From contig NZ_CP045488.1 of the NCBI RefSeq assembly GCF_009392895.1, positions 2,790,001-2,854,000 of the forward strand: a stretch of 64,000 nucleotides of DNA, given 5' to 3'. The notes under the pieces are model-generated. The model saw only the letters and a program-made list of their open reading frames with translations, had not been told where the DNA came from and ran no database searches. This document shows, one piece after another, positions 1 through 64,000 of the stretch; positions within the stretch are counted from its first letter, which is position 1; every line of letters begins with the position of its first letter. A program made the position numbers and the translations under genes. The DNA is from Natronorubrum aibiense. GTDB taxonomy: Archaea > Halobacteriota > Halobacteria > Halobacteriales > Natrialbaceae.

Positions 1-214
1 TCCCGAGGCGATTCGGGCAGAGCTCGAAACGGTGCAAGATCGACTCGAGATCGACGACGCCCCGTCTTTCGGCGCGCAACTCGCTACCGGTGGAGGCAGT
101 GCCGGCGTCGTCGCTGGGAGCGTCGCTGCGCTTACGGGTGCGGTGACCATTGGGGCCGCTGCGGCCGTCCTCGGGCTCGTCGTGATCGCCGTGGTGGTCG
201 GACACGAGCGCTAA
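1..214 (+). CDS. C-terminal part of a small membrane protein (start outside window)
   Basis: The frame is open from the first base to TAA at 212-214. An in-frame GTG exists at 32, but the sequence before it reads as helical protein (PEAIRAELET), so the gene most likely starts upstream of the window. What is visible is a charged helix, a Gly/Ala/Ser-rich linker and one or two hydrophobic stretches rich in Ala, Gly and Val, ending VVGHER. This suggests a membrane anchor or hairpin at the C-terminus. No family is recognised. Confidence 0.6.
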   Translation, partial: PEAIRAELETVQDRLEIDDAPSFGAQLATGGGSAGVVAGSVAALTGAVTIGAAAAVLGLVVIAVVVGHER

Positions 215-292
215 TCGAGGTGGCTGTACGGGGGTGACGTAACAGCCCGATGGCCCACGGCGGGATCCTCGTGCTTCAGCGCGGAGAAGCTG

Positions 293-424
293 TTACCCTC
301 GTATCAACTCGACGTTTCGCATCTCACCCCCGCAGCGTCGGCAGGTACTGAGAAGTGCATCCGCGACCGTCTCCCGGCGGCCACAGACGACACACTCGTA
401 CTCGATTGGTTCAGCAACAGACAT
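293..424 (-). CDS. 43-aa zinc-ribbon protein, rubrerythrin-like type
   Basis: This tiny protein carries two knuckles, CVVC (residues 11-14) and CRRC (28-31), spaced as in a rubredoxin or rubrerythrin-type zinc ribbon; it ends CGGEMRNVELIRG. Many haloarchaea encode such free-standing 'rubrerythrin-like domain' proteins with no known function. The ATG at 424 begins MSVAEPIEYEC. A further 28 in-frame residues upstream look non-coding, so the shorter start is chosen. The four cysteines probably bind one zinc or iron. No operon partner: the MFS gene on the same strand ends 91 bases upstream. Confidence 0.75.
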   Translation of the reverse strand: MSVAEPIEYECVVCGRRETVADALLSTCRRCGGEMRNVELIRG

Positions 425-515
425 GACACCACGTATGTGGTGAAGTATGTTAACTCTTTTCGTGGTAAAGCATGGGTAGGACTGTGGCCGCACGCATCGA
501 GCGTGCAACGGCTCA

Positions 516-1718
516 CTAGAGGAGCCAGAGCGCGATCCCGAGTCCCGTCGCAGCGACGATTGTGGCCGCGAGCAGCCAGAACGCAGCCCGGAAACCGACG
601 GTCTCCGAGAGCGTGCCGACGATTGCGGGTGCGACCGCGCCAGCTCCCATCAACATCGTTCGGACGACGCCCAGTCCGCCACCGGCGACATCGTCGGGAA
701 TGGTCGACATCAGGTACGCCCCCCGGACGGGTCGAAAACCGTGTGAACCGACGCCGACGGCGACGAGCGCAGCGCCGAGGACGACCGGACCGGCCGTACC
801 AGTCAGCGAGATGAACGCGATCAGCGCGAGCGAGGCAAGTCCCAACGTCGCGACGATGATCGGCAGTTGGCCGATTCGGTCGCTGAGATCTCCCGTGACG
901 AGTTGAACCAGACTCGCGAGAAAGAGCGCACTGTAAAGTACGCCCGCGACTGCGTCCGTCAGTCCGGCCGTCTGCGTGAGATACAGCGGGGCGAACGCGA
1001 CGAACCCGTTGTAGGTGAACGAAAACAGGATCGTCAAGAGGGCAAACAGCGAGAATCGCCAGTCCCGAAAGAGCGTGACGTACTGGCTGACGCCGACGGC
1101 TGTGGTCGCAGTCGACGAGACATTACCTTCGGATTCTTCCGGAAGGCGTCGTGGGACCCGAATTCGGAACGCGATGGCGAGGCCGAGTCCGATCAGCCCG
1201 GCAAGCAGAAAGACAAGCCGCCAACTGTCTCCGAGTCCGAACGAAACGCCTGCAACAGCGACGACGGCGGCAGGTGCGATCACGCCGCCGAACGCACCGA
1301 ACGTGTCGAGGATTCCGAGCGCCCGGCCGGTTCGGGACGGGTACGCTCGAGACAGCAACCGGACGGCGACAGTCTTGTGCGCGCCAGTTCCGGCACCCAT
1401 CACGAGCATCGCCCCGACGAGGACGAGAAACGGGGAGTCGACGGCGAGTGCGAGCGCCGCGACGGCCGCGACGAGCGCACCGGCGGTAATAACGACGATC
1501 GAACCGAGTCGATCGGCGAGCACCCCCGAGGGAAACTGCATCACAGCGTAGGCGAGCATGAATCCGGTAAACACCGTCCCGAGGATCGAGTTCGAGACGC
1601 CGTAACTCGCCTGAAACGAGCCGAACAGCGGCGGAAACGCGTACCGAAGAAACTTCCCGAGAAACCAGATCGCCGCCGTCACCACGAGCACATCGTACTG
1701 TGTGAGCCGGCCAGCCAT
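516..1718 (-). CDS. MFS transporter
   Basis: A 400-residue major facilitator superfamily protein with about 12 predicted membrane helices in two halves. The loop after helix 2 reads GVLADRLGS, the classical MFS A-like motif, and the second half carries GDLSDRIGQ at the equivalent place. The ATG at 1718 (MAGRLTQYDVLVV) puts the first helix near residue 10; 27 further in-frame residues upstream are polar and unlikely to be translated. Sequence alone does not give the substrate; drug, sugar or organic-anion transport are all possible. It is transcribed alone. The upstream gap holds a degenerate palindromic element. Confidence 0.85.
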   Translation of the reverse strand: MAGRLTQYDVLVVTAAIWFLGKFLRYAFPPLFGSFQASYGVSNSILGTVFTGFMLAYAVMQFPSGVLADRLGSIVVITAGALVAAVAALALAVDSPFLVLVGAMLVMGAGTGAHKTVAVRLLSRAYPSRTGRALGILDTFGAFGGVIAPAAVVAVAGVSFGLGDSWRLVFLLAGLIGLGLAIAFRIRVPRRLPEESEGNVSSTATTAVGVSQYVTLFRDWRFSLFALLTILFSFTYNGFVAFAPLYLTQTAGLTDAVAGVLYSALFLASLVQLVTGDLSDRIGQLPIIVATLGLASLALIAFISLTGTAGPVVLGAALVAVGVGSHGFRPVRGAYLMSTIPDDVAGGGLGVVRTMLMGAGAVAPAIVGTLSETVGFRAAFWLLAATIVAATGLGIALWLL

Positions 1719-2056
1719 CGTGCGAATCGACGCGTCGTTCACGCTCGGCAGTAGGTCAGTGGACGAACGAATACGCTCCGATTCGAGACTCGAGCGCACC
1801 CGGATACGGACGCCGGTCCCTCAGAGCCGGTGTGCTCGCAGGACGGTCGCCGTTGCACCGGGACATCGATACAACGGACAGCTGAATCGAATCCGACGTA
1901 TGGCCGAACGCCACCGACCCCGCGCTCGAGTGGTCGCGGAATCCATATCGCTTCCAACACACGAAAATAGATACTAATGAGGTTAAATATCACACAGGTG
2001 TACTAGTTCTTAACCGATCAACGTTATATGGAAGTCGATACCAGAGTAGGATACCA
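1719..2056. other. Intergenic region between divergent genes
   Basis: This 338-base gap separates the leftward MFS gene from the rightward small zinc-finger gene. Its right part (about 1965-2045) is AT-rich and contains TATA-like stretches such as TTAAATAT near 1983 and GTTATATGG near 2025, the latter suitably placed for the start at 2057. Its left part holds a degenerate copy of the palindromic element seen intact at 2374-2454. No convincing gene is present. Confidence 0.6.
1802..1903. repeat. Degenerate copy of a palindromic intergenic element
   Basis: The stretch around 1827-1865 (CCGGTG, about 20 bases, GTTGCACCGG) aligns with the core of the palindrome at 2374-2454, including the words GGTC and GTTGCACCGG. 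The outer ends (ATACGGACG and CGACGTAT) are weak inverted matches. The copy is heavily mutated, and its identity is an inference from this partial match only. Confidence 0.3.
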
Positions 2057-2239
2057 ATGGCAGTGAACACCACCGCGGATTGGAACGACCCGATTAGCTG
2101 TCCGTTCTGTGGGGACGAACTCACCTCACCCGGTGCCGGCTTCATCGATCATATCGACAGCAGTGCCGACTGTGAAGACGGATTCCAGCAGTGGCGAGCG
2201 AACATCGCCGGCGACCTCGCCGGTGAATGGTCTGGCTAA
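2057..2239 (+). CDS. 60-aa C2HC-type zinc-finger protein
   Basis: A short acidic protein with CPFC at residues 15-18, followed by FIDHI and CEDGFQQW. The CxxC-(x)n-H-(x)n-C arrangement is that of a single classical zinc finger. Small proteins of this shape are conserved in haloarchaea (I recall a DUF75xx family) and have no assigned role. The ATG lies about 27 bases after a TATA-like box near 2027, so the message is probably leaderless. It is monocistronic; the next gene converges from the right, with two inverted repeats in between. Confidence 0.75.
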   Translation: MAVNTTADWNDPISCPFCGDELTSPGAGFIDHIDSSADCEDGFQQWRANIAGDLAGEWSG

Positions 2240-2240
2240 G

Positions 2241-2294
2241 GACCGCTCGTCCCGACCTGCCTCACTCCTGACGACTTATTCTCGACGAGCGGAC
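2241..2294. repeat. Inverted repeat downstream of the zinc-finger gene
   Basis: GACCGCTCGTC (2241-2251) and GACGAGCGGAC (2284-2294) are inverted copies with one mismatch, separated by 32 bases containing a T-rich TTATTCTC. It begins right after the TAA of the small zinc-finger gene, so it may act as a terminator-like hairpin. Function is inferred from position only. Confidence 0.35.
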
Positions 2295-2373
2295 ATCGTG
2301 ACGCGTTGCCAGTGTCGATCAGAGTTGTCGTCACTCGAGAGTGATGACCGGCGGGAACGCTGCAAGCCCCCTC

Positions 2374-2454
2374 ATACGGTCTGCTGTAACGATTTGCCGG
2401 TGCAACCGAAAGGCGGTCACGGTTGCACCGGTACTGACGTACAGTAGTCCGTAT
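2374..2454. repeat. Hairpin-shaped intergenic element (intact copy)
   Basis: The element is an almost complete palindrome. Outer arms are ATACGGTCTGCTGTA on the left and TACAGTAGTCCGTAT on the right (two mismatches). The inner arms CCGGTGCAACCG (2397-2408) and CGGTTGCACCGG (2420-2431) match perfectly around an 11-base loop. It lies between convergent genes, its right end touching the stop codon of the gene at 2454-2921. The shape is that of a MITE or REP-like dispersed repeat. It shares the word AACGATT with the other hairpin elements of this window. Confidence 0.65.
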
Positions 2455-2921
2455 CAGTCGAAGTCCGGGAGATCCTCCGGCGGTTCGTACTCGGCTTCCC
2501 AATCGATGTACTCGTCTTTGAGCACCTCCGAGACGATCTGTCCGAACTCGGTCAGTTCGGCGTTGATCGAGGAAACGGTTCCCCACGTATCGAGTTCGGG
2601 GTGATACTCTCGAGTCTGCCAGTCCTCGGGAATGCCGGGGGCGTGATAGCCGACGCGGTCGGCGAAGTCGTCCCAGAAGAAGTCGAATTCGGCGAAGAGG
2701 TCGAGGTCGCGGGCGATGTCGTACGCTCGCTCCTCGAGATCGGCATCGGCGAGCCACAGCTCGAACGCCTCCTCCCAGGCACCGTCCTCGAGGAACCCCT
2801 GAAGCTCCTCGCGGCGATAGTCGATGTCGGTGCCATCGGCGCTGATTGTCGCGTCTTCGTACTCGTTCGGATCGACGTACTCCAGTTCCGGCGGCTCGGG
2901 GGGGTCGACTTCGAGTGTCAT
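2454..2921 (-). CDS. Conserved haloarchaeal protein of unknown function, acidic
   Basis: A 155-residue, very acidic soluble protein beginning MTLEVDPPEPPELEY, with many aromatic residues (FDFFWDDFADRVGYHAPGIP near the middle). No signal peptide or membrane helix is present. The middle (LADADLEERAYDIARDLDLF) looks helical. I recognise it as a haloarchaeal hypothetical, but know no function or domain name. The start at 2921 is preferred because the 18 in-frame residues upstream are basic and unlike the rest. Its stop codon abuts the palindromic element on its left. Confidence 0.75.
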   Translation of the reverse strand: MTLEVDPPEPPELEYVDPNEYEDATISADGTDIDYRREELQGFLEDGAWEEAFELWLADADLEERAYDIARDLDLFAEFDFFWDDFADRVGYHAPGIPEDWQTREYHPELDTWGTVSSINAELTEFGQIVSEVLKDEYIDWEAEYEPPEDLPDFD

Positions 2922-3064
2922 GGCCGGTGGTACGGCCGGTTTGCGGATAAGAATTCCCTCCCCGGACCGACGCACGCTCGAGCGAGCGCCGACGAGCGAT
3001 GTATCGCTGCCATCGAGTGCGATCGATCCGCACAGTTATTCCGACACAGTTCCAACACGTTGGT

Positions 3065-3460
3065 ATGGGCAGTGAGCACGGTAGCACGAACTACAGTCTC
3101 ACGGAGATTTTTGCGATCAAGTTCGTCCTCGCCGACATCCTGATCATCGCCGTGCTGTTGTTCGCCGGCCCGCTGTACGCGCTTGCGATCACGGCGTTGC
3201 TCGTCGGTAGCGTCTTTCTCGTCTGGTATCTCACCCAGCGCGATACGACCGGCGACGACGCTGGCGACGCTGCGACGGACGCCTCGAGCCGATCGGAACG
3301 CGACCGTGATCCCGTCACGAAACTCCAGGACCGGTACGCAGCCGGCGAACTCACCGACGCCGAGTTCGAGACCAAACTCGAGCGACTGCTCGATTCGAAC
3401 GAACGGGCCGACGCCGCCGGTGTCGAGACGGCCGATCTGAACCTCGAGCGCACGGAGTGA
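3065..3460 (+). CDS. SHOCT-domain protein with two membrane helices
   Basis: A 131-residue protein. Residues about 14-58 form two closely spaced hydrophobic helices (FVLADILIIAVLLF, then ALAITALLVGSVFLVWYL). An Asp/Ala-rich linker follows, then a C-terminal SHOCT motif: LQDRYAAGELTDAEFETKLERLL at about 95-117. SHOCT is a short helical oligomerisation or recruitment module. The product probably sits in the cytoplasmic membrane with SHOCT in the cytosol. The ATG at 3065 directly precedes a polar N-terminus and the first helix; upstream in-frame residues look non-coding. Confidence 0.8.
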   Translation: MGSEHGSTNYSLTEIFAIKFVLADILIIAVLLFAGPLYALAITALLVGSVFLVWYLTQRDTTGDDAGDAATDASSRSERDRDPVTKLQDRYAAGELTDAEFETKLERLLDSNERADAAGVETADLNLERTE

Positions 3461-3530
3461 TACCGTCACCGCCTTCGCCTCCCCTCCGCGAACCCAACAC
3501 TCAATCGCCAGCCACCCCTAGAGGCCAGCA

Positions 3531-4310
3531 ATGACCACTTACGAGGCGGCGATCCTCGACGTCGACGGTACTATCGTTCGCGGCGAGGAGTTGCTCCCGA
3601 ACGTAATCGACGGCCTCTCAGCCCTCGAAGACGCCGGCATCGACCGACTGCTGTTCTCGAACAATCCGACGCGTGGAAGCGATCACTACGGGGCGAAACT
3701 CGAACCACACGGGATCTCGATCGATCCCGAAACCGTGCTGACCTCGGCGACGGTCTCGGCGGCGTACCTCGCGGCCACCCATCCCGACGAGCAGGTGTAT
3801 CTCGTCGGCAGCGAGCGACTCGAGACGATCCTCGAGGAGGCAGCCGTCGACCTCACTGACGACCCCGAGCGGGCCGACGTCGTCCTCGGCTCGTTCGACA
3901 AAGAGTTCTCGTACGGCGCACTCTGGGAGTCGCTGCGCGCACTCGAGGCCGACGTTCCGTTCTACGGAACCGATCCCGATACGACGATTCCGGTCGACGA
4001 CGGACTGATCCCCGGAACCGGGGCGATCCTCGCCGCGATGGAAGCTGTCGCCGGTCGAGAACCCGACGCGATCCTGGGCAAACCCTCTTCGGTCGCCGCC
4101 ACGGCCGCGATGGATCGCCTCGACGCTGCACCTGAACGGACGCTGGTCGTCGGTGACCGGCTCAATACCGATATCGCACTGGGGAATCGAGCCGGTATGG
4201 CGACCGCACTCGTTCGAACCGGCGTCACGGATCGGACGACGCTCGAGGCGTCGTCGATTCAGCCCGACTACGTTCTCGACTCGCTGGCTGACATCGACAC
4301 ACTGCTGTAG
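3531..4310 (+). CDS. HAD-IIA family sugar-phosphatase (NagD-like)
   Basis: A 259-residue haloacid dehalogenase-fold phosphatase. Motif I, LDVDGTIVRG (residues 8-17), carries the nucleophile Asp and the acid/base Asp. Motif II is LLFSNNPTRG near 41, a Lys is in GKPS, and motif III is VVGDRLNTDIALG near 205-217. The large cap between motifs II and III marks subclass IIA (NagD, AraL, 4-nitrophenyl phosphatase). The substrate is probably a small phosphorylated metabolite such as a sugar phosphate, but cannot be specified. It stands 70 bases after the SHOCT gene with its own ATG. Confidence 0.9.
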   Translation: MTTYEAAILDVDGTIVRGEELLPNVIDGLSALEDAGIDRLLFSNNPTRGSDHYGAKLEPHGISIDPETVLTSATVSAAYLAATHPDEQVYLVGSERLETILEEAAVDLTDDPERADVVLGSFDKEFSYGALWESLRALEADVPFYGTDPDTTIPVDDGLIPGTGAILAAMEAVAGREPDAILGKPSSVAATAAMDRLDAAPERTLVVGDRLNTDIALGNRAGMATALVRTGVTDRTTLEASSIQPDYVLDSLADIDTLL

Positions 4311-4404
4311 CAGCGGTGGCTGCGAGAGCACTGGCGGAGTGGCGTCGCTGCAGTCCGTGGGGACGAAAGACATATTTATCCGTGATAGTCACGTCGGTTG
4401 ATCT

Positions 4405-4656
4405 ATGGAACTTCGGAACGCGAAATCCCGTCTCAAACACGTCCTGCTTCGGGCCCGATATGCGGCAATCGGTGCTGCAGTCGGGGCCGCAATCGGAGCC
4501 GTCTTCAGTCGAAACGCCGCGAGCACCGGCGGTGCGATCGGCGCACTGGTCGGTGCGACGGTCGCGGACACCCGCGACACCGCGTGTTCGGTCCTTGAGA
4601 GTGCCAAAGAGAAAGAGTTCATTCCAATCTCGGACGACACCGACGACCGGAACTGA
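4405..4656 (+). CDS. 83-aa glycine-zipper-like small protein
   Basis: After a basic start (MELRNAKSRLKHVLLRARY), residues about 20-56 form two Gly/Ala-rich hydrophobic segments (AAIGAAVGAAIGAVF and GGAIGALVGATVA) with GxxxG spacing, typical of tightly packed membrane helices. The acidic tail ends DDTDDRN. A TATA-like CATATTTAT at 4371-4379 lies about 27-33 bases before the ATG, so the message is probably leaderless. It may be a small inner-membrane protein. No family name is known to me. Confidence 0.7.
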   Translation: MELRNAKSRLKHVLLRARYAAIGAAVGAAIGAVFSRNAASTGGAIGALVGATVADTRDTACSVLESAKEKEFIPISDDTDDRN

Positions 4657-5012
4657 AGCGCCGTCGACGATCAAGGCAGTTCGCCTGACTGACAGCGTAC
4701 AGCCGTCACTGAACGTCAGTGACTATACTTCCTGAAATACCCCGTTTCACACCGCGGTCGCGGGTGTATCGGCTCGGCTGACTCGAGTCCTCGAGCGATT
4801 ACTCTCGTCTCTATAGTAACAACTGAAACGATTTACACACCGATCGCACAGCTGTCGTACGATCGGGTGTGGATTGATTTTCAGTGGCTACTATCGGTGC
4901 CAAACGGCAACGATCTCAGCAACCAGCAAATATATACAGATCCGTCGCGATTGGATTAATCAGTGCTGAGGAGTCCGATACTGGTAAAAGTCCCGACCGA
5001 GTTGAATCGCTA
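4657..5012. other. Intergenic region before the TraB-family gene
   Basis: A 356-base gap. It contains the hairpin element at 4813-4894, an AT-rich stretch with AATATATAC near 4928 and GATTAATC near 4953, either of which could serve a promoter with a long leader, and GGTAAAAG at about -28 from the chosen start at 5013. No gene is visible. An in-frame GTG at 4884 lies inside the repeat and is not a likely start. Confidence 0.55.
4813..4894. repeat. Hairpin-shaped intergenic element, ATAGTA type
   Basis: The left end ATAGTAACAACTGAAA and the right end TTTCAGTGGCTACTAT are inverted copies with two or three mismatches. Inside, ACACACCGATCG and CGATCGGGTGTG continue the palindrome around a short CACAGCTGTCGTA centre. 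The whole 82-base unit could fold into one long hairpin. Part of it (AAACGATTTACACACCGATCGCAC in the left half) is shared with the elements near 45.3 and 52.8 kb. There is no coding capacity. It looks like a non-autonomous dispersed repeat. Confidence 0.65.
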
Positions 5013-6785
5013 ATGAGCGATGTAGGCGACGCCGGCGTGCCGGAGCCCCCGGAGCCGCCGACGGACGAGCGAGGGTCCGTTCACGTTCTCGGGACGGCAC
5101 ACGTCTCGCAGGCAAGCGTCGACGACGTACACGAAACGATCGATCGTGAAGACCCGGACGTCGTCGCCGTCGAACTCGACGAGGGTCGATACCGCCAGAT
5201 GCAAGGCGGGACACCCGACGATATCGAGGCGAAAGACCTCCTCTCGGGAAACACCGTCTTCCAGTTTCTGGCCTACTGGATGCTCTCGTACGTCCAGTCG
5301 CGACTCGGTGAGCAGTTCGATATCGAACCCGGTGCGGATATGCGTGCCGCGATCGAAGCCGCCGAACGAAACGGAAGCGGCGTTGCGCTCGTCGACCGAG
5401 ATATTCAGGTGACGATCCAGCGGTTCTGGCGTCGATTGACGATCGCCGAGAAGTTACGGATGGTCGGTGGCCTCGCCCTCGGTGTCACCGACCCGCGAAC
5501 CATCGGGCTCGCGTTCGGTGCCGTTGCCGGCATCGTCGTCGGACTCGTCTTCGCCGCGTTCCTCGCGCCGCTTTTGGGACTCGGCGAGTTCTTCTTGCTC
5601 GGACTTACCGGCTCGACGACGCTGCAGTACGCCGGTGCAGCCGTCGGCGGTGCCATCGCCGGCGCGCTCGTCGGCCTGCTCTTTTTGCCCTCTCTCGAGA
5701 CAGCCGGCGAGTCTGCTGGCGGCCTCCTCGACGGCGTCTCGCTACGACTCCTCGCTGGCGTCGGACTCGGCGTCGGCGGCGGACTTGCGCTGGTCGCAAC
5801 CGGAACGTTCGTCGGGCCGTTTTCGGCGGGCACCTTCGAAAGCGCCGGTGTCTACGCGATTCGAGGAACGGTCGGCACGCTCGCCGGACTCGGTATCGGC
5901 GTCGGTATCGGCGGTCTCGTCGGCCTGTTCCTCGACGCCAGCGGCAGTGACGTCGAGGATATCGACGAGATCGACATCGAGGAGATGACCGACGGCGACG
6001 TCGTTGCAGCGATGATGGAGGAGTTCCGCCGGTTCAGCCCTCAGGGCGCGAACGCCCTGATCGACGAACGTGACGCCTATATCGCACACCACCTCAACGA
6101 CCTCCGCGAACAGGGCTACGACGTCGTCGCCGTCGTCGGTGCTGGACACAAAGCCGGTATCGAACGCCATCTCTCGAATCCGTCAGGGATACCGACGCTC
6201 GAGTCGCTCTCCGGAACCGCCTCCACACGTCGATTCTCGCCGCTGAAGATTATCGGCTATCTGATCATGATCGGATTCCTCGGCTTTTTCTTCCTATTGA
6301 TCATGGCGGGCGTACAGGACCTCTTCTTGCTCCAGTTGTTCGGCGCGTGGTTCCTGTTCAACGGCTTTTTCGCGTTCACGCTCGCCAGACTCGCCGGCGC
6401 ACGCTGGACCAGTGCAGGCGTCGGTGGCGCGATCGCGTGGCTGACCAGTATCAATCCGCTGTTGGCCCCCGGCTGGTTCGCCGGCTACGTCGAACTCAAA
6501 CACCGTCCCGTCAACGTCCGCGACATTCAGACGCTGAACGAAATCGTCGGCGACACGGATCGACCCGTCGGCGAGGCGATGGCTGACATGTTCGAGGTGC
6601 CGTTGTTCCGGCTCATCATGATCGTCGCGCTGACCAACATCGGGAGCCTGATCGCGACCGTGCTGTTCCCGATCGTCGTGTTGCCGTGGCTGGCACCCGA
6701 GATCGGCGGCGTCGACGCCCTGTTCGCTGAACTCCTCCGCGGCGCTGAGAACACCCTCGAGTTGCTCAGAGGGCTGTTGTCATGA
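5013..6785 (+). CDS. TraB/PrgY-family membrane protein
   Basis: A 590-residue protein. The N-terminal TraB domain opens with VHVLGTAHVSQASVDDV (about 26-42), and VGAGHKAGIERHL near 382-394 closes it; these GTAH and GAGH signatures are the conserved metal-dependent-hydrolase-like motifs of the TraB/TIKI superfamily. Between them are several Gly/Ala-rich membrane segments, and four or five more helices make up the C-terminal half. In archaea the family is widespread but of unknown substrate; TIKI relatives are proteases. The ATG at 5013 (MSDVGDAGVP) is preferred over an in-frame GTG inside the upstream repeat. The stop overlaps the next gene by 4 bases (ATGA). Confidence 0.8.
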   Translation: MSDVGDAGVPEPPEPPTDERGSVHVLGTAHVSQASVDDVHETIDREDPDVVAVELDEGRYRQMQGGTPDDIEAKDLLSGNTVFQFLAYWMLSYVQSRLGEQFDIEPGADMRAAIEAAERNGSGVALVDRDIQVTIQRFWRRLTIAEKLRMVGGLALGVTDPRTIGLAFGAVAGIVVGLVFAAFLAPLLGLGEFFLLGLTGSTTLQYAGAAVGGAIAGALVGLLFLPSLETAGESAGGLLDGVSLRLLAGVGLGVGGGLALVATGTFVGPFSAGTFESAGVYAIRGTVGTLAGLGIGVGIGGLVGLFLDASGSDVEDIDEIDIEEMTDGDVVAAMMEEFRRFSPQGANALIDERDAYIAHHLNDLREQGYDVVAVVGAGHKAGIERHLSNPSGIPTLESLSGTASTRRFSPLKIIGYLIMIGFLGFFFLLIMAGVQDLFLLQLFGAWFLFNGFFAFTLARLAGARWTSAGVGGAIAWLTSINPLLAPGWFAGYVELKHRPVNVRDIQTLNEIVGDTDRPVGEAMADMFEVPLFRLIMIVALTNIGSLIATVLFPIVVLPWLAPEIGGVDALFAELLRGAENTLELLRGLLS

Positions 6786-7414
6786 GCACTCGAGTGCGCC
6801 AACAGTCGAGCGCGGAGCTGAGTTTCAGCGACAAAGAGCTGTTTGACCTCGCGCTGGCATGGGTCACGCTCTCGGTCGCGTTCGCGCTGTTGCTCGCTCC
6901 GATACATGTCGGAGAAGCAACTATCGGTACCTTCGTGCTGATGATCGGCTTGAGCTTCGTGACCGTCGGCGTCGCCTTCCTGTTACACGAACTCGCACAC
7001 AAGGTCGTTGCAGTCGAGTACGGCCAGCTCGCGGAGTTCCGTGCCGACTATCAGATGCTGTTTCTGGCGATCATGAGCGCCCTCGTCGGCTTCCTCTTTG
7101 CCGCACCGGGGGCCGTCTACCACCGGGGTCGGATTACAACGAAACAAAACGGCCACATCGCGCTCGCCGGGCCGCTGACAAATCACCTCCTCGCAGTGCT
7201 GTTCTTCCCGCTCATGGTGTTTCCCGGGATCCTCGGTGTTGTCGGCCATCTCGGCGTCCTCATCAATCTCTTCCTCGCGGCGTTCAACATGATCCCGTTC
7301 GGTCCGCTCGACGGCAAATCGGTCCTCGAGTGGAACAAACCCGTCTTCGCCGTCGTCTTCGGGCTGAGCCTGCTCCTGGCCGGCGGGTTCTACGCGATCT
7401 TCGGGCTGTTCTGA
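6782..7414 (+). CDS. Site-2 protease-like membrane metalloprotease (M50 family)
   Basis: A 210-residue, mostly hydrophobic protein with about six helices. HELAHK (about residues 67-72) is the zinc-binding HExxH-like motif within the membrane, and NMIPFGPLDGK (about 168-178) is the second conserved motif, whose Asp is the third zinc ligand. This is the minimal archaeal S2P/rhomboid-like architecture without PDZ or CBS domains. Such proteases cut membrane-spanning substrates. The ATG overlaps the TGA of the TraB-family gene, so the two are translationally coupled, suggesting they share a membrane substrate or process. Confidence 0.85.
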   Translation: MSTRVRQQSSAELSFSDKELFDLALAWVTLSVAFALLLAPIHVGEATIGTFVLMIGLSFVTVGVAFLLHELAHKVVAVEYGQLAEFRADYQMLFLAIMSALVGFLFAAPGAVYHRGRITTKQNGHIALAGPLTNHLLAVLFFPLMVFPGILGVVGHLGVLINLFLAAFNMIPFGPLDGKSVLEWNKPVFAVVFGLSLLLAGGFYAIFGLF

Positions 7415-7486
7415 CCGGCCCTTCGAGCACCCATCGCGGACCGTTCAACCGGTGATCTTTTGCTCACCCCGAGAGGTCGTTCAGAC

Positions 7487-8482
7487 ATGACCGATCCAGC
7501 GGACGATGGAACTGCGGAGGAACGGCTCACGTACGCCGACACCGGCGTCGACATCGAAGCCAGCGAAGACGCGACTGCGGCGCTGCTCGAGGCCTTCGGC
7601 AGCGATCTGATGACCGAGTACGCGGGCCTGCTCGATATCGGCGACCGGTATCTCGCTCTCGCGACCGACGGCGTCGGCACGAAGCTCATGGTCGCCGAAG
7701 CGATCGAGGACTTCTCGACGATCGGGATCGACTGCATCGCAATGAACGTCAACGATCTCGTCGCCGCGGGCGTCGAACCCGTCGCGTTCGTCGATTACCT
7801 CGCGATCGACGAGCCCGACGACGACCTCACCAACGAGATCGGCGAAGGGCTCGCCGTCGGCTTGGAGGAATCCGACATGACCCTCCTTGGTGGCGAGACG
7901 GCCGTCATGCCCGACGTCGTCACCGGCTTCGACCTCGCGGGCACCTGTGCCGGCCTCGCCGGCAAAGACGAGATCCTCGAGGGCGAGGCTGACGTCGGCG
8001 ACGTCCTCGTCGGCTTCGCCTCGAACGGCGTCCACTCGAACGGGCTCACGCTCGCCCGCGAAGCCGTCACGCGCGACCACGAGTACACCGACGCGTTCCC
8101 ACACGACACCGACCGGTCGATCGGCGAGGAACTGCTACGGCCGACGCGACTCTACACGGACTTACTCGAGCCGATGCGCGAACACGACGTCCGCGCGGCG
8201 GCACACATCACGGGCGGTGGCTGGACGAACCTGCTTCGGATGGGTGACAACGAGTACGTGATCGAGGATCCGTTCCCGGCCCAGCCGATCTTCGAGTTCA
8301 TTCAGAAAGAAGGAAACGTCACGGACGAGGAGATGCACCGGACGTTCAACATGGGTACCGGCTTCGTCGTCGCCGTCCCCGAGGATCGAGCCGACGACCT
8401 CGTCGCCGAGACGGATGGGCAGATTATCGGTCGCGTCGAAGAAGGCGAGTCGGTCGAAATTCGCGGTCTCTCGCTGACCTGA
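7487..8482 (+). CDS. purM: Phosphoribosylformylglycinamidine cyclo-ligase
   Basis: PurM (AIR synthetase, EC 6.3.3.1) converts FGAM and ATP to aminoimidazole ribonucleotide, the fifth step of de novo purine synthesis, in the cytosol. The 331-residue length is normal. Family signatures include TYADTGVDIEA at the N-terminus, ATDGVGTKLMVA, GIDCIAMNVNDLVAAG, LLGGETAVMPD and ITGGGWTNL. The ATG at 7487 is chosen because upstream in-frame residues look non-coding. It stands alone here; purD is found at 60.9 kb, so the purine genes are scattered. Confidence 0.97.
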   Translation: MTDPADDGTAEERLTYADTGVDIEASEDATAALLEAFGSDLMTEYAGLLDIGDRYLALATDGVGTKLMVAEAIEDFSTIGIDCIAMNVNDLVAAGVEPVAFVDYLAIDEPDDDLTNEIGEGLAVGLEESDMTLLGGETAVMPDVVTGFDLAGTCAGLAGKDEILEGEADVGDVLVGFASNGVHSNGLTLAREAVTRDHEYTDAFPHDTDRSIGEELLRPTRLYTDLLEPMREHDVRAAAHITGGGWTNLLRMGDNEYVIEDPFPAQPIFEFIQKEGNVTDEEMHRTFNMGTGFVVAVPEDRADDLVAETDGQIIGRVEEGESVEIRGLSLT

Positions 8483-8566
8483 GATCGGCCCGGTTCGAGC
8501 GTCGGACTTGAGTTTTAAGTAACACGGCACGGCCAAAGAGAGTTGGCCGAGACGAGCGCGGCGTTT

Positions 8567-8989
8567 TCAGACCGCCTGTACGGGTGTTTCGGTGAGCCGC
8601 ATCACTCGCTCGGTGACGCTTCCCAGCGGCGTTCCGCGGTCGTTGGTCGCCCCTCGTCGCCCCATCACGATCAGATCTGCGTCGTGTCGCTCGGCGTGTT
8701 CGACGATCTCGTCCCAGGGCAGTCCCCGGCAACACTTGCAGTCGGCCTTGAGGTTGAGTTCCTGTGCGCGCGCTTCGATTTCCGCGAGCATCTCGGTGGC
8801 CTCGTCCTCGAGTTTTTCGTGTTCGGCTTCGACGCTGCCAAGTGCCGGCGGTCGCCCGTGACGCCGTTCGTCGACGACGTAGAGGCAGACGACCGTCGCA
8901 TCGTACTGCGTGGCGAGGTCCAGCCCCTGTTCGACGCCGCGTTCGGCCTGTTCGCTTCCGTCGGTCGGAATGAGGATCGTATCGTACAT
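8567..8989 (-). CDS. Universal stress protein, UspA family
   Basis: A 140-residue single-domain Usp beginning MYDTILIPTDGSEQAERG. The nucleotide-binding loop GRRGATNDRGTPLGSV near 111-126 fits the G-x2-G-x9-G-(S/T) signature, so this member probably binds ATP. A CKC pair near the middle (KADCKCCRGLPWDE) is unusual for the family and might be redox active. Usp proteins accumulate under stress; no direct target can be named. It converges on purM and is transcribed alone from about 9 kb. Confidence 0.93.
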   Translation of the reverse strand: MYDTILIPTDGSEQAERGVEQGLDLATQYDATVVCLYVVDERRHGRPPALGSVEAEHEKLEDEATEMLAEIEARAQELNLKADCKCCRGLPWDEIVEHAERHDADLIVMGRRGATNDRGTPLGSVTERVMRLTETPVQAV

Positions 8990-9133
8990 TACTGATCACC
9001 TGAGTGATGGTTAGACAGAGAGCGCCGTAAAGCTGGTATCAATTCTCACAGCGTAGAAATGAGCGGACAGCGCCTCCCCACGCCGTACGCGACGGCGAGA
9101 CTGGGGCTTCAGTAGGACCGCGTCACGCGCCGG

Positions 9134-9646
9134 TCAATTCCGACTGTGGTCGCTGCCGGCCGCCGCACGAACCGTCTCGAACTCCGCGTCGCTGTACGCG
9201 ATAAATCGCACGTCCTCGAGCATCTCCGGATCGTACTCGCGGATCGCATCGCCAATAATCGCCGCTCCCTCCGCGAGGTCGAAGCCGGCGACACCACAGC
9301 CAAGTGCCGGAATCACGAGCGACCGACAGCCGAGGTCGTCAGCTTGCTCGAGCGAGTTCCGCGTCGCCTCGCTGATGCTCTCGGCAGTCGCCTGTCCATC
9401 ACCGTAGTGGGGCATCGCGGCGGCGTGAATGACGTAGTCGGCGTCGAGGTCGTACGCGTCCGTGACCGCGACCGCACCGAGGTCGATCGGCCCCTTCGAC
9501 ATGGCTTCCTCGTTGATTTCCGCGCCCGCGCCACGTCGGAGCGCGCCGGCGACGCCGGAGCCCATCCGGAGACTCGTCCCGGCGGCGTTGACGAGCGCGT
9601 CGGCGGACTGTGCGGCGATATCGCCCTGAACGACATCGAACTCCAT
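9134..9646 (-). CDS. Macro-domain protein, predicted ADP-ribose binding
   Basis: A 170-residue stand-alone macro domain. DALVNAAGTSLRMGSGVAGAL (about 17-37) holds the ADP-ribose-binding Asn and GxG loop, DYVIHAA is the central strand, and VIPALGCGVAGFD is the phosphate-binding loop. Relatives hydrolyse O-acetyl-ADP-ribose or remove ADP-ribose from macromolecules, usually using the NAAG Asn and a nearby Asp or His. The gene runs divergently from the 55-aa gene at 9750 across a 103-base control region, and could be co-regulated with it. Confidence 0.92.
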   Translation of the reverse strand: MEFDVVQGDIAAQSADALVNAAGTSLRMGSGVAGALRRGAGAEINEEAMSKGPIDLGAVAVTDAYDLDADYVIHAAAMPHYGDGQATAESISEATRNSLEQADDLGCRSLVIPALGCGVAGFDLAEGAAIIGDAIREYDPEMLEDVRFIAYSDAEFETVRAAAGSDHSRN

Positions 9647-9715
9647 ACTCGTGGTACGGGCGCGACGGATTTGAAAGTGAGCCGCGGGAACGTTATAAAG
9701 TTAGGGCGACCAAAA

Positions 9716-9740
9716 CCTTTTTAGATTTAGGCTCGCCTAA
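9716..9740 (+). promoter_or_regulatory. TATA-like box overlapping a DtxR-type operator
   Basis: The perfect inverted repeat TTAGGCTCGCCTAA (9727-9740; arms TTAGGC/GCCTAA) sits between a TATA-like TTTTTAGAT (9718-9726) and the ATG at 9750. A second half-matching site, TTAGGGCGACCAAA, lies at 9701-9714. TTAGG-centred palindromes are typical of metal-dependent DtxR/SirR/Idr repressors. The placement over the transcription start suggests repression when iron or manganese is plentiful. Motif and spacing are seen; the regulator is inferred. Confidence 0.6.
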
Positions 9741-9749
9741 GTCCTCGTA

Positions 9750-9917
9750 ATGGACGTGCCCGCCCGACGGGAAGATGCTGAACCCAACGAGGAACCGGAA
9801 CAGTCGGCAGTGATCGTGACCAGTCACGAGACCCGCCCTGGCAAAATGGTCTTTACCGAACGCGACAACACCGACGGCTGGATCGCGACAGATTTTACCG
9901 TCGATCTCGAGCCCTGA
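9750..9917 (+). CDS. 55-aa haloarchaeal protein behind a metal-type operator
   Basis: A short acidic protein, MDVPARREDAEPNEEPEQ then SAVIVTSHETRPGKMVFTE and WIATDFTVDLEP. The second half (residues 19-55) is compact with alternating hydrophobics and could form a small beta sheet. I recall a conserved haloarchaeal family of this size ending WIATD...VDLE (DUF7331-like), of unknown role. The start is supported by a TATA box 24-32 bases upstream, implying a leaderless transcript. The DtxR-like palindrome between TATA and ATG implies metal-dependent expression, fitting with dpsA 280 bases downstream. Confidence 0.7.
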   Translation: MDVPARREDAEPNEEPEQSAVIVTSHETRPGKMVFTERDNTDGWIATDFTVDLEP

Positions 9918-10198
9918 ACGGCCTCGACGATCGGGGACTGGTGGCCCTCCGATCGCTCGTCGCAGTGTGACCGCATTCAGCGACCGGTGTGGCTCCGTCG
10001 TTCGATCGCGACGCTCGAGGAACCCGGAGTCCGTTCGGTATCGGAGCGCCAGACTCCCGGTTGCCGAATTGACATCCCTCTCCGGCTAAAGCTGCACGTA
10101 TTCTCCTCACATCTCTATAACGGATGCGGTCCGGTGGCTTCTCGTGTTCGACCGACTGCAAATGAAAACTCGACCGTTAGCCGTCGCCGTCCGACTCG

Positions 10199-10744
10199 TT
10201 ACTTCGTCGCTTCTTCGAGCACCAGCGTGTCGTCCTCGAGGTAGTGCTCGAAGTGGTGGCCGTCTTCCTCGAGTGTCACGAGGATCTCACGCAGGATTTC
10301 GGCGGTCGCGTAGTCGCCGAGGTTTTCGGCGAGTTCGATACTGTCGCGCATCGACTCGATGATGTCGCCGTACATCTCGAGATCGTTTTGGAACATCGTT
10401 CGGACGTCGTAGACGTCCTCACCCTCGAATTCGACGGTTGCTCGCTGTTCCTGATTGGTCGGCCCAGAGACGGGGACGCCGCCCAGCGCCTGTGCGCGCT
10501 CGGCGATGACGTCTGCGCCCTCCTCGACGTGTTCGTAGGCCTCCTCTAAGAACTCGTGGAGTGGCAGGAACTCGGCACCTTCGACGACCCAGTGGTGCTT
10601 TTTGAGCTGGTGGTACAGCACGTAGGCGTTCGCCAGCTCCGTGTTCAACGCGTCGACGATCTGCTCGGCCTTGTCTTGCTCGAGTCGGAGTTCGTTCGCT
10701 TCGACGACGTCTGCCTGTTGACGGACGGTCTTCTGAGTGCTCAT
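10199..10744 (-). CDS. dpsA: DpsA, ferritin-like iron-storage/DNA-protection protein
   Basis: A 181-residue Dps-family protein close to haloarchaeal DpsA. It forms a 12-subunit shell that oxidises Fe(II) with peroxide and stores ferric iron, protecting DNA. The ferroxidase-centre signature is seen as YHQLKKHHWVVEGAEF followed by HEFLEEAYEHVEEGADVIAERA. The C-terminal helix carries LEEDGHHFEHYLEDD. The ATG at 10744 is supported by a TATA-like CATTTAAG about 27-36 bases upstream on the minus strand. It lies next to another probable iron-regulated gene and diverges from an aldehyde dehydrogenase. Confidence 0.95.
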   Translation of the reverse strand: MSTQKTVRQQADVVEANELRLEQDKAEQIVDALNTELANAYVLYHQLKKHHWVVEGAEFLPLHEFLEEAYEHVEEGADVIAERAQALGGVPVSGPTNQEQRATVEFEGEDVYDVRTMFQNDLEMYGDIIESMRDSIELAENLGDYATAEILREILVTLEEDGHHFEHYLEDDTLVLEEATK

Positions 10745-10950
10745 CGTATTCTACTAGTACACGCGCATTCCACTTAAATGCCCCCCATGACAGAACATTT
10801 TTTCTGCTTGCGCAAAATTTTGTTTATAGTATCTGATTTCAAACCCCCTAAAAAGGAGAAAATCGGGGTTCCGAGATGCTACCACTCAGCATGCTGGTAT
10901 TTTTTCAAGTATGAGTAAACATTTTCAGTGTGGGGGTTCAAAGAGTGCAT
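10745..10950. promoter_or_regulatory. Divergent promoter region of dpsA and the aldehyde dehydrogenase
   Basis: This 206-base stretch is far richer in A/T than the rest of the window, with TTTTTTCTG, AAAATTTTG, CTAAAAAGG and TATTTTTTCAAG. CATTTAAG on the minus strand (10773-10780) fits the dpsA TATA box. For the rightward gene no single TATA stands out; AGTAAACATTTTC near 10914 lies about 30 bases before its ATG. No DtxR-like TTAGG palindrome is visible here. Confidence 0.5.
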
Positions 10951-12420
10951 ATGGCAACGAGAGTCGCACAGCGGAGAGAGCGGATCTACGTCGACGGGGA
11001 ATGGCTCGAGACCGAGAACGTGATTTCGGTATCGGATCTCGCCGACGGCGGGACCTTCGCACAGGTCGCCGCGGCGGATCCGGCTACGGCACACGCCGCC
11101 CTCGAAGCGGCCCACGAGATCAAACCGGAACTGCGCGAGACGACGGTTGTCGAGCGTGCGCAGTGGTGTGAGACGATCGCAGAGGGACTTCGCGAGCGGG
11201 AAGAAGAACTCGCGGAGGTCATCGTGCGCGAGGCTGGCAAGCCCATCTCGTCGGCCCGCGGCGAGGTCGAACAGGCCGCGACGCGGTTCGACCGCGCGGC
11301 CGAAGAGGCCCGCACCATCGTCAGCAAAGGCGAGTACCGCGAGGGCTCGACCGAGGGCCACGAGGGCTGGCAAGCGATCGTCAAACACGAGCCGATCGGT
11401 GCTGTGCTCTGCATCACGCCGTATAACTATCCGCTGGCAACGACGGCATTACAAGTTGCCCCTGCACTCGCAGCGGGCAACAGCGTCCTGCTCAAGCCCG
11501 CGAGCAAGACGCCGATCTCGGCGGCGATTCTCGCGGACGTCATCGCCGACGTCGACGGAATTCCGGACGGCGCGTTCAACTTCGTCCCCGGCGAAGCGAG
11601 CGAGATCGGGGACCTCCTCTCGGGCGACGATCGCATCAACGCGATCGCCATGACCGGTTCCTCGGGGGCCGGGAAACACGTCGCTCGCGAGAGCGGCATG
11701 GTCAACCTCCATATGGAACTCGGTGGCAACGCACCGGCAGTCGTCTTCGACGACGCTGACCTCACCGACGTCGCGGGCAACTGCGCGAAGGGGTCGTTCA
11801 AGTACGCCGGCCAGCGCTGCTCGGCCATCTCGCGCGTGCTCGCCCACGAGGACGTCCACGACGACCTCGTCGATCTGATCGACGAGCAGATGGACGCTTG
11901 GCAAGCCGGCGACCTCTTCGACGAGGACACCGCGCTCGGCCCACTCATCTCCGAAGCGCAGGCCGATTGGGTCGAAGAACTCGTCGAGGACGCCGTCGAG
12001 AAAGGGGCCGAAATCGTCCGCGGCGGCGAACGCCGCGCCCCCAAGGGCGTCCCGGACGAACTCGGTAGCCAGTTCTTCGAGCCGACGCTGCTCGCGAACG
12101 TCCCTCACGACGCCCGCATCGTCGACGAAGAGCAGTTCGGCCCTATCGCCGTTATCACCACCTTCGAAGACGAGGACGAAGCCCTCGAGATCGCCAACGG
12201 CTCGGATCTCGCACTCGACGCGGCGGTCTTCACTAGCGACTACAAGCGCGCGATGCGGATGGCCGAGCGCATCGACGCCGGTGCGGTCCGGATCAACGGT
12301 GCACCAAGCCACGGGCTCGGCGACGTTCCATTCGGCGGCAACAAAGACTCCGGTATCGGCCGCGAGGGACTCGACGCCTCGATCCACGAGATGATGCGCA
12401 AGAAGAGCATCGTCCTGTAG
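10951..12420 (+). CDS. GapN-like NAD(P)-dependent aldehyde dehydrogenase
   Basis: A 489-residue aldehyde dehydrogenase. The NAD(P)-binding fold contains GNSVLLKPASKTP and MTGSSGAGKHVA; the general-base Glu is in MELGGNAPAVVF and the catalytic Cys in YAGQRCSAISRVL. The C-terminus (FGGNKDSGIGREGLDASIHEMMRKKS) resembles non-phosphorylating glyceraldehyde-3-phosphate dehydrogenase and the archaeal lactaldehyde dehydrogenase group. It probably oxidises a small phosphorylated or hydroxy aldehyde; the exact substrate is uncertain. The ATG at 10951 fits the usual N-terminus; an in-frame GTG seven codons earlier is less likely. Confidence 0.88.
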   Translation: MATRVAQRRERIYVDGEWLETENVISVSDLADGGTFAQVAAADPATAHAALEAAHEIKPELRETTVVERAQWCETIAEGLREREEELAEVIVREAGKPISSARGEVEQAATRFDRAAEEARTIVSKGEYREGSTEGHEGWQAIVKHEPIGAVLCITPYNYPLATTALQVAPALAAGNSVLLKPASKTPISAAILADVIADVDGIPDGAFNFVPGEASEIGDLLSGDDRINAIAMTGSSGAGKHVARESGMVNLHMELGGNAPAVVFDDADLTDVAGNCAKGSFKYAGQRCSAISRVLAHEDVHDDLVDLIDEQMDAWQAGDLFDEDTALGPLISEAQADWVEELVEDAVEKGAEIVRGGERRAPKGVPDELGSQFFEPTLLANVPHDARIVDEEQFGPIAVITTFEDEDEALEIANGSDLALDAAVFTSDYKRAMRMAERIDAGAVRINGAPSHGLGDVPFGGNKDSGIGREGLDASIHEMMRKKSIVL

Positions 12421-12488
12421 GCCGGCCGCTCGCTTTGCCCTCCGCTGTCGCCCACCTGCATTGCCATCGCTTGCGATACCGATCGCGC

Positions 12489-13628
12489 TCAAAACGCGTA
12501 CGATTTGATCGCGATGACGGCTGCCTCCGTGCCAGAAATGGCGACGACGGTGATCGTTCCCAATGCGCCCGCATCGTACTCGAGCGTCGCCGTTTGGCCG
12601 ACCTCGATCAACTCGCCGCGCACTTCGCCGTCTTCGCGAATCTCGACTCGGTCGGCGGTATCGCTCGAGATGAGCGTCACGGAGACGGTGTGTGACGCCG
12701 AATGGACATCGATACCGACGCCCGCTCGCGGCTGGGATGGCTCGCTCCCGCGTTCGGCAAAGAGATCTCGGTATTCGTACTCCGCAGTCGGCATCGTTCT
12801 CGTTGCCTCTCCGACGATGCCGTCGACCGTCACGTCGTCGAACTGCGCGTTCGTCCGCTGCTCGAACGACTCCATCCGATCGGAATCAGCAGCGACGGTG
12901 ATCATCGAGTGCGTCGTCGTTTCGGACCCGAGTGACCACGAGAACGCAGCCCCGTTTGCCTCGGCTCTCCCGTCGTACTCGCCTCAGAAGATTGTCCGGT
13001 CGCCGACACGATCGGCCAACCGTGCGAAACCATCACTTGCATTGATGCGCCGATCGGTCCCCTCGACGCCCGCCTCGAGAATCGTCTCGAGGGCCGCACC
13101 GTCGGCAGGACTCACGACGACCATCTCTGTGGAGACGGCGACCGACCCAGCGTCGTGTTCGAAGAGCTCGAACGCGCCGATCGCCGACTCGAGTTCGGCA
13201 TCGACCGCGCCGGGATCGAACGATCCGGAGACGACGACGTTCCCGACGACCCCCTCGGAACCGAACCTGCAGACGGCGTCCACGGCTGGCTCACCGCCGG
13301 CAACGTCCTCGATCACGTCGCTGGACGGTCCGGCCGGCATCGTCGGCACTGACGCGACGACGTCGGCTTGCAGCGCATCCTCGTACTGTCGGAACGCGGA
13401 GCGATCCCGGTAGTGAAACAGGAGTTTCGAACTCGACGATGCAGGAACCCAGCGCTCGAGGAGCGTACGCTCGCATTCACCCTCGGTGTCTGGATCGCCA
13501 GTTTCGTCGGTTTCGTCGTCGGGACGATTCGTTCCAGCCCCCTGATCGAGACAGCCCGCACCGACGGTCGTGAGAGCCGTTCCGATGCCCGCTGTCACGA
13601 GTAGTTCGCGTCTCTGAATGTTTTTCAT
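12489..13628 (-). pseudogene. Secreted lipoprotein gene interrupted by one in-frame TGA
   Basis: The N-terminal part (13628-12987) starts MKNIQRRELLVTAGIGTALT with a Tat-like RR and a lipobox GAGC, then an acidic linker and a folded domain ending VGDRTIF. A TGA at 12984-12986 follows. The same frame then continues without another stop to TGA at 12489, reading GEYDGRAEANGAAFSWSL and a further 140 residues, all with normal haloarchaeal codon use. Together they would make a lipoprotein of about 379 residues. I do not recognise the family. Either this is a recent nonsense mutation, a sequencing error, or readthrough; haloarchaea are not known to use selenocysteine. Confidence 0.75.
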
Positions 13629-13751
13629 ACGAATAGTATCTAATTGGAATTGATTGATTATATAACTGCGGTCTATCACTTAGCCGGATAGCGACGCAAA
13701 CGATGTGGTTGCAAGCCGGAGCCCTATCCGAGTTGTGGGAGACAGAATGGT

Positions 13752-14906
13752 ATGGCTAGCAGCGTCCGCGGCATGCTTTCGTTCGGCCGATCAATCGTCG
13801 ACGGAGTTCAAGAAAAGAACGTGCCGTTTATGGCCGCAAGCATCGCGTATCAGGCGTTCATTTCGTTACTGCCGTTGCTCGTCCTGGTGTTCTTTCTCGT
13901 CACGATCGTCGGCGACGAGACGTTCGCGGCCGAAGTCACTGCCACAACCGAGGGCTTTCTTCCCGACAGTGGTCAGCTCCTGATCGAAGACGCACTCGAG
14001 GACTCGCCCGCGACGGCGGGGTCGTCGATCATCGGGGTCGTCGTGCTCCTGTGGGGATCGCTGAAGATCTTCCGCGGACTGGATACGGCCTTTTCGGAGA
14101 TCTACGGCACCACGAACGAGAGTTCGTTCGTCGACCAACTCCGTGACGCCCTGCTCGTCTTCGGCGCGATCGGTGGCGCACTGTTCGTGGCGGCCGCAAC
14201 GGGCATCCTGTTCGCGTTTCTCCCCTCGATTCCGGGGCTGGGTGTGATCCAATCGCTCCTGCTCGTCGCCGTCCTCTCAGTCGCGTTCTACCCGATGTAC
14301 TACTACTTTCCCGATGTCAGTACCTCCCGGCGGGAGGTCATCCCCGGCGTCGTGCTCGCAGCCGTCGGCTGGATGGCACTCCAGTCGCTGTTCCGCGTGT
14401 ACGTTTCGTTCGCCGCTGATTCGGAGGGCGCAGGGCCAGTCGGAGCCATCCTCCTCTTACTGACGTGGCTGTACTTCGGCGGGCTCATCTTGCTTTCCGG
14501 CGCCGTCGTCAACGCGATCGGGACCGGGTACCTCGAGCCCGGAACCGATGACGACTCGGCTGCGCTTACTGACGACTCGATCGCCGAAACCGACCGTGAC
14601 CCGTTCATCGACGACCGTCAACGAGAACGCACGCGTCTCACCGACCGAGCCGACGCCCTCGAGCGCGAACGGGATAAGCTCCGACTCGACCTGCGCGCCC
14701 AGCGCGAGCGTCGAACCCAACTCGAGGACCGAGCGACGACCCTCGAGGAAACCGTCAGCACGCTCGAGGAAGAAAACGATCGCCTGCGACGCGAACTCGA
14801 GGCCCAGTCTCAATCGGAGCGCCAGCCAGCCTGGCGACGATACGCCGACGCAGTGCTCGGCCACGTTCGGACGGTCAAAGTCGGCGTTCTCGAGCGAACG
14901 CGGTAG
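13752..14906 (+). CDS. YihY/BrkB-family inner-membrane protein with C-terminal coiled coil
   Basis: A 384-residue protein. Residues about 15-260 contain six hydrophobic helices with the family signatures VPFMAASIAYQAFISLLPLL and the GSLKIFRGLDTAFSEIYG region, plus LLTWLYFGGLILLSGAVVNA. From about 285 to 355 there is a long charged heptad-like coiled coil (RADALERERDKLRLDLRAQRE and following), an extension common in haloarchaeal members. The YihY family, once called ribonuclease BN by mistake, is an integral membrane family of unsettled function. It is preceded by 123 bases with a probable own promoter. Confidence 0.88.
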   Translation: MASSVRGMLSFGRSIVDGVQEKNVPFMAASIAYQAFISLLPLLVLVFFLVTIVGDETFAAEVTATTEGFLPDSGQLLIEDALEDSPATAGSSIIGVVVLLWGSLKIFRGLDTAFSEIYGTTNESSFVDQLRDALLVFGAIGGALFVAAATGILFAFLPSIPGLGVIQSLLLVAVLSVAFYPMYYYFPDVSTSRREVIPGVVLAAVGWMALQSLFRVYVSFAADSEGAGPVGAILLLLTWLYFGGLILLSGAVVNAIGTGYLEPGTDDDSAALTDDSIAETDRDPFIDDRQRERTRLTDRADALERERDKLRLDLRAQRERRTQLEDRATTLEETVSTLEEENDRLRRELEAQSQSERQPAWRRYADAVLGHVRTVKVGVLERTR

Positions 14907-14996
14907 CCACACGTCGAGACGGCTGCGAGCGCGGTCGGTCGCCGGGCCACCGACAGAGTCGGGACATCTTAGTAACTGCCGCCCGCACGGACACTC

Positions 14997-15419
14997 GTGT
15001 CGTGTCCGGTACGAGACGCTCGACGACGGATCGAAGACGAACACGCAGCGATCGTCGAGGGGATCGACCACTGCGCGGAGCAGATCGCCGAGCCCTGGGA
15101 CACCGCCCGAACGACCGACCGTGATGCGGTCGCCACGCAGCTTCGGTCGGCACTCGAGGCGACCGGCCTCCTCGAGCAGCTGCCGCTCGTCCTCACCGAC
15201 GTCGTCGCAGCGACAGGCCACGAGCTACAGGCACAGCCGGTTCCTGCGCCGCCGTACGTCGTCATCACGAGCCGCGGCCCGATGCTGCGGGCCACGATCG
15301 ATCCCGGGCGACTGGTGATTCGCTTCGATGCGTTCGACATCGTTCGTGACGACGAGCCCGGGCGGCCACCGGCGTACCGACGTCGGGACGGAATCCGTCT
15401 CGAGGTGTCGCTCGAGTAG
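14997..15419 (+). CDS. Conserved haloarchaeal protein of unknown function
   Basis: A 140-residue soluble protein beginning, from a GTG, MSCPVRDARRRIEDEHAAIVEGI, with a helical first half and a second half containing PPYVVITSRGPMLRATIDPGRLVIRFDAF, which looks like a beta-sheet domain. I recall uncharacterised haloarchaeal proteins with the same SRGPM(L/V)RAT stretch (DUF7988-like), but no function. No upstream ATG fits, so the GTG is taken as start. It lies 90 bases after the BrkB-family gene on the same strand and may be cotranscribed. Confidence 0.7.
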   Translation: MSCPVRDARRRIEDEHAAIVEGIDHCAEQIAEPWDTARTTDRDAVATQLRSALEATGLLEQLPLVLTDVVAATGHELQAQPVPAPPYVVITSRGPMLRATIDPGRLVIRFDAFDIVRDDEPGRPPAYRRRDGIRLEVSLE

Positions 15420-15514
15420 GAGTGGCACGAACGATCGCGGATTCTCACCGTGGCCCCTGTAGTGACACTGTTCCGCCCAACAGCACACCAGCCATGTCGT
15501 GCTATCCCGCCAGT

Positions 15515-15557
15515 AATTATTAACAAGCCCTCCACTCAAAGCTGCTTGTTAATAATT
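15515..15557. promoter_or_regulatory. Perfect 14-bp inverted repeat upstream of the zinc-type ABC operon
   Basis: AATTATTAACAAGC (15515-15528) and GCTTGTTAATAATT (15544-15557) are perfect inverted copies with a 15-base spacer. The site is AT-rich in a GC-rich genome and lies 50-93 bases before the ATG at 15608, just upstream of the TATA-like CTTATAC (15579-15585). It probably binds a regulator of zinc uptake, as two separate half-sites or one looped dyad. A terminator hairpin for the preceding gene is a less likely alternative, since the stop is 95 bases away. Confidence 0.6.
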
Positions 15558-15607
15558 TTGGCAGTTGTGATAATAACGCTTATACATCGGTGGGACTAGT
15601 CTCGAAT

Positions 15608-16705
15608 ATGGATCTAACACGACGGACGCTGGTGAAAGCGACTGCCGGCGTGGTCGCAACCGGCGGCATCGCTGGTTGTCTCGACGATGTAAGTAGTGCA
15701 GACGTGGGCCTCGACAGCGGCTATGCAGCCTTCTTTACGCTGTGGGACTGGGCCGAACAGGTAAGTGGCGACGAGATCGAGTTCGAGAACCCGGTTGGGA
15801 CCGGTGAAGCCGGACACGGGTGGTCACCGAGTGGCGACCTCACTCGAGAAATTGCCGATTCGGGTGCGTTCATCTATCTCGACACGCCCGAGTTCTCGTG
15901 GGCACAGGATATCGCGGCCACGCTCGAGTCGGACTACGACGCCGTCGCCGTCATCGATGGGCTCGAAGGGCTCGACGATCAGTTGCTCGGCTGGGATCAC
16001 GAGGTCGACACTGCAGAACACGACCACGAGGAGGACGACCACAGCCACGACGACGACCACAGCCACGAAAACGACAGTCACGACGACCACGACCACGACG
16101 ACGACCACAACCACGAAAACGACAGTCACGACGACCACGACCACGACGAGTCGTCAGCCGACCCCCACGTCTGGCTCGATCCCGTCCTCGCACAGGATAT
16201 CGTCGACACCATCGCGACGGGGCTCGCCGACGCCGATCCGGACAACGCAGATACCTACGAGGAAAACGCCGCTGCGTATCGCAGCGAACTCGAGTCACTC
16301 GACGAGCGGTTCGAAGAACTCGTCGCCGATGCCGACCAACAGACTGTCGTCTTCGCCGGTCACGACTCCTTTACCTACCTCCAGGATCGATACGGATTCG
16401 AGATCCACACGCCTATCGGCGTCTCCCCGCAAGAAGACGTCAGCTCGAGCGCTATCTCGGAAACGATCGACCTCGTCGATGAGGAAGGCATCGACACCGT
16501 CCTCTACGATCCCTTCGAGGCACCCGAAGGACAGTATCCACCGTTGGTCGAGACCCTTCTCGAGAGTAGCGCGGCAACCGACGCGATGGAACTGACGCAC
16601 ATGTCAGGCACCCTCAGTACGTGGGCTGACAACGACTGGGGCTACCGCGAGCAAATGGAAGAAATAAACCTCCCCGCGTTCAGAGAAGCACTTAACGCAC
16701 AGTGA
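15608..16705 (+). CDS. Zinc-type ABC transporter substrate-binding lipoprotein
   Basis: A 365-residue cluster A-I metal-binding protein (ZnuA/TroA family) that captures metal outside the membrane. The N-terminus MDLTRRTLVKATAGVVATGG has a Tat RR and lipobox IAGC. A His/Asp-rich loop (about 137-178), typical of zinc rather than manganese carriers, is followed by DPHVWLDPV. Other conserved pieces are VVFAGHDSFTYLQDRYGFEI and DTVLYDPFE. The loop contains a 48-base tandem duplication. The gene ends overlapping the ATPase start by 4 bases (GTGA). Regulation probably acts through the upstream 14-bp inverted repeat. Confidence 0.9.
   Translation: MDLTRRTLVKATAGVVATGGIAGCLDDVSSADVGLDSGYAAFFTLWDWAEQVSGDEIEFENPVGTGEAGHGWSPSGDLTREIADSGAFIYLDTPEFSWAQDIAATLESDYDAVAVIDGLEGLDDQLLGWDHEVDTAEHDHEEDDHSHDDDHSHENDSHDDHDHDDDHNHENDSHDDHDHDESSADPHVWLDPVLAQDIVDTIATGLADADPDNADTYEENAAAYRSELESLDERFEELVADADQQTVVFAGHDSFTYLQDRYGFEIHTPIGVSPQEDVSSSAISETIDLVDEEGIDTVLYDPFEAPEGQYPPLVETLLESSAATDAMELTHMSGTLSTWADNDWGYREQMEEINLPAFREALNAQ
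16052..16147 (+). repeat. 48-bp tandem duplication in the His-rich loop
   Basis: Bases 16052-16099 and 16100-16147 are identical except for one position (16062 G, 16110 A), changing a Ser codon to Asn. Each unit encodes 16 residues rich in His and Asp. Near-identity indicates a recent duplication that lengthened the metal-binding loop in frame. Confidence 0.85.
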
Positions 16706-17439
16706 CCGTCGTAACTCTCGAAAACGTAACATTTGCCTACGGTGACCAGCCGGCCGTCCGAGACGTCTCGCTGTCGGTCGAAGAAGGGGATTTCCTCGGA
16801 CTGATCGGACCCAACGGATCGGGGAAAACGACGCTCTTGCATCTCATGCTGGGCCTGCACAGTCCCGACAGCGGCACGATCGAACTGTTCGACGAACCGG
16901 TTTCGACGTTCGACGACGGCGAACGGATCGGCTACGTCTCCCAGCAGGCAACCAGCGGCGGCGGTTCGATGCCGGTTACCGTCCGCGAGGCCGTCACGAT
17001 GGGACGGTTCGCCCGCGCAGGCCACGGGCGGCTGACCGACGAGGACCACGCAATCGTCGACGACGCCCTCGAGACGGTCGACATTACCGACCTCGCGGAC
17101 CGGCAGGTCAACCAGCTTTCGGGCGGCCAGCGACAACGAGCCTACATCGCGCGGGCACTGGCCTCCGAGGCCGACCTCCTCGCGCTCGACGAGCCGACCG
17201 TCGGCGTCGACGCCGAGTCACGCGACGCGTTCTACCAGTTGCTCGAGTCGCTCAACGAGTCGGGGATCACGATTATCCTGATCGAACACGACATCGGCGT
17301 CGTCACGGATCGGGCAAACCGGATCGCCTGCATCAACACCGAGCTCTACCACCACGGTGACACGGAATCGTTCGTCGAAAGCGACGCCTTGACCGAGGCC
17401 TACGGCGCGACGGGCCAGGTCGTCCACCACCACCACTGA
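16702..17439 (+). CDS. Zinc-type ABC transporter ATP-binding protein
   Basis: A 245-residue ABC ATPase that powers the metal importer encoded on either side. It shows Walker A GPNGSGKTT (about 35-43), a Q-loop region YVSQQAT, signature LSGGQRQR, Walker B LLALDEPTVGVD and the switch His in LIEHD. It ends VVHHHH, which might bind metal. The start is GTG, overlapping the upstream TGA; its own TGA overlaps the permease ATG. The three genes therefore form a tightly coupled operon. Confidence 0.93.
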   Translation: MTVVTLENVTFAYGDQPAVRDVSLSVEEGDFLGLIGPNGSGKTTLLHLMLGLHSPDSGTIELFDEPVSTFDDGERIGYVSQQATSGGGSMPVTVREAVTMGRFARAGHGRLTDEDHAIVDDALETVDITDLADRQVNQLSGGQRQRAYIARALASEADLLALDEPTVGVDAESRDAFYQLLESLNESGITIILIEHDIGVVTDRANRIACINTELYHHGDTESFVESDALTEAYGATGQVVHHHH

Positions 17440-18458
17440 TGAGCCGAAACGAGACCCTCCGTCGACGACTCGAGCACGTCGGGATCGGTCTGACCGCGAT
17501 CCTCGCGGTCGCGATGATCGTGTTGCTGGCCATCGATGCGCTGCGAGCGTATCCCGTCGCGAGCGGCGCGTACGATCAAGCACGGATCGCGGGCTGGTGG
17601 CTCGACCACTACCTGGGGACGAACGTCTTCTACCATCCGTTCATGTGGCGGTCGATCGCGACCGGCGTGCTGATCGGCGTCGTCGCGCCGCTGGTCGGAA
17701 CGTATCTCGTTCACCGCGAGATGGCCCTGATCGGCGAGACGCTGGCGCATACGGCATTTGCCGGCGTCGCGGTCGGCCTGGTGGTGAGCGGAGTGACCGG
17801 CTGGAACGGCTCGCTGATGCTCGTTGCCCTGGTTGTGGGGATTCTCGGCGCCCTCGGCGTCCAGTGGCTCGCCGAACGAACCGACACCTACGGCGACGTG
17901 CCGATCGCGATCATGCTGACTGGCAGCTTCGCCGTCGGGACGCTCATCATCAGCTACGGCCGCGGGATGACCGGCTTCAACGTCGAGGACTACCTCTTCG
18001 GGAGCATCTCCGTCGTTACTCCGTCCGGGGCGCGGCTGATGGCTGTCATCACCGTCGTCGTCGTGGCCCTCATCGTCGGGACCTACAAGCAACTGCTGTT
18101 CATCACCTTCGACGAGCAGGCTGCCCGGGTCGCACGGCTCAACGTCACCTGGTACAACACCCTGCTGATCGTTATGACGGCCATCGTCGTCGTCGGCGCG
18201 ATGCAGATCCTCGGCGTGATTCTCGTCGCCGCGATGCTCGTCGTCCCCGTCGCTGCCGCCACCCAGATCGCCCACAGCTTCCGGGAGACGCTGTATCTCT
18301 CGATCCTCTTTGGGCAGGCAGCCGTCATCGGCGGGTTCGTGTTCTCGATCTCGCAGGGGCTGCCGACCGGCGGTTCGATCGTCGTCGTCGCGATCGCCTT
18401 CTACCTGCTCGCGATTGCAGCCTCGAGTCGGTCGACAACCGCGATTTCGACGCACTGA
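17439..18458 (+). CDS. Zinc-type ABC transporter permease
   Basis: A 339-residue permease of the ABC-3 (ZnuB/MntB) family with eight or nine membrane helices. Conserved segments are REMALIGETLAHTAFAGVAVG after helix 2 and the region AAMLVVPVAAATQIAHSF in the second half. The N-terminus is somewhat longer than usual, carrying a helix at about 15-30 (LTAILAVAMIVLLAID). ATG overlaps the ATPase stop (ATGA). It converges with the broken membrane-protein gene on its right, 6 bases apart. Confidence 0.92.
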   Translation: MSRNETLRRRLEHVGIGLTAILAVAMIVLLAIDALRAYPVASGAYDQARIAGWWLDHYLGTNVFYHPFMWRSIATGVLIGVVAPLVGTYLVHREMALIGETLAHTAFAGVAVGLVVSGVTGWNGSLMLVALVVGILGALGVQWLAERTDTYGDVPIAIMLTGSFAVGTLIISYGRGMTGFNVEDYLFGSISVVTPSGARLMAVITVVVVALIVGTYKQLLFITFDEQAARVARLNVTWYNTLLIVMTAIVVVGAMQILGVILVAAMLVVPVAAATQIAHSFRETLYLSILFGQAAVIGGFVFSISQGLPTGGSIVVVAIAFYLLAIAASSRSTTAISTH

Positions 18459-18464
18459 CGCTCG

Positions 18465-18888
18465 TCACGCGCGGCCTCGAGCCCGTAATCTAGCACCGAA
18501 GTGGAGAACGATACCCAGCACGGAACAGACGAGACCGACGGGAACGAGCACGAGTCCGATACCGAGGGCAGACCCATCACCCACCGAAAGCAGACGGCCA
18601 AACAGGGCGTCGCCGAGCCAGAGAATCAGGAGCGGGCCGACGAGCAACACGATGGAGAGACTTCCAGCAACGGCTCCGATCGTGAGCAGCCGTCGTGAGT
18701 GTTCGGCTGGGTCCCACAGCCGCGTCACGAGTGCCAACAGTCCTGCTTCTACGAGCGCAAACAGCCCAGTAATCGCATACATCATCACGAAGATGCCGGT
18801 GAGCCCGGCTGCAAACCCATCACCGGGGTGGGTCTTCGGGAATCGTCGTGAACAACACCACCGCAGTCAGGAGACTGAGCGCTCCCAT
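18465..18888 (-). pseudogene. Small multi-helix membrane protein gene with a probable frameshift
   Basis: From 18803 down to TGA at 18465 the frame encodes hydrophobic helices (GLTGIFVMMYAITGLFALVE and later segments) ending FGARLRARGRA. Immediately upstream, in another frame, an ATG at 18888 reads MGALSLLTAVVLFTTIPED, a natural first helix, then runs into TGA after four more codons. Dropping one C from the CCCACCCC run near 18825-18832 joins the two parts into a smooth protein of about 140 residues. It could be a frameshift mutation or a sequencing error. If the gene is intact after all, it would start at the internal ATG near 18785. Confidence 0.5.
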
Positions 18889-19112
18889 ATCGCGGTGACG
18901 AGGGCGACGGGACGAGGACGAAGGCAAGACATCGACCGAATACGTTGAATACCGATGTGTTTTCGTAAACGTGGCGGTTCGCTGCAGTCGGTGCAGACCG
19001 AACTCGAGTCACCCGACGCGCGGAGCCGAAAACCGGTCGATCGATCATCCGTATTCCCCGACTGCTGGAACACGCCATACCCTTAACTCGCTACTCGAAT
19101 AATACGCAAGCG

Positions 19113-21209
19113 ATGGGACGGTTATCTGCGCTGTTCGACCCCGAGACCGTCGCCGTAGTCGGTGCGACCGACCGTGACGGAGCGGTCGGTCGTGCGATCG
19201 TCGAGAACCTCCACGACGAGTTCGTCGGAGAGGTCGTGCCGATCAATCCGAACCGCGACGAGATCCTCGGGCTCGAGTGTTATCCAGCTGTGTCGAGTGC
19301 GCCGCCGGTCGATCTGGCGGTGGTCGTAGTCCCGCCCGATATCGTCCTCGAGTCGCTTCGCGATATCGCCGAGGCCGGGACGAAAAACGTCGTCGTCATT
19401 ACCGCCGGCTTCTCGGAGACAGGCAGCGAGGGAGCCAGACGCGAACGAAAGTTGCGCGACCTCGCCGACGAGTACGATCTCAACGTCGTCGGCCCCAACA
19501 GCCTCGGGATCATGTCGACGCCGGTCGACATGAACGCGAGCTTCGGCCCCGAGGACGCGCTCGAGGGTTCGATCTCCTTTATGAGCCAGTCCGGGGCGTT
19601 CATCACGGCCGTCTTAGACTGGGCCAGCGACCAGGGAATCGGCTTTCAGGACGTCGTCTCGCTCGGCAACAAGGCCGTCCTCGACGAGACCGACTTCATC
19701 CGCGAGTGGGGCGACGATCCCGACACGGACGTCATCATCGGCTACCTCGAGGGGATCGACGACGGCGACGAGTTCATTCGGACGGCCCGCGAGGTGACCG
19801 AGGAGACGCCGATCGTGCTCGTCAAATCCGGCCGCACCGACGCCGGCGCACAGGCCGCCTCCTCACACACCGGTGCGATCGCCGGCAGCGAGCGAGCCTA
19901 CGAGGCCGGCCTCGAGCAGGCCGGCGTGATCCGAGCGAACTCCGTCCAGGAACTGTTCGACTACGCGCGGGCGCTCTCGGGGCTGTCTGAGCCCGATTCC
20001 GACGGCGTCGCCGTCGTCACGAACGCGGGCGGTCCCGGTGTGTTGACCACCGACGCCGTCGGTGACACACGCCTCGAAATGGCCGGTTTCACCGACGAGA
20101 CGCTCGACGAACTGAGTGAGGCGATGCCCAAGGAGGCCAACATCTACAACCCGATCGACGCCATCGGTGACGCCGACGCCGAGCGCTTCGGTGAGGCGCT
20201 CGACATCGCGCTCGGCGATCCGAACGTCGGCAGCGCGGTCGTCGTCAGCGCGCCGACGGCCGTCCTCGAGTACGACACCCTCGCCGAGACGGTCATCGAG
20301 AAACAGCACGACCACGAGACGCCCGTCGTGACCTGTCTCATGGGCGGCCAGCGGGCGCGTGCCGCCGAAAGCGTTCTGCGCGAGTTCGGGGTCCCGAACT
20401 ACTTCGATCCTGCACGAGCGGTCTCCGGGCTCGACGCGCTGGTCCAGTACCGCAACGTTCGAACGGAGACAGTCAGCGACCCAACCCAGTTCGACGTCGA
20501 CCGCGAGCGCGCCCGCGACATCCTCGAGCGCGCGGCCGACCGCGACGACAACCGGCTGGGCGTCGAATCGATGGATCTCCTCGAGGCCTACGGCATTCCG
20601 ACCCCCGACGGCGAAATCGTCGACGACCCGGATCGGGCACTCGAGGTCGCGTCCGGTATCGACGGCGACGTCGTGATGAAGATCGTCAGCCCCGATATCT
20701 CCCACAAATCGGATATCGGCGGCGTGAAAGTCGGCGTCGCCGACGCGGACGTCTACGACGCCTACGAAGACCTCGTCGCTCGAGCCCGCAACTACCAGCC
20801 CGACGCGACGATTCTCGGCGTGCAGGTTCAGGAAATGGTCGACCTCGACGTCGCCACCGAGACGATCGTCGGGATGAACCGGGATCCGCAGTTCGGCCCA
20901 CTCTTGCTGTTCGGCCTCGGCGGCATCTTCGTCGAAATCCTCGAGGATACGTCGGTTCGCGTCGCCCCGGTCGGCGAAGACGAAGCCCGTGAGATGGTCG
21001 ACGAAATCAAGGCGGCTCCGCTGTTGCGCGGCGCTCGCGGGCGCGAGCCCGCAGCCGTCGACGAGATCGTCGAGACGGTCCAGCGACTCTCACAGCTGGT
21101 GACGGACTTCCCGGCGATCCTCGAACTCGACATCAACCCGCTCGTGGCCGGCCCCGATGGCGTACAGGCAATCGACCTCAGACTCACCGTCGACACGGAG
21201 AACCTATGA
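19113..21209 (+). CDS. Acetate-CoA ligase (ADP-forming), fused alpha and beta subunits
   Basis: This 698-residue enzyme interconverts acetyl-CoA, ADP and phosphate with acetate, CoA and ATP, the haloarchaeal route for making acetate and ATP. The alpha part starts with a CoA-binding Rossmann fold (AVVGATDRDGAVG), and the phosphorylated His lies in ASSHTGAIAGSE near 251. The beta part is an ATP-grasp domain from about 465 (VVMKIVSPDISHKSDIGGV, LLLFGLGGIFVEIL). The fusion is standard for haloarchaea; acyl-CoA preference cannot be read from sequence. It overlaps the next gene by 4 bases. Confidence 0.92.
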   Translation: MGRLSALFDPETVAVVGATDRDGAVGRAIVENLHDEFVGEVVPINPNRDEILGLECYPAVSSAPPVDLAVVVVPPDIVLESLRDIAEAGTKNVVVITAGFSETGSEGARRERKLRDLADEYDLNVVGPNSLGIMSTPVDMNASFGPEDALEGSISFMSQSGAFITAVLDWASDQGIGFQDVVSLGNKAVLDETDFIREWGDDPDTDVIIGYLEGIDDGDEFIRTAREVTEETPIVLVKSGRTDAGAQAASSHTGAIAGSERAYEAGLEQAGVIRANSVQELFDYARALSGLSEPDSDGVAVVTNAGGPGVLTTDAVGDTRLEMAGFTDETLDELSEAMPKEANIYNPIDAIGDADAERFGEALDIALGDPNVGSAVVVSAPTAVLEYDTLAETVIEKQHDHETPVVTCLMGGQRARAAESVLREFGVPNYFDPARAVSGLDALVQYRNVRTETVSDPTQFDVDRERARDILERAADRDDNRLGVESMDLLEAYGIPTPDGEIVDDPDRALEVASGIDGDVVMKIVSPDISHKSDIGGVKVGVADADVYDAYEDLVARARNYQPDATILGVQVQEMVDLDVATETIVGMNRDPQFGPLLLFGLGGIFVEILEDTSVRVAPVGEDEAREMVDEIKAAPLLRGARGREPAAVDEIVETVQRLSQLVTDFPAILELDINPLVAGPDGVQAIDLRLTVDTENL

Positions 21210-22369
21210 CCGACACCGAACCTACGGAGACCGACACCGAGACGACCGACACCGACACCGAGCACAGTTCGACAGCCGACGCCGACCCCGACACCGACGC
21301 GGCCGCCGACACCATCCTCGTGAGCTCGCTCGAGGCGAGCACCGGCAAGACCGCCATCACGCTTGCACTCGCCCGCATCGCACAGGAAAACGGCGAGCGC
21401 GTCGGCTACATGAAGCCGAAAGGCACCAGCCTGCAGAGCAACGTCGGGAAGACCTTGGACGAGGACCCGCTGCTCGCCCGGGAACTGCTCGACCTCGAGG
21501 CGGAGATGCACGATCTGGAGCCGATCGTCTACTCGCCGACGTTCATCGAGCAGGCGATTCGCGGCCGCGAAGACCCGACCGAGCTGCGAGCGCGCGTGAC
21601 GGAGGCGTTCGAAACTCTCGCGGACGGCACCGATCGGATGTTCCTCGAGGGCGGTGGCGAGTACGACATCGGCGGCATCGTCTCGCTGACCGACGCCGAC
21701 ATCGCGGCGCTGTTCGACGCGCGCGTGGTGCTCGTTGCGCCGTACTCGAGAGCTGGTGACGCCGACAAGGTGCTTGCCGCGGCCGAGTCGTTTGGCGACC
21801 GACTCGCCGGCGTGATCTTCAACGACGTCGCGGACGCGGCCTACGACACCCTCGAGACCGATGTGGTCCCCTTCCTCGAGGGACAGGGGATTCCGGTCTT
21901 CGGCGTCGTGCCGCGCGAGCAGGTGCTTTCGGGCGTGACGGTCGGCGAACTCGCCGAGGAGCTCGGGGCGTCGATGCTCGTCGATGCCGGCGCGGACGCC
22001 TACGTCGAGCGCTTTACCGTCGGCGCGATGGGTGGCGATAGCGCCCTGCGACACTTCCGCCGGACGAAAGACGCCGCCGTGATCACGGGCGGCGACCGTG
22101 CCGAGATTCACCGTGCCGCACTCGAAGCTCCCGGGATCCGGTGTCTCATTCTCACTGGCGGCCACCGACCGTCGGGGGCGATTATCGGGCAGGCAACGGA
22201 GAGCGAGACGCCGATCCTCACGGTGCAGACAGACACGCTCACGACCGTCGAACGGGCCGAAGACGTCGTCCACAGCGGCCGGACGCGAAACGTCGAAACC
22301 GTCGATCGGATGGAGCAACTGCTCGCCGATCACGCGGCCGTCGACTCGATCCTGAACGTCGACGACTGA
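21206..22369 (+). CDS. Phosphotransacetylase-family protein (P-loop plus DRTGG domain)
   Basis: A 387-residue protein. After a low-complexity Asp/Thr/Glu tail (residues 1-35), a dethiobiotin-synthetase-like P-loop domain has SSLEASTGKTAITLAL (about 39-54) and PKGTSLQSNVGKTLDEDP. A DRTGG-type domain follows (VGAMGGDSALRHFRR, VITGGDRAEIHRAAL). This arrangement equals the N-terminal part of long bacterial Pta enzymes but lacks the catalytic C-terminus, so it is probably regulatory or a sensor of CoA esters. ATG overlaps the acetate-CoA ligase stop, implying joint function in acetate metabolism. Confidence 0.88.
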   Translation: MTDTEPTETDTETTDTDTEHSSTADADPDTDAAADTILVSSLEASTGKTAITLALARIAQENGERVGYMKPKGTSLQSNVGKTLDEDPLLARELLDLEAEMHDLEPIVYSPTFIEQAIRGREDPTELRARVTEAFETLADGTDRMFLEGGGEYDIGGIVSLTDADIAALFDARVVLVAPYSRAGDADKVLAAAESFGDRLAGVIFNDVADAAYDTLETDVVPFLEGQGIPVFGVVPREQVLSGVTVGELAEELGASMLVDAGADAYVERFTVGAMGGDSALRHFRRTKDAAVITGGDRAEIHRAALEAPGIRCLILTGGHRPSGAIIGQATESETPILTVQTDTLTTVERAEDVVHSGRTRNVETVDRMEQLLADHAAVDSILNVDD

Positions 22370-22519
22370 GACGGATTGCCATCCGACGACGGTCCCGGAT
22401 CGTCGCCGGACGGCCTCCCAGCAGATTCTCGCATCGAATGTCGTCGACATCGACTCCTCTCACTCAGTGACTGTCACGTCTGACCAAGAATTAAGAGTCC
22501 GCCCTGCATGAGCCCACAC

Positions 22520-22813
22520 ATGGACGATACTCCCCAGGAGATCACTTCTCTCGTCGGACGTGAGGTGTACTCGAACAACGGCGTCTTCGTCGGCGAAGTC
22601 GAAGACCTGCGGCTGAACGTCGACGGCGAAGCCGTCACCGGACTCGCACTCGGCAATCTGAACACGGAACTGTTTGCAGATGCCGCCCGCAGCGGTCAGG
22701 GCGTCATCGTCCCCTACCGGTGGGTCCGATCGGTCGGTGACGTGATCCTGATCAATGACGTCGTCGAGCGCGTCCGCCAGCCCGACGACGAAGAAGACGA
22801 ACTGATCGCGTAA
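22520..22813 (+). CDS. PRC-barrel domain protein
   Basis: A 97-residue PRC-barrel protein: EITSLVGREVYSNNGVFVGEVEDLRLNVDGE, LALGNLN, then VIVPYRWVRSVGDVILIND. Stand-alone archaeal PRC-barrels are thought to bind proteins or RNA; related small ones (CdpB) act in haloarchaeal cell division. An ATG four codons earlier (22508) is possible, but a TATA-like AATTAAG at 22489-22495 lies about 27 bases before 22520, favouring a leaderless message from there. It converges with the DHH phosphoesterase, 4 bases apart. Confidence 0.88.
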   Translation: MDDTPQEITSLVGREVYSNNGVFVGEVEDLRLNVDGEAVTGLALGNLNTELFADAARSGQGVIVPYRWVRSVGDVILINDVVERVRQPDDEEDELIA

Positions 22814-22817
22814 CGAC

Positions 22818-24266
22818 TTAGCTCCCGTTCGATCCTTCGCTGCCGTCGACGCCCATCGCGTCGAACAGCGTCCGTTTGACCGCTTCTTCGGTCAACTCGA
22901 GCAACGTATCTCTGGTATCCTCCGAGATTTCGATCCCGGTAAAAATGCCCAGCGGGATCTCCGCGCTGGCCTGTGTCGAGTGGCCTGCGGTTTCGCCCAT
23001 CTTACCGTAGGCGTCCTCGAGCACCTTGCCGATGTTGATGCGGATGTCCTTCGAGCGTCCGGCGAGGAAGATCGTCTCGTCGGCGATGCCAAAGACTGCG
23101 GTCGTTGTGACGCCCTCAAGGTTGAGCAGGTGACTCGCAGCCTGGGTCAGTGCCTCCCGATCCCGGACCAGGCCGGCGTTGGAGACGAGGTGACTCCCCT
23201 GAACGTCGCGGTTGGCGATCGCTTCGGCGAGCACATCGAGTGTCTCGGGGGACATCGACGGGGACTCGACTTGCTCTAGGGTGTCGTGGTTGGCAAACGG
23301 ATAGAGATAGGCCGCAGCAGTGAGATCGGCGGGGGTCGTGTCGCGTTTGAAATCCAGCGTCTCCGCGCGGATGCCATACAGCAGCGCTGTCGCGACCTCC
23401 TCGGAGACGTTCATATCGAACTCCTGGATGTACTTCGTCATGATCGTCGACGTCGAGGACATGTTCGGACGGATGTCGACGAACTCCGGTTCGAACTCCG
23501 CGTCGGATTCGTGGTGGTCGATGACGATATCGACGGGAAGGTCCATTTCCTCGGAGGTTGCGTGATCGACCAGTGCGACGGTGTCGTACACCGAGCGATC
23601 CTCGACCTCGTCCCACTGAACCAACTCGATGCCCAGCAGGTTGACGAACGCCCGGTTCTCCTGGTGGCCGACGTCACCCAGATAGATGATGTCCGACTCG
23701 ACCCCCAGGTGGTCGGCGATCGCCTGGAGCGCCGCTGCGCTGGCGATCGAGTCCGGATCCGGACTGTCCTGAGTAACGATCGCCAGTCGCTCATCGGTCG
23801 CCTCGACCAACTGGGCGAGTTTCCCCGCGTTGTACTCGAGTTCACCCGACTCGAGGGCTCGAAGCGCCGACTCGGCGATGACCGAGGAGGGGTTGATGAC
23901 GATATCCGCACCGAGTTCCTCGAGTTCGTCGCCGGAGACGGGGTCGCTCGCGCGGGCGACGACGAACTGGGTGTCGTCGATGGCACGGATGTTCTCGACG
24001 GCGCGTTTGTTCGATTCGACGTCCGACGCGAGGATGAGGACGACGTCGCGGTCAGAGACGAGGTCGGCCGCCTCGGGTTCGCGGATGTCTGCGGTACGGG
24101 CGTCTAAGTCCTGGTCGCGAAGCGACTCGACGCGGCTCTCGTCACGGTCGATGATCCGAACGTCTTTTCCCTGTTCGACAAGTTCCTCCGCGACGGCGTA
24201 GCCCACGCTGCCACAGCCCAAAATAGCGTAGTCAGAGATCGACGAAATCGTAACCCCCGTACTCAT
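22818..24266 (-). CDS. DHH-family phosphoesterase with N-terminal RCK/TrkA domain
   Basis: A 482-residue cytosolic protein. Residues about 10-120 are an RCK/TrkA-N Rossmann domain (YAILGCGSVGYAVAEELVEQ, DVRIIDRDE). From about 155 comes a DHH phosphoesterase core with metal-binding motifs DSPDPDSIASAAAL, VALVDHA and IVIDHHESD, then a DHHA1-like C-terminus (GHSTQASAEIPLGI). The domain pair resembles enzymes that cleave cyclic dinucleotides or short oligonucleotides, under control of a ligand bound to RCK. ATG at 24266 fits a TATA-like GTTAAGT about 27 bases upstream. Confidence 0.88.
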   Translation of the reverse strand: MSTGVTISSISDYAILGCGSVGYAVAEELVEQGKDVRIIDRDESRVESLRDQDLDARTADIREPEAADLVSDRDVVLILASDVESNKRAVENIRAIDDTQFVVARASDPVSGDELEELGADIVINPSSVIAESALRALESGELEYNAGKLAQLVEATDERLAIVTQDSPDPDSIASAAALQAIADHLGVESDIIYLGDVGHQENRAFVNLLGIELVQWDEVEDRSVYDTVALVDHATSEEMDLPVDIVIDHHESDAEFEPEFVDIRPNMSSTSTIMTKYIQEFDMNVSEEVATALLYGIRAETLDFKRDTTPADLTAAAYLYPFANHDTLEQVESPSMSPETLDVLAEAIANRDVQGSHLVSNAGLVRDREALTQAASHLLNLEGVTTTAVFGIADETIFLAGRSKDIRINIGKVLEDAYGKMGETAGHSTQASAEIPLGIFTGIEISEDTRDTLLELTEEAVKRTLFDAMGVDGSEGSNGS

Positions 24267-24410
24267 TGACCGTGTGGTCGGGCCGACCACACTTAACGCT
24301 CCCGAAGATTGTTACACTGCGACGAACGTTTCAACCGGCCATCCTCACACTCGAGGCTCGAGAGCGACTGGCAGCGCCTGTTTCTCTCTGCCACGACGCC
24401 GCCCAAGGGA

Positions 24411-24421
24411 AACGTATTTTA
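24411..24421 (+). promoter_or_regulatory. Putative tRNA-Lys promoter
   Basis: AACGTATTTTA ends 27 bases before the first base of the tRNA, the normal distance for an archaeal TATA box. The surrounding sequence is GC-rich, so the AT run stands out. Confidence 0.5.
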
Positions 24422-24447
24422 CGTCCCGTCCGAAAGTCGGAGGTACA

Positions 24448-24521
24448 GGGCCGGTAGCTCAGTCCGGCAGAGCGTCTGACTCTTAATCAGACGGTCGCGT
24501 GTTCAAATCGCGCCCGGCCCG
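24448..24521 (+). tRNA. tRNA-Lys (anticodon CTT)
   Basis: This 74-base cloverleaf has acceptor arms GGGCCGG (24448-24454) and CCGGCCC (24514-24520) with discriminator G at 24521, and no encoded CCA. The anticodon stem TCTGA/TCAGA encloses the loop CTCTTAA, giving anticodon CTT, which reads AAG (Lys). The T arm is GCGTG-TTCAAAT-CGCGC. No intron is present in the anticodon loop. A degraded copy of its 3' end occurs 110 bases downstream. Confidence 0.95.
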
Positions 24522-24676
24522 CTTTTGCGACGAGCAAACTCGCGAGTGGCAAAACGGTCCTGCGATTTGAAGTAGACGAGCCGCAGCCCGCGCAGTGAGC
24601 AAAGCGAACGAGCAGGAACATCTCGGCGTAGTTCACAATCGTGCCCGGTCCGCTTTTACGGCGAACAAACTCGTGA
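24501..24676 (+). repeat. Direct repeat of the tRNA-Lys 3' end and flank
   Basis: The sequence 24501-24545 (from the T loop through CCCGCTTTT and into AAACTCGCGA) recurs at 24631-24676 with several substitutions and a one-base insertion. Such imperfect duplication of a tRNA 3' end is what remains beside an integrated element after excision or decay, or after partial tandem duplication of a tRNA gene. The 85 bases between the copies contain no gene. Confidence 0.65.
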
Positions 24677-24743
24677 CGAGCGAAGCGGCTCGAGCGAGTT
24701 GAATCAAAAGACGGTCACGCGAAACGGGGAACGATCGACTCCG

Positions 24744-26282
24744 TTACCGGTCGTCGCGGACGCCGTCGGGGAACTCGTTGTCCGCGAGCGAGACCGATCC
24801 AGCGTCGCTCGTGATGCGAAGGGAGTATCCGTCCTCGAGCGATCGGCCGACGCAGTTCTCGATCCGGACGCCGTCAGCGCCGTTGACGACGAGTGGCGTG
24901 TGTGTCGTCTCGAACGTGCTGTCGGCGACGAGGTAGTCCTCGCCGCGAAGTTCGAGGCCGCGGCGGTGATCGTCACCCGGCTGTTCGACAGAGAGGCCGA
25001 GGAACTGGCAGGCGTTTCGCTCGCAGTAGATCGCGTGTCGGTTTCTGGTCCCCACGGCATCGCCGGTAATTCGAACGCCCCTCAACTCGACTGCGCCGCC
25101 GTCCTGACCGAGGATCCGAACCGCGTTGGCGCTCCCCTCGAGTTCGATTTCGGTGTCTTCGATGGTCGTCGGTCCCGCGCCGGCGTCGATTCGAATTCCG
25201 TTGTTCGGCTGGTCGCCGACGGTGAGTTCTGTGTTCGTGATCGACGTTTCGTCGACGTCATGCATGATCCTGATCGCGTCGCCGTTCGGCTGCGGCAGGT
25301 CGACGGTGAGGCCCTCAAGGTCGAACTGGTCGCCGCCATCGAGTCGGATTGCGTGTTGGCCCGCGGAGTCGTGTGGGTTCTCGTCGACGACGACGGTTGC
25401 GTCCGCGATCTTCCCGACCGTTCCGCGGAGACGGATCGATGCCGTACCGCTGTTCCGGAACCAGCCGCCATCGATGCCGACTCGGCCGGTTTCGTTCGAC
25501 GCGTACAACCCGTTGTCCGGGAACCCACCCAGCGTACAGTTTCTGAAGATGAGCGAGCCGCGGTGGTGTTGATTAACGGTGATACCAGTCGCACCGCGCC
25601 ACATGTCCCCCGCGTTCGGTGTTTCGTCGACGTGGACAGCGCCGTCGGGTGCGCGGAAGCAGTAGACGACGCCCTCGCCGTCGGGGTCGGTGATGTTGAA
25701 CAGTCCCGGCCCCCACGTTCCGCTGTCGTGGACTCCGTAGACTGTGACGTAGCGTACGGAGAGTCCGTCCTCGACTTCCGCATTGAGAACGCGGATACCC
25801 GTCTCCGCAGCGGTCTGATCGACGTCGAAGCGCTCGAACAGGAGGTTGCGGCCGGGATTGTCGCTGGTTCCCAGTCGGAACAGACGATACTGCGGGCCGT
25901 CGAACTCGTGGTAGCTCGCCGGTACCAGCGTCGCGTTCTCGCCGACGAAGCCGACATTCTCGAAGCCGGTGAGCCGGAGTTGTTCGTCTATGTAGTACCG
26001 CCCCGGCGGGAACTTGAGGAGCGTGTTATCGCCGACGAGCTCTCGCAAGACCGGCGTGATAGATTCGCCACCCTCGTTATCCGCCCCTTCCTCGACGACG
26101 TCGACGACGGTCTCGTAGCCATCCTCGAGACTGTCTGCAGATGCAACGCCGGCGACAGAAAGCGTTCCGAGTCCGACGAGACAACTTTTCATGTACGATC
26201 GGCGACCGAACCGCTGACGGTGTGAATCGTTCGAAGTCACGTCCCCCGTTCGGTGACGGGACGTTTTACGTATATTTGTCAT
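24744..26282 (-). CDS. Exported right-handed beta-helix protein (pectate-lyase-like fold)
   Basis: A 512-residue protein. Near residue 27 a twin-arginine signal reads RRSYMKSCLVGLGTLSVAGVASA, so it is probably exported folded by the Tat system. LLKFPPGRYYIDEQLRLTGFENVGF is the typical start of pectate-lyase-superfamily helices. The rest is a run of short strands with repeated N, D and G turns (NCTLGGFPDNGLYASN, ITNTELTVGDQPNNGIRI). No lyase catalytic set can be assigned, so binding or modifying a surface polysaccharide is the cautious guess. Start chosen at the ATG at 26282 (MTNIRKTSRHR); a downstream Met is possible. Confidence 0.78.
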   Translation of the reverse strand: MTNIRKTSRHRTGDVTSNDSHRQRFGRRSYMKSCLVGLGTLSVAGVASADSLEDGYETVVDVVEEGADNEGGESITPVLRELVGDNTLLKFPPGRYYIDEQLRLTGFENVGFVGENATLVPASYHEFDGPQYRLFRLGTSDNPGRNLLFERFDVDQTAAETGIRVLNAEVEDGLSVRYVTVYGVHDSGTWGPGLFNITDPDGEGVVYCFRAPDGAVHVDETPNAGDMWRGATGITVNQHHRGSLIFRNCTLGGFPDNGLYASNETGRVGIDGGWFRNSGTASIRLRGTVGKIADATVVVDENPHDSAGQHAIRLDGGDQFDLEGLTVDLPQPNGDAIRIMHDVDETSITNTELTVGDQPNNGIRIDAGAGPTTIEDTEIELEGSANAVRILGQDGGAVELRGVRITGDAVGTRNRHAIYCERNACQFLGLSVEQPGDDHRRGLELRGEDYLVADSTFETTHTPLVVNGADGVRIENCVGRSLEDGYSLRITSDAGSVSLADNEFPDGVRDDR

Positions 26283-26621
26283 AACGACGTTCGAAACTGT
26301 CTCGATATCCGAACGGTATGGACGACAGATCCCGCGAGAAAATAGTCGGACGGGGTCGATCCCGTACCAACAGCGGTTCGGGCGCATAGCGGACTATTAA
26401 CCGGAAACGCCGCCACGAGCAGCGATTGCAACAGTTGTACTGACGCGGAGGACGTTATTCACGACGGCTGCAACGGATTGGGGGATCAATAGACGCTGTA
26501 TGCGTTCGTGACAACCGTTGAGGAAACCCATAGAACGGTCCACGGATGAGAAGACGACCGGTCGATCGCTCGCTTGTGCACCGACGTATAAGATGTGTGA
26601 CTACGTACGTCTCGAACACTG
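26283..26621. other. Intergenic region between divergent genes
   Basis: This 339-base stretch holds the promoters of the beta-helix gene (leftward) and the metallo-hydrolase gene (rightward). CGTATAAG at 26585-26592 is a plausible TATA for the latter. There are scattered AT-rich words (ACTATTAACC near 26390, CGTTATTCACG near 26451) but no gene, no strong inverted repeat and no copy of the hairpin elements. Confidence 0.55.
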
Positions 26622-27287
26622 ATGGCTGTCAGTTACGACGGAATCACGTTCGAACGGCTCGGTCACGCAAGCAAGCGCCTCGAGACCGACGACGGACGCG
26701 TCGTCTACGTCGATCCGTGGAGCGACGTCCTCGATGGCGAACCGAAAGACGGCGACGTCGTGTTCGTCACTCACGACGATTTCGACCACTACGACCCGGA
26801 CGGGATCGACGCGGTCGCAGGACCGGACGCCACGATCGCGGTCTACGAGGCCGTCGACACGGACGACCTCCCGTTCGACGTCGTCGATCTCCCGCTCGAA
26901 GGGGAGACGACCGTCGATGGGATCGACGTGCAGACGGTGCCCGCCTACAACGATCCCGACGGGCCACACGTCGACGAGGACGGTGAGCCGTTCCATGCCG
27001 AAGGGGAAGTGATCGGACTCGTTTTCGAGCTGTCGGGGACGACCGTCTTTTTCCCCTCCGACTCGGATGCGCTCGAGCACTACGAGACGATCACCGCGGA
27101 CGTGCTCGTGCCGCCGATCGGCGGCCACTTTACGATGGATCGCCACGAGGCTGCTGCCCTCGCGCAACACATCGAACCCGACCTCGTGTTGCCCGAACAC
27201 TACGATACGTTCGAGCCGATCGAGACCGACGCCGAGGCCTTCGCCGCGGACCTCGAGGCCGACGGGATTCGCGTCGACCTGTTCTGA
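26622..27287 (+). CDS. Metallo-beta-lactamase-fold hydrolase (UlaG-like)
   Basis: A 221-residue cytosolic hydrolase. It starts with ITFERLGHASKRLETDD, the typical LGH segment of the UlaG/YtnP-like branch. The metal ligands appear as FVTHDDFDHYDP (the HxxxDH motif) near 51-60, and FPSDSDAL and LVLPEHYDTFEP supply later ligands. Strands such as LPLEGETTVDGIDVQTVPAYN are standard. Related enzymes open lactones or cleave phosphodiesters; no substrate can be assigned. Monocistronic, with TATA-like CGTATAAG upstream. Confidence 0.9.
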   Translation: MAVSYDGITFERLGHASKRLETDDGRVVYVDPWSDVLDGEPKDGDVVFVTHDDFDHYDPDGIDAVAGPDATIAVYEAVDTDDLPFDVVDLPLEGETTVDGIDVQTVPAYNDPDGPHVDEDGEPFHAEGEVIGLVFELSGTTVFFPSDSDALEHYETITADVLVPPIGGHFTMDRHEAAALAQHIEPDLVLPEHYDTFEPIETDAEAFAADLEADGIRVDLF

Positions 27288-27395
27288 GGTGTCGCGGGCA
27301 CCGGAAACTGGGACGCGCTCGGCGTCGTCGCAGGTCGACTGTACACCGATACGGTTTGGCACAAGTCACATTACCTGAGCGTCCCGAGCACTGAT

Positions 27396-27728
27396 ATGGA
27401 CTCCCACACCCATGACTCTCCGACAGACGGTGCTCGTGTTACGATTCGGGTCGTCCAAGGGGAGTCAGAATCGATCCTCCGGACGATTCTTCGGGGCGTG
27501 GCAGTTGCCGAAAACGTCCCTGTATCCGAACTCGAGCCGTTGTACCAACGGATCGAGACGGACGCACTCGTTGCCCTCCTGAACCACGCAGACGACGTCG
27601 AAAGCGGTGTTCGCGTCGAGTTTACGGTTCACGGACACACGGTCGTCGTCTCCGACGACGGTGCTGTCTGTATCACACCAGCCACTACAGCCGTCGGCGA
27701 CGGCTGCTTGACGAGCGGGGCGCGCTGA
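27396..27728 (+). CDS. HalOD1 output-domain protein
   Basis: A 110-residue single-domain protein of the haloarchaeal HalOD1 family, which occurs alone or fused to response-regulator receivers and is presumed to be an output domain. The core runs from about 20 to 95 (ESILRTILRGVAVAENVPVSELEPLY, then VRVEFTVHGHTVVVSDDGAVCI). There is no HTH or catalytic motif. It precedes mobB by 90 bases in the same direction; a shared transcript is possible but not implied by function. Confidence 0.88.
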   Translation: MDSHTHDSPTDGARVTIRVVQGESESILRTILRGVAVAENVPVSELEPLYQRIETDALVALLNHADDVESGVRVEFTVHGHTVVVSDDGAVCITPATTAVGDGCLTSGAR

Positions 27729-27818
27729 CGGCCCCGAACGCACCGACGCGTCGGCACCACCGCTGCCGACCCGGTGGGTCGAACGAATCTTGTACCTTCT
27801 TCCCGAACCCGATGCGCA

Positions 27819-28340
27819 ATGAGCCAGCAGCAACTGCGGATCGTCTGTCTCGCCGGCCCGAGCGATTCGGGGAAGACCACACTCGTCGAAGACCTCGTGC
27901 CGAAACTCGCAGAGTACGGCCGCGTGGCGACCGTCAAATCGATCCACCACGATATCGAGATCGATACGCCCGGTGCGGACACCCACCGCCACCGAACTGC
28001 CGGTGCCGAAACCGTCGTCGGGATCACCCCCGAACTGACCTTCGACATCTCTACGCACGGGAAACGAGATCCACCGCCAGCGCCCGACGACGCCGATGAC
28101 CTGTTCGCGTCGACCGACCCCGAACTGCAGGCGCTTGCGAGCACGCTTGCACGCCTCGAGCGGCGGGGCTACGAGTTCGTCATCGTCGAAGGGTTTTCGG
28201 CAGCGCCACTGCCGACGATCATCGTGGGCGACCGCGAGCCGGCCGCCGTCGGCGGCGAGGTCGTCGGCCGCGGGACCGACGACCTCGAGGACCTCGTCGC
28301 CACAGTTCGGTCACTCGAGCCGCGTGCTGGCCTCGAGTGA
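27819..28340 (+). CDS. mobB: Molybdopterin-guanine dinucleotide biosynthesis protein B
   Basis: A 173-residue P-loop GTPase-like protein. Walker A is AGPSDSGKTTLVE (about 12-24), VKSIHHDIEIDTPGADTHRH is the MobB signature, and VIVEGFSAAPLPTIIVG corresponds to the Walker B/effector strand. MobB helps MobA attach GMP to molybdopterin to make the bis-MGD cofactor. The ATG at 27819 matches the family N-terminus. An oxyanion-uptake pair 200 bases downstream suggests a molybdenum/tungsten theme. Confidence 0.9.
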   Translation: MSQQQLRIVCLAGPSDSGKTTLVEDLVPKLAEYGRVATVKSIHHDIEIDTPGADTHRHRTAGAETVVGITPELTFDISTHGKRDPPPAPDDADDLFASTDPELQALASTLARLERRGYEFVIVEGFSAAPLPTIIVGDREPAAVGGEVVGRGTDDLEDLVATVRSLEPRAGLE

Positions 28341-28401
28341 ACGGGGAATCGTGAGAGTCCGGCTCAGAACGCAACCGGAAGCCGTACTCGCGGCGTGAAG
28401 A

Positions 28402-28417
28402 TAACGTGGACACGTTA
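28402..28417. promoter_or_regulatory. Palindrome upstream of the oxyanion ABC genes
   Basis: TAACGTG-GA-CACGTTA is a perfect dyad with 7-base arms and a 2-base centre, 126 bases before the ATG at 28543 and 62 bases after mobB. Its TAACG/CGTTA words recall the half-sites of bacterial ModE-type regulators, though in the opposite order. An operator role is inferred. Confidence 0.4.
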
Positions 28418-28509
28418 CGTCAAGCGGCCGCATCGGCGGTTGGGTGCGATCGTGCTCCGATCGGGAAACCATAATCAATTACATTCGAACGAAATGGGAA
28501 TGAGGATTA

Positions 28510-28518
28510 GTTATATTT
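28510..28518 (+). promoter_or_regulatory. TATA-like box of the oxyanion-binding protein gene
   Basis: TTATATTTA lies 25-33 bases before the ATG at 28543. Its distance favours that ATG over the in-frame GTG at 28537 and implies a leaderless transcript. Confidence 0.55.
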
Positions 28519-28542
28519 AGGACTGGCCGCATTTGTGTGTGC

Positions 28543-29496
28543 ATGCACACTCGCGACGGCACGTCCGGATTACGACGGGTAAGTCGTCGGACGTTCCTCG
28601 CGGCAGCCGGCGGCGTCTCCGCTGGTGTCGTCGGACTGGCGGGCTGTCTCGGAACGTCTGATCGAGTCCGGGTGCTCGCCGCCGGGAGTCTCGCTGTCGT
28701 GCTCGAAGAACACGTCGGGCCTGCCTTCGAATCCGAAACGGGAACTGGCTACGAAGGCGAATATCACGGCTCGAACGTCGCGATGCGGATGATCGAAGAA
28801 GGGACCAAGCATCCGGACGTGATCGTCAGCGCCGACGTCGACCTGCTTCGGGATCGGCTCTACCCCGATCACGCCACATGGGACGTCGAGTTCGCGGCCA
28901 ACGAGGTCGGCATCGCGTACGAACCCGAAACGGAACTCGGCGCGCGGCTCGCAGCCGGCGACCCGTGGTACGAGGTATTCGCCGACGCCGACGACGGCGA
29001 GGTCGCAATCAGTGATCCCGACCTCGACCCACTTGGCTATCGCGCCATCCATCTGTTCGACCTCGCCGAACGCGAGCACGGACTCGAAGGGTTTCGCGAA
29101 ACGATGCTCGAGCGGGTGTATCGGGAACCCGACGAGCCGCGACTGCTCGCCGGCATCGAGGCGGGCAACCGGGCCTGTGCGGTCGTCTATCGGAACATGG
29201 CCGTCGATCACGACGTCCCCTTTCTCGCGTTACCTGACGCGTACAACTTCACGGACCCGACGGCCGCGTCGCAGTATGCGGAGGCGACGTACACCACCGA
29301 CGACGGCTACGTCACCGAGGGCACGCCGGCCGTCTACAACGCGACCGTGCGGGCCGACGTAGACGCTCCGGACGCTGGCCTCGCGTTCGTCTCGTTTCTG
29401 CTCGAGCAACGATCCCTGCTCGAGGAACACGGGTTGCGCGTCACCGACTCGCTGCCCCGAACACACGGCTCGGTTCCGGAGACGATCGAGCCGTGA
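28543..29496 (+). CDS. Tungstate/molybdate-type ABC transporter substrate-binding lipoprotein
   Basis: A 317-residue protein. The N-terminus has a Tat motif SRRTFLAAAGG and a lipobox LAGC near 33. VRVLAAGSLAVVLEEHVGPAFE is the characteristic opening of ModA/WtpA-type oxyanion carriers, followed by EYHGSNVAMRMIEEG and PDVIVSADVDLLRDRLYP. The WtpA/TupA-like features point to tungstate or molybdate, consistent with mobB just upstream; the exact anion cannot be told. It overlaps the permease by 4 bases (GTGA). No ATPase gene follows. Confidence 0.87.
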   Translation: MHTRDGTSGLRRVSRRTFLAAAGGVSAGVVGLAGCLGTSDRVRVLAAGSLAVVLEEHVGPAFESETGTGYEGEYHGSNVAMRMIEEGTKHPDVIVSADVDLLRDRLYPDHATWDVEFAANEVGIAYEPETELGARLAAGDPWYEVFADADDGEVAISDPDLDPLGYRAIHLFDLAEREHGLEGFRETMLERVYREPDEPRLLAGIEAGNRACAVVYRNMAVDHDVPFLALPDAYNFTDPTAASQYAEATYTTDDGYVTEGTPAVYNATVRADVDAPDAGLAFVSFLLEQRSLLEEHGLRVTDSLPRTHGSVPETIEP

Positions 29497-30383
29497 CCGA
29501 GCCAGTAGATTCCGCCGAGCGGACCGCCAACAGTGGCTCTGCCGACGACCCCACGACAGGAACCGGAACGGACACGGACTCGAGCGGTTTTGGGCACGGA
29601 CTCGTGGGTCTGACCGGCGGGCACGCTGTGCCGGCACTGCTCGGTGCCGTGTTGGTCGTGTACTTCGTCGGACCGTTCGTCGCCTTCTTTCTGCAAGTCG
29701 GCTCCGTGGATGTGACCGAACGGCTCGCCGAGCCGGCGACCCGAGCGGCGATCCGCACGTCGCTGGTGACGGCACCGGTCTCGACGACCATCGCCACGGT
29801 CTTCGGCATTCCGCTCGCGTACGTCCTCTCGCGGCGGTCCTTTCGCGGAAAACGGCTCGTCGAAGCAGCCGTCTTGCTGCCGTTGGTCCTGCCACCGATC
29901 GTCGGCGGCGTCATGATACTGACCGTCGTCGGCCAATACACGCCGATCGGCTCGGTGGCTGCGAGTCTCGGGCTGCCGCTGACCGACAGCTACGCGGGCG
30001 TGATCCTCGCCCAGACGTTCGTCGCGGCCCCGTTTCTCGTCGTCACCGCTCGAGCCGGCTTCGACGGCGTCGACGAACGACTCGAGGAGGCTGCTCGGAC
30101 GCTGGGATACTGCCCCCTCTCGACGGCGCGACGGGTCACCCTGCCGCTTGCACGAAACGCTATCGCCGCCGGAGTCATCCTGACGTTCGTCCGAGCGATC
30201 GGTGAGTTCGGGGCGACGATGATGGTCGCATACAATCCGCGGACGATGCCCACGCGAATCGAGGTGTTGCGGATCACCCACGGCCTCGATGCGATCGTGC
30301 CGATCGCGCTAGCACTGCTCGTCATCACCCTCGTTGTGGTCGTCGCCGTCCAGTTCGTTATCGGCGGCCCTCGACACTACTGA
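29493..30383 (+). CDS. Tungstate/molybdate-type ABC transporter permease
   Basis: A 296-residue permease with a disordered N-terminus (about 45 residues rich in Ser, Thr and Asp) and six membrane helices. The ATPase-docking EAA loop is LEEAARTLGYCPLSTARRVTLPLA near 196-219, followed by FVRAIGEFGATMMVAYN, typical of ModB/WtpB. Its GTG overlaps the TGA of the binding protein. The expected ATP-binding gene is absent; a transcriptional regulator follows instead, so the ATPase must be elsewhere or shared. Confidence 0.9.
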   Translation: MTEPVDSAERTANSGSADDPTTGTGTDTDSSGFGHGLVGLTGGHAVPALLGAVLVVYFVGPFVAFFLQVGSVDVTERLAEPATRAAIRTSLVTAPVSTTIATVFGIPLAYVLSRRSFRGKRLVEAAVLLPLVLPPIVGGVMILTVVGQYTPIGSVAASLGLPLTDSYAGVILAQTFVAAPFLVVTARAGFDGVDERLEEAARTLGYCPLSTARRVTLPLARNAIAAGVILTFVRAIGEFGATMMVAYNPRTMPTRIEVLRITHGLDAIVPIALALLVITLVVVVAVQFVIGGPRHY

Positions 30384-30605
30384 TGGGAAGACGACCGCAC
30401 CGGAATCCCGATTCGTCGGTTCATCTCGCGACCGGGCGACCGCCTCCCCGGCAGCCGAATACCGTGTTCGGACACCCCGCTCAGACTGATAGCCACACGT
30501 CTGATCCGCAATACAGGTCAACTATCGTGGCATTCTACATCATCGATGCTAATCTCTTTGGAACTGGGGTTATCTGGATCCCTGTTGTACCGATGGGTGT
30601 AACAT

Positions 30606-31274
30606 ATGACCTCAATCGCAGACATCGAGATTCCGGCCGACGGAACCGGGACGGGCGAGCTGTTCGAGGCCGTTCCGTCGTTGACCTGTGAGATGGAGCG
30701 GGTAATCGCCTCGAGCGGCCACGGACTGTGGCTGTCGGGCCCCTCGCGGGATGGGATCGAAACGGCACTCGACGACGCCGGCGCGATCGGCGCGTACTCA
30801 CTGATCAACAGCGACGACGACCGCTGGTTGTACGACATCGAATTCGAGCCCGACACCCTCGACGTATTCGAGGTCGTCCTCGAGGAGGGCGGCACCGTAC
30901 TGAGCGCGTCGGCCTCGAGCGGGACGTGGCTGTTGAGCATTCGGTTCAGCGACCGCGAGTGTGTCAGTTCGCTCTACGATCGGCTCGACGACGAGGACGT
31001 CACGCCGACGATCGTCCGACTGTTCGACTTAGCCGAGGAAACCAACTCGCAGTGTGGGCTCACGGCCAGACAGTACGAAACGCTCGTCGCGGCGATCGAT
31101 CACGGCTACTTCGAGATTCCGCGCGAGGTCTCGATGCAGGAACTCTCCGAAGAGCTCGACATCTCCCACCAGGCGCTCTCGGAACGGTTGCGTCGAGCTT
31201 ACCGCGCGCTCGTCACATCGGAGCTGAACGTCTCCGAAAACGACACCGTCGCACCGCCGATGCCGTCGGACTGA
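30606..31274 (+). CDS. Bacterio-opsin-activator-type HTH regulator
   Basis: A 222-residue regulator. An N-terminal domain of about 150 residues binds an unknown signal. The C-terminal HTH_10 (bat-type) domain is at about 150-205: CGLTARQYETLVAAIDHGYFEIPREVSMQELSEELDISHQALSERLRRAY. Family members control many haloarchaeal pathways. No PAS or GAF signature is recognised in the N-terminus. An AT-richer stretch with AACTGGGGTTATC lies upstream. A link to the preceding transporter genes is possible from position only. Confidence 0.9.
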   Translation: MTSIADIEIPADGTGTGELFEAVPSLTCEMERVIASSGHGLWLSGPSRDGIETALDDAGAIGAYSLINSDDDRWLYDIEFEPDTLDVFEVVLEEGGTVLSASASSGTWLLSIRFSDRECVSSLYDRLDDEDVTPTIVRLFDLAEETNSQCGLTARQYETLVAAIDHGYFEIPREVSMQELSEELDISHQALSERLRRAYRALVTSELNVSENDTVAPPMPSD

Positions 31275-31457
31275 GGGGACCACGCCCACACGCCTGTCGG
31301 TTCGATCTCGAATCGATCCACGGCCCGCTGCCGGCAGCACTCGATGTTTTCACGGCCAGTACGAAGCTGACAGCGCGAGCTGACGGTGACGACGCCGGGA
31401 CACGGACCACGCTAGCCGAACGAGTACCGTTATGTGTCGTGCCAACAATCAGCTGTC

Positions 31458-32225
31458 ATGAACGTCGACAACGACGACGGCGTGTGTCGGATCGCGTTCG
31501 ATCGACCGGGCGCACTCAACGCCCTCACGAAAGACACTGCCGTCCAGTTGGCTGAGACTCTCGACTATGTCTCGGTCGACAGCCACGACGCAGTCGTCAT
31601 CACGGGAGAGGGCGACGCCTTCAGCGCCGGCGGCGACATGCAGGCGCTGTCCCAGGCCCCTGACTCGGCACGCGAGTCCTACGAGTCGGTCACCGACACG
31701 TTCGGCCACGTCGTCGAAGCGATGCTCGAGTGTCCCGTCCCGATCGTCGCGAAGGTCAACGGCGACGCCATCGGTGCCGGACTGGCGATCGTGGCCCTCG
31801 CGGACATCGCCTACGCCGTCGAGGATGCGACCTTTTCCTGTGCGTTCGTCCGCGTCGGCCTGATTCCAGACACCGGTGGCACGTTCATGCTCCCGCGCAT
31901 TATCGGCCTGCGAGCCGCCAAACGACTCGCGTTTACGGGCGAGTTCTTCAGTGCCGACCGGGCAGCCGACCTCGAGTTGGTCAACGAGGCGGTTCCCGCC
32001 GACGAACTCGACGAGCGAGTCGACGACACTGTCGCCACACTGCGCGATCGACCGACAGAGATCATCGGGCTGATGAAACAGGCCATCCACGAGAACATGG
32101 CCCGCCCGTGGTCGGAGGCGCTCGATTACGAGAACCTGCTGCAGGTGCAGGCTCGGACCTCGGACGCCCACGAAGAAGGCGTCAGCGCTTTTCTCGAGGG
32201 TCGGGAACCGGAGTTCGAGACGTAG
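31458..32225 (+). CDS. Enoyl-CoA hydratase/isomerase family protein (PaaG-like)
   Basis: A 255-residue crotonase-fold enzyme that acts on acyl-CoA thioesters. Oxyanion-hole segments are EGDAFSAGGDMQAL (about 53-66) and NGDAIGAGLAIVALADI (about 97-113). GLIPDTGGTFMLPRIIG near 132-148 has Asp where classical hydratases have Glu, as in PaaG-type isomerases and related dehydratases. It could serve beta-oxidation or aromatic-CoA degradation. ATG at 31458 sits about 27 bases after a GTTATG box, a leaderless arrangement. Confidence 0.9.
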   Translation: MNVDNDDGVCRIAFDRPGALNALTKDTAVQLAETLDYVSVDSHDAVVITGEGDAFSAGGDMQALSQAPDSARESYESVTDTFGHVVEAMLECPVPIVAKVNGDAIGAGLAIVALADIAYAVEDATFSCAFVRVGLIPDTGGTFMLPRIIGLRAAKRLAFTGEFFSADRAADLELVNEAVPADELDERVDDTVATLRDRPTEIIGLMKQAIHENMARPWSEALDYENLLQVQARTSDAHEEGVSAFLEGREPEFET

Positions 32226-32292
32226 CCACTCACCGTCGCAAGCCACCGCAAGCACCACCAACTTCCTTCCGGTAGGCGTTTGGTGTACTGCA

Positions 32293-32724
32293 ATGACACC
32301 GGAGTTTACCGACGACGACATCGGCAAGCGCGTAGTCAACGCCAACGGCGAGGAAGTCGGCCTCGTCGCGGACGTCGAGCACGGCACAGCGCACGTCGAA
32401 CCGGATCCAGGAATTACGGATACGATCAAAGCGAAACTCGGCTGGGGCGGCACCGACGACGACGCGTACCCGCTTCAGGAAGGCTCCGTCGCTCGAGTGA
32501 CGGACGATGCGGTCCACCTCGAGAGCGATCTCTCGGGAACAGGCGGCGGTGCCACCGGCACCAGCCGTTCGACCGGCATGGAAACAGACAGCGGTCGAGG
32601 GACCGATCGAGACGCGGGGATGCGCGACGACGATGAGTTGATCGGTGATGATGACGATCAGGGGTTGACGGACGATGACGACGATCTAATCGGTGACGAT
32701 AACGATACCACCCGAACCCGATAG
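32293..32724 (+). CDS. PRC-barrel-like protein with acidic tail
   Basis: A 143-residue protein. The N-terminal 75 residues form a PRC-barrel-like fold (FTDDDIGKRVVNANGEEVGLVADVEHG, HVEPDPGITDTIKAKLGWG, VTDDAVHLES). The rest is disordered, rich in Gly, Thr and Asp, ending in repeated DDDELIGDDDDQ-like segments. Haloarchaea carry several such proteins of unknown role. The enoyl-CoA hydratase gene ends 67 bases upstream in the same direction. Confidence 0.8.
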   Translation: MTPEFTDDDIGKRVVNANGEEVGLVADVEHGTAHVEPDPGITDTIKAKLGWGGTDDDAYPLQEGSVARVTDDAVHLESDLSGTGGGATGTSRSTGMETDSGRGTDRDAGMRDDDELIGDDDDQGLTDDDDDLIGDDNDTTRTR

Positions 32725-33229
32725 CCACCCGTTGGACGCCGACTCGAGCGACCGGCTCGAATCCGATTCCGGCCGAGCCCCTCGCTCGAGGTGTCTTCTG
32801 GCCGTCGACTATCTGAACAGCCACAGGTATCCACTCGCCAGTCAGAGAGGAGAGACCGCTGCTAGGGCTGTTCACCCGACCGGCCGCGTGGCTGCTGATC
32901 AGTCGTCTCGGACGCCTGTTGACTGGCCATCCCGGACACCATCTGCCCTCCCCTGTTGGTCCGAGTACCCACTTGCTGTGTGGGCTGTGGCGCCGCAGTT
33001 GCGTCCATTCCTTTTTGAGCGCCCGTTCCATTTCCGGCGTGACGGCCTCGAGTCCCTCTCTAGAAATGACTGACACGATTCACACGTATCTCACGGACAC
33101 CGTGCGAGACGGTGTGCAGTGACGTGCAGTGGCTACTATAGTAAGCGCACGGCGCTGCTGGTTCGAAATCGACCGAAACGGAACTGCAACGTCGGTAAAG
33201 CGTGATTAGAACGACTCCTCGCGGGCGGT
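32725..33229. other. 505-base intergenic region
   Basis: The gap separates two convergent genes. Its right end carries a hairpin element (33058-33141). The rest is of ordinary GC, with frames that show atypical codon use on both strands. A leftward frame reading VTPEMERALKKEWTQLRR near 33000 looks vaguely protein-like but is not continuous with anything recognisable and may be a remnant. Confidence 0.5.
33058..33141. repeat. Hairpin-shaped intergenic element, ATAGTA type, degenerate left end
   Basis: The right arm GGTGTGCAGTGACGTGCAGT followed by GGCTACTATAG matches the right arm of the element at 4813-4894 (GGTGTGG...CAGTGGCTACTAT). The left arm CTCTAGAAATGACTGACACGATTCACAC matches that copy's left arm with several changes. 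Inside, GTCTCGCACGG/CCGTGCGAGAC-like halves give a separate hairpin. There is no coding potential. Confidence 0.5.
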
Positions 33230-34069
33230 TCAGTCTTCGGTACCGGGCTCGCCGTGGGTTACGCCGTCCTGTTCGTCGGCTCGCATGCGTCGCAGCGCCG
33301 CCCGTGCGTTGCTCGCCTCGTAACCGAAGAAGACGTCGTTTCCGTAGGCTTCGGCGACCTCCATGGCGTGAATTAAATTGTCGATATCGACGTTGACCGC
33401 GTACAACTCGATATTAAACGGCGTTTCGAGAGCGCTCTCGAACCCTCTCGCGATCGTCTCGAGCCAGTAGGTCGTCTCGTAAGCCGTATCGTACAACGGA
33501 ACGACGAACTCGTCGACGTACTCCTCTACGGCCTCGAGATCGATCCCGGCGCGTTCGTAGAGGTGGCCCGGGTACGGGTCGGGATAGAGAGTCATGTAGA
33601 CGCGGCCGGGAATGCGATCGACGGCTTCCTCGACGAACTCGGTGATGACGCTGGCACGCCATTCGAAGCGGTCCTCGTACTCGCTGGCTTTGAACGACTC
33701 CTCGCAGACGCCACACCGGCAGTACTCGGGCCGTGGAAAGCCGATGTCGTCGAGTCGAACGTCCTCGTTAGCTTCGACGCAGTCGTCGATGATCTCGAGG
33801 AGGCCCTCACGATAGTCTTTCCGGCTGGGACAGATGTAGGCCCAGTCGAAGTACTTCCGATCCCGTGTGGCCGGCCGGCCGAAGTCGTCGACGGCGACGA
33901 GCGACGGATCGGCATCAGCGGCGGCGTTGTCGCCGAAACAAGAGACCATGTTCACGCCGTCTTCGATCGGTTCAGCAGAGCGACCGGTAACGTCTTTGAC
34001 TTCGTAGAAACCACGCTCGAACTCCGGCCACCGGACTTCTTCCGCGTTGCGCGTGACGACGCCGTACAT
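33230..34069 (-). CDS. TIM-barrel glycoside-hydrolase-like protein, haloarchaeal
   Basis: A 279-residue soluble protein with no signal peptide. The segment YICPSRKDYREGLLEIIDDCVEANEDVRLDDIGFPRPEYCRCGVCEESF (about 79-127) resembles the core of uncharacterised glycoside-hydrolase-like families, where a strand ends in an acidic pair (here LDDIGFP) followed by a CxCxxC cluster. Strands such as RVYMTLYPDPYPG and FNIELYAVNVDIDNLIHA also fit a TIM barrel. Substrate and activity are unknown, and the Cys cluster may bind metal. TTA/ATG at 34069 (MYGVVTRNAEEVRWPEF) is a natural start. Confidence 0.68.
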   Translation of the reverse strand: MYGVVTRNAEEVRWPEFERGFYEVKDVTGRSAEPIEDGVNMVSCFGDNAAADADPSLVAVDDFGRPATRDRKYFDWAYICPSRKDYREGLLEIIDDCVEANEDVRLDDIGFPRPEYCRCGVCEESFKASEYEDRFEWRASVITEFVEEAVDRIPGRVYMTLYPDPYPGHLYERAGIDLEAVEEYVDEFVVPLYDTAYETTYWLETIARGFESALETPFNIELYAVNVDIDNLIHAMEVAEAYGNDVFFGYEASNARAALRRMRADEQDGVTHGEPGTED

Positions 34070-34203
34070 AGCTTACACTACGGTGGCACATTCGTAAGCC
34101 GTTCGGAATCGAGCGGTCGCTAGCGGCTAGTCGTTGCAGATCAGTCGAACGAACGGGGACACCCACCCGACACGGCGATGGTGCACTCCCTACCAGCCGG
34201 CGA

Positions 34204-34232
34204 CTGGAACCGAGAATCGCGATCGGTTCCAG
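34204..34232. terminator. Perfect 10-bp hairpin after the small membrane-protein gene
   Basis: CTGGAACCGA (34204-34213) and TCGGTTCCAG (34223-34232) form a perfect stem with a 9-base loop. It lies 44 bases past the stop of the leftward 39-aa gene and upstream of the glycosidase-like gene. It may end the pyr-side transcript or be another palindromic repeat. No clear T-run follows on the minus strand. Confidence 0.35.
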
Positions 34233-34275
34233 CCACATCTCAGCGGTATCGTACCACGAAGTGGCTGGCGAGACG

Positions 34276-34395
34276 TTACTCGGCTGGCTCGTACTCGATC
34301 TCTTCGATGTCGACGTCGGAAGAGCCGCCGGAGACAACTTTCCAGAGGACAGCGATGACGAACAGGACAACCAGGATTTTGACTGTACGTGACAT
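34276..34395 (-). CDS. 39-aa single-span membrane protein
   Basis: The peptide is one hydrophobic helix, KILVVLFVIAVLWKVV (about 5-20), after a basic MSRTV, followed by a short acidic tail (DVDIEEIEYEPAE). The N-terminal positives predict an outside-facing acidic tail. The ATG at 34395 is the only sensible start, as upstream residues in frame are arginine-rich shadows. Short proteins of this design are common in haloarchaea and lack known functions. It lies 122 bases after pyrI on the same strand and may be cotranscribed. Confidence 0.65.
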   Translation of the reverse strand: MSRTVKILVVLFVIAVLWKVVSGGSSDVDIEEIEYEPAE

Positions 34396-34517
34396 GTACG
34401 TTCGAATGGTGGGTCGGTGCACACTTAGATATTCTGGATACTTTGCTGACCGTGACAAACGAACACATCGAATCGAACCCGATCGGAGCTGGTCACCGAT
34501 CGCTCGAGCGACCACGA

Positions 34518-35006
34518 TCAGGTGTCGATCAGCGATGGAATCTCATCTCTGACGATCGTCTCGCAGTAGGAACACCGCACACCGTCCTCGAGCACCTCGA
34601 ATCGGGAGGTCACTGGTTCGTCGCCGGTCGTGATACACGTGGCGTTCGGACAGGACAGCACCCCTTCGACGACGTCGGGTCGCTCGACGCGGTGTTTCTC
34701 GACCACTTCGTACTCGCGGACGATGTTGATCGTCGCATCCGGAGCGATCAGCGAGAGTACGTCCACTTCGTCCTGACTCAGCTCGCGGCCCTCGACCTTG
34801 ACGATGTCCTTGCGCGCGAAGCGATCCGAGGGGACATTCATCCCGACCGAGACTTCCTCGCCGTCGCTGCCGTCGATACCGAGAATCGCCAGCACGTTTA
34901 GCGCCTGTCCGCCACGGACGTGGTCGATGACGGTCCCGCTGCGGATCTTGCTGACTCGCAGTTCGTGATCGTCCTGTCCGTCGTGGTGGTCGTGATCGTC
35001 ACTCAT
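34518..35006 (-). CDS. pyrI: Aspartate carbamoyltransferase regulatory subunit
   Basis: A 162-residue PyrI that joins PyrB trimers and mediates feedback by nucleotides. The N-terminal allosteric domain has [24 protein letters not shown]; the C-terminal zinc domain has the four cysteines in CPNATC and CSYC. A His/Asp-rich N-terminus ([15 protein letters not shown]) is a halophilic extension. Its ATG lies within the end of pyrB (8-base overlap), so the two are translated together. Confidence 0.97.
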
Positions 35007-35946
35007 CGTCCTCACCTCGAGTGTCGGCGTCGCTGTTGTTTTCGAGCAGTATATCGAGTAACGCCATCCGGACCGGGATGCCGTTGTGGGCCTGCTCGAA
35101 GTAGGCCGCGTGGTCAGTGTCGTCGATCTCTGGCGCGATCTCATCGACCCGTGGCAGCGGGTGCATCACCGTCAGATCGTCGCGGGCGTCCTCGAGCGTC
35201 TCGAGGTCGATCTGGTACTCACCAGCGATCTTCTGGTACTCGTTCTCGTCGGGGAAGCGCTCGCGCTGGATCCGGGTCACGTACAGCACGTCCAGCGAGG
35301 GAAGGACGTCATCGAGCGACTCGTGTTCGCGGATCTGCGTGTTACCCTGCTGGTGAAGGTCGTAGACGACTTCGCGGGGTAACTGGAGACTTTCGGGGCT
35401 GATGAAGTGCTGGCGGGTATCGAAGTTCGTCAGCGCGTAGGCGAGGGAGTGAACGGTACGGCCGTATTTCAGATCGCCCATGATGCCGATGGTCAGGTCG
35501 TCCAGCCCGGCGTTCTCCCGGATCGTATACAGATCGAGCAGCGTCTGCGTTGGGTGGTGGCCCGCTCCGTCACCGGCGTTTAACAGCGGGACGTCGACGA
35601 ACTCGCTGGCCATCGTCGCTGACCCCTGCTTCGGGTGACGCAAGACGAGCGCGTCGGCGTAGCCTTCGGTGACACGGACCGTATCGGCGAGCGTCTCGCC
35701 TTTCTTGACGCTCGAGGACTCGATCGAGCCCATATCGATAACGCTGCCGCCGAGGCGTTTCATGGCGGTCTCGAAGCTCATCTTCGTTCGCGTGCTCGGT
35801 TCGAAAAACAACAGCCCGAGTACCGAGTTCGCGTGTCGGTCGGCGACGGCCGAGGGGTCGGCATCGATCTCGGCCGCTCGGTCGAGGACGGTCTCGATGT
35901 CCGCCCGTGAGAGTTGTTTACTCGTGATGAGGTGATCGTGGCGCAT
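34999..35946 (-). CDS. pyrB: Aspartate carbamoyltransferase catalytic subunit
   Basis: PyrB (EC 2.1.3.2, 315 residues) makes carbamoyl-aspartate from carbamoyl phosphate and aspartate in pyrimidine synthesis. Seen motifs: [18 protein letters not shown] (carbamoyl phosphate binding, about 50-67), [13 protein letters not shown] (about 133) and [16 protein letters not shown] near the C-terminus. It starts with ATG at 35946 and overlaps pyrI by 8 bases. Length and domain order are normal for the class that works with a PyrI subunit. Confidence 0.97.
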
Positions 35947-36125
35947 TCGTTCGTGTTGGCTCCTGCTGTGCCCTTGAATCTCTCCATTCGGAGTCGCCGT
36001 GGCCTCGAGGCCATGGCGGACGTGACACGTCGAGTGCCCGTTCGGTTCCCCTCACGGGTACGACTGTATGAATTAATGCGAAGCCAAAGAGTTATCCGGT
36101 CTCTTCGGTAACTGGTCACAATTGA

Positions 36126-36752
36126 ATGGTCGGGCGGCTAGATACTGGTATCGACGTGTTAGATCGGAAACTCGACGGTGGGTTGCCACCGGGGTGTATC
36201 GTCGCCTTTAGCGCCGATCCGGCCAGCCAGTCGGAACTACTCCTGTACGAGTTGACGGCCGCCCGTGGTACGCTGTATCTCACGACTGAACGCTCCGACG
36301 ACGCCGTCCGGCACGCGATCGAACGCTCCCCATCAGCGGTCGGCAGTCCGACCGTCCGACAGGTCACCAGCGACGACCCGCTCGAGGAAGCGACCCGGCT
36401 CATCGGTGCGTTGCCCGACGGCGCGAACCTGATCATCGATACGATGGACGTCTTGGAGCGGACCGACACCGACGACTACATCGACTTCTGCAACGACCTC
36501 AAAGCCAAGATGCTCGAGACCGGCTCGATCGCGGTGTTACACTGCCTGAAAAGCGACGACGAGCCGATCAACCGAGCGCGAACCTACCACGCAGCCGACG
36601 CCGTTTTCGATCTTCGAACGAAAATCGCGGGCAGCGAACTCGAGAATCACCTTACGATTCCGAAGTTCCGCGGCGGTGGACAGCCGACCAAAGCGATCAA
36701 ACTCGAGTTGACGGAAGAAGTCGCAATCGACACAAGTCGGGACATCGCGTGA
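36126..36752 (+). CDS. RecA/KaiC-superfamily protein without a P-loop (HTR-like)
   Basis: A 208-residue protein built like a KaiC/Rad55 core: MVGRLDTGIDVLDRKLDGGLPPGCIVAFSADPASQSELLLYEL, then NLIIDTMDVLER as the Walker-B-like strand. The normal GxxxxGKT loop is replaced by SADPASQSE, lacking both Gly-Lys and Thr, so ATP binding by the usual mode is unlikely. Haloarchaea have several such 'HTR-like' or RAD55-family paralogues, probably regulators or structural partners. It is transcribed away from pyrB across 179 bases. Confidence 0.82.
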   Translation: MVGRLDTGIDVLDRKLDGGLPPGCIVAFSADPASQSELLLYELTAARGTLYLTTERSDDAVRHAIERSPSAVGSPTVRQVTSDDPLEEATRLIGALPDGANLIIDTMDVLERTDTDDYIDFCNDLKAKMLETGSIAVLHCLKSDDEPINRARTYHAADAVFDLRTKIAGSELENHLTIPKFRGGGQPTKAIKLELTEEVAIDTSRDIA

Positions 36753-36853
36753 TGTCGAGTTAGGTGCGGTGATCACGCTGTTTTCGCGTACGATCGCTTC
36801 AACGACTGCTGGTGCTCGTCGTCCAGTACGAACCGAAAAAGACCGAAACCGGC

Positions 36854-37804
36854 TTACTCGTCTGCGCCTTCGAGTTCGTCGACGATCTCGTCGGCATCGA
36901 CGTCGGCGTCCTCGAGGGCTTCTTCGATTTCGCCGCCCATGCCGCCCATACCGCCCATCATGCCGCCCATGCCCATGCCACCCATGCCGTCGATGACTTC
37001 CTGGACGATGACGCGGTCGACACCGATCTTGTCGATGATGTCTTGGCCGATCTGCTGTTTGCCCATCATCCACTGCTGGTTCATGGTCATCTGGGGCGTG
37101 GCCTCGAGATAGAGCGTCTCTTTCTCGACAACTTCGGTCTCGAACTCGGGCTCGGCGTCCTCGTCGTCTTCGTCGGGTTCGACGGGGACTTCCTCCTCGA
37201 CTTCGTCCGTCTCGATCCAGAGTTCGGGCTCCAGCCCGAGGTACATCTCGAACAGGCCAGCGGCCTGCTGTTCGCGGTCGTCGACCTCGTCGAGGATCTC
37301 GTACTCGTACTCGACGTCCTCACCCGCGAGCGGGTGGTTGAAGTCGACGCGGGCGCGGCCGCCGATGATCGTGCTGATGTAGCCCTGCTGGCCGTCGACC
37401 TGCACGTTCGCACCGGGGTAGCGGTCGTCCTCGTCGATCTTGTCGGCGCTGACGGTCTGGACGTTGTCGGCATCGTACTCGCCGAAGGCCTCCTCGGCGG
37501 GGATCGTCACGGTGCCGGAGTCGCCGACCTCGCTCCCGACGAGTGCCTCTTCGACACCGTCGAAGATGTGGCCCTCGCCCAGCACGATCGTTCGTGGCTT
37601 GAACTCCTGGCCCTGGTCGTCGACACCCTCTTCTTCGGCGACGTCCGGGTCGGTCGTGTCGACCAGCTGGTCGCCGTCAGCGGTGTATGCGGTGTAGTCG
37701 ATCTCGACGAAGTCACCGTTCTGGAGTCCCTCGGCGTCTTCTTCTACTTCTTCCTCGACGTCATCGGCCTGCTCATCAAGCTCGGCCTCCTGTTCCTCGG
37801 TCAT
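36854..37804 (-). CDS. FKBP-type peptidyl-prolyl isomerase, SlyD-like
   Basis: A 316-residue archaeal FKBP. After an acidic N-terminus, the FKBP domain (about 27-150) shows VEIDYTAYTADGDQLVDTT, GEGHIFDGVEEALVGSEVGD and the inserted-flap SlyD domain (NVQVDGQQGYISTIIGGRARVDFNHPLAGE). A C-terminal region (about 190-300) ends with a Met/Gly stretch (GMGGMGMGGMMGGMGGMGG) and a DE-rich helix. Cytosolic folding helper acting on prolyl bonds. Confidence 0.93.
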   Translation of the reverse strand: MTEEQEAELDEQADDVEEEVEEDAEGLQNGDFVEIDYTAYTADGDQLVDTTDPDVAEEEGVDDQGQEFKPRTIVLGEGHIFDGVEEALVGSEVGDSGTVTIPAEEAFGEYDADNVQTVSADKIDEDDRYPGANVQVDGQQGYISTIIGGRARVDFNHPLAGEDVEYEYEILDEVDDREQQAAGLFEMYLGLEPELWIETDEVEEEVPVEPDEDDEDAEPEFETEVVEKETLYLEATPQMTMNQQWMMGKQQIGQDIIDKIGVDRVIVQEVIDGMGGMGMGGMMGGMGGMGGEIEEALEDADVDADEIVDELEGADE

Positions 37805-37892
37805 ACGTTGTACGTCCCGCCGTCGACATTTAAGTACGACGCTTTGCGCCGAGTGCGACCGTTACTTACGGCCCCTCCTCGTGGCCTCGGCC

Positions 37893-38438
37893 ATGTACGA
37901 AGTCGAAGTGAAGGTTCCAGCCGATCTCGAGGCCGTCAGGACGCGCCTCGAGGGACTCGGTGCGGACCGCGAACGGGCCATCGTTCAAGAGGATACCTAC
38001 TACGACGCACCGCATCGCTCGTTCGTCGAGACTGACGAAGCGCTTCGAATCCGCCGGGAGTCGAGTCGCGAATCGGGAGCCGACAAGACCCGGATCACCT
38101 ACAAGGGCCCACTGCTCGACGACGAATCCAAGAGCCGCGAGGAGTTCGAGACCGCGGTCGGCGACGGCGGAACGATGGACGCCATCCTGACGAATCTCGG
38201 CTTCGACCCCGCTGCGACAGTCCGCAAGGAACGCGAGCGATTCGCCCTCGAGGGATATACGATCACGCTCGATGCCGTCGACGACGTCGGCGAGTACGTC
38301 GAAGTCGAAATCGATGTCGAGGACGAAGCCGACCTCGAGACCGCTCGCGAAGGTGCCTACGACGTCCTCGAGCAACTCGGTCTCGAGCCGGACGATCAGC
38401 TTCGAACCTCGTATCTGGGGCTGTTGCTCGAGTCCTGA
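37893..38438 (+). CDS. cyaB: CYTH-domain protein, class IV adenylate cyclase type
   Basis: A 181-residue CYTH fold: N-terminal EVEVKV (ExExK motif, residues 3-8), EDTYYDAPHRSF, RIRRESS, ITYKGPLL and a C-terminal EYVEVEIDVEDE. Bacterial CyaB members make cAMP; archaeal ones more likely act on triphosphates or polyphosphate-like substrates, so cyclase activity is not proven. An ATG four codons upstream is out of the usual range; ATG at 37893 matches the family start. Confidence 0.88.
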   Translation: MYEVEVKVPADLEAVRTRLEGLGADRERAIVQEDTYYDAPHRSFVETDEALRIRRESSRESGADKTRITYKGPLLDDESKSREEFETAVGDGGTMDAILTNLGFDPAATVRKERERFALEGYTITLDAVDDVGEYVEVEIDVEDEADLETAREGAYDVLEQLGLEPDDQLRTSYLGLLLES

Positions 38439-38533
38439 GGAAGCGCTTCCCCGACGACGTATTACTTGCAAGCATTTTTCACACCAGTTCTGTTTCCGCA
38501 AGTTATAGAACCACGGTCCGCCAACGTCCGGTA

Positions 38534-39739
38534 ATGAGCGAGCGGAACATCCGGGTCGAGCCAATCGACCGACAGGCAGTCGAAGACCAGGAAGTAGAGA
38601 TCGTCGAGCGAAAAGGGATCGGCCACCCCGACTCGATCAGCGACGGAGTCGCCGAGGCCGTCGCCGGCGCGCTGGCCCGCGAGTATCTCGACCGCATCGG
38701 CAAAGTGCTCCACTTCAACACTGACGAGACCCAGCTCGTCGCAGGCGAAGCTGCACCCGCCTTCGGCGGCGGCGAGGTCGTCGATCCCATCTATCTGCTG
38801 ATCGTCGGTCGCGCGACCAAACACTATAACGGCCAGACCTTCCCCGCCGAAACCATCGCGCTGCGGGCCGCCCGCGAGTACCTCGAGTCCGAGATCCCAC
38901 AGCTCACCGTCGGCGAGGATATCGTCGTCGACGTCAGACTCGGCGAAGGCAGTGGCGACCTGCAGGACGTTTTCGGCGAGGACGAAGTGAGCGTCCCGAT
39001 GGCCAACGACACGAGTTTCGGCGTCGGTCACGCCCCACTGACGGAAACCGAACAGATCGTCCTCGAATCCGAGCGCCGACTCAACGGCGAGTTTGCCGAG
39101 GAGAATCCATACGTCGGAACGGATATCAAAATCATGGGCAAACGCGAGGGAGACGAGATCGACGTCACCGTCGCGGCGGCGATGGTCGACGAACACATCG
39201 CCGACTTAGACGCGTACGCCGAGGCCGTCGAGTCAGTCCGCGAGTTCGTCGCCGAGGTGGCGAGCGAACACACCGACCGCGACGTCAACGTCCACGTCAA
39301 CACGGCCGACGACTACGAGGAGGGCTCGATCTACCTGACCGTCACCGGCACCTCCGCCGAGCAGGGCGACGACGGCTCCGTCGGTCGGGGCAACCGCGCG
39401 AACGGCCTCATCACGCCCAACCGCTCGATGTCGATGGAAGCCACGAGCGGCAAGAATCCGGTCAACCACATTGGCAAGATCTACAACCTGCTCTCGACCG
39501 AAATCGCCGAGGAAGTCGTCAGCGAGGTCGACGGCATCCGTGACCTGCGCGTTCGCCTGCTCAGCCAGATCGGTCGTCCGATCGACCAGCCCCACGTCGC
39601 CGACGTCCACGTCGTCACCGAAGGGGGCGTCGAACTCAGTGACGTCGAAGCCGACATCGAAGCGATCGTCGACGCGGAACTCGCGAACGTCACCGACATC
39701 ACCCGTCGCGTGATCGACGGCGAACTGACGACGTTCTGA
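38534..39739 (+). CDS. S-adenosylmethionine synthetase, archaeal type
   Basis: A 401-residue archaeal methionine adenosyltransferase (EC 2.5.1.6) that makes SAM from methionine and ATP. It is unrelated in sequence to bacterial MetK over most of its length. Hallmarks include [27 protein letters not shown] near the N-terminus, [36 protein letters not shown] and [33 protein letters not shown]-like AAGTTATAG lies about 27 bases before the ATG. Probably leaderless and strongly expressed. Confidence 0.96.
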
Positions 39740-39773
39740 AGCAGCCTGATCGACAGGATTCGTTTTTGGCGAT

Positions 39774-40454
39774 CTAGAGCAGCCAGTCGTACCCTTCGAG
39801 GACGGCTCGTTTGCCCCCAGTCTCGATTATTTCTCCGTGACCGGGAACGACCCGATCGAACTCCCACGCGAGGACGTCCTGAATCGACCGGCGAAACGAC
39901 GCCTCGTTTGCGATCGTGAGCCGGAACTCGAGCGGTGGCCCGACCCGTTTGTAGACTCGCAATGCGCGGGCCACGAGCCGGGTCGTGAGCGGGCTCTCCT
40001 CGCCGATGTGGAAGCCGACGTCGCCGAGGATCACCGTTCGACTCGGTCGATGGAAGTAGGCGAGTTCGGTGAGCCACCGGTGGCCGACGATCGCGACCTG
40101 ATCGATGTCGGGAGCCCACCGCGGGTCGGGCGTATCTCCCAACAGCTGATCGAACCCGAGGTCGGGCCGCCGTGCGGGGAGTCCGGGTGCAGCCAGCAGT
40201 TCGGCGTCGGGGTAGGTGGCCCGGTACTGTTCCATGTAGAGATGCCCGTGGAGTTTGCTCGCCGGCGCGACGAACCGAACGTCGCCGAGGTCGTCTAGTG
40301 CCGCTCGCAGTTCGGGAGTCAGTTCAGCCGGCGACTGGACGAAGAGCCCACCGCTCGAGAGTCGAATCACGGACATAATGCGGCCGATATCGAGGCCGAG
40401 AAATCGGAGCGGCTCTTCGTACGTCCAAAATCTGTCACCCCGTTGCTCGAGCAT
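39774..40454 (-). CDS. DUF4336-type metallo-hydrolase-like protein
   Basis: A 226-residue protein. MSVIRLSSGGLFVQSPAELTPEL and VRFVAPASKLHGHLYMEQYRATYPDAELLAAPGL (about 62-95) match the DUF4336 branch of the metallo-beta-lactamase fold. WEFDRVVPGHGEIIE near the C-terminus supplies a His-Gly-His-like loop. Several canonical metal ligands (HxHxDH) are absent, so activity is uncertain. The start at 40454 (MLEQRGDRFW) fits a TATA-like GTATAC about 27-33 bases upstream; an alternative ATG seven codons earlier exists. Confidence 0.8.
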   Translation of the reverse strand: MLEQRGDRFWTYEEPLRFLGLDIGRIMSVIRLSSGGLFVQSPAELTPELRAALDDLGDVRFVAPASKLHGHLYMEQYRATYPDAELLAAPGLPARRPDLGFDQLLGDTPDPRWAPDIDQVAIVGHRWLTELAYFHRPSRTVILGDVGFHIGEESPLTTRLVARALRVYKRVGPPLEFRLTIANEASFRRSIQDVLAWEFDRVVPGHGEIIETGGKRAVLEGYDWLL

Positions 40455-40699
40455 CTGTATTCGTCTGCTCACCACGCGCGGGTATACGTGTTCGCCGGCT
40501 CGCTCGAGCGACTCGAGAAGTTACGAGTTAGACAGCCTCAACGATCAGTACAGGGCAAGCAGTTACCGAAGCGGCTATCGATCTGTCCGAACTATGTCAA
40601 AAGCCACCTGCTGAATATAGAGGATGGATCCAGCAAACTGGTTCTGTTTGTTTCGGGAACCCTACGATGAATAAGCCGGTCAAGAGATCTGCGGAGTGA

Positions 40700-40987
40700 C
40701 TACTCGATTTCTAACTGACCACTTCCGCTACCCTCCTCACCGTCGTTCTCGTCCCATTCGAGTTCGAACTCGATACTTCGTTCAGTCATATTGCCAGCCG
40801 GGCCTTCGCGTTCAGCTTTGACCTCGAAGGTTGGTCGGGCAGGGGGATTCAGCGTTACAGACTCGGAGCCTGCTTTCAGGCTGATAGCGTTTCCGCTGTC
40901 GAGATTATCCGCGACTTTCCGAAGGTACGATGCGATCTCTTCTCGACTCTGATTGCTTTCTGATTTGAACAGGACTTCTTCAGGCAT
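40700..40987 (-). CDS. Amphi-Trp domain protein
   Basis: A 95-residue protein. MPEEVLFKSESNQSREEIASYLRKVADNLDSG then AISLKAGSESVTLNPPARPTFEVKAERE and a strand with SIEFELEWDEND. The alternating-hydrophobic segment ending in Glu-Leu-Glu-Trp is the defining piece of the amphi-Trp domain, a short beta structure of unknown role common in haloarchaea. The start at 40987 agrees with a CTTATGAG-like TATA about 27 bases upstream on this strand. Confidence 0.85.
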   Translation of the reverse strand: MPEEVLFKSESNQSREEIASYLRKVADNLDSGNAISLKAGSESVTLNPPARPTFEVKAEREGPAGNMTERSIEFELEWDENDGEEGSGSGQLEIE

Positions 40988-41360
40988 AATATACGATACG
41001 TTGCCTGCACTCATAAGTGAGTCCCCCTATACTGACCACTGGAAATCACCTCTGATCGGTACTCTGGAATGCTGACTATGCGCTTTGTATTCATTATAAC
41101 TCTTTGAACAGATACGCTGATTGGTAGGAATCCCAGCGGTCAATAAGCACGTGTAGTGTCCGTGTATTTCGCTCCAAATAACACCTGAAAAAGGGATTTT
41201 CAACAGGAGTTGGCAGCTTAGTTCGAGTGCAGTCTCGAGACGGAAGCGACGTGTCGCGTCGTGACCGAGTGAGCATCGCTTTCGATAAGCCCTTTAGCCA
41301 CACGCCTGTCAGAGACGCGTAGCGGGTTTCAACCGAAACAGCGCTCGAGAGCGATCGCCA
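40988..41360. other. 373-base intergenic region, partly AT-rich
   Basis: It separates the leftward amphi-Trp gene from the rightward MFS gene. The stretch 41060-41215 is clearly AT-richer than the flanks (CATTATAACTC, AACACCTGAAAAAGGGATTTT), as seen in remnants of imported DNA or in promoters. A short leftward frame (41303-41094) encodes CTRTKLPTPVENPFF-type sequence that I cannot assign and do not call a gene. No inverted repeat of note. Confidence 0.5.
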
Positions 41361-42590
41361 GTGTCCCTGCCATCAGCCAGTTCGAACCGGATCGTCCTCG
41401 CCGTCGTCGCGAGTACCTTCTTCGTCGGCTTCGGCGGCGGCGTTATCTTCCCGATCTTGCCGAATCTGGGCGAGGTGCTCGGTATCTCGGCGTTCATGGT
41501 CGGACTCATCCTGAGCGCGAACCGGTTTACCCGGCTCGTGGCCAACGCGCCAGCCGGCGTCCTAATCGACCGCATCGGCACTCGAACGCCGTTCATCGCC
41601 GGGTTAGCGATCGAGGGCGTCGCGACGTTCATGTACGTCGTCGCGATCGTCTCGCCGCTGCCCGAACTCTGGTTTCTGCTCGCCCGGATTCTCTGGGGGA
41701 TCGGCAGCGCGCTCGTCTTTGCGACTGCGTACACGATCACGGCAGACGTCAGCGAGGCCGACTCTCGAGGGACCAGTATGGGCATCGTCCGTGCGGGCAT
41801 CACCTTCGGATTCCCCGCCGGGCTCGTCCTCGGCGGCGTCGTGAGCGACCTCTGGGGGAACGTCGAGGCGTTCGTTCTCGCGGCTTCGTTCGCCGGTCTC
41901 GCGAGTATCATCGCCTATCTGATCGTCCCCGAAACCCACGTCGAGGGCGATCAAGAGTCGGTCAGTCCGTTGGATCTCGAGACGACGCTGCCCGCGCTGA
42001 CGATCGGGCTCGTCAACTTCGGGCTCTACTTCGCGTACATCGGCGTGCTCTTTTCGACGCTCGTGCTTCTGCTCGGTGAGCGTTCGATCACCGTTTTCGG
42101 CCTCGACGCACAGGGCTCGTCGGGGATGTTGATGGCAGTGACGGTTCTCTCGGGGTCGGTGTTTACCCTCGGCGGCGGCGCGCTGAGCGACTCCGTTGGG
42201 GCACGCGTCCCCGTAATGCTCGCCTTTCTGGTGACCTCGTGTGTCGGCTTTGCCGTGTTAGCGTTCGGCTCGAGGTTCGAGGTGTTGGTCCTCGCGTGCA
42301 TCCTGATCGGTGCCGGACAGGGCGGCGTCGGTGGCCCGCTGACGGCCCTGCTCGCTGATCTCACGCCCGAGGAACGCGTCGGCCGCGCGATGGGGACGAA
42401 CAACGTCCTCGGCGACGTCGGCGGCGGTCTCGGGCCGCTCGTCTCGCTGCCGCTGATCGACGTCCTCGGCTTCGAGGCCATCTATGCGATCAGCGCCATC
42501 GTGCCGCTGCTCGCCGGCGTCGTTCTCGTCGTCGGCATCTACGCCCACACCGGGCGCGTGAGTCCGTCGATCGGCGAGTCAATCAACTGA
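41361..42590 (+). CDS. MFS transporter
   Basis: A 409-residue major facilitator with about 12 helices. GVLIDRIGTRTPFIAGL after helix 2 is the A-like motif; the second half carries GALSDSVGARVPVMLAF. The product begins, from a GTG, MSLPSASSNRIVLAVVASTFFVGFGGGVIFP. It resembles drug or sugar efflux members (EmrD/SetA-like), but the substrate is not predictable. No promoter-proximal TATA stands out. It ends 74 bases before thiI. Confidence 0.85.
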   Translation: MSLPSASSNRIVLAVVASTFFVGFGGGVIFPILPNLGEVLGISAFMVGLILSANRFTRLVANAPAGVLIDRIGTRTPFIAGLAIEGVATFMYVVAIVSPLPELWFLLARILWGIGSALVFATAYTITADVSEADSRGTSMGIVRAGITFGFPAGLVLGGVVSDLWGNVEAFVLAASFAGLASIIAYLIVPETHVEGDQESVSPLDLETTLPALTIGLVNFGLYFAYIGVLFSTLVLLLGERSITVFGLDAQGSSGMLMAVTVLSGSVFTLGGGALSDSVGARVPVMLAFLVTSCVGFAVLAFGSRFEVLVLACILIGAGQGGVGGPLTALLADLTPEERVGRAMGTNNVLGDVGGGLGPLVSLPLIDVLGFEAIYAISAIVPLLAGVVLVVGIYAHTGRVSPSIGESIN

Positions 42591-42664
42591 GACGGTGACG
42601 AGCCCCTCACTCGAGTGCTCCCACCTCGTAATTCCCTTATAGCTGCGGTCGTCTATCCCAGTTC

Positions 42665-43843
42665 ATGCACCCGCCGGGAGCCGACACTGTCCTCCTCCGC
42701 CACGGGGACGTCAACACGAAGAGTAACGCGGTCAAGCGGTACATGGGGGAGTTGCTGGTCGAGAACATCGACGCGCTTCTCGAGGACCGCTCGATCCCCG
42801 GCGACGTCGAACAGGGCTGGAATCGGCCGCTCATTCATACGACCGAAGCCGCCGTCGAGGACGCGACCGCGGCCGCGACTGATGCGTTCGGAGTCGTCTC
42901 CGCGAGCCCCGCACTGGTCGTCAGCACCGAAAAAGCGCGAATCATCGAGGCGCTCGTCGAAACCGCTCACGAACACTACAACGGCGGGACGTTCGCCGTC
43001 GACGCGCGCCGAGCGGACAAGACGCTCCCCTACGACAGCGAGGACCTCGCTCGAGACGCCGGCAGCGCGATCTGGGACGCCGTCGAAGGCGAGTTCGAAC
43101 CCGAGGTGGACCTCGACGACCCCGACCTCACCTTCGGCGTCGAAGTCAGATCCGAGGTCGCGTACATCTACCTCGAGCACGTCTCCGGGCCGGGTGGCCT
43201 GCCGCTTGGCGCACAGGAGCCGGTCATCGCGCTGATCAGCGGCGGCATCGACTCGCCCGTCGCAGCCTACGAGATGATGCGGCGTGGCTGTCCCGTCATC
43301 CCAGCATACGTCGATCTCGGGGCCTACGGCGGCATCGACCACGAAGCGCGCGCGATGGAAACCGTTCGGAAACTCTCGCGACACGCGCCCAACTTCGGCA
43401 TGCAGGTCTACAAAATCCCCGGCGGCGAGACGGTCGATCTGCTGGTCGAAGAGATGAATCAGGGGCGGATGCTCTCGCTGCGGCGCTTTTTCTACCGGGC
43501 CGCCGAAACGCTCGCCGAGCGCGTCAACGCCAACGGGATCGTCACCGGCGAGGCGGTCGGCCAGAAGTCGAGCCAGACCGTCCGCAACCTCGGCGTTACC
43601 AGTCGGGCCACCCGGCTGCCGATCCACCGACCGCTGCTCACGTGGGACAAACAGGATATCGTCGCCGAGGCTCGCGAGATCGGCACGTTCACCGACTCGA
43701 CGATCAACGCTGGCTGCAACCGCGTCGCCCCCGACCGCGTCGAAACCAACGCCCGCCTCGAGCCACTGTTGAACGCCGAGCCGGACGACCTGCTCGAGCG
43801 CGCTGAGAACGCGGCGACGAACGCAACACTGGTCGAGCCCTGA
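42665..43843 (+). CDS. thiI: tRNA 4-thiouridine synthase ThiI-type
   Basis: A 392-residue enzyme: N-terminal ferredoxin-like plus THUMP region (about 1-175) and a PP-loop AMP-forming domain with LISGGIDSPVAAYEMMRRG (SGGIDS near 192-197). It activates U8 of tRNA for sulfur insertion. NAGCNRVAPDRVETNA near 353 holds a Cys that may take part. The rhodanese extension of E. coli ThiI is absent, as usual in archaea. TATA-like CTTATAG about 27 bases before the ATG suggests a leaderless mRNA. Confidence 0.92.
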   Translation: MHPPGADTVLLRHGDVNTKSNAVKRYMGELLVENIDALLEDRSIPGDVEQGWNRPLIHTTEAAVEDATAAATDAFGVVSASPALVVSTEKARIIEALVETAHEHYNGGTFAVDARRADKTLPYDSEDLARDAGSAIWDAVEGEFEPEVDLDDPDLTFGVEVRSEVAYIYLEHVSGPGGLPLGAQEPVIALISGGIDSPVAAYEMMRRGCPVIPAYVDLGAYGGIDHEARAMETVRKLSRHAPNFGMQVYKIPGGETVDLLVEEMNQGRMLSLRRFFYRAAETLAERVNANGIVTGEAVGQKSSQTVRNLGVTSRATRLPIHRPLLTWDKQDIVAEAREIGTFTDSTINAGCNRVAPDRVETNARLEPLLNAEPDDLLERAENAATNATLVEP

Positions 43844-43883
43844 TCCGTAACCGACATTACATAGACGCACCGACCACAGAACA

Positions 43884-44438
43884 GTGACGCGTGTCTGTCT
43901 CATCGGGACCGGCGGCTGCAATCTCCAGTACGAACTCCTCTCCCGGGAGACGTCCCGCGAGGCGCTCGCGACGTACGAGCTGACACGTCCCTTCGAGAAT
44001 TCGATCGCCCTTCGGACGGTCAGCGTCGGCGCTGCCGTCTCGCTGCTGAACGACCTGAACTGGTATCTCACGCGATTTGTCGACGAGGCACTCGTTCAGG
44101 AGCCAAGCGTCAGCGACGACGAGTGGCTCTCGCGGTCGCTCGCCGAGCAGCTTCGAAACGGAACCGTCGAACCCGCCGAGACGGCCGAGTTCTGCAAGAT
44201 CTATGGCCTCGAGCGCGTGGGCGATGACGACGGCGAGAACACACCGGAATCGGCACCGACGGCCGACGACGCAGCCGGAGCCGACTCGAGCGAGTCGGAA
44301 CACGAGCGTGTATCGACCCGACGACTCGTCGAACCGCTGTACGTACGCCGAACCGGTGGCGAACTCCCCGAGTACGATCTCAGAGACGTCGACGAGACGC
44401 TCGTCGTGCGACTCACCGAAGCCGAACACTCGCCCTGA
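43884..44438 (+). CDS. DUF5804-like haloarchaeal protein
   Basis: A 184-residue soluble protein starting at a GTG (MTRVCLIGTGGCNLQYELLSRETS). The first 110 residues (ALATYELTRPFENSIALRTVSVG, LLNDLNWYLTRFVDEALVQEPSVSDDEWLSRSL) are compact. A disordered acidic insert (about 112-145) precedes LVEPLYVRRTGGELPEYDLRDV. I recall this as a haloarchaeal/archaeal DUF5804-type family; function unknown. TATA-like ATTACATAG lies about 27 bases upstream. It starts 40 bases after thiI. Confidence 0.75.
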   Translation: MTRVCLIGTGGCNLQYELLSRETSREALATYELTRPFENSIALRTVSVGAAVSLLNDLNWYLTRFVDEALVQEPSVSDDEWLSRSLAEQLRNGTVEPAETAEFCKIYGLERVGDDDGENTPESAPTADDAAGADSSESEHERVSTRRLVEPLYVRRTGGELPEYDLRDVDETLVVRLTEAEHSP

Positions 44439-44540
44439 GCGGGCTGCACTCGAGGATTGGCACCCGTATACGGACGTCGTCCGACAGTTCCAGCGCAACC
44501 TAGCAGGGTCGCGGTCGCGCCAGTACATCAGCGCGCCGTA

Positions 44541-45230
44541 TCAGCGGTCGTCGCGTTCACTGCCGGACGCCGATTCGCTCGCCGCGTCGACGGAGAGTGT
44601 CGACCTGTGTTTTCGACCGCTGCTGTCGACGATCGTCACGGTGGCACTGGTCACTGGCTCGCCGTCGGCCGTCGCCCGGACGAGTTGTCCCACCGTAACC
44701 AGCTGGGTCGCACCCATGCCGTCCGCCGTCTCGGTGACGCTCGCTTCGACGACGAGCCGTGGCCCACCGTCGTCGTGCTCGAGTGCCACCGACTCGAGGA
44801 CCAGTTCGTAATCGAGCCGCGGCGCGTCGGCCTCGAGGGCGAGCAGGGCGCTGTTCTCGAAGTCGATGTCGGCGACGAACTCGAGGGGCTGGTCGTCACG
44901 AAGGGGACGCTCCTCGAGCCACTGCTCGGCGCGGTTGGCGTCGACAAAGAGCTTCACATTGGGTGCCGTCGGCGCGTCGGCGTGGCGAAACGGAACGGTG
45001 TCGTCCCCGTCGGTCGTCTCGCTGGCAGTTCGCTTGGGATTGGACTCGTCCTCGCCGTCAGCACCGGATTCACTGGGTGCGTTCGTACCATCAGTGCTGG
45101 ACTCAGTGGCGTCATCCGCGTCGTTTTCAGGTGACGACGCGTCGACATCGGCTGCGTCGAGGCAACCGGCGGAGAAGATGAACAGACCCGCAGTACCACA
45201 CAGTAGCGTCCGTCTGGAAAGTGGAGTCAT
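44541..45230 (-). CDS. Secreted lipoprotein of unknown function
   Basis: A 229-residue protein. MTPLSRRTLLCGTAGLFIFSAGC is a Tat-like signal with lipobox SAGC, so the mature protein is likely lipid-anchored outside the cell. Residues about 25-75 are a disordered Asp/Ser/Thr/Glu linker. The C-terminal domain (NVKLFVDANRAEQWLEERPL and several beta-strand-like pieces such as LRYELVLESVALEHDDG) has no recognised family. Upstream lies a hairpin-element cluster (45301-45445). Confidence 0.75.
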   Translation of the reverse strand: MTPLSRRTLLCGTAGLFIFSAGCLDAADVDASSPENDADDATESSTDGTNAPSESGADGEDESNPKRTASETTDGDDTVPFRHADAPTAPNVKLFVDANRAEQWLEERPLRDDQPLEFVADIDFENSALLALEADAPRLDYELVLESVALEHDDGGPRLVVEASVTETADGMGATQLVTVGQLVRATADGEPVTSATVTIVDSSGRKHRSTLSVDAASESASGSERDDR

Positions 45231-45300
45231 TATTCGAGACTGACACAGCACCAGCTAAAAGGGATTCGTCAAGGTGAAACCGCGATTGTTCCCTCCTAGA

Positions 45301-45415
45301 GTAACACTGTCGGACAAAACGATTCACGCACCGATCGCACGCGAACGCTCGTCGCCGGAGGCGGCGAGCCGTGAGACGTGATCTGACAGTTACTGGCTTT
45401 TGTCTGGCAGTATAA
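45301..45415. repeat. Hairpin-shaped intergenic element with conserved inner stem
   Basis: Ends GTAACACTGTCGGACAAAA and TTTTGTCTGGCAGTATAAC are inverted copies (15 of 19). The left half contains AACGATTCACGCACCGATCGCAC, and the centre a stem CTCGTCGCC / GGCGGCGAG around GGA. A near-copy lies at 52755-52866, whose stem differs by paired changes. It is followed directly (45411-45445) by a fragment resembling the left arm of the 4813 element (AACGACTGAAACGATTCACAT). Confidence 0.65.
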
Positions 45416-45473
45416 CGACTGAAACGATTCACATACGCATCGCCCTGTCCGCGGTTCTCGCTCGAGTCGCTTC

Positions 45474-46448
45474 TCAGTCGAACAGACCGGTCGAGAGATA
45501 CCGTTCGCCGCTGTCCCAGAAGACAGTCACGACGAGCGGACAGTCGTCGGCCGTCTCACCGCCGTCCGCGTCCGGCGTCGTCGGATCGTCGAACGCACCC
45601 GGGATTTCGGGACAGGTCCGGTCAGGGTCAGCGAGTTCGCGGGCGATACGCTGGGAGACGAGACTCGTCGCGCCGCTCGACTGGCCGACCAGAACCCCTT
45701 CCTCGCGGGCCAGTCGGCGACACTCGTCTTCGGCGTCCTCGAGGCGAGCCGTCTCGACACGGTCGATCAGGTCGAGATCCAGATTGTCGCTGACGAAACC
45801 GGGACCCATCCCCTGAAAGTCGTCGTCGCCGGCCTCGCCCGTCGAGAGGACGGCGTTGCGCTCGGGTTCGACGGCGATGATATCCATGTCGGGAAACTCC
45901 TCACGGAGGCGGCGGCCGGTTCCCGAGATCGTCCCACCGGTGCCAACACCGGCGACGAAGGCATCGATCTCGCGGTCGCCGACCTGCTCTACGATCTCCT
46001 CACCGGTCGTCTTGTAATGTGCCTCGGGGTTCGCCGGGTTCTCGAACTGGCCGAGCTGGGTCGCGCCCTCGGCCTCGAGTTCGTCGGCACGCTCGCGGGC
46101 GGCCGTCATGTCGCCGTCGACCAACTCGAGGTCGGCTCCGTAGGCGGCCATGATCTGCCGGCGCTCTTTGGACTTGCTCGCTGGCATGACGATCGTCAGG
46201 TCGTAGCCGCGGGCGGCACAGACCAGCGCAAGGCCGATTCCCGTGTTGCCGCTGGTCGGTTCGACGAGCCAGTCGCCCGGTTCGATCACCCCGTCGCGTT
46301 CGGCCGCGCGGATCATCTCGAGGGCCGGCCGATCTTTCGCCGAGCCACCGGGGTTGAAGGATTCGATCTTTGCGGCGACGGTGACGCCGTCCGGTGAATC
46401 GACCCGGACGAGCGGCGAGCCGATCGTGTCCAGAATGCTGCCCTTCAT
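45474..46448 (-). CDS. cysK: Cysteine synthase A
   Basis: A 324-residue PLP enzyme that makes cysteine from O-acetylserine and sulfide (EC 2.5.1.47). The cofactor Lys is Lys38 in NPGGSAKDRPA; PTSGNTGIGLAL binds the substrate, VAGVGTGGTISGTGRRL the phosphate. DDDFQGMGPGFV is the C-terminal loop. A short halophilic acidic insertion (PTTPDADGGETADD) near the C-terminus is seen. A cystathionine beta-synthase role is possible but less likely from length. Confidence 0.94.
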   Translation of the reverse strand: MKGSILDTIGSPLVRVDSPDGVTVAAKIESFNPGGSAKDRPALEMIRAAERDGVIEPGDWLVEPTSGNTGIGLALVCAARGYDLTIVMPASKSKERRQIMAAYGADLELVDGDMTAARERADELEAEGATQLGQFENPANPEAHYKTTGEEIVEQVGDREIDAFVAGVGTGGTISGTGRRLREEFPDMDIIAVEPERNAVLSTGEAGDDDFQGMGPGFVSDNLDLDLIDRVETARLEDAEDECRRLAREEGVLVGQSSGATSLVSQRIARELADPDRTCPEIPGAFDDPTTPDADGGETADDCPLVVTVFWDSGERYLSTGLFD

Positions 46449-46671
46449 TACGGATCGCTAGACAGTCGAGACGTATACTGTTTGCTGTACTGGAAGCGAA
46501 CGTGTTTTCTCACAGTTAGTTTCTGATTTATATACTTTCTTACTGATGAAATATATGGATAGCAGAGGATAGAGTGTCTACAGGCAGCTGCTCTGAGATA
46601 TACTAAACGAAGCTGACTTATCATACACCTCCCTATGTGGCCACCATGGTTTTACCGTCCACATATCATTA

Positions 46672-47043
46672 ATGAGCATGAATAGGTCCCAGCAGTTCGG
46701 GTCCGTGGGGTACAGTAGTGGGGTCGACGCGTCGGAACTCGTCGATCGGATCGGGCTTACCGAGGGCGAGATCGAGTGGCGAAAGCAGTTCATCGAGTTC
46801 ACCGACGACGACGTCGACGAACTCTCCGCACTCATCGACGCCCAGGCCTCGAGTACACAGGAGATGGCGACCCGAATCGAGACGATCGATGACGAAGCAC
46901 AGTCGATCAACGACGACGTTGAAACCGTCACCGGCGAAATCGAAGAGCAGTTCTCGAAGGTGGAGGTGATCGAGAGCGTCCTGACCGAACTCACTGAGGA
47001 AGGCCACCGCCAGACCGTTCGCTACGATCAGCGGATGGCATAG
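46672..47043 (+). pseudogene. Internally deleted HemAT-type aerotaxis transducer remnant
   Basis: The 123-residue product starts like the globin-coupled transducer HemAT (SELVDRIGLTEGEIEWRKQFIEF, then DDDVDELSALIDAQ), the first globin helix. It passes at about residue 60 straight into ASSTQEMATRIETIDDEAQ and EEQFSKVEVIESVLTELTEE, which matches the extreme C-terminal end of such transducers. About 400 residues (rest of the globin and the signalling domain) are missing, with the frame intact. Hence it cannot bind heme or signal CheA. An AT-rich leader of about 200 bases precedes it. It may be expressed as a vestigial protein. Confidence 0.7.
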
Positions 47044-47111
47044 CCCTCGACGCGGTGGACGAATCGATGGGAAACAGGACGGTTAAGCCGCCGGACACGC
47101 TATCGAGGGGT

Positions 47112-47483
47112 ATGAGTCTCGAGACCATGCAGCCGAATCCGACGTGGGACGCTGCCTCCTACGAGGAGGCCGTCGACACGCTCGCAGCGCACAACGACGA
47201 ACTGGTGTACAAAGTCTGGGGTGGCGACTGGTGTAAAGACTGCCGGAAGCTCCTGCCGAACCTGGGCGCGGCACTGCAGGCTGCTGGGGTTCCCGACGAA
47301 CGAATCGAGGAGATCGCCCTCGATCAGGACAAACAAGGCCCCGGTGTCGAGGAGTACGACATCGAGTACATCCCGACGGTCGTCGTCGAAACCGACGACG
47401 GCGAGGAAATCGTCCGATTCGTCGAGTCCGAGGACCTGCCGCCGGCCGTCTGGCTCGCCGAGCAACTCGACGACGCGTTGTAA
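47112..47483 (+). CDS. Thioredoxin-fold protein
   Basis: A 123-residue single-domain thioredoxin-like protein. The active site is WCKDC (Cys41/Cys44), an uncommon variant of WCGPC, and the cis-Pro is in EYIPTVVV. No signal peptide, so it acts in the cytosol as a disulfide reductase or carrier. ATG at 47112 (MSLETMQPNPTWD) is preferred over upstream residues. A larger thioredoxin-domain gene converges on the right, 50 bases away. Confidence 0.88.
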   Translation: MSLETMQPNPTWDAASYEEAVDTLAAHNDELVYKVWGGDWCKDCRKLLPNLGAALQAAGVPDERIEEIALDQDKQGPGVEEYDIEYIPTVVVETDDGEEIVRFVESEDLPPAVWLAEQLDDAL

Positions 47484-47533
47484 CCGGCGCGAAACGGTTT
47501 CGACACGGATTTTTCGACGCCGACGTGTCGGCG

Positions 47534-49753
47534 TTAGAACGGACTTTCGGGTCCGTCGGTCGTCTCGTCGGCCGTCGGTGCGCTCGTATTGTCACCCAGC
47601 CACTCGAGTGCGTCTTCGACGTCGTGGGTCGGCGGCGAGCACGTCCGGCCACGACAGACGTACAGCGTCGGCTCGCCGTCACGCGCCTCGCGACCGGCCC
47701 AGATCGCCGGCGCATCCGCGAGTCCCAACTGCTCGAGCCACGCCTCGAGACCGTCCTCGGTCGGCGGCCGAAGTGCGAACAGTCGGTCAGGGTGGTACGT
47801 CTCGGCGAATCGGTCGCGCCACGCGTCGGGGAGGGCGTCGGCGGCGACGGTGATCTCGAGCGCGCCGGATTCGAGCCGGTCGGCGGCGAGACAGAGCGAG
47901 GCGTGCTGGAGCGGATTCGCCTCGATTCGGTTCGCGTGGGTCTCGAGGACGGTTTCGGCGATCGCCTCGAACGTCTCGTCGGTGACGGCGTCGCCGTCTG
48001 CACGAGGGCTCTCCGATCCCTCGCTGACGAAGCCGTCGAGTGCGAGCAGCGTTTCGACGGCGACGCCGGCCGCCGAGGGCGTCGACTGGTCGTTTAGCTC
48101 CTGTGGGCGCGTGACCAGCGACTCGCCGCTCTCGGGGGTAAAGTACAACGTCCCGGCCTCGACGTCCCAGAACTCCGCCTCGATGGTGCGGGCCAACTCG
48201 AGTGCGAAGGCGAGGTGGTCGACCTCGCCGGTGGCCTCGTAACAGCCGAGTGCGCCACGCGCGAGGAACGCGTAATCCTCGAGATAGCCGTCGACGGCAA
48301 CGTCCCCATCCTTGTACCGCCGAGAGAGTCGCTTTTCGTCGTCGTCCCAGAGTCGGTCCCGGACGAACTCGAGGGCGTCGACAGCGGTCTCGGCGTACGC
48401 GTCATCGCCCAGCACCAGCGCTGCCTCGGCGTAGGTCGCGATCATCAGACCGTTCCAGCTTGCGAGCACTTTCTCGTCGCGGTTCGGTCGCGGCCGTTGC
48501 TCGCGGGCCTCGAACAGCCGTTCGCGGGCGGTTTCGAGTCGCGTTTCGACTTCCTGCTCCTCGAGGTCGAACGCCTCGGCGAGACTCGAGATCGATTGCA
48601 CACGGTTGGGCTGATTCCGCCCTTCGAAGTTGCCCGACTCGGTGATATCGTAGCGTTCACAGAAGAGTTCAGCGGTGGTCTCATCCTCGAGCACCTCGCT
48701 GATTTCCTCGGGTGTCCAGACGTAGAACGCACCTTCCTCGCGTTCGCCCGTGTCCGGGTCCTCGCTCTGGGCATCGAGGGTGCTGAAGAAGCCGCTATCG
48801 TCGTGGGTCAGTTCCCGTTCGACGAATTCGAGGGCGTCCGCAACGACCTCGGCGTAGCGCTCTTCGCCCGTGAGCTGGTAGCCTGCAAGCAGGGCGCGAG
48901 GGATCTCGGCGTTGTCGTAGAGCATCTTCTCGAAGTGGGGCACCGTCCAGTCCCGGTCGACGCAGTAGCGGTGAAACCCGCCGCCGACGTAGTCGTAGAG
49001 GCCGCCGTCGACCATCGCGTCGAGGGACTCCTCGAGCACCTCGAGGTACTCGCTTTGGCCCGTCCGATCGTGCGCCCGAGCGAGCACACGGAGCCGAGAC
49101 GGCTGTGGGAACTTCGGCCCGCCGGAGCCGAAGCCGCCGTACTGGCGGTCGGCGCTGCGAACGGCCGCATCGGCTGCCGTCTCGAGCACGTCGCTCGAGG
49201 GGGGCTCCGCGGCGGCGACCGAGTCGGGGGTCTCCTCGAGTTGGTCCGTCGCCGCGTCGGTCCACTGCTGGGCGCGGTTCTCGACTTCCTCGCGGTCCGT
49301 CTCCCACGTCTCGGCGAGTCGCTCGAGGACGTCGAGGAAGCCGGGCTGGCCGCGTTTCGATTCCTTGGGGAAGTAGGTCCCGATGTGGAACGGTTTGCCC
49401 TCGGGTGTGAGCCACGCCGAGAGCGGCCAGCCGCCCCGGCCGGTGACGAGCTGGCAGACGGTCATGTAGATGCTGTCGACGTCCGGGCGCTCCTCGCGGT
49501 CGACCTTGATCGGGACGAAGTTCTCGTTGAGCAGTTCGGCGACCTCCTCGTCGGCGAAGCTCTCCGACTCCATGACGTGACACCAGTGACACGCCGAGTA
49601 GCCGATCGAGAGGAAGATCGGCACGTCGTGTTCACGGGCCGTCTCTAAGGCCTGTTCGTCCCACGGCTGCCAATTAACGGGGTTGTCCGCGTGCTGGCGC
49701 AGATACGGGCTCTCCTCCTCGTTGAGCCGGTTGCGCGTGGTCGGGGTCGTCAT
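47534..49753 (-). CDS. Thioredoxin-domain/six-hairpin glycosidase-fold protein (YyaL/DUF255 family)
   Basis: A 739-residue protein of the YyaL/spermatogenesis-associated protein 20 family. The first about 170 residues form a thioredoxin-like DUF255 domain with SIGYSACHWCHVMESESF. The rest is a long alpha-alpha toroid (GGFGSGGPKFPQPSRLRVLARA, GGLYDYVGGGFHRYCVDRDWTVPHFEKMLYDNA and repeats), like a six-hairpin glycosidase. In other organisms it is thought to be a sugar epimerase or redox enzyme; no substrate is known. Starts ATG at 49753 and is monocistronic. Confidence 0.9.
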   Translation of the reverse strand: MTTPTTRNRLNEEESPYLRQHADNPVNWQPWDEQALETAREHDVPIFLSIGYSACHWCHVMESESFADEEVAELLNENFVPIKVDREERPDVDSIYMTVCQLVTGRGGWPLSAWLTPEGKPFHIGTYFPKESKRGQPGFLDVLERLAETWETDREEVENRAQQWTDAATDQLEETPDSVAAAEPPSSDVLETAADAAVRSADRQYGGFGSGGPKFPQPSRLRVLARAHDRTGQSEYLEVLEESLDAMVDGGLYDYVGGGFHRYCVDRDWTVPHFEKMLYDNAEIPRALLAGYQLTGEERYAEVVADALEFVERELTHDDSGFFSTLDAQSEDPDTGEREEGAFYVWTPEEISEVLEDETTAELFCERYDITESGNFEGRNQPNRVQSISSLAEAFDLEEQEVETRLETARERLFEAREQRPRPNRDEKVLASWNGLMIATYAEAALVLGDDAYAETAVDALEFVRDRLWDDDEKRLSRRYKDGDVAVDGYLEDYAFLARGALGCYEATGEVDHLAFALELARTIEAEFWDVEAGTLYFTPESGESLVTRPQELNDQSTPSAAGVAVETLLALDGFVSEGSESPRADGDAVTDETFEAIAETVLETHANRIEANPLQHASLCLAADRLESGALEITVAADALPDAWRDRFAETYHPDRLFALRPPTEDGLEAWLEQLGLADAPAIWAGREARDGEPTLYVCRGRTCSPPTHDVEDALEWLGDNTSAPTADETTDGPESPF

Positions 49754-49855
49754 ACGCTCTCGTACGGGCAGGAGTTGTAAAAGCCCGACGTACGACTCGC
49801 TCCCGTGCCGGTATCGACCTCAAAAATCGGTACTCGAAGCGGCGATTCGAATCCG

Positions 49856-52591
<2,736 letters not shown>

Positions 52592-52956
52592 ACGTAGCTT
52601 TCGAACGGGGGGGTTTTCAATCTCCCGAGACTCGTCTGTAAAACCATTATATACTCACTATGTGTTACAGTGCCACGATCGTAGGACGGAACGGTTACGA
52701 AAGCGACGGTGCGGCATCCCTGCACGACCCTATACAGCCGATGATTGCGGCAACTATACTGCCGGACAAAACGGTTCACGCACCGATCGCACGCGAACGC
52801 TCGTCGCCTTCGACGACGAGCCGTGAGACGTGATCGAGCGTTTACCGACTGTTGTCCGACAGTATATCTGACTGGGTAGTGGATCGATCGTCGACTACCG
52901 ACCTGTCCGGCTACGTCATAAAAAACAGTTCGTTGTGTCGCGATTGTAGTGGCGTG
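52592..52956. other. Intergenic region containing a hairpin element
   Basis: The 365-base gap lies between acnA (leftward start) and the stop of the first Tat-exported paralogue (also leftward). It holds the acnA promoter area (AT-rich CATTATATACTC near 52645, about 55 bases upstream of the ATG) and the hairpin element 52755-52866. No gene is seen. Confidence 0.55.
52755..52866. repeat. Hairpin-shaped intergenic element, TATACTG type
   Basis: TATACTGCCGGACAA (52755-52769) and TTGTCCGACAGTATA (52852-52866) are inverted copies with one mismatch. The centre holds CTCGTCG (52800-52806) and CGACGAG (52814-52820) as an inner stem. The unit shares over 60 bases of near-identity with 45301-45415 (GATCGCACGCGAACGCTCGTCG, GAGCCGTGAGACGTGATC). 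It looks like a mobile non-autonomous repeat, or a structured RNA/DNA element; nothing is encoded. Confidence 0.7.
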
Positions 52957-53580
52957 TTAGTTGCCGCCGGCATCGGCGCCACCGTTACCGCCGTCAGCGC
53001 CACCGTTACCGCCGTCAGCGCCACCGTTACCGCCGGCATCTGCACCGCCGTTACCGCCGTTAGCGCCACCGTTACCGTCGTCTTCTTCGTCGTCCATCTC
53101 TTCTTCGTCACCGTTACCGTTGGTGTCGCCGCCGTTGCCGGACGCGCCGGGCGTGGCCTCGATCAGATCGAGCTGGGAGTCGCGGAATTGGCCGTCGTCA
53201 CCCATCGTGTCACTGTCGCCAGCGCTGAGGCTGACGTCTTCCGTGAACAGGAAGCCCCACGTCGGGGCGTCCGTGCCGAGGTCGTAACTGATGATGTAGG
53301 CGTCCCAGTCGTCCGGATCGTCGAACACGTCGTCTTCCGACCCGGAATCTTCGAGCAGATCCTCTTTCGTCGAGGTGTTCAGCGCCGAAATAACCTCGAA
53401 GTCGATGCCAGGTTGGTAGTCGTCTCCGTACACGAGCACTGTCCCGTCACTGTCCTCCTGAGCGGTGACGGAGCCCGACGTCGCACTCGCGCCGAGGGCA
53501 ACCGCCGTCGTGGCGAGCGCCCCTTTCTTCATGAACGATCGCCTCGAGTCGTCGAATAGTCCGTTATCGTTGTCTGTCAT
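52957..53580 (-). CDS. Tat-exported protein with Gly/Asn-rich repeat tail (paralogue 1)
   Basis: A 207-residue protein. SRRSFMKKGALATTAVALGASA is a twin-arginine signal. The mature domain (TVLVYGDDYQPGIDFEVISALNTSTKEDLLED, DDPDDWDAYIISYDLGTDAPTWGFLF, DGQFRDSQLDLIEA) is closely similar to the paralogue at 54155-54574. It then adds about 60 residues of acidic and GGNGGAD-type repeats, encoded by 21-base tandem DNA units, probably a flexible surface tail. ATG 53580 follows a Shine-Dalgarno-like GGTGAG and a leader hairpin. Function unknown. Confidence 0.85.
   Translation of the reverse strand: MTDNDNGLFDDSRRSFMKKGALATTAVALGASATSGSVTAQEDSDGTVLVYGDDYQPGIDFEVISALNTSTKEDLLEDSGSEDDVFDDPDDWDAYIISYDLGTDAPTWGFLFTEDVSLSAGDSDTMGDDGQFRDSQLDLIEATPGASGNGGDTNGNGDEEEMDDEEDDGNGGANGGNGGADAGGNGGADGGNGGADGGNGGADAGGN
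52958..53085 (-). repeat. Tandem repeats encoding the Gly/Asn-rich tail
   Basis: The stretch repeats a 21-base unit (read on the plus strand as GCGCCACCGTTACCGCCGTCA and close variants) about four to five times, encoding GGNGGAD-type units. Irregularities include an 18-base spacing and GGCATC/GGCATCTGC variants. Copy number would be expected to vary between strains. Confidence 0.75.
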
Positions 53581-53670
53581 GTCTCTCACCTGAGTCCCCC
53601 TGTTTGGGGTAGACGGTTCTTGACCCAATTTTCGCATAAGTGACTGCCATTGTTTCACCGTCTAAGACGG
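53581..53670 (-). promoter_or_regulatory. Control region of Tat-exported paralogue 1: dyad, TATA, leader hairpin, SD
   Basis: Reading on the minus strand: dyad CCGTCTTAGACGG (53658-53670), TATA-like CACTTATGC (about 53633-53642), then a leader containing TACCCC-AAACA-GGGGG and GGTGAG just before the ATG. The whole block is conserved ahead of the second paralogue, and the outer base pair of the dyad differs there in a compensating way (C/G versus T/A). Confidence 0.65.
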
Positions 53671-54154
53671 GCTGAAATCACTCGAGAAGTGTATTGTGCG
53701 TCTATACCACCGTATTTCGACACTTTGCGAGATCACGGCGAAGAGCTGTCAGCAATGATTGTTTATCGATCGAAGCGGGGCCAGAGCGGACGTGTTGGCC
53801 GCCGTTAAAACATGTCGTCACTCGAGAATCCGACCGAACCCGATTGTCACACCGAGATTCCCGCCGGAGCCTGCGATTCCGGGGCTTCAGCCGTTCGTTC
53901 GTACCAAGAGAGGGTCAGAGCTGTCCAGATCGGGACCCGTCATACAGCAAAACAAACGATTTCCTCGGACTTTCAGCCGGAAAATCAGCACGCGGAACCG
54001 GTCACAATCCGCGACTCTCTACGGTGGTGGCCAGTCTCGTGACGCGTTGGCGCCGGGCCGTTCGACGGCGGTCGACTATCGAGTGCCGTGTGAACTGCGC
54101 GATACGATCGAACGGATCGGCGAGAAAGAAGGTCCTCGAGTGAGTTCGTGTGAA
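53581..54154. other. 574-base spacer between the two Tat-exported paralogues
   Basis: About the first 90 bases are the control region of paralogue 1. The remainder (53671-54154) has lower GC than the flanks and no gene I can support. A rightward 76-codon frame at 53812-54042 (MSSLENPTEPDCHTEIPAG...) has a possible TATA (CCGTTAAAAC) but untypical codons and no known match, and is not called. No repeat of the hairpin family is present. Confidence 0.55.
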
Positions 54155-54574
54155 CTACAAACTGGCTTCGACGAGATCCAGCTGCGTATCGCGGAACTCA
54201 CCGTCGTCACCCATCGTCTCGCTATCGCCAGCGCTGAGGTCGGCGTCCTCGGTAAACAGAACGCCCCACGTCGGGGCGTCCGAGCCGAGATCGTAGCTGA
54301 TGATGTAGGCGTCCCAGTCGTCCGGGTCGTCGAACACGTCGTCCGCCGAGCCGGAATCGTCGATCAGATCCTCTTTTGTCGCCGTTTCGAGTGCCGAAAT
54401 CACCTCGAAATCGACGCCGGGGTAATAATCGTCACCGTACACGAGCACGGTGTCGTCGTCCTCCTGTGCGGTGGCCGCGCTTGCGCCGAGGGCGACCGCC
54501 GTCGTGGCGAGTGCGCCCTTCTTCAAGGAGGACCGTCTCGAGTCGTCGAACAGTCCGCTATTGGTATCTGTCAT
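54155..54574 (-). CDS. Tat-exported protein (paralogue 2, short form)
   Basis: A 139-residue protein beginning MTDTNSGLFDDSRRSSLKKGALATTAVALGASA, a Tat signal, then a mature domain with TVLVYGDDYYPGVDFEVISAL, DDPDDWDAYIISYDLGSDAPTWGVLF and DGEFRDTQLDLVEASL. It lacks the repeat tail of paralogue 1. Signal, domain and upstream DNA are nearly parallel in the two copies, so the pair arose by tandem duplication including the promoter. No domain family is recognised. A longer in-frame start at 54643 lies inside the conserved leader and is not favoured. Confidence 0.83.
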   Translation of the reverse strand: MTDTNSGLFDDSRRSSLKKGALATTAVALGASAATAQEDDDTVLVYGDDYYPGVDFEVISALETATKEDLIDDSGSADDVFDDPDDWDAYIISYDLGSDAPTWGVLFTEDADLSAGDSETMGDDGEFRDTQLDLVEASL

Positions 54575-54663
54575 GTCTCTCACCTGCCCCCGCAACTCGG
54601 GGTAGGCGCCTCTTGACCCGATTTTCGCATAAGTGAGCCCCATTGTTTCATCGTCTAAGACGA
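54575..54663 (-). promoter_or_regulatory. Control region of Tat-exported paralogue 2
   Basis: Minus strand: dyad TCGTCTTAGACGA (54651-54663), TATA-like CACTTATGC, leader stem TACCCC-GAGTTGC-GGGGG and GGTGAG before the ATG at 54574. It matches the block ahead of paralogue 1 in order and almost base for base, but the hairpin loop differs in length, so the reading frames through the leader differ. This argues that the leader is untranslated. Confidence 0.65.
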
Positions 54664-54929
54664 ACTGTACTCGACGACCGGGGGGCTAAGCGACCAGTTC
54701 GCAAGGGATCGACACTCGACCCGCTGACAAACGAGAACACCCGCTTGACGGTTCGGTTCGCCGATGAAGCGGTAGCCACCGTGTCTGGGGTAATTCTCAC
54801 GGTGAGGCACAAAACGACCCATTGTGTCGTCGTGAACAGGACAGAACGGAACGACGAGCGGAGAGTAGAAGCAGATCCCACAGCCTCGAGACGGCCGTCA
54901 GCCGGCCGAAGAACGCGCCGCCCGTGGTC
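54575..54929. other. Intergenic region between folA and paralogue 2
   Basis: After the 89-base control region at its left edge, about 265 bases up to the folA stop (54930) hold no supported gene, no long repeat and no hairpin element. Confidence 0.5.
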
Positions 54930-55469
54930 TCAGTCCGTGCGCTCTCGTCGTGCGTACTCTACGAACGCGAATCCGTCGTGTTCGGCCCGCGAAACCTCGC
55001 GAAACGACTCGCGGTCCCACGTCGGGAATCGCGTGTCGCCGTCGGGATCGTCGTGTACCTCGGTGACGATCAGTCGATCGAGCGCGGGCAGCAACTGCTC
55101 GTACACTGTCGCGCCGCCAGCGACGAACACGCGATCGGTGTTGTGGCGCTTGCGAGCCGCACGCTCGGCTGCCTCGAGCGCACCCTCGAGGTCGTTCGCG
55201 ACGACGGCGTTCTCGGGTGTCTCGAGGGGGCGACTCGTCAGGACGATCGTCGTCCGGCCCGGCAGCGGTTCGCCGAGGGCCTCGAGGATCCCCTCGTAGG
55301 TGACCCGGCCCATGATGACCGGGTGATCCATCGTCGTCTCCTTGAAATGCGTCAGATCCGCAGGAATGTGCCAGGGCATGTCACCGTCCTTGCCGATGAC
55401 GTCGTTGTCCGCGACGGCGACGATGCCGACGAGTTCGCAGTCGGTCTCGAGTTCGTGCTCGTCGCTCAT
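54930..55469 (-). CDS. folA: Dihydrofolate reductase
   Basis: A 179-residue DHFR (EC 1.5.1.3) reducing dihydrofolate with NADPH. VGIVAVADNDVIGKDGDMPWHIPADLTHFKETTMDHPVIMGRVTYEGI covers the substrate site (Trp in MPWHIP and Asp/Glu-type acid in PADL), and VFVAGGATVYEQLLP the nucleotide loop. It follows thyA with a 4-base ATGA-type overlap, so dihydrofolate made by ThyA is recycled by its neighbour. Confidence 0.96.
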   Translation of the reverse strand: MSDEHELETDCELVGIVAVADNDVIGKDGDMPWHIPADLTHFKETTMDHPVIMGRVTYEGILEALGEPLPGRTTIVLTSRPLETPENAVVANDLEGALEAAERAARKRHNTDRVFVAGGATVYEQLLPALDRLIVTEVHDDPDGDTRFPTWDRESFREVSRAEHDGFAFVEYARRERTD

Positions 55470-56482
55470 TCAGCCACCGAAAACATGAGCCCGTCGTGGG
55501 AGTCGTAGTCCTGCAACTCGACGTCCTCGTAGGCCAGTTCGTCGACCGTCGCGTCACCGATCTCGAGCGTCGGGCGCTCGAGTGGCTCTCGGGACAGTTG
55601 CTCGAGCAGGCCGGGGACATGGTCGAGTCGCTCGTCGCCCTCGGCTTCGGCGGGCGCTTCGGTCTCGAGCCACTCGCGAATCGAGAGATAATCCTCGCGC
55701 TCGTCGGCGTCGGCCAGACGAGACTGCAGCGCCTCGAGGTTGTCGGCGTACCACTCCCCGCGCGCGCCGCGCCCGCAGTAGACGTGGGCGTCGACGACCG
55801 TGTGGGCGAAGATTCCGGGTTCGAAGCCCGTCTGCTGGGCGACGACCTTCGTCAGGAGCGCGTAGGCCGCGATGTTGAACGGAATTCCCAGTGCGGTGTC
55901 GCCGGAGCGCTGGGTGAGATGGCAGTTCAGTCGGTCGCCCTGAACGTTGAAGACGAACGAGTAGTGACACGGCGGCAGCGTCGAGACGGCCGCGTTGGCA
56001 GGGTGCCAGGCGTTGACGACGAGTCGACGCGAGTTCGGGCTGTCCGAGAGGGTGTCGACGACGTACTGGAGCTGGTCAAAGGTCTTTCTGCCGTCTGACT
56101 CCTCGGTCACCCACCGGTGGGCCTCGTCAGGCCACGTTTCGCCCTCGAGTTGGGCGTCGTCCTCAGGAATCGGATACCGTCGCCAGAAGCGGCCGTAGGC
56201 GGTGTCGAGTCGCCCCTCCTCGTCGGCCCACGCGTCCCAGATCTTGGTCTCTTCGCGGAGGTTCTTGACGTGTTCCTCGCCGGAGAGATACCAGCACACC
56301 TCGTGTAGCATCGAGTTCCAGCGGTAGCCGTCCATCTGCTTGGTCGTCAGCAGGGGGTACCCCTCCTGGAGGTCGACCTCGTAGTGCTCGCTGAACGACG
56401 AGATCGTGTCGACGCCGGTCCGATTCGGCTTGTACGTGCCCTCCGAAAGGACCGTGTCGACGAGCTCGAGGTACTGTTGCAT
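55466..56482 (-). CDS. thyA: Thymidylate synthase
   Basis: A 338-residue ThyA (EC 2.1.1.45) that methylates dUMP with methylene-tetrahydrofolate. The catalytic Cys is in STLPPCHYSFVFNV; RTGVDTISSFSEHYEVDLQEGYPLLTTKQM is the N-terminal folate/dUMP region, and HLTQRSGDTALGIPFNIAAYALL a conserved helix. The C-terminus is longer than in E. coli, as is common in haloarchaea. ATG 56482 (MQQYLELVDTV) is chosen over one eight codons upstream. It diverges from the exonuclease/helicase pair. Confidence 0.96.
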   Translation of the reverse strand: MQQYLELVDTVLSEGTYKPNRTGVDTISSFSEHYEVDLQEGYPLLTTKQMDGYRWNSMLHEVCWYLSGEEHVKNLREETKIWDAWADEEGRLDTAYGRFWRRYPIPEDDAQLEGETWPDEAHRWVTEESDGRKTFDQLQYVVDTLSDSPNSRRLVVNAWHPANAAVSTLPPCHYSFVFNVQGDRLNCHLTQRSGDTALGIPFNIAAYALLTKVVAQQTGFEPGIFAHTVVDAHVYCGRGARGEWYADNLEALQSRLADADEREDYLSIREWLETEAPAEAEGDERLDHVPGLLEQLSREPLERPTLEIGDATVDELAYEDVELQDYDSHDGLMFSVAE

Positions 56483-56598
56483 TAGCCCCTCATTTGGAAC
56501 GGGCATACATATGCGTTCAAGTTCTGGATTGCTCGAGCCGCTTCACTTTCACTCCGCTGTCCAAACTCTCTTTGGTCCTGCCCTCCTCCCGACGACCG

Positions 56599-58161
56599 AT
56601 GACCGCTCGAGCCGACGTGTCGCTGCTCGCCCTCCCACCGTCGGCGCTCGTCGACCGCCCAGTCGAGACGCTCGCAGACGTCGACGTGACCCTCGAGCCG
56701 GACGCCGTCTGGGTGCTCGGCCCCGACCAGGAGCCACAGGCGTTCGCCCGCGCGCGGCAGGTGTTCGACGCGCCGACGTTTCATCCGCCGCTCGAGACCG
56801 GCGACGGGCCACTTTCCAGCTACCAGTTCGAGAGCGACGACCTCGAGCTCGCGGTCTGCAACGGAGTCAGATCGCTGCAGGCCGATCAATCGGCCGGCTC
56901 GAGTGCGTTCACGGGATCGAGCGACGTCGTCGCGCTCGTCTGTGACGACGTCGCTACGAACGTCCGACCAACGACGCTCGAGACGAGCCTCGAGGGGGCG
57001 GCCACTCTCGCCGCGGCGTTGCCGACCGGACGCGTGACGACCGTTCTGACGGGCAGCGAACCGGCCGGCTACGACGAACTGTGGCACCTCGAGGCCGACA
57101 CCGGGGCGGTCTGCACCGTCGATCACGAGCCCGCGGTGGTCTGTTCCCCGGCCGGCGACGACTGTGTCTCCGTCCGTGTTCGAGGTGGCGGCCCCGTCGA
57201 GGGCTACGGCAGCGACCGCTCGATCGCGAAACTGTCGTTGTCCGACGACGGCATCGAGCGCGTGGAGACGTACTCGGTAACGACGTTCGGGCTCGAGGCC
57301 GTCTCCGGGATCGGCCCGAAGACCGCGACTCGCCTCACCGAGCGCGGCGTGAGGACGCGAACCGAACTGCTCGAGGTGCCCCTCGAAACGCTGGCCGAGC
57401 TTCCCGGCGTGGGCTGCGACCGCGCGCGGACGATCCACCAGCACGCGACGGTTCTCGAGACGGGCGAGCCGCGGCGACGCACCGACGAGCCGCTCCCGGG
57501 CGAGCGCTGGTCGACGCCGCCGCTGTGTCTCGACATCGAAACCGACGGGCTCTCGCCGACGATCATCTGGCAGATCGGCGTCTACGACCCCGTGACCGAC
57601 ACCTATCGCGCGTTCGTCGAACGCGACGAGCCGACCGATCCGGGGCCGGTGCTCGAGGCGTTCTGTGACTGGCTGCTCGGGATCCACCCCGACAGGGCGC
57701 TGCTCACCTGGAACGGCTGGCGGTTCGACTACCGCCACCTCGGCTCGTTTATCGCCAGATACGTCCCCTACTACGCCGACGACTGGGAGTCGATCCCGAC
57801 GTTCGACCTCTATGCTTGGGCCGTCCGCAACGAGCACGCGATTCTCCCCGGGCGGACGAACGAACTCGCCGTCGTCGCCGACGCGCTCGGCTACGAGGGG
57901 GCGGCGACCGGCCTCGACGGTGCCCGGACGGCCGCGGCGTATCAGCGATTCATGCGAACCGGAGAACCCCTCGAGTGGGGCCGCCACGAAGCCTACTGCG
58001 AGGACGACTGCCGGGCGCTGTGGCACGTCTACGAGCGACTTCGAGACGCGTCGGCGGCCTCGAGCGCCGGCGCGACGGAGTCCGGTACGACGGCGCAAAC
58101 GACAGGAGACGACGCGAACGAGACGATCGACAGCGAGCAAACCGGACTGGGTGACTTTTGA
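56599..58161 (+). CDS. HhH plus DEDD exonuclease, MrfB/YprB-like
   Basis: A 520-residue protein. Residues 1-225 are an unassigned region (VVALVCDDVATNVRP). A helix-hairpin-helix pair at about 230-285 (VSGIGPKTATRL, ELPGVGCDRARTI) binds DNA in other proteins. The RNase-H-like 3'-5' exonuclease domain covers about 308-480: LDIETDG (D and E of motif I, 311-317), WNGWRFDYRHLG (motif II, about 371-382) and YCEDDCRAL (motif III, Y-x3-D). The order resembles Bacillus YprB/MrfB, which acts with helicase MrfA in mitomycin-damage repair. Its stop overlaps the helicase ATG by one base (TGATG). Confidence 0.85.
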   Translation: MTARADVSLLALPPSALVDRPVETLADVDVTLEPDAVWVLGPDQEPQAFARARQVFDAPTFHPPLETGDGPLSSYQFESDDLELAVCNGVRSLQADQSAGSSAFTGSSDVVALVCDDVATNVRPTTLETSLEGAATLAAALPTGRVTTVLTGSEPAGYDELWHLEADTGAVCTVDHEPAVVCSPAGDDCVSVRVRGGGPVEGYGSDRSIAKLSLSDDGIERVETYSVTTFGLEAVSGIGPKTATRLTERGVRTRTELLEVPLETLAELPGVGCDRARTIHQHATVLETGEPRRRTDEPLPGERWSTPPLCLDIETDGLSPTIIWQIGVYDPVTDTYRAFVERDEPTDPGPVLEAFCDWLLGIHPDRALLTWNGWRFDYRHLGSFIARYVPYYADDWESIPTFDLYAWAVRNEHAILPGRTNELAVVADALGYEGAATGLDGARTAAAYQRFMRTGEPLEWGRHEAYCEDDCRALWHVYERLRDASAASSAGATESGTTAQTTGDDANETIDSEQTGLGDF

Positions 58162-60833
58162 TGCACGAGACCGACGACACGCGAGGCGACGAACGGGCAG
58201 CGATCCCGATCACCGGCGACGAGTTGCTCGAGACGTTCCCGCGATATCACGACCCGAACGACGTCACGCGCCTCGAGCTCCCGGGTCGAGAGGCTGCGAC
58301 GGTCCCGAACTCGGATGTGCTTCGTCCCGAACTCGCAGCACCGCTCGAGAACGACCTCTACACGCACCAGGCCGACGCCCTCGAGGCGCTCGCACGCGAC
58401 GAGAACGTCTGTGTCGCGACGAGTACGTCCTCCGGGAAGACCCGGATTTATGCCCTCCAGATCGCGCGCAACGTCCTCGAGGCCCGGGCCCGCAGCGAGG
58501 ACGCCACGGCGTACGTCCTATATCCAACGAAAGCGCTCTCCCGGGATCAGGAACGCGAACTGAACGACTTCTTCGACGCCCTCGGCCTCGAGATCTCGGT
58601 GCAGGTCTACGACGGCGACACCGAACGGGGCCAGACGCGACGGCGGATTCGCAAGGAGGCTGACGTCATCATCTCGAACTTCGCGGGCGTGAACACGTAC
58701 CTCCACGATCACGACCGCTGGGCGCGCTTTCTCTCGGCCTGCGAGCTGGTGGTGATCGACGAATCGCACACCTACACCGGCGTCCACGGCATGCACGTCG
58801 CCTGGATCGTCCGCCGGCTGAAGCGGGTTCTTACCTACTACGACGCCGACCCGCGCTACGTCCTCACGAGCGCGACGATCGGCAACCCCGGCGACCACTC
58901 GCAAGCGCTGCTCGACGAACCGGTAACCGTCGTCGACGAAGACAGCTCGCCGACGGGGCCGCGAGAGCTGGTGCTCTGGAACCCGCCGCCGCGTGCGAGC
59001 GAGGAGTCGAATACTTGGCGTGCTCCGTCTGCCGAGGTCGATGAGACACCGAACGGCGACGCCGACGACGCGGTCGTCGAACGCGTCCCGGCCACCGTCG
59101 AGGCCCCGAAGTTGCTCTCGCATCTAACCTACCACGACGCCCAGACCCTGCTGTTTACGCCCTCGAGAAAGCTCGCCGAACTCTCGGTCAAGCGCGCGTC
59201 GAAACACCGGCAGGATCGCAGCCGGTACTACACGAACCCCGATCGCGGTGCCGCCATCGAACCCTACCACGCCGGCCACTCCCGTCGGAATCGCCACGGC
59301 ACCGAACACCAGCTCAAAACGGGCGTCCTCGACGGCGTCGCCTCGACCAACGCCCTCGAGTTGGGGATCAACGTCGGCGAGATGGACGCGACGGTCCAAC
59401 TCGGCTACCCCGGGCAGCGACAGTCGTTCTGGCAGCAGATCGGTCGGGCCGGCCGCGGAACCAAGCGTTCGCTCTCGGTGCTCGTCGCCGAACACCGCAC
59501 GCTCGATCAGTACATCGCCGCGAACCCCGACTATCTGCTCGAGACCGACGTCGAAGACGCCGTCGTCGATATCGATAATGACGCGGTTTTCGCCCAGCAC
59601 TTGCTGTGTGCGGCCGACGAACTCGCACTCGAGGCCGACGACGCGGGGACGTTCGTCGAGCGCGACCGACTCGAGCAGGCCGTCGAGATGTGGCGACGCG
59701 CCGGCCGACTCTCCGGGGCGCTCGAGACGGGAGTCTCGTACACTGGCCCGCCCCGACCGCAGGGAACAATCTCGCTGTACGCCACGACGGGCGAGGAGTA
59801 CGAGGTACGACTCGCCGACGGCGTCGGCGACGAGTACGATCTGGAGATGGAACCGCTGGCGAAAGAACGGGTCCTGCGGGACTTCCACGAGGGCGCGGTG
59901 CGGCTCCACCAGGGCCAGCAGTACGAGGTCACGGCGGCCGATCACGGCTCGCCGCGGCCGTCGGTGACGCTGCGACCGACGGATGTCGACTACTACACGC
60001 GCACGCGGACGGACGTAACGGTACTCGACGCCGTCTCCGAGCGGTCCCGCGAGATCGGCGACTTCACGCTTCACTTCGGTCGCGGTCGGGTACTGGTCTA
60101 TCACGGCACCTACGACGAGGTCGCGATCCACGGTGGAAAACGAAAAGCGCAGTCGATCCCGACCGAGAACCCGCCGCTGTCGATGGACACGCAACTCTGC
60201 TGGCTCGAGGTCCCCGAGGCCGTCGAGACGGCGCTGGTAGAGAAGTACCGCGATTTTTCCCTGCCGGATCTCGAGGACGGCCTCGCGGAGACGGCCCACC
60301 TCGGCTACGCGGGCGGGCTCCACGCGGCCGAACACGCCACGATCGGCGTCGCCCCGCTCGAGTTGATGGTCGACAAACGCGACCTCGGTGGGCTCGCGAC
60401 GCTGACGATCGACTCGCATCTCGAGCACGACACCGCCGGAACCGACAGGGACGCGCCACGGAACATCGCCGCCGCGGAGGCGACTGTCAGGGAGATCGCC
60501 AGCGGCCTCGAGCGCGAGCCGGCGAGCGGCTGGTTCATCTACGACGGCATCGATGGCGGCCTCGGCTTCGCGCGGGCGATCTACGAGGAGTTCGAGGCCG
60601 TCGCCCGGCGGGCGCACGAACTCATCGCGGGCTGTGACTGTGGCTCCGTTGGGGGCTGTCCCGCGTGCGTGATGGACGATCAGTGTGGCAACGACAATCA
60701 GCCGCTGCACCGTGATGCCGCGGTGGACGTGTTGGATCAGTTACTTGGAAACGCGGACGACGGGGTGCTCGAGGCACACCAACCCGACGACGAGTACGGC
60801 GGTGAGCGGCGGCCGCCGTTGTTTTACTCTTGA
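58161..60833 (+). CDS. DEAD/DEAH helicase with Cys-rich C-terminus, MrfA/YprA-like
   Basis: An 890-residue superfamily 2 helicase. Walker A TSTSSGKT is at about 87-94, Walker B VVIDESH at about 197-203, and motifs V/VI appear as ASTNALELGINVGEMDATVQLGYPG and QQIGRAGRG. The C-terminal DUF1998-type domain ends with CDCGSVGGCPACVMDDQCGN, four or more zinc-type cysteines. This matches YprA/MrfA of Bacillus (DNA interstrand and adduct repair). It starts at the base where the exonuclease gene stops, so the two are translated together. Confidence 0.9.
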   Translation: MHETDDTRGDERAAIPITGDELLETFPRYHDPNDVTRLELPGREAATVPNSDVLRPELAAPLENDLYTHQADALEALARDENVCVATSTSSGKTRIYALQIARNVLEARARSEDATAYVLYPTKALSRDQERELNDFFDALGLEISVQVYDGDTERGQTRRRIRKEADVIISNFAGVNTYLHDHDRWARFLSACELVVIDESHTYTGVHGMHVAWIVRRLKRVLTYYDADPRYVLTSATIGNPGDHSQALLDEPVTVVDEDSSPTGPRELVLWNPPPRASEESNTWRAPSAEVDETPNGDADDAVVERVPATVEAPKLLSHLTYHDAQTLLFTPSRKLAELSVKRASKHRQDRSRYYTNPDRGAAIEPYHAGHSRRNRHGTEHQLKTGVLDGVASTNALELGINVGEMDATVQLGYPGQRQSFWQQIGRAGRGTKRSLSVLVAEHRTLDQYIAANPDYLLETDVEDAVVDIDNDAVFAQHLLCAADELALEADDAGTFVERDRLEQAVEMWRRAGRLSGALETGVSYTGPPRPQGTISLYATTGEEYEVRLADGVGDEYDLEMEPLAKERVLRDFHEGAVRLHQGQQYEVTAADHGSPRPSVTLRPTDVDYYTRTRTDVTVLDAVSERSREIGDFTLHFGRGRVLVYHGTYDEVAIHGGKRKAQSIPTENPPLSMDTQLCWLEVPEAVETALVEKYRDFSLPDLEDGLAETAHLGYAGGLHAAEHATIGVAPLELMVDKRDLGGLATLTIDSHLEHDTAGTDRDAPRNIAAAEATVREIASGLEREPASGWFIYDGIDGGLGFARAIYEEFEAVARRAHELIAGCDCGSVGGCPACVMDDQCGNDNQPLHRDAAVDVLDQLLGNADDGVLEAHQPDDEYGGERRPPLFYS

Positions 60834-60906
60834 CACCCACATACGTGCACATTTTCGACTCGAACAAAGAGCAACGTTTACAGGTTCGTGCGTTCCGCTA
60901 TCGACC

Positions 60907-62199
60907 ATGCGAGAGACCGTACTCCTGATCGGTGGCGGTGGCCGCGAGCACGCCATCGCTCGCGCGCTCGAGGACAGTGAGGCCGACCTCTATGCCTGTG
61001 CCGGCAACAAAAACCCGGGTATCGCTCGGATCGCGGCCGGGTTCGAGACGCTCGAGACGACCGACCCGGACGCGGTCGTCGACTACGCCGAGGCCGTCGA
61101 GGCGACGCTCGCCGTCGTCGGCCCCGAGGCACCGCTCGACGCCGGCGTCGCGGACGCACTCGAGGACGCGGGCATCTACGCGTTCGGGCCGAAAGCCGAC
61201 GACGCCCGCATCGAGACGGACAAGGCGTTCCAGCGCCGCTTCATGGCCGAAAACGATATCCCCGGCTGTCCGGACTTCGAGACGTTCGACGACATGGATG
61301 CCGCCTGCGAGTTCATCGACGAGTACGACGGCGACCTCGCGATCAAGCCCGCCGGCCTCACGGGCGGCAAGGGCGTCAAAGTCATCGGTGATCAGGTCAC
61401 GCCCGAGGAGGGCAAGGAGTACATCCGCGGCTCCGACTACGATCGGATCGTCCTCGAGGAACGACTGATCGGCGAGGAAGTCACGATTCAGGCCTTCGTC
61501 GCCAACGGCGCGTTCGAGACTGCTCCCGCAGTACAGGACCACAAACGCGCCTACGAAGGCGACGAAGGGCCGAATACGGGCGGCATGGGAAGCTACTCCG
61601 ATGCGACCGCGGCGCTGCCGTTCATGACTGACGACGAGTACGAGGAAGCCGTCGAGGTCATCGAGGCCACCGTCGACGCCCTTGATGACTACCGTGGCAT
61701 CCTCTACGGCCAGTTCATGCTCACGAGCGAGGGCCCGAAAGTCATCGAGTTCAACGCCCGCTTCGGCGACCCCGAGGCGATGAACACGCTGCCCGTCCTC
61801 GAGACGGACTTCCTCGACGTGCTCACGGCTGCGCGTGATGGCGAGGCCCCGCCAGCGCTCGACTTTGCCTCCCAGGCGACGGTCTGTAAGTACGCCGTTC
61901 CCGAGGGCTACCCGACGGACCCCGAAGCCGGTGCGAAGGTGCAAGTGGACGAAGACAGTGCAGGTGACGCCCTGCTCTACTACGCAAGCGTCGACGAGCG
62001 CGACGACGGCATCTACACGACGACCTCCCGCTCGTTCGCCGTCGTCGGCGTCGCCGATTCGATCAGCGATGCCGAGGAGATCGCCGAGGACGCCCTCGCG
62101 GTCGCCGGCGACGAGGGCCTGCACATGCGCCACGACATCGGGAAAGCAGACCTCGTCCAGCGCCGGATCGACCACATGAACGAACTCCGCGGCGAGTAA
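60907..62199 (+). CDS. purD: Phosphoribosylamine-glycine ligase
   Basis: PurD (GAR synthetase, EC 6.3.4.13, 430 residues) joins glycine to phosphoribosylamine, the second step of purine synthesis. The Rossmann start MRETVLLIGGGGREHAIARAL, ATP-grasp pieces IKPAGLTGGKGVKVIGD and NTGGMGSYSD, and metal site VIEFNARFGDPE are all seen. The ATG at 60907 is correct; a long in-frame extension upstream overlaps the helicase gene in another frame and is not real. There are 73 bases between the genes. Confidence 0.97.
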   Translation: MRETVLLIGGGGREHAIARALEDSEADLYACAGNKNPGIARIAAGFETLETTDPDAVVDYAEAVEATLAVVGPEAPLDAGVADALEDAGIYAFGPKADDARIETDKAFQRRFMAENDIPGCPDFETFDDMDAACEFIDEYDGDLAIKPAGLTGGKGVKVIGDQVTPEEGKEYIRGSDYDRIVLEERLIGEEVTIQAFVANGAFETAPAVQDHKRAYEGDEGPNTGGMGSYSDATAALPFMTDDEYEEAVEVIEATVDALDDYRGILYGQFMLTSEGPKVIEFNARFGDPEAMNTLPVLETDFLDVLTAARDGEAPPALDFASQATVCKYAVPEGYPTDPEAGAKVQVDEDSAGDALLYYASVDERDDGIYTTTSRSFAVVGVADSISDAEEIAEDALAVAGDEGLHMRHDIGKADLVQRRIDHMNELRGE

Positions 62200-62390
62200 C
62201 ACCGTCGCTGCGTTCTCTCGGTCATCGTTTTTTCGTCATCGTCTTCAGCGTCCAGTATTGTTCGACCCCGTCCGCTCTCCTGACCGAATCGATCCGATGA
62301 CCATCACGAGACTTGTCAATACAATGGAACAAAGTAGCTGAGCGTCCAGCATACGACAGAGAGCCGATCTAGCGGTCTCACCTCCAAGAA

Positions 62391-64000
62391 ATGACATCGG
62401 CAGAGATAATCGAGCCGCTCGGCCACCACGAACTCCTGCTCGTCATCGTCCAGTTTACGGTGTTGCTGTTCGTCGCCCGGGCGCTCGGCGAGACGTTCCG
62501 GGCACTCGGCCAACCGGCGGTCGTCGGCGAACTCCTCGCGGGCGTCGTCCTCGGGCCGTCGATCCTCGGGCTGGTCGCCCCCGGCATCTACGAGTCGCTG
62601 TTTCTGGTGTCCGAAGCGCAGTTTCACTTACTCGAAGTGATCTCGTGGCTCGGGCTGATCATGCTGTTGATCGTCACCGGCCTCGAGACGGACATCGACC
62701 TCATCGTCAGCAAGGGCCGGACAGCGCTCATCCTGTCGCTCGGGGGGATCATCGTCCCGTTCGCGACCGGCTTCGCGCTGGGCTGGGTGTTGCCGTCGGC
62801 GTTCATCGCCGCGCCCGAGGAACGAATCGTCTTCAGCCTGTTTCTCGCGACCGCGATGAGTATCTCCGCGATTCCGGTCATCGCGAAGGTGCTCATCGAA
62901 CTCGACGTCGTTCGTCGCGACATCGGCCAGTTGATCCTCGCGGCGGGAATGGTCGACGATACAATCGGCTGGATCCTGCTGGCGACGGTCGCCGGACTGG
63001 CTCGAACCGGCGTGTTCGACGTCGGCTCGGCCGTCACGACGGTGCTTTCGGTGATCGCCTTCCTCGGAATCGCGTTCACCATCGGTCGACGGCTCACGTT
63101 CGAACTCGTCCGCTGGGTCGACAACGCCTTCGGGAGCGACGTCGCGTTGCTGTCGACGCTCATGCTGCTGGCTCTCGCCGCGGGCGCGGTCACGCAGTAC
63201 ATGGGACTCGAGGCGATCCTCGGCGCGTTCGTCGTCGGCGTCCTGGTCAGTCAGGTCAAGCGGTTCGACTACGATCTCCGGCACACGTTCGAGACGATCA
63301 CGCTCTCGATCTTCGCGCCGATCTTCTTCGCGATCGCGGGCCTCCGGATGGACGTCGCGGGCCTGTTCGATCCGACGGTCTTTACCGTCGGACTCGTCGT
63401 CCTCGCCGTGGCCTGTTTCGGAAAGTTCGCCGGCATCATGGGTGTCGCTCCGATCGCCGGCCTCTCACGGTGGGAGGGGATCACGATCGGCGGCGGGATG
63501 AACGCGCGCGGGGCGATGGAGATCATCGTCGCGACGATCGGCCTCGGTGCCGGCATCCTGACGGTCGAGATGTACAGCATCATCGTCGCCATCGCCATCG
63601 TCACGTCCCTGATGGCACCGGCGATCATGCGGTGGTCGATCCCGAAAATCGAGATGAGTCCCGACGAGCGGGAGCGAATCGATCGGGAGGCCTACCGTCA
63701 GGAGAGTTTCGTCGAGAACCTCACGCGCGTCCTGTTGCCGACTCGCGGCGGCGCCGACACCCAGTATGCGGCGCGGTTGCTCGGCCCGCTGCTCCGGGAC
63801 CGAGAGATCGAACTCGACGTGCTCTGTGTGAGCGAGTCGGGTGCGGAGTCTGGGAACGACGTCGCCGGGGCCGCGACGCGACTCCGACGCGGACTGGTCT
63901 CGTGGCTGCGCCCAACTGTTCGATCGTCGAACACGGCCGTCGTCGCCGACGAGACCGAGCGGATCTTCGACCTCGTCGAGGCTAACCTCGGAGAAGGGAC
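62391..64000 (+). CDS. CPA2-type cation:proton antiporter, C-terminus outside window
   Basis: An open frame from ATG 62391 to the window end, at least 536 residues. After a first helix (LLLVIVQFTVLLFVARALGE), GQPAVVGELLAGVVLGPSILGLVAPG is the CPA2/KefB signature. About 12 helices follow (LGLIMLLIVTGLETD, SAIPVIAKVLIELD, GMVDDTIGWILLA with an acidic pair, FFAIAGLRMDV, NARGAMEIIVATIGLG). From about residue 420 begins a soluble part resembling a universal-stress-type domain (VENLTRVLLPTRGGADTQYAARLL). Likely Na+/H+ or K+/H+ exchange. Confidence 0.9.
   Translation, partial: MTSAEIIEPLGHHELLLVIVQFTVLLFVARALGETFRALGQPAVVGELLAGVVLGPSILGLVAPGIYESLFLVSEAQFHLLEVISWLGLIMLLIVTGLETDIDLIVSKGRTALILSLGGIIVPFATGFALGWVLPSAFIAAPEERIVFSLFLATAMSISAIPVIAKVLIELDVVRRDIGQLILAAGMVDDTIGWILLATVAGLARTGVFDVGSAVTTVLSVIAFLGIAFTIGRRLTFELVRWVDNAFGSDVALLSTLMLLALAAGAVTQYMGLEAILGAFVVGVLVSQVKRFDYDLRHTFETITLSIFAPIFFAIAGLRMDVAGLFDPTVFTVGLVVLAVACFGKFAGIMGVAPIAGLSRWEGITIGGGMNARGAMEIIVATIGLGAGILTVEMYSIIVAIAIVTSLMAPAIMRWSIPKIEMSPDERERIDREAYRQESFVENLTRVLLPTRGGADTQYAARLLGPLLRDREIELDVLCVSESGAESGNDVAGAATRLRRGLVSWLRPTVRSSNTAVVADETERIFDLVEANLGEG

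Follow-up and report, generated by a model that had tools for sequence, protein, structure and literature searches.

A single in-frame TGA in a Tat-lipoprotein gene of Natronorubrum aibiense: probable signature of a young nonsense-mutation pseudogene

In-frame stop codons in prokaryotes and the locus in N. aibiense

The closest described counterparts of the gene studied here are the single-nonsense (unitary) pseudogenes of prokaryotes, in which one in-frame stop lies between intact flanks and which have syntenic intact orthologues elsewhere while being dispensable in close relatives. An in-frame UGA followed by conserved downstream sequence is also a feature of archaeal selenoprotein genes, described in Methanococcales, Methanopyrus and Asgard archaea. 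Outside the Asgard group, the only known archaeal users of selenocysteine (Sec) are Methanococcales and Methanopyrus (PMC11227280), and a review of archaeal recoding names stop-codon redefinition as the way in which Sec and pyrrolysine are incorporated there (PMC8211752). A further point of comparison is the reassignment of UGA to Trp in NCBI genetic code 4.

Here, we followed up a split gene in a 64,000-nucleotide stretch of the N. aibiense genome (NZ_CP045488.1, positions 2,790,001 to 2,854,000; hereafter the window). The gene shares with unitary pseudogenes the single in-frame stop with intact flanks, the syntenic intact orthologues and the dispensability in close relatives, and no tested feature sets it apart from them; its youth keeps a sequencing error as an alternative. 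With archaeal selenoprotein genes it has the in-frame UGA and the conserved downstream sequence in common, but its orthologues carry Trp rather than Cys at this codon, and searches of its genome gave no tRNA-Sec or SelB match over cut-off and no SECIS-like Rfam match around the site. As in genetic code 4, its UGA stands where relatives have Trp; in contrast to that code, more genes of this genome end in UGA than in any other stop codon, and no tRNA with a UCA anticodon was found. The features of the locus are collected in Table 1.

Table 1. Features of the split lipoprotein gene and its surroundings (positions are those of the window)
Feature	Position	Strand	Remarks
Aldehyde-dehydrogenase-like (ALDH-like) flanking gene	10930..12420	+	Synteny; 81-96% identity in compared loci
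Former Tat-lipoprotein family gene, whole	12489..13628	-	379 codons with codon 215 read through; translation, end-to-end homology, conserved neighbours
Natural terminator TGA	12489..12491	-	At, or at most 1 residue from, orthologue ends
Downstream fragment	12492..12983	-	164 codons; remaining alpha/beta region and C-terminal beta-sandwich; homology continuous with upstream part
In-frame TGA, codon 215	12984..12986	-	Codon-resolved alignment; predicted strand E213-219
Upstream fragment	12987..13628	-	214 codons; twin-arginine signal and lipobox (RRELL...GAGC), then about two-thirds of alpha/beta region
TATA-box-like element TTATATAAT	13657..13667	-	About 30 bases before ATG
YihY-like membrane protein flanking gene	13752..14906	+	Synteny

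Frame, homology and predicted fold of the split gene

An earlier note, made from the letters of this DNA, had described a single TGA splitting an otherwise intact lipoprotein gene, about 165 codons beyond it without another stop, and haloarchaeal codon use right up to the stop on both sides. The downstream frame is indeed open, its exact length being 164 codons, and no second stop occurs across them. Since the DNA is GC-rich and the antisense frame at the locus is open too (302 codons), a long open frame is weak evidence by itself, and we dropped its length as a point of significance. The statement on codon use went too far: the mean log-odds per codon are 0.13 before the TGA and 0.23 after it, compared to a median of 0.35 and a 5th percentile of 0.19 for the genes of the genome. 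Because the open frame says little and codon use is weak on both sides, homology is the real test of a split gene, and it confirmed the original description: in each of 34 other genomes, the two halves align with a single protein that is free of internal stops.

The upstream fragment reads MKNIQRRELLVTAGIGTALTTVGAGCLDQ...DRTIF (214 codons from ATG), with an N terminus, MKNIQRRELLVTAGIGTALTTVGAGC, that contains the twin-arginine motif and lipobox, while the downstream fragment reads GEYDGRAEANGAAFSWSLGSETTTHSM...IKSYAF (164 sense codons) and includes the stretch AFSWSLGSETTTHSM. There is one copy of the gene in the 4.35-Mb genome. Using the protein with the TGA read as Trp as query, we found the 34 full-length homologues among 124 other genomes of the family. 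The 19 closest (51 to 62% identity) all belong to one other genus, g16, and many of them are named Natrinema in public records, and an alignment-based scan of named genomes gave matches in ten Natrinema relatives and in Haloterrigena sp. H1.

Codon-resolved alignment revealed Trp, always encoded by TGG, at the site of the TGA in 17 of the 19 closest homologues, with CAA (Q) and CGG (R) in the other two; in distant homologues the residue is S, Y, F, V or I and, in one case, W. Neither Cys nor Sec was seen at this position in the orthologues, which run straight through it, and none of them has TGA at codon 215. Because 17 of the 19 closest sequences have TGG, parsimony favors a single transition, TGG to TGA, as the origin of the stop at codon 215.

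We also looked for orthologues that end at the same point and are followed by a separate downstream gene, the arrangement that the earlier note had named as speaking against its description. None was found, and the downstream part is a separate gene in none of the homologue loci examined. It is scarcely credible that the locus now holds two functional genes, the second of which is translated from an internal ATG (12905) or by way of re-initiation. In favor of this, an in-frame ATG lies 26 codons past the TGA, and termination-reinitiation in archaea is described at overlapping stop-start pairs (PMC6728339). However, the orthologues are single genes, stop and start do not overlap at the locus, and the internal ATG is not preceded by an AT-rich promoter-like box. 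The downstream part, moreover, would lack a signal peptide and lipobox and would begin inside the alpha/beta region.

Searches of Pfam and NCBIfam revealed no convincing family for the lipoprotein. In an AlphaFold2 model based on the alignment (mean pLDDT of 78), the upstream fragment comprises the elements E68-75 to H199-208, and the strand that contains codon 215 is followed by further alpha/beta elements and the C-terminal beta-sandwich. A fold search returned the Treponema lipoprotein TP0453 as a weak match (TM of 0.26 to 0.29) and, for the C-terminal part, weak similarity to FN3 and type IV pilin domains. Since the fold matches are only weak, no function was assigned to the protein other than that of a lipid-anchored surface protein.

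Decoding of UGA in the genome

Fifty tRNA genes were found, 49 by the Rfam model and an intron-containing tRNA-Trp by pattern search. None of the 50 has a UCA anticodon as assigned by ARAGORN, in a search that a tRNA with an unusual intron may have escaped. The tRNA-Trp has the normal CCA anticodon and a 101-base intron, and the tRNA at first missed by ARAGORN is a tRNA-Gln. A genome search for tRNA-Sec (RF01852) and SelB (TIGR00475) gave no match over the curated cut-offs; the tRNA-Sec matches below the cut-off coincide with ordinary tRNAs, and those of SelB are presumably other translational GTPases. Between positions 12300 and 13800 of the window, no Rfam family was matched.

Stop codon usage was sampled from 444 kb of the genome, where TGA ends 138 of 255 predicted genes (about half) and is the commonest terminator. 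None of these 138 genes is followed by strongly coding-like in-frame sequence, in a screen that did not pick up the window gene, owing to its low codon score, and that would miss other weakly biased split genes as well. The gene's natural terminator is also TGA, as in most of the 12 orthologues whose ends were displayed, and stands in a context similar to that of the internal TGA. One orthologue (L014) terminates with TTC TGA GG, which is the local context of the internal TGA.

A weaker TGA-joined candidate pair (L141:14425-15843) consists of two same-frame genes with one TGA between them, in the window's genome and in the congener G008, and could pass for a split gene. It was rejected as a split gene and taken as an ordinary in-frame gene pair, its parts being separate genes with variable spacing in most congeners.

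These results bear on a possible read-through, in which the UGA would be decoded as Trp by near-cognate tRNA-Trp or recoded to another residue, so that some full-length lipoprotein is made. The intact and conserved downstream frame speaks for it, and TGG to TGA is the change that near-cognate decoding by tRNA-Trp would tolerate best. Nevertheless, we regard read-through as very improbable. The TGA is common to no orthologue, which argues against conserved recoding, and the results on tRNA-Sec, SelB, UCA anticodons and Rfam families around the site all point away from it, as do the natural terminator and the end of L014 with their matching contexts. For Sec in particular, the known archaeal distribution outside Asgard archaea adds to this (PMC11227280). 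Partial decoding of the UGA as Trp by near-cognate tRNA-Trp, with both truncated and full-length lipoprotein being made, would be extremely improbable.

Age of the lesion and fate of the gene in the genus

In the 12 orthologues displayed, AT-rich boxes similar to the TATA-box-like element stand about equally far from the ATG and would represent leaderless promoters. The start codon and lipobox are intact in the split gene. Branch lengths of the window sequence, estimated with IQ-TREE on a fixed topology, were 0.302 upstream and 0.408 downstream of the stop, a ratio of 1.35 compared to 0.32 to 2.53 in other sequences. Conserved positions are kept at 50 of 55 sites upstream and 30 of 36 downstream, the downstream fraction being the lowest of the close set, only slightly so. 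Judged from these comparisons, any relaxation of constraint downstream of the stop would be small. Since a random substitution in the downstream part has a chance of about 3% of creating another stop, one lesion dates the event only loosely; a recent change is indicated because the promoter, start codon, lipobox and most conserved downstream residues are intact. The earlier note had considered very recent decay, read-through and a sequencing error, and had not expected Sec. Recent decay agrees with TGG in most orthologues, the gene's absence from most congeners and a little-decayed downstream half; the doubt about Sec is borne out by the lack of tRNA-Sec and SelB matches over cut-off and of a UCA tRNA among those found, together with normal TGA use.

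The 30 of 36 conserved downstream positions retained and the lack of a second lesion also count against a pseudogene, as a downstream half so well kept would equally be seen if the gene were intact and the TGA a sequencing error. Such an error, in base calling or assembly, is the main rival explanation, and an unlikely one. The single lesion, the lack of clear relaxation in the downstream half and the intact promoter, start codon and lipobox all fit it, whereas the assembly is good (4 contigs, 99.98% complete). On prior odds, moreover, a substitution creating an in-frame stop would be a rare type of error, while absence of the gene is common in the genus.

The flanking genes, whose names we take from reading their sequences, allowed comparison of the locus across genomes. 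The gene order ALDH-lipoprotein-YihY is kept in the homologue loci checked, with only L024 lacking ALDH, so that the homologues are orthologues by position. In the genus itself, 8 of 9 congeneric genomes have no match to the lipoprotein, and only G004 has one, which is distant (32%), while the ALDH and YihY genes are present in all nine. The two genes directly adjoin in G002, G005 and G008, with gaps of about 70 to 115 bases. Between them, G001 and G006 hold a frame of 567 codons that we take to be membrane-permease-like, and G003, G007 and G009 a frame for what is presumably a PfkB-like kinase; G004 has the kinase frame plus the lipoprotein. The slot (12421-13751 in the window; loci L118-L126) is variable in content across the genus. 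The gene occupies this slot in several genera, which makes repeated loss the simplest explanation; judged from this distribution, the gene is dispensable and appears to be in the process of being lost from the genus.

Two diverged lipoprotein types, about 32% identical, occur at the same locus (window; L004, L025, L026, L027 and L028). The window copy groups with g16 (Natrinema) sequences and that of the congener G004 with the other type, which some g16 genomes carry too; such a grouping points to an exchange of alleles or to differential loss. Sequence change is much faster in the lipoprotein than in the gene next to it, with 30 to 62% identity compared to roughly 81 to 96% for the ALDH-like gene. 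In the congener G003, a YihY paralogue (G003:C16:11771-12814) is likewise reported with a single in-frame TGA and is possibly another young pseudogene.

Taken together, the locus is by far best explained as a young nonsense-mutation pseudogene, which is highly probable. On this view a gene was inactivated recently and in an ordinary way, and the genetic code is not read unusually. One transition at codon 215, in the simplest case from TGG to TGA, would recently have broken a dispensable, fast-evolving lipoprotein gene. The intact promoter probably still drives transcription of the gene, and translation should stop at the internal TGA as at other TGAs in the genome, judging by its decoding machinery and its use of stop codons. 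The resulting fragment of 214 residues would be missing the final third of the alpha/beta region together with the entire C-terminal beta-sandwich; it is probably non-functional and probably unable to fold properly. Because the same gene is absent from 8 of 9 congeneric genomes, the split gene may represent an early step of a loss already completed elsewhere in the genus.

If read-through were true, the locus would be a case of natural stop-codon suppression in haloarchaea, of which the genome shows no sign. As a young pseudogene, the locus is of small significance beyond annotation, as the recent inactivation of a gene missing from most congeners. For annotation, the two halves are best recorded as one pseudogene rather than as a 214-residue lipoprotein and a separate protein of unknown function.
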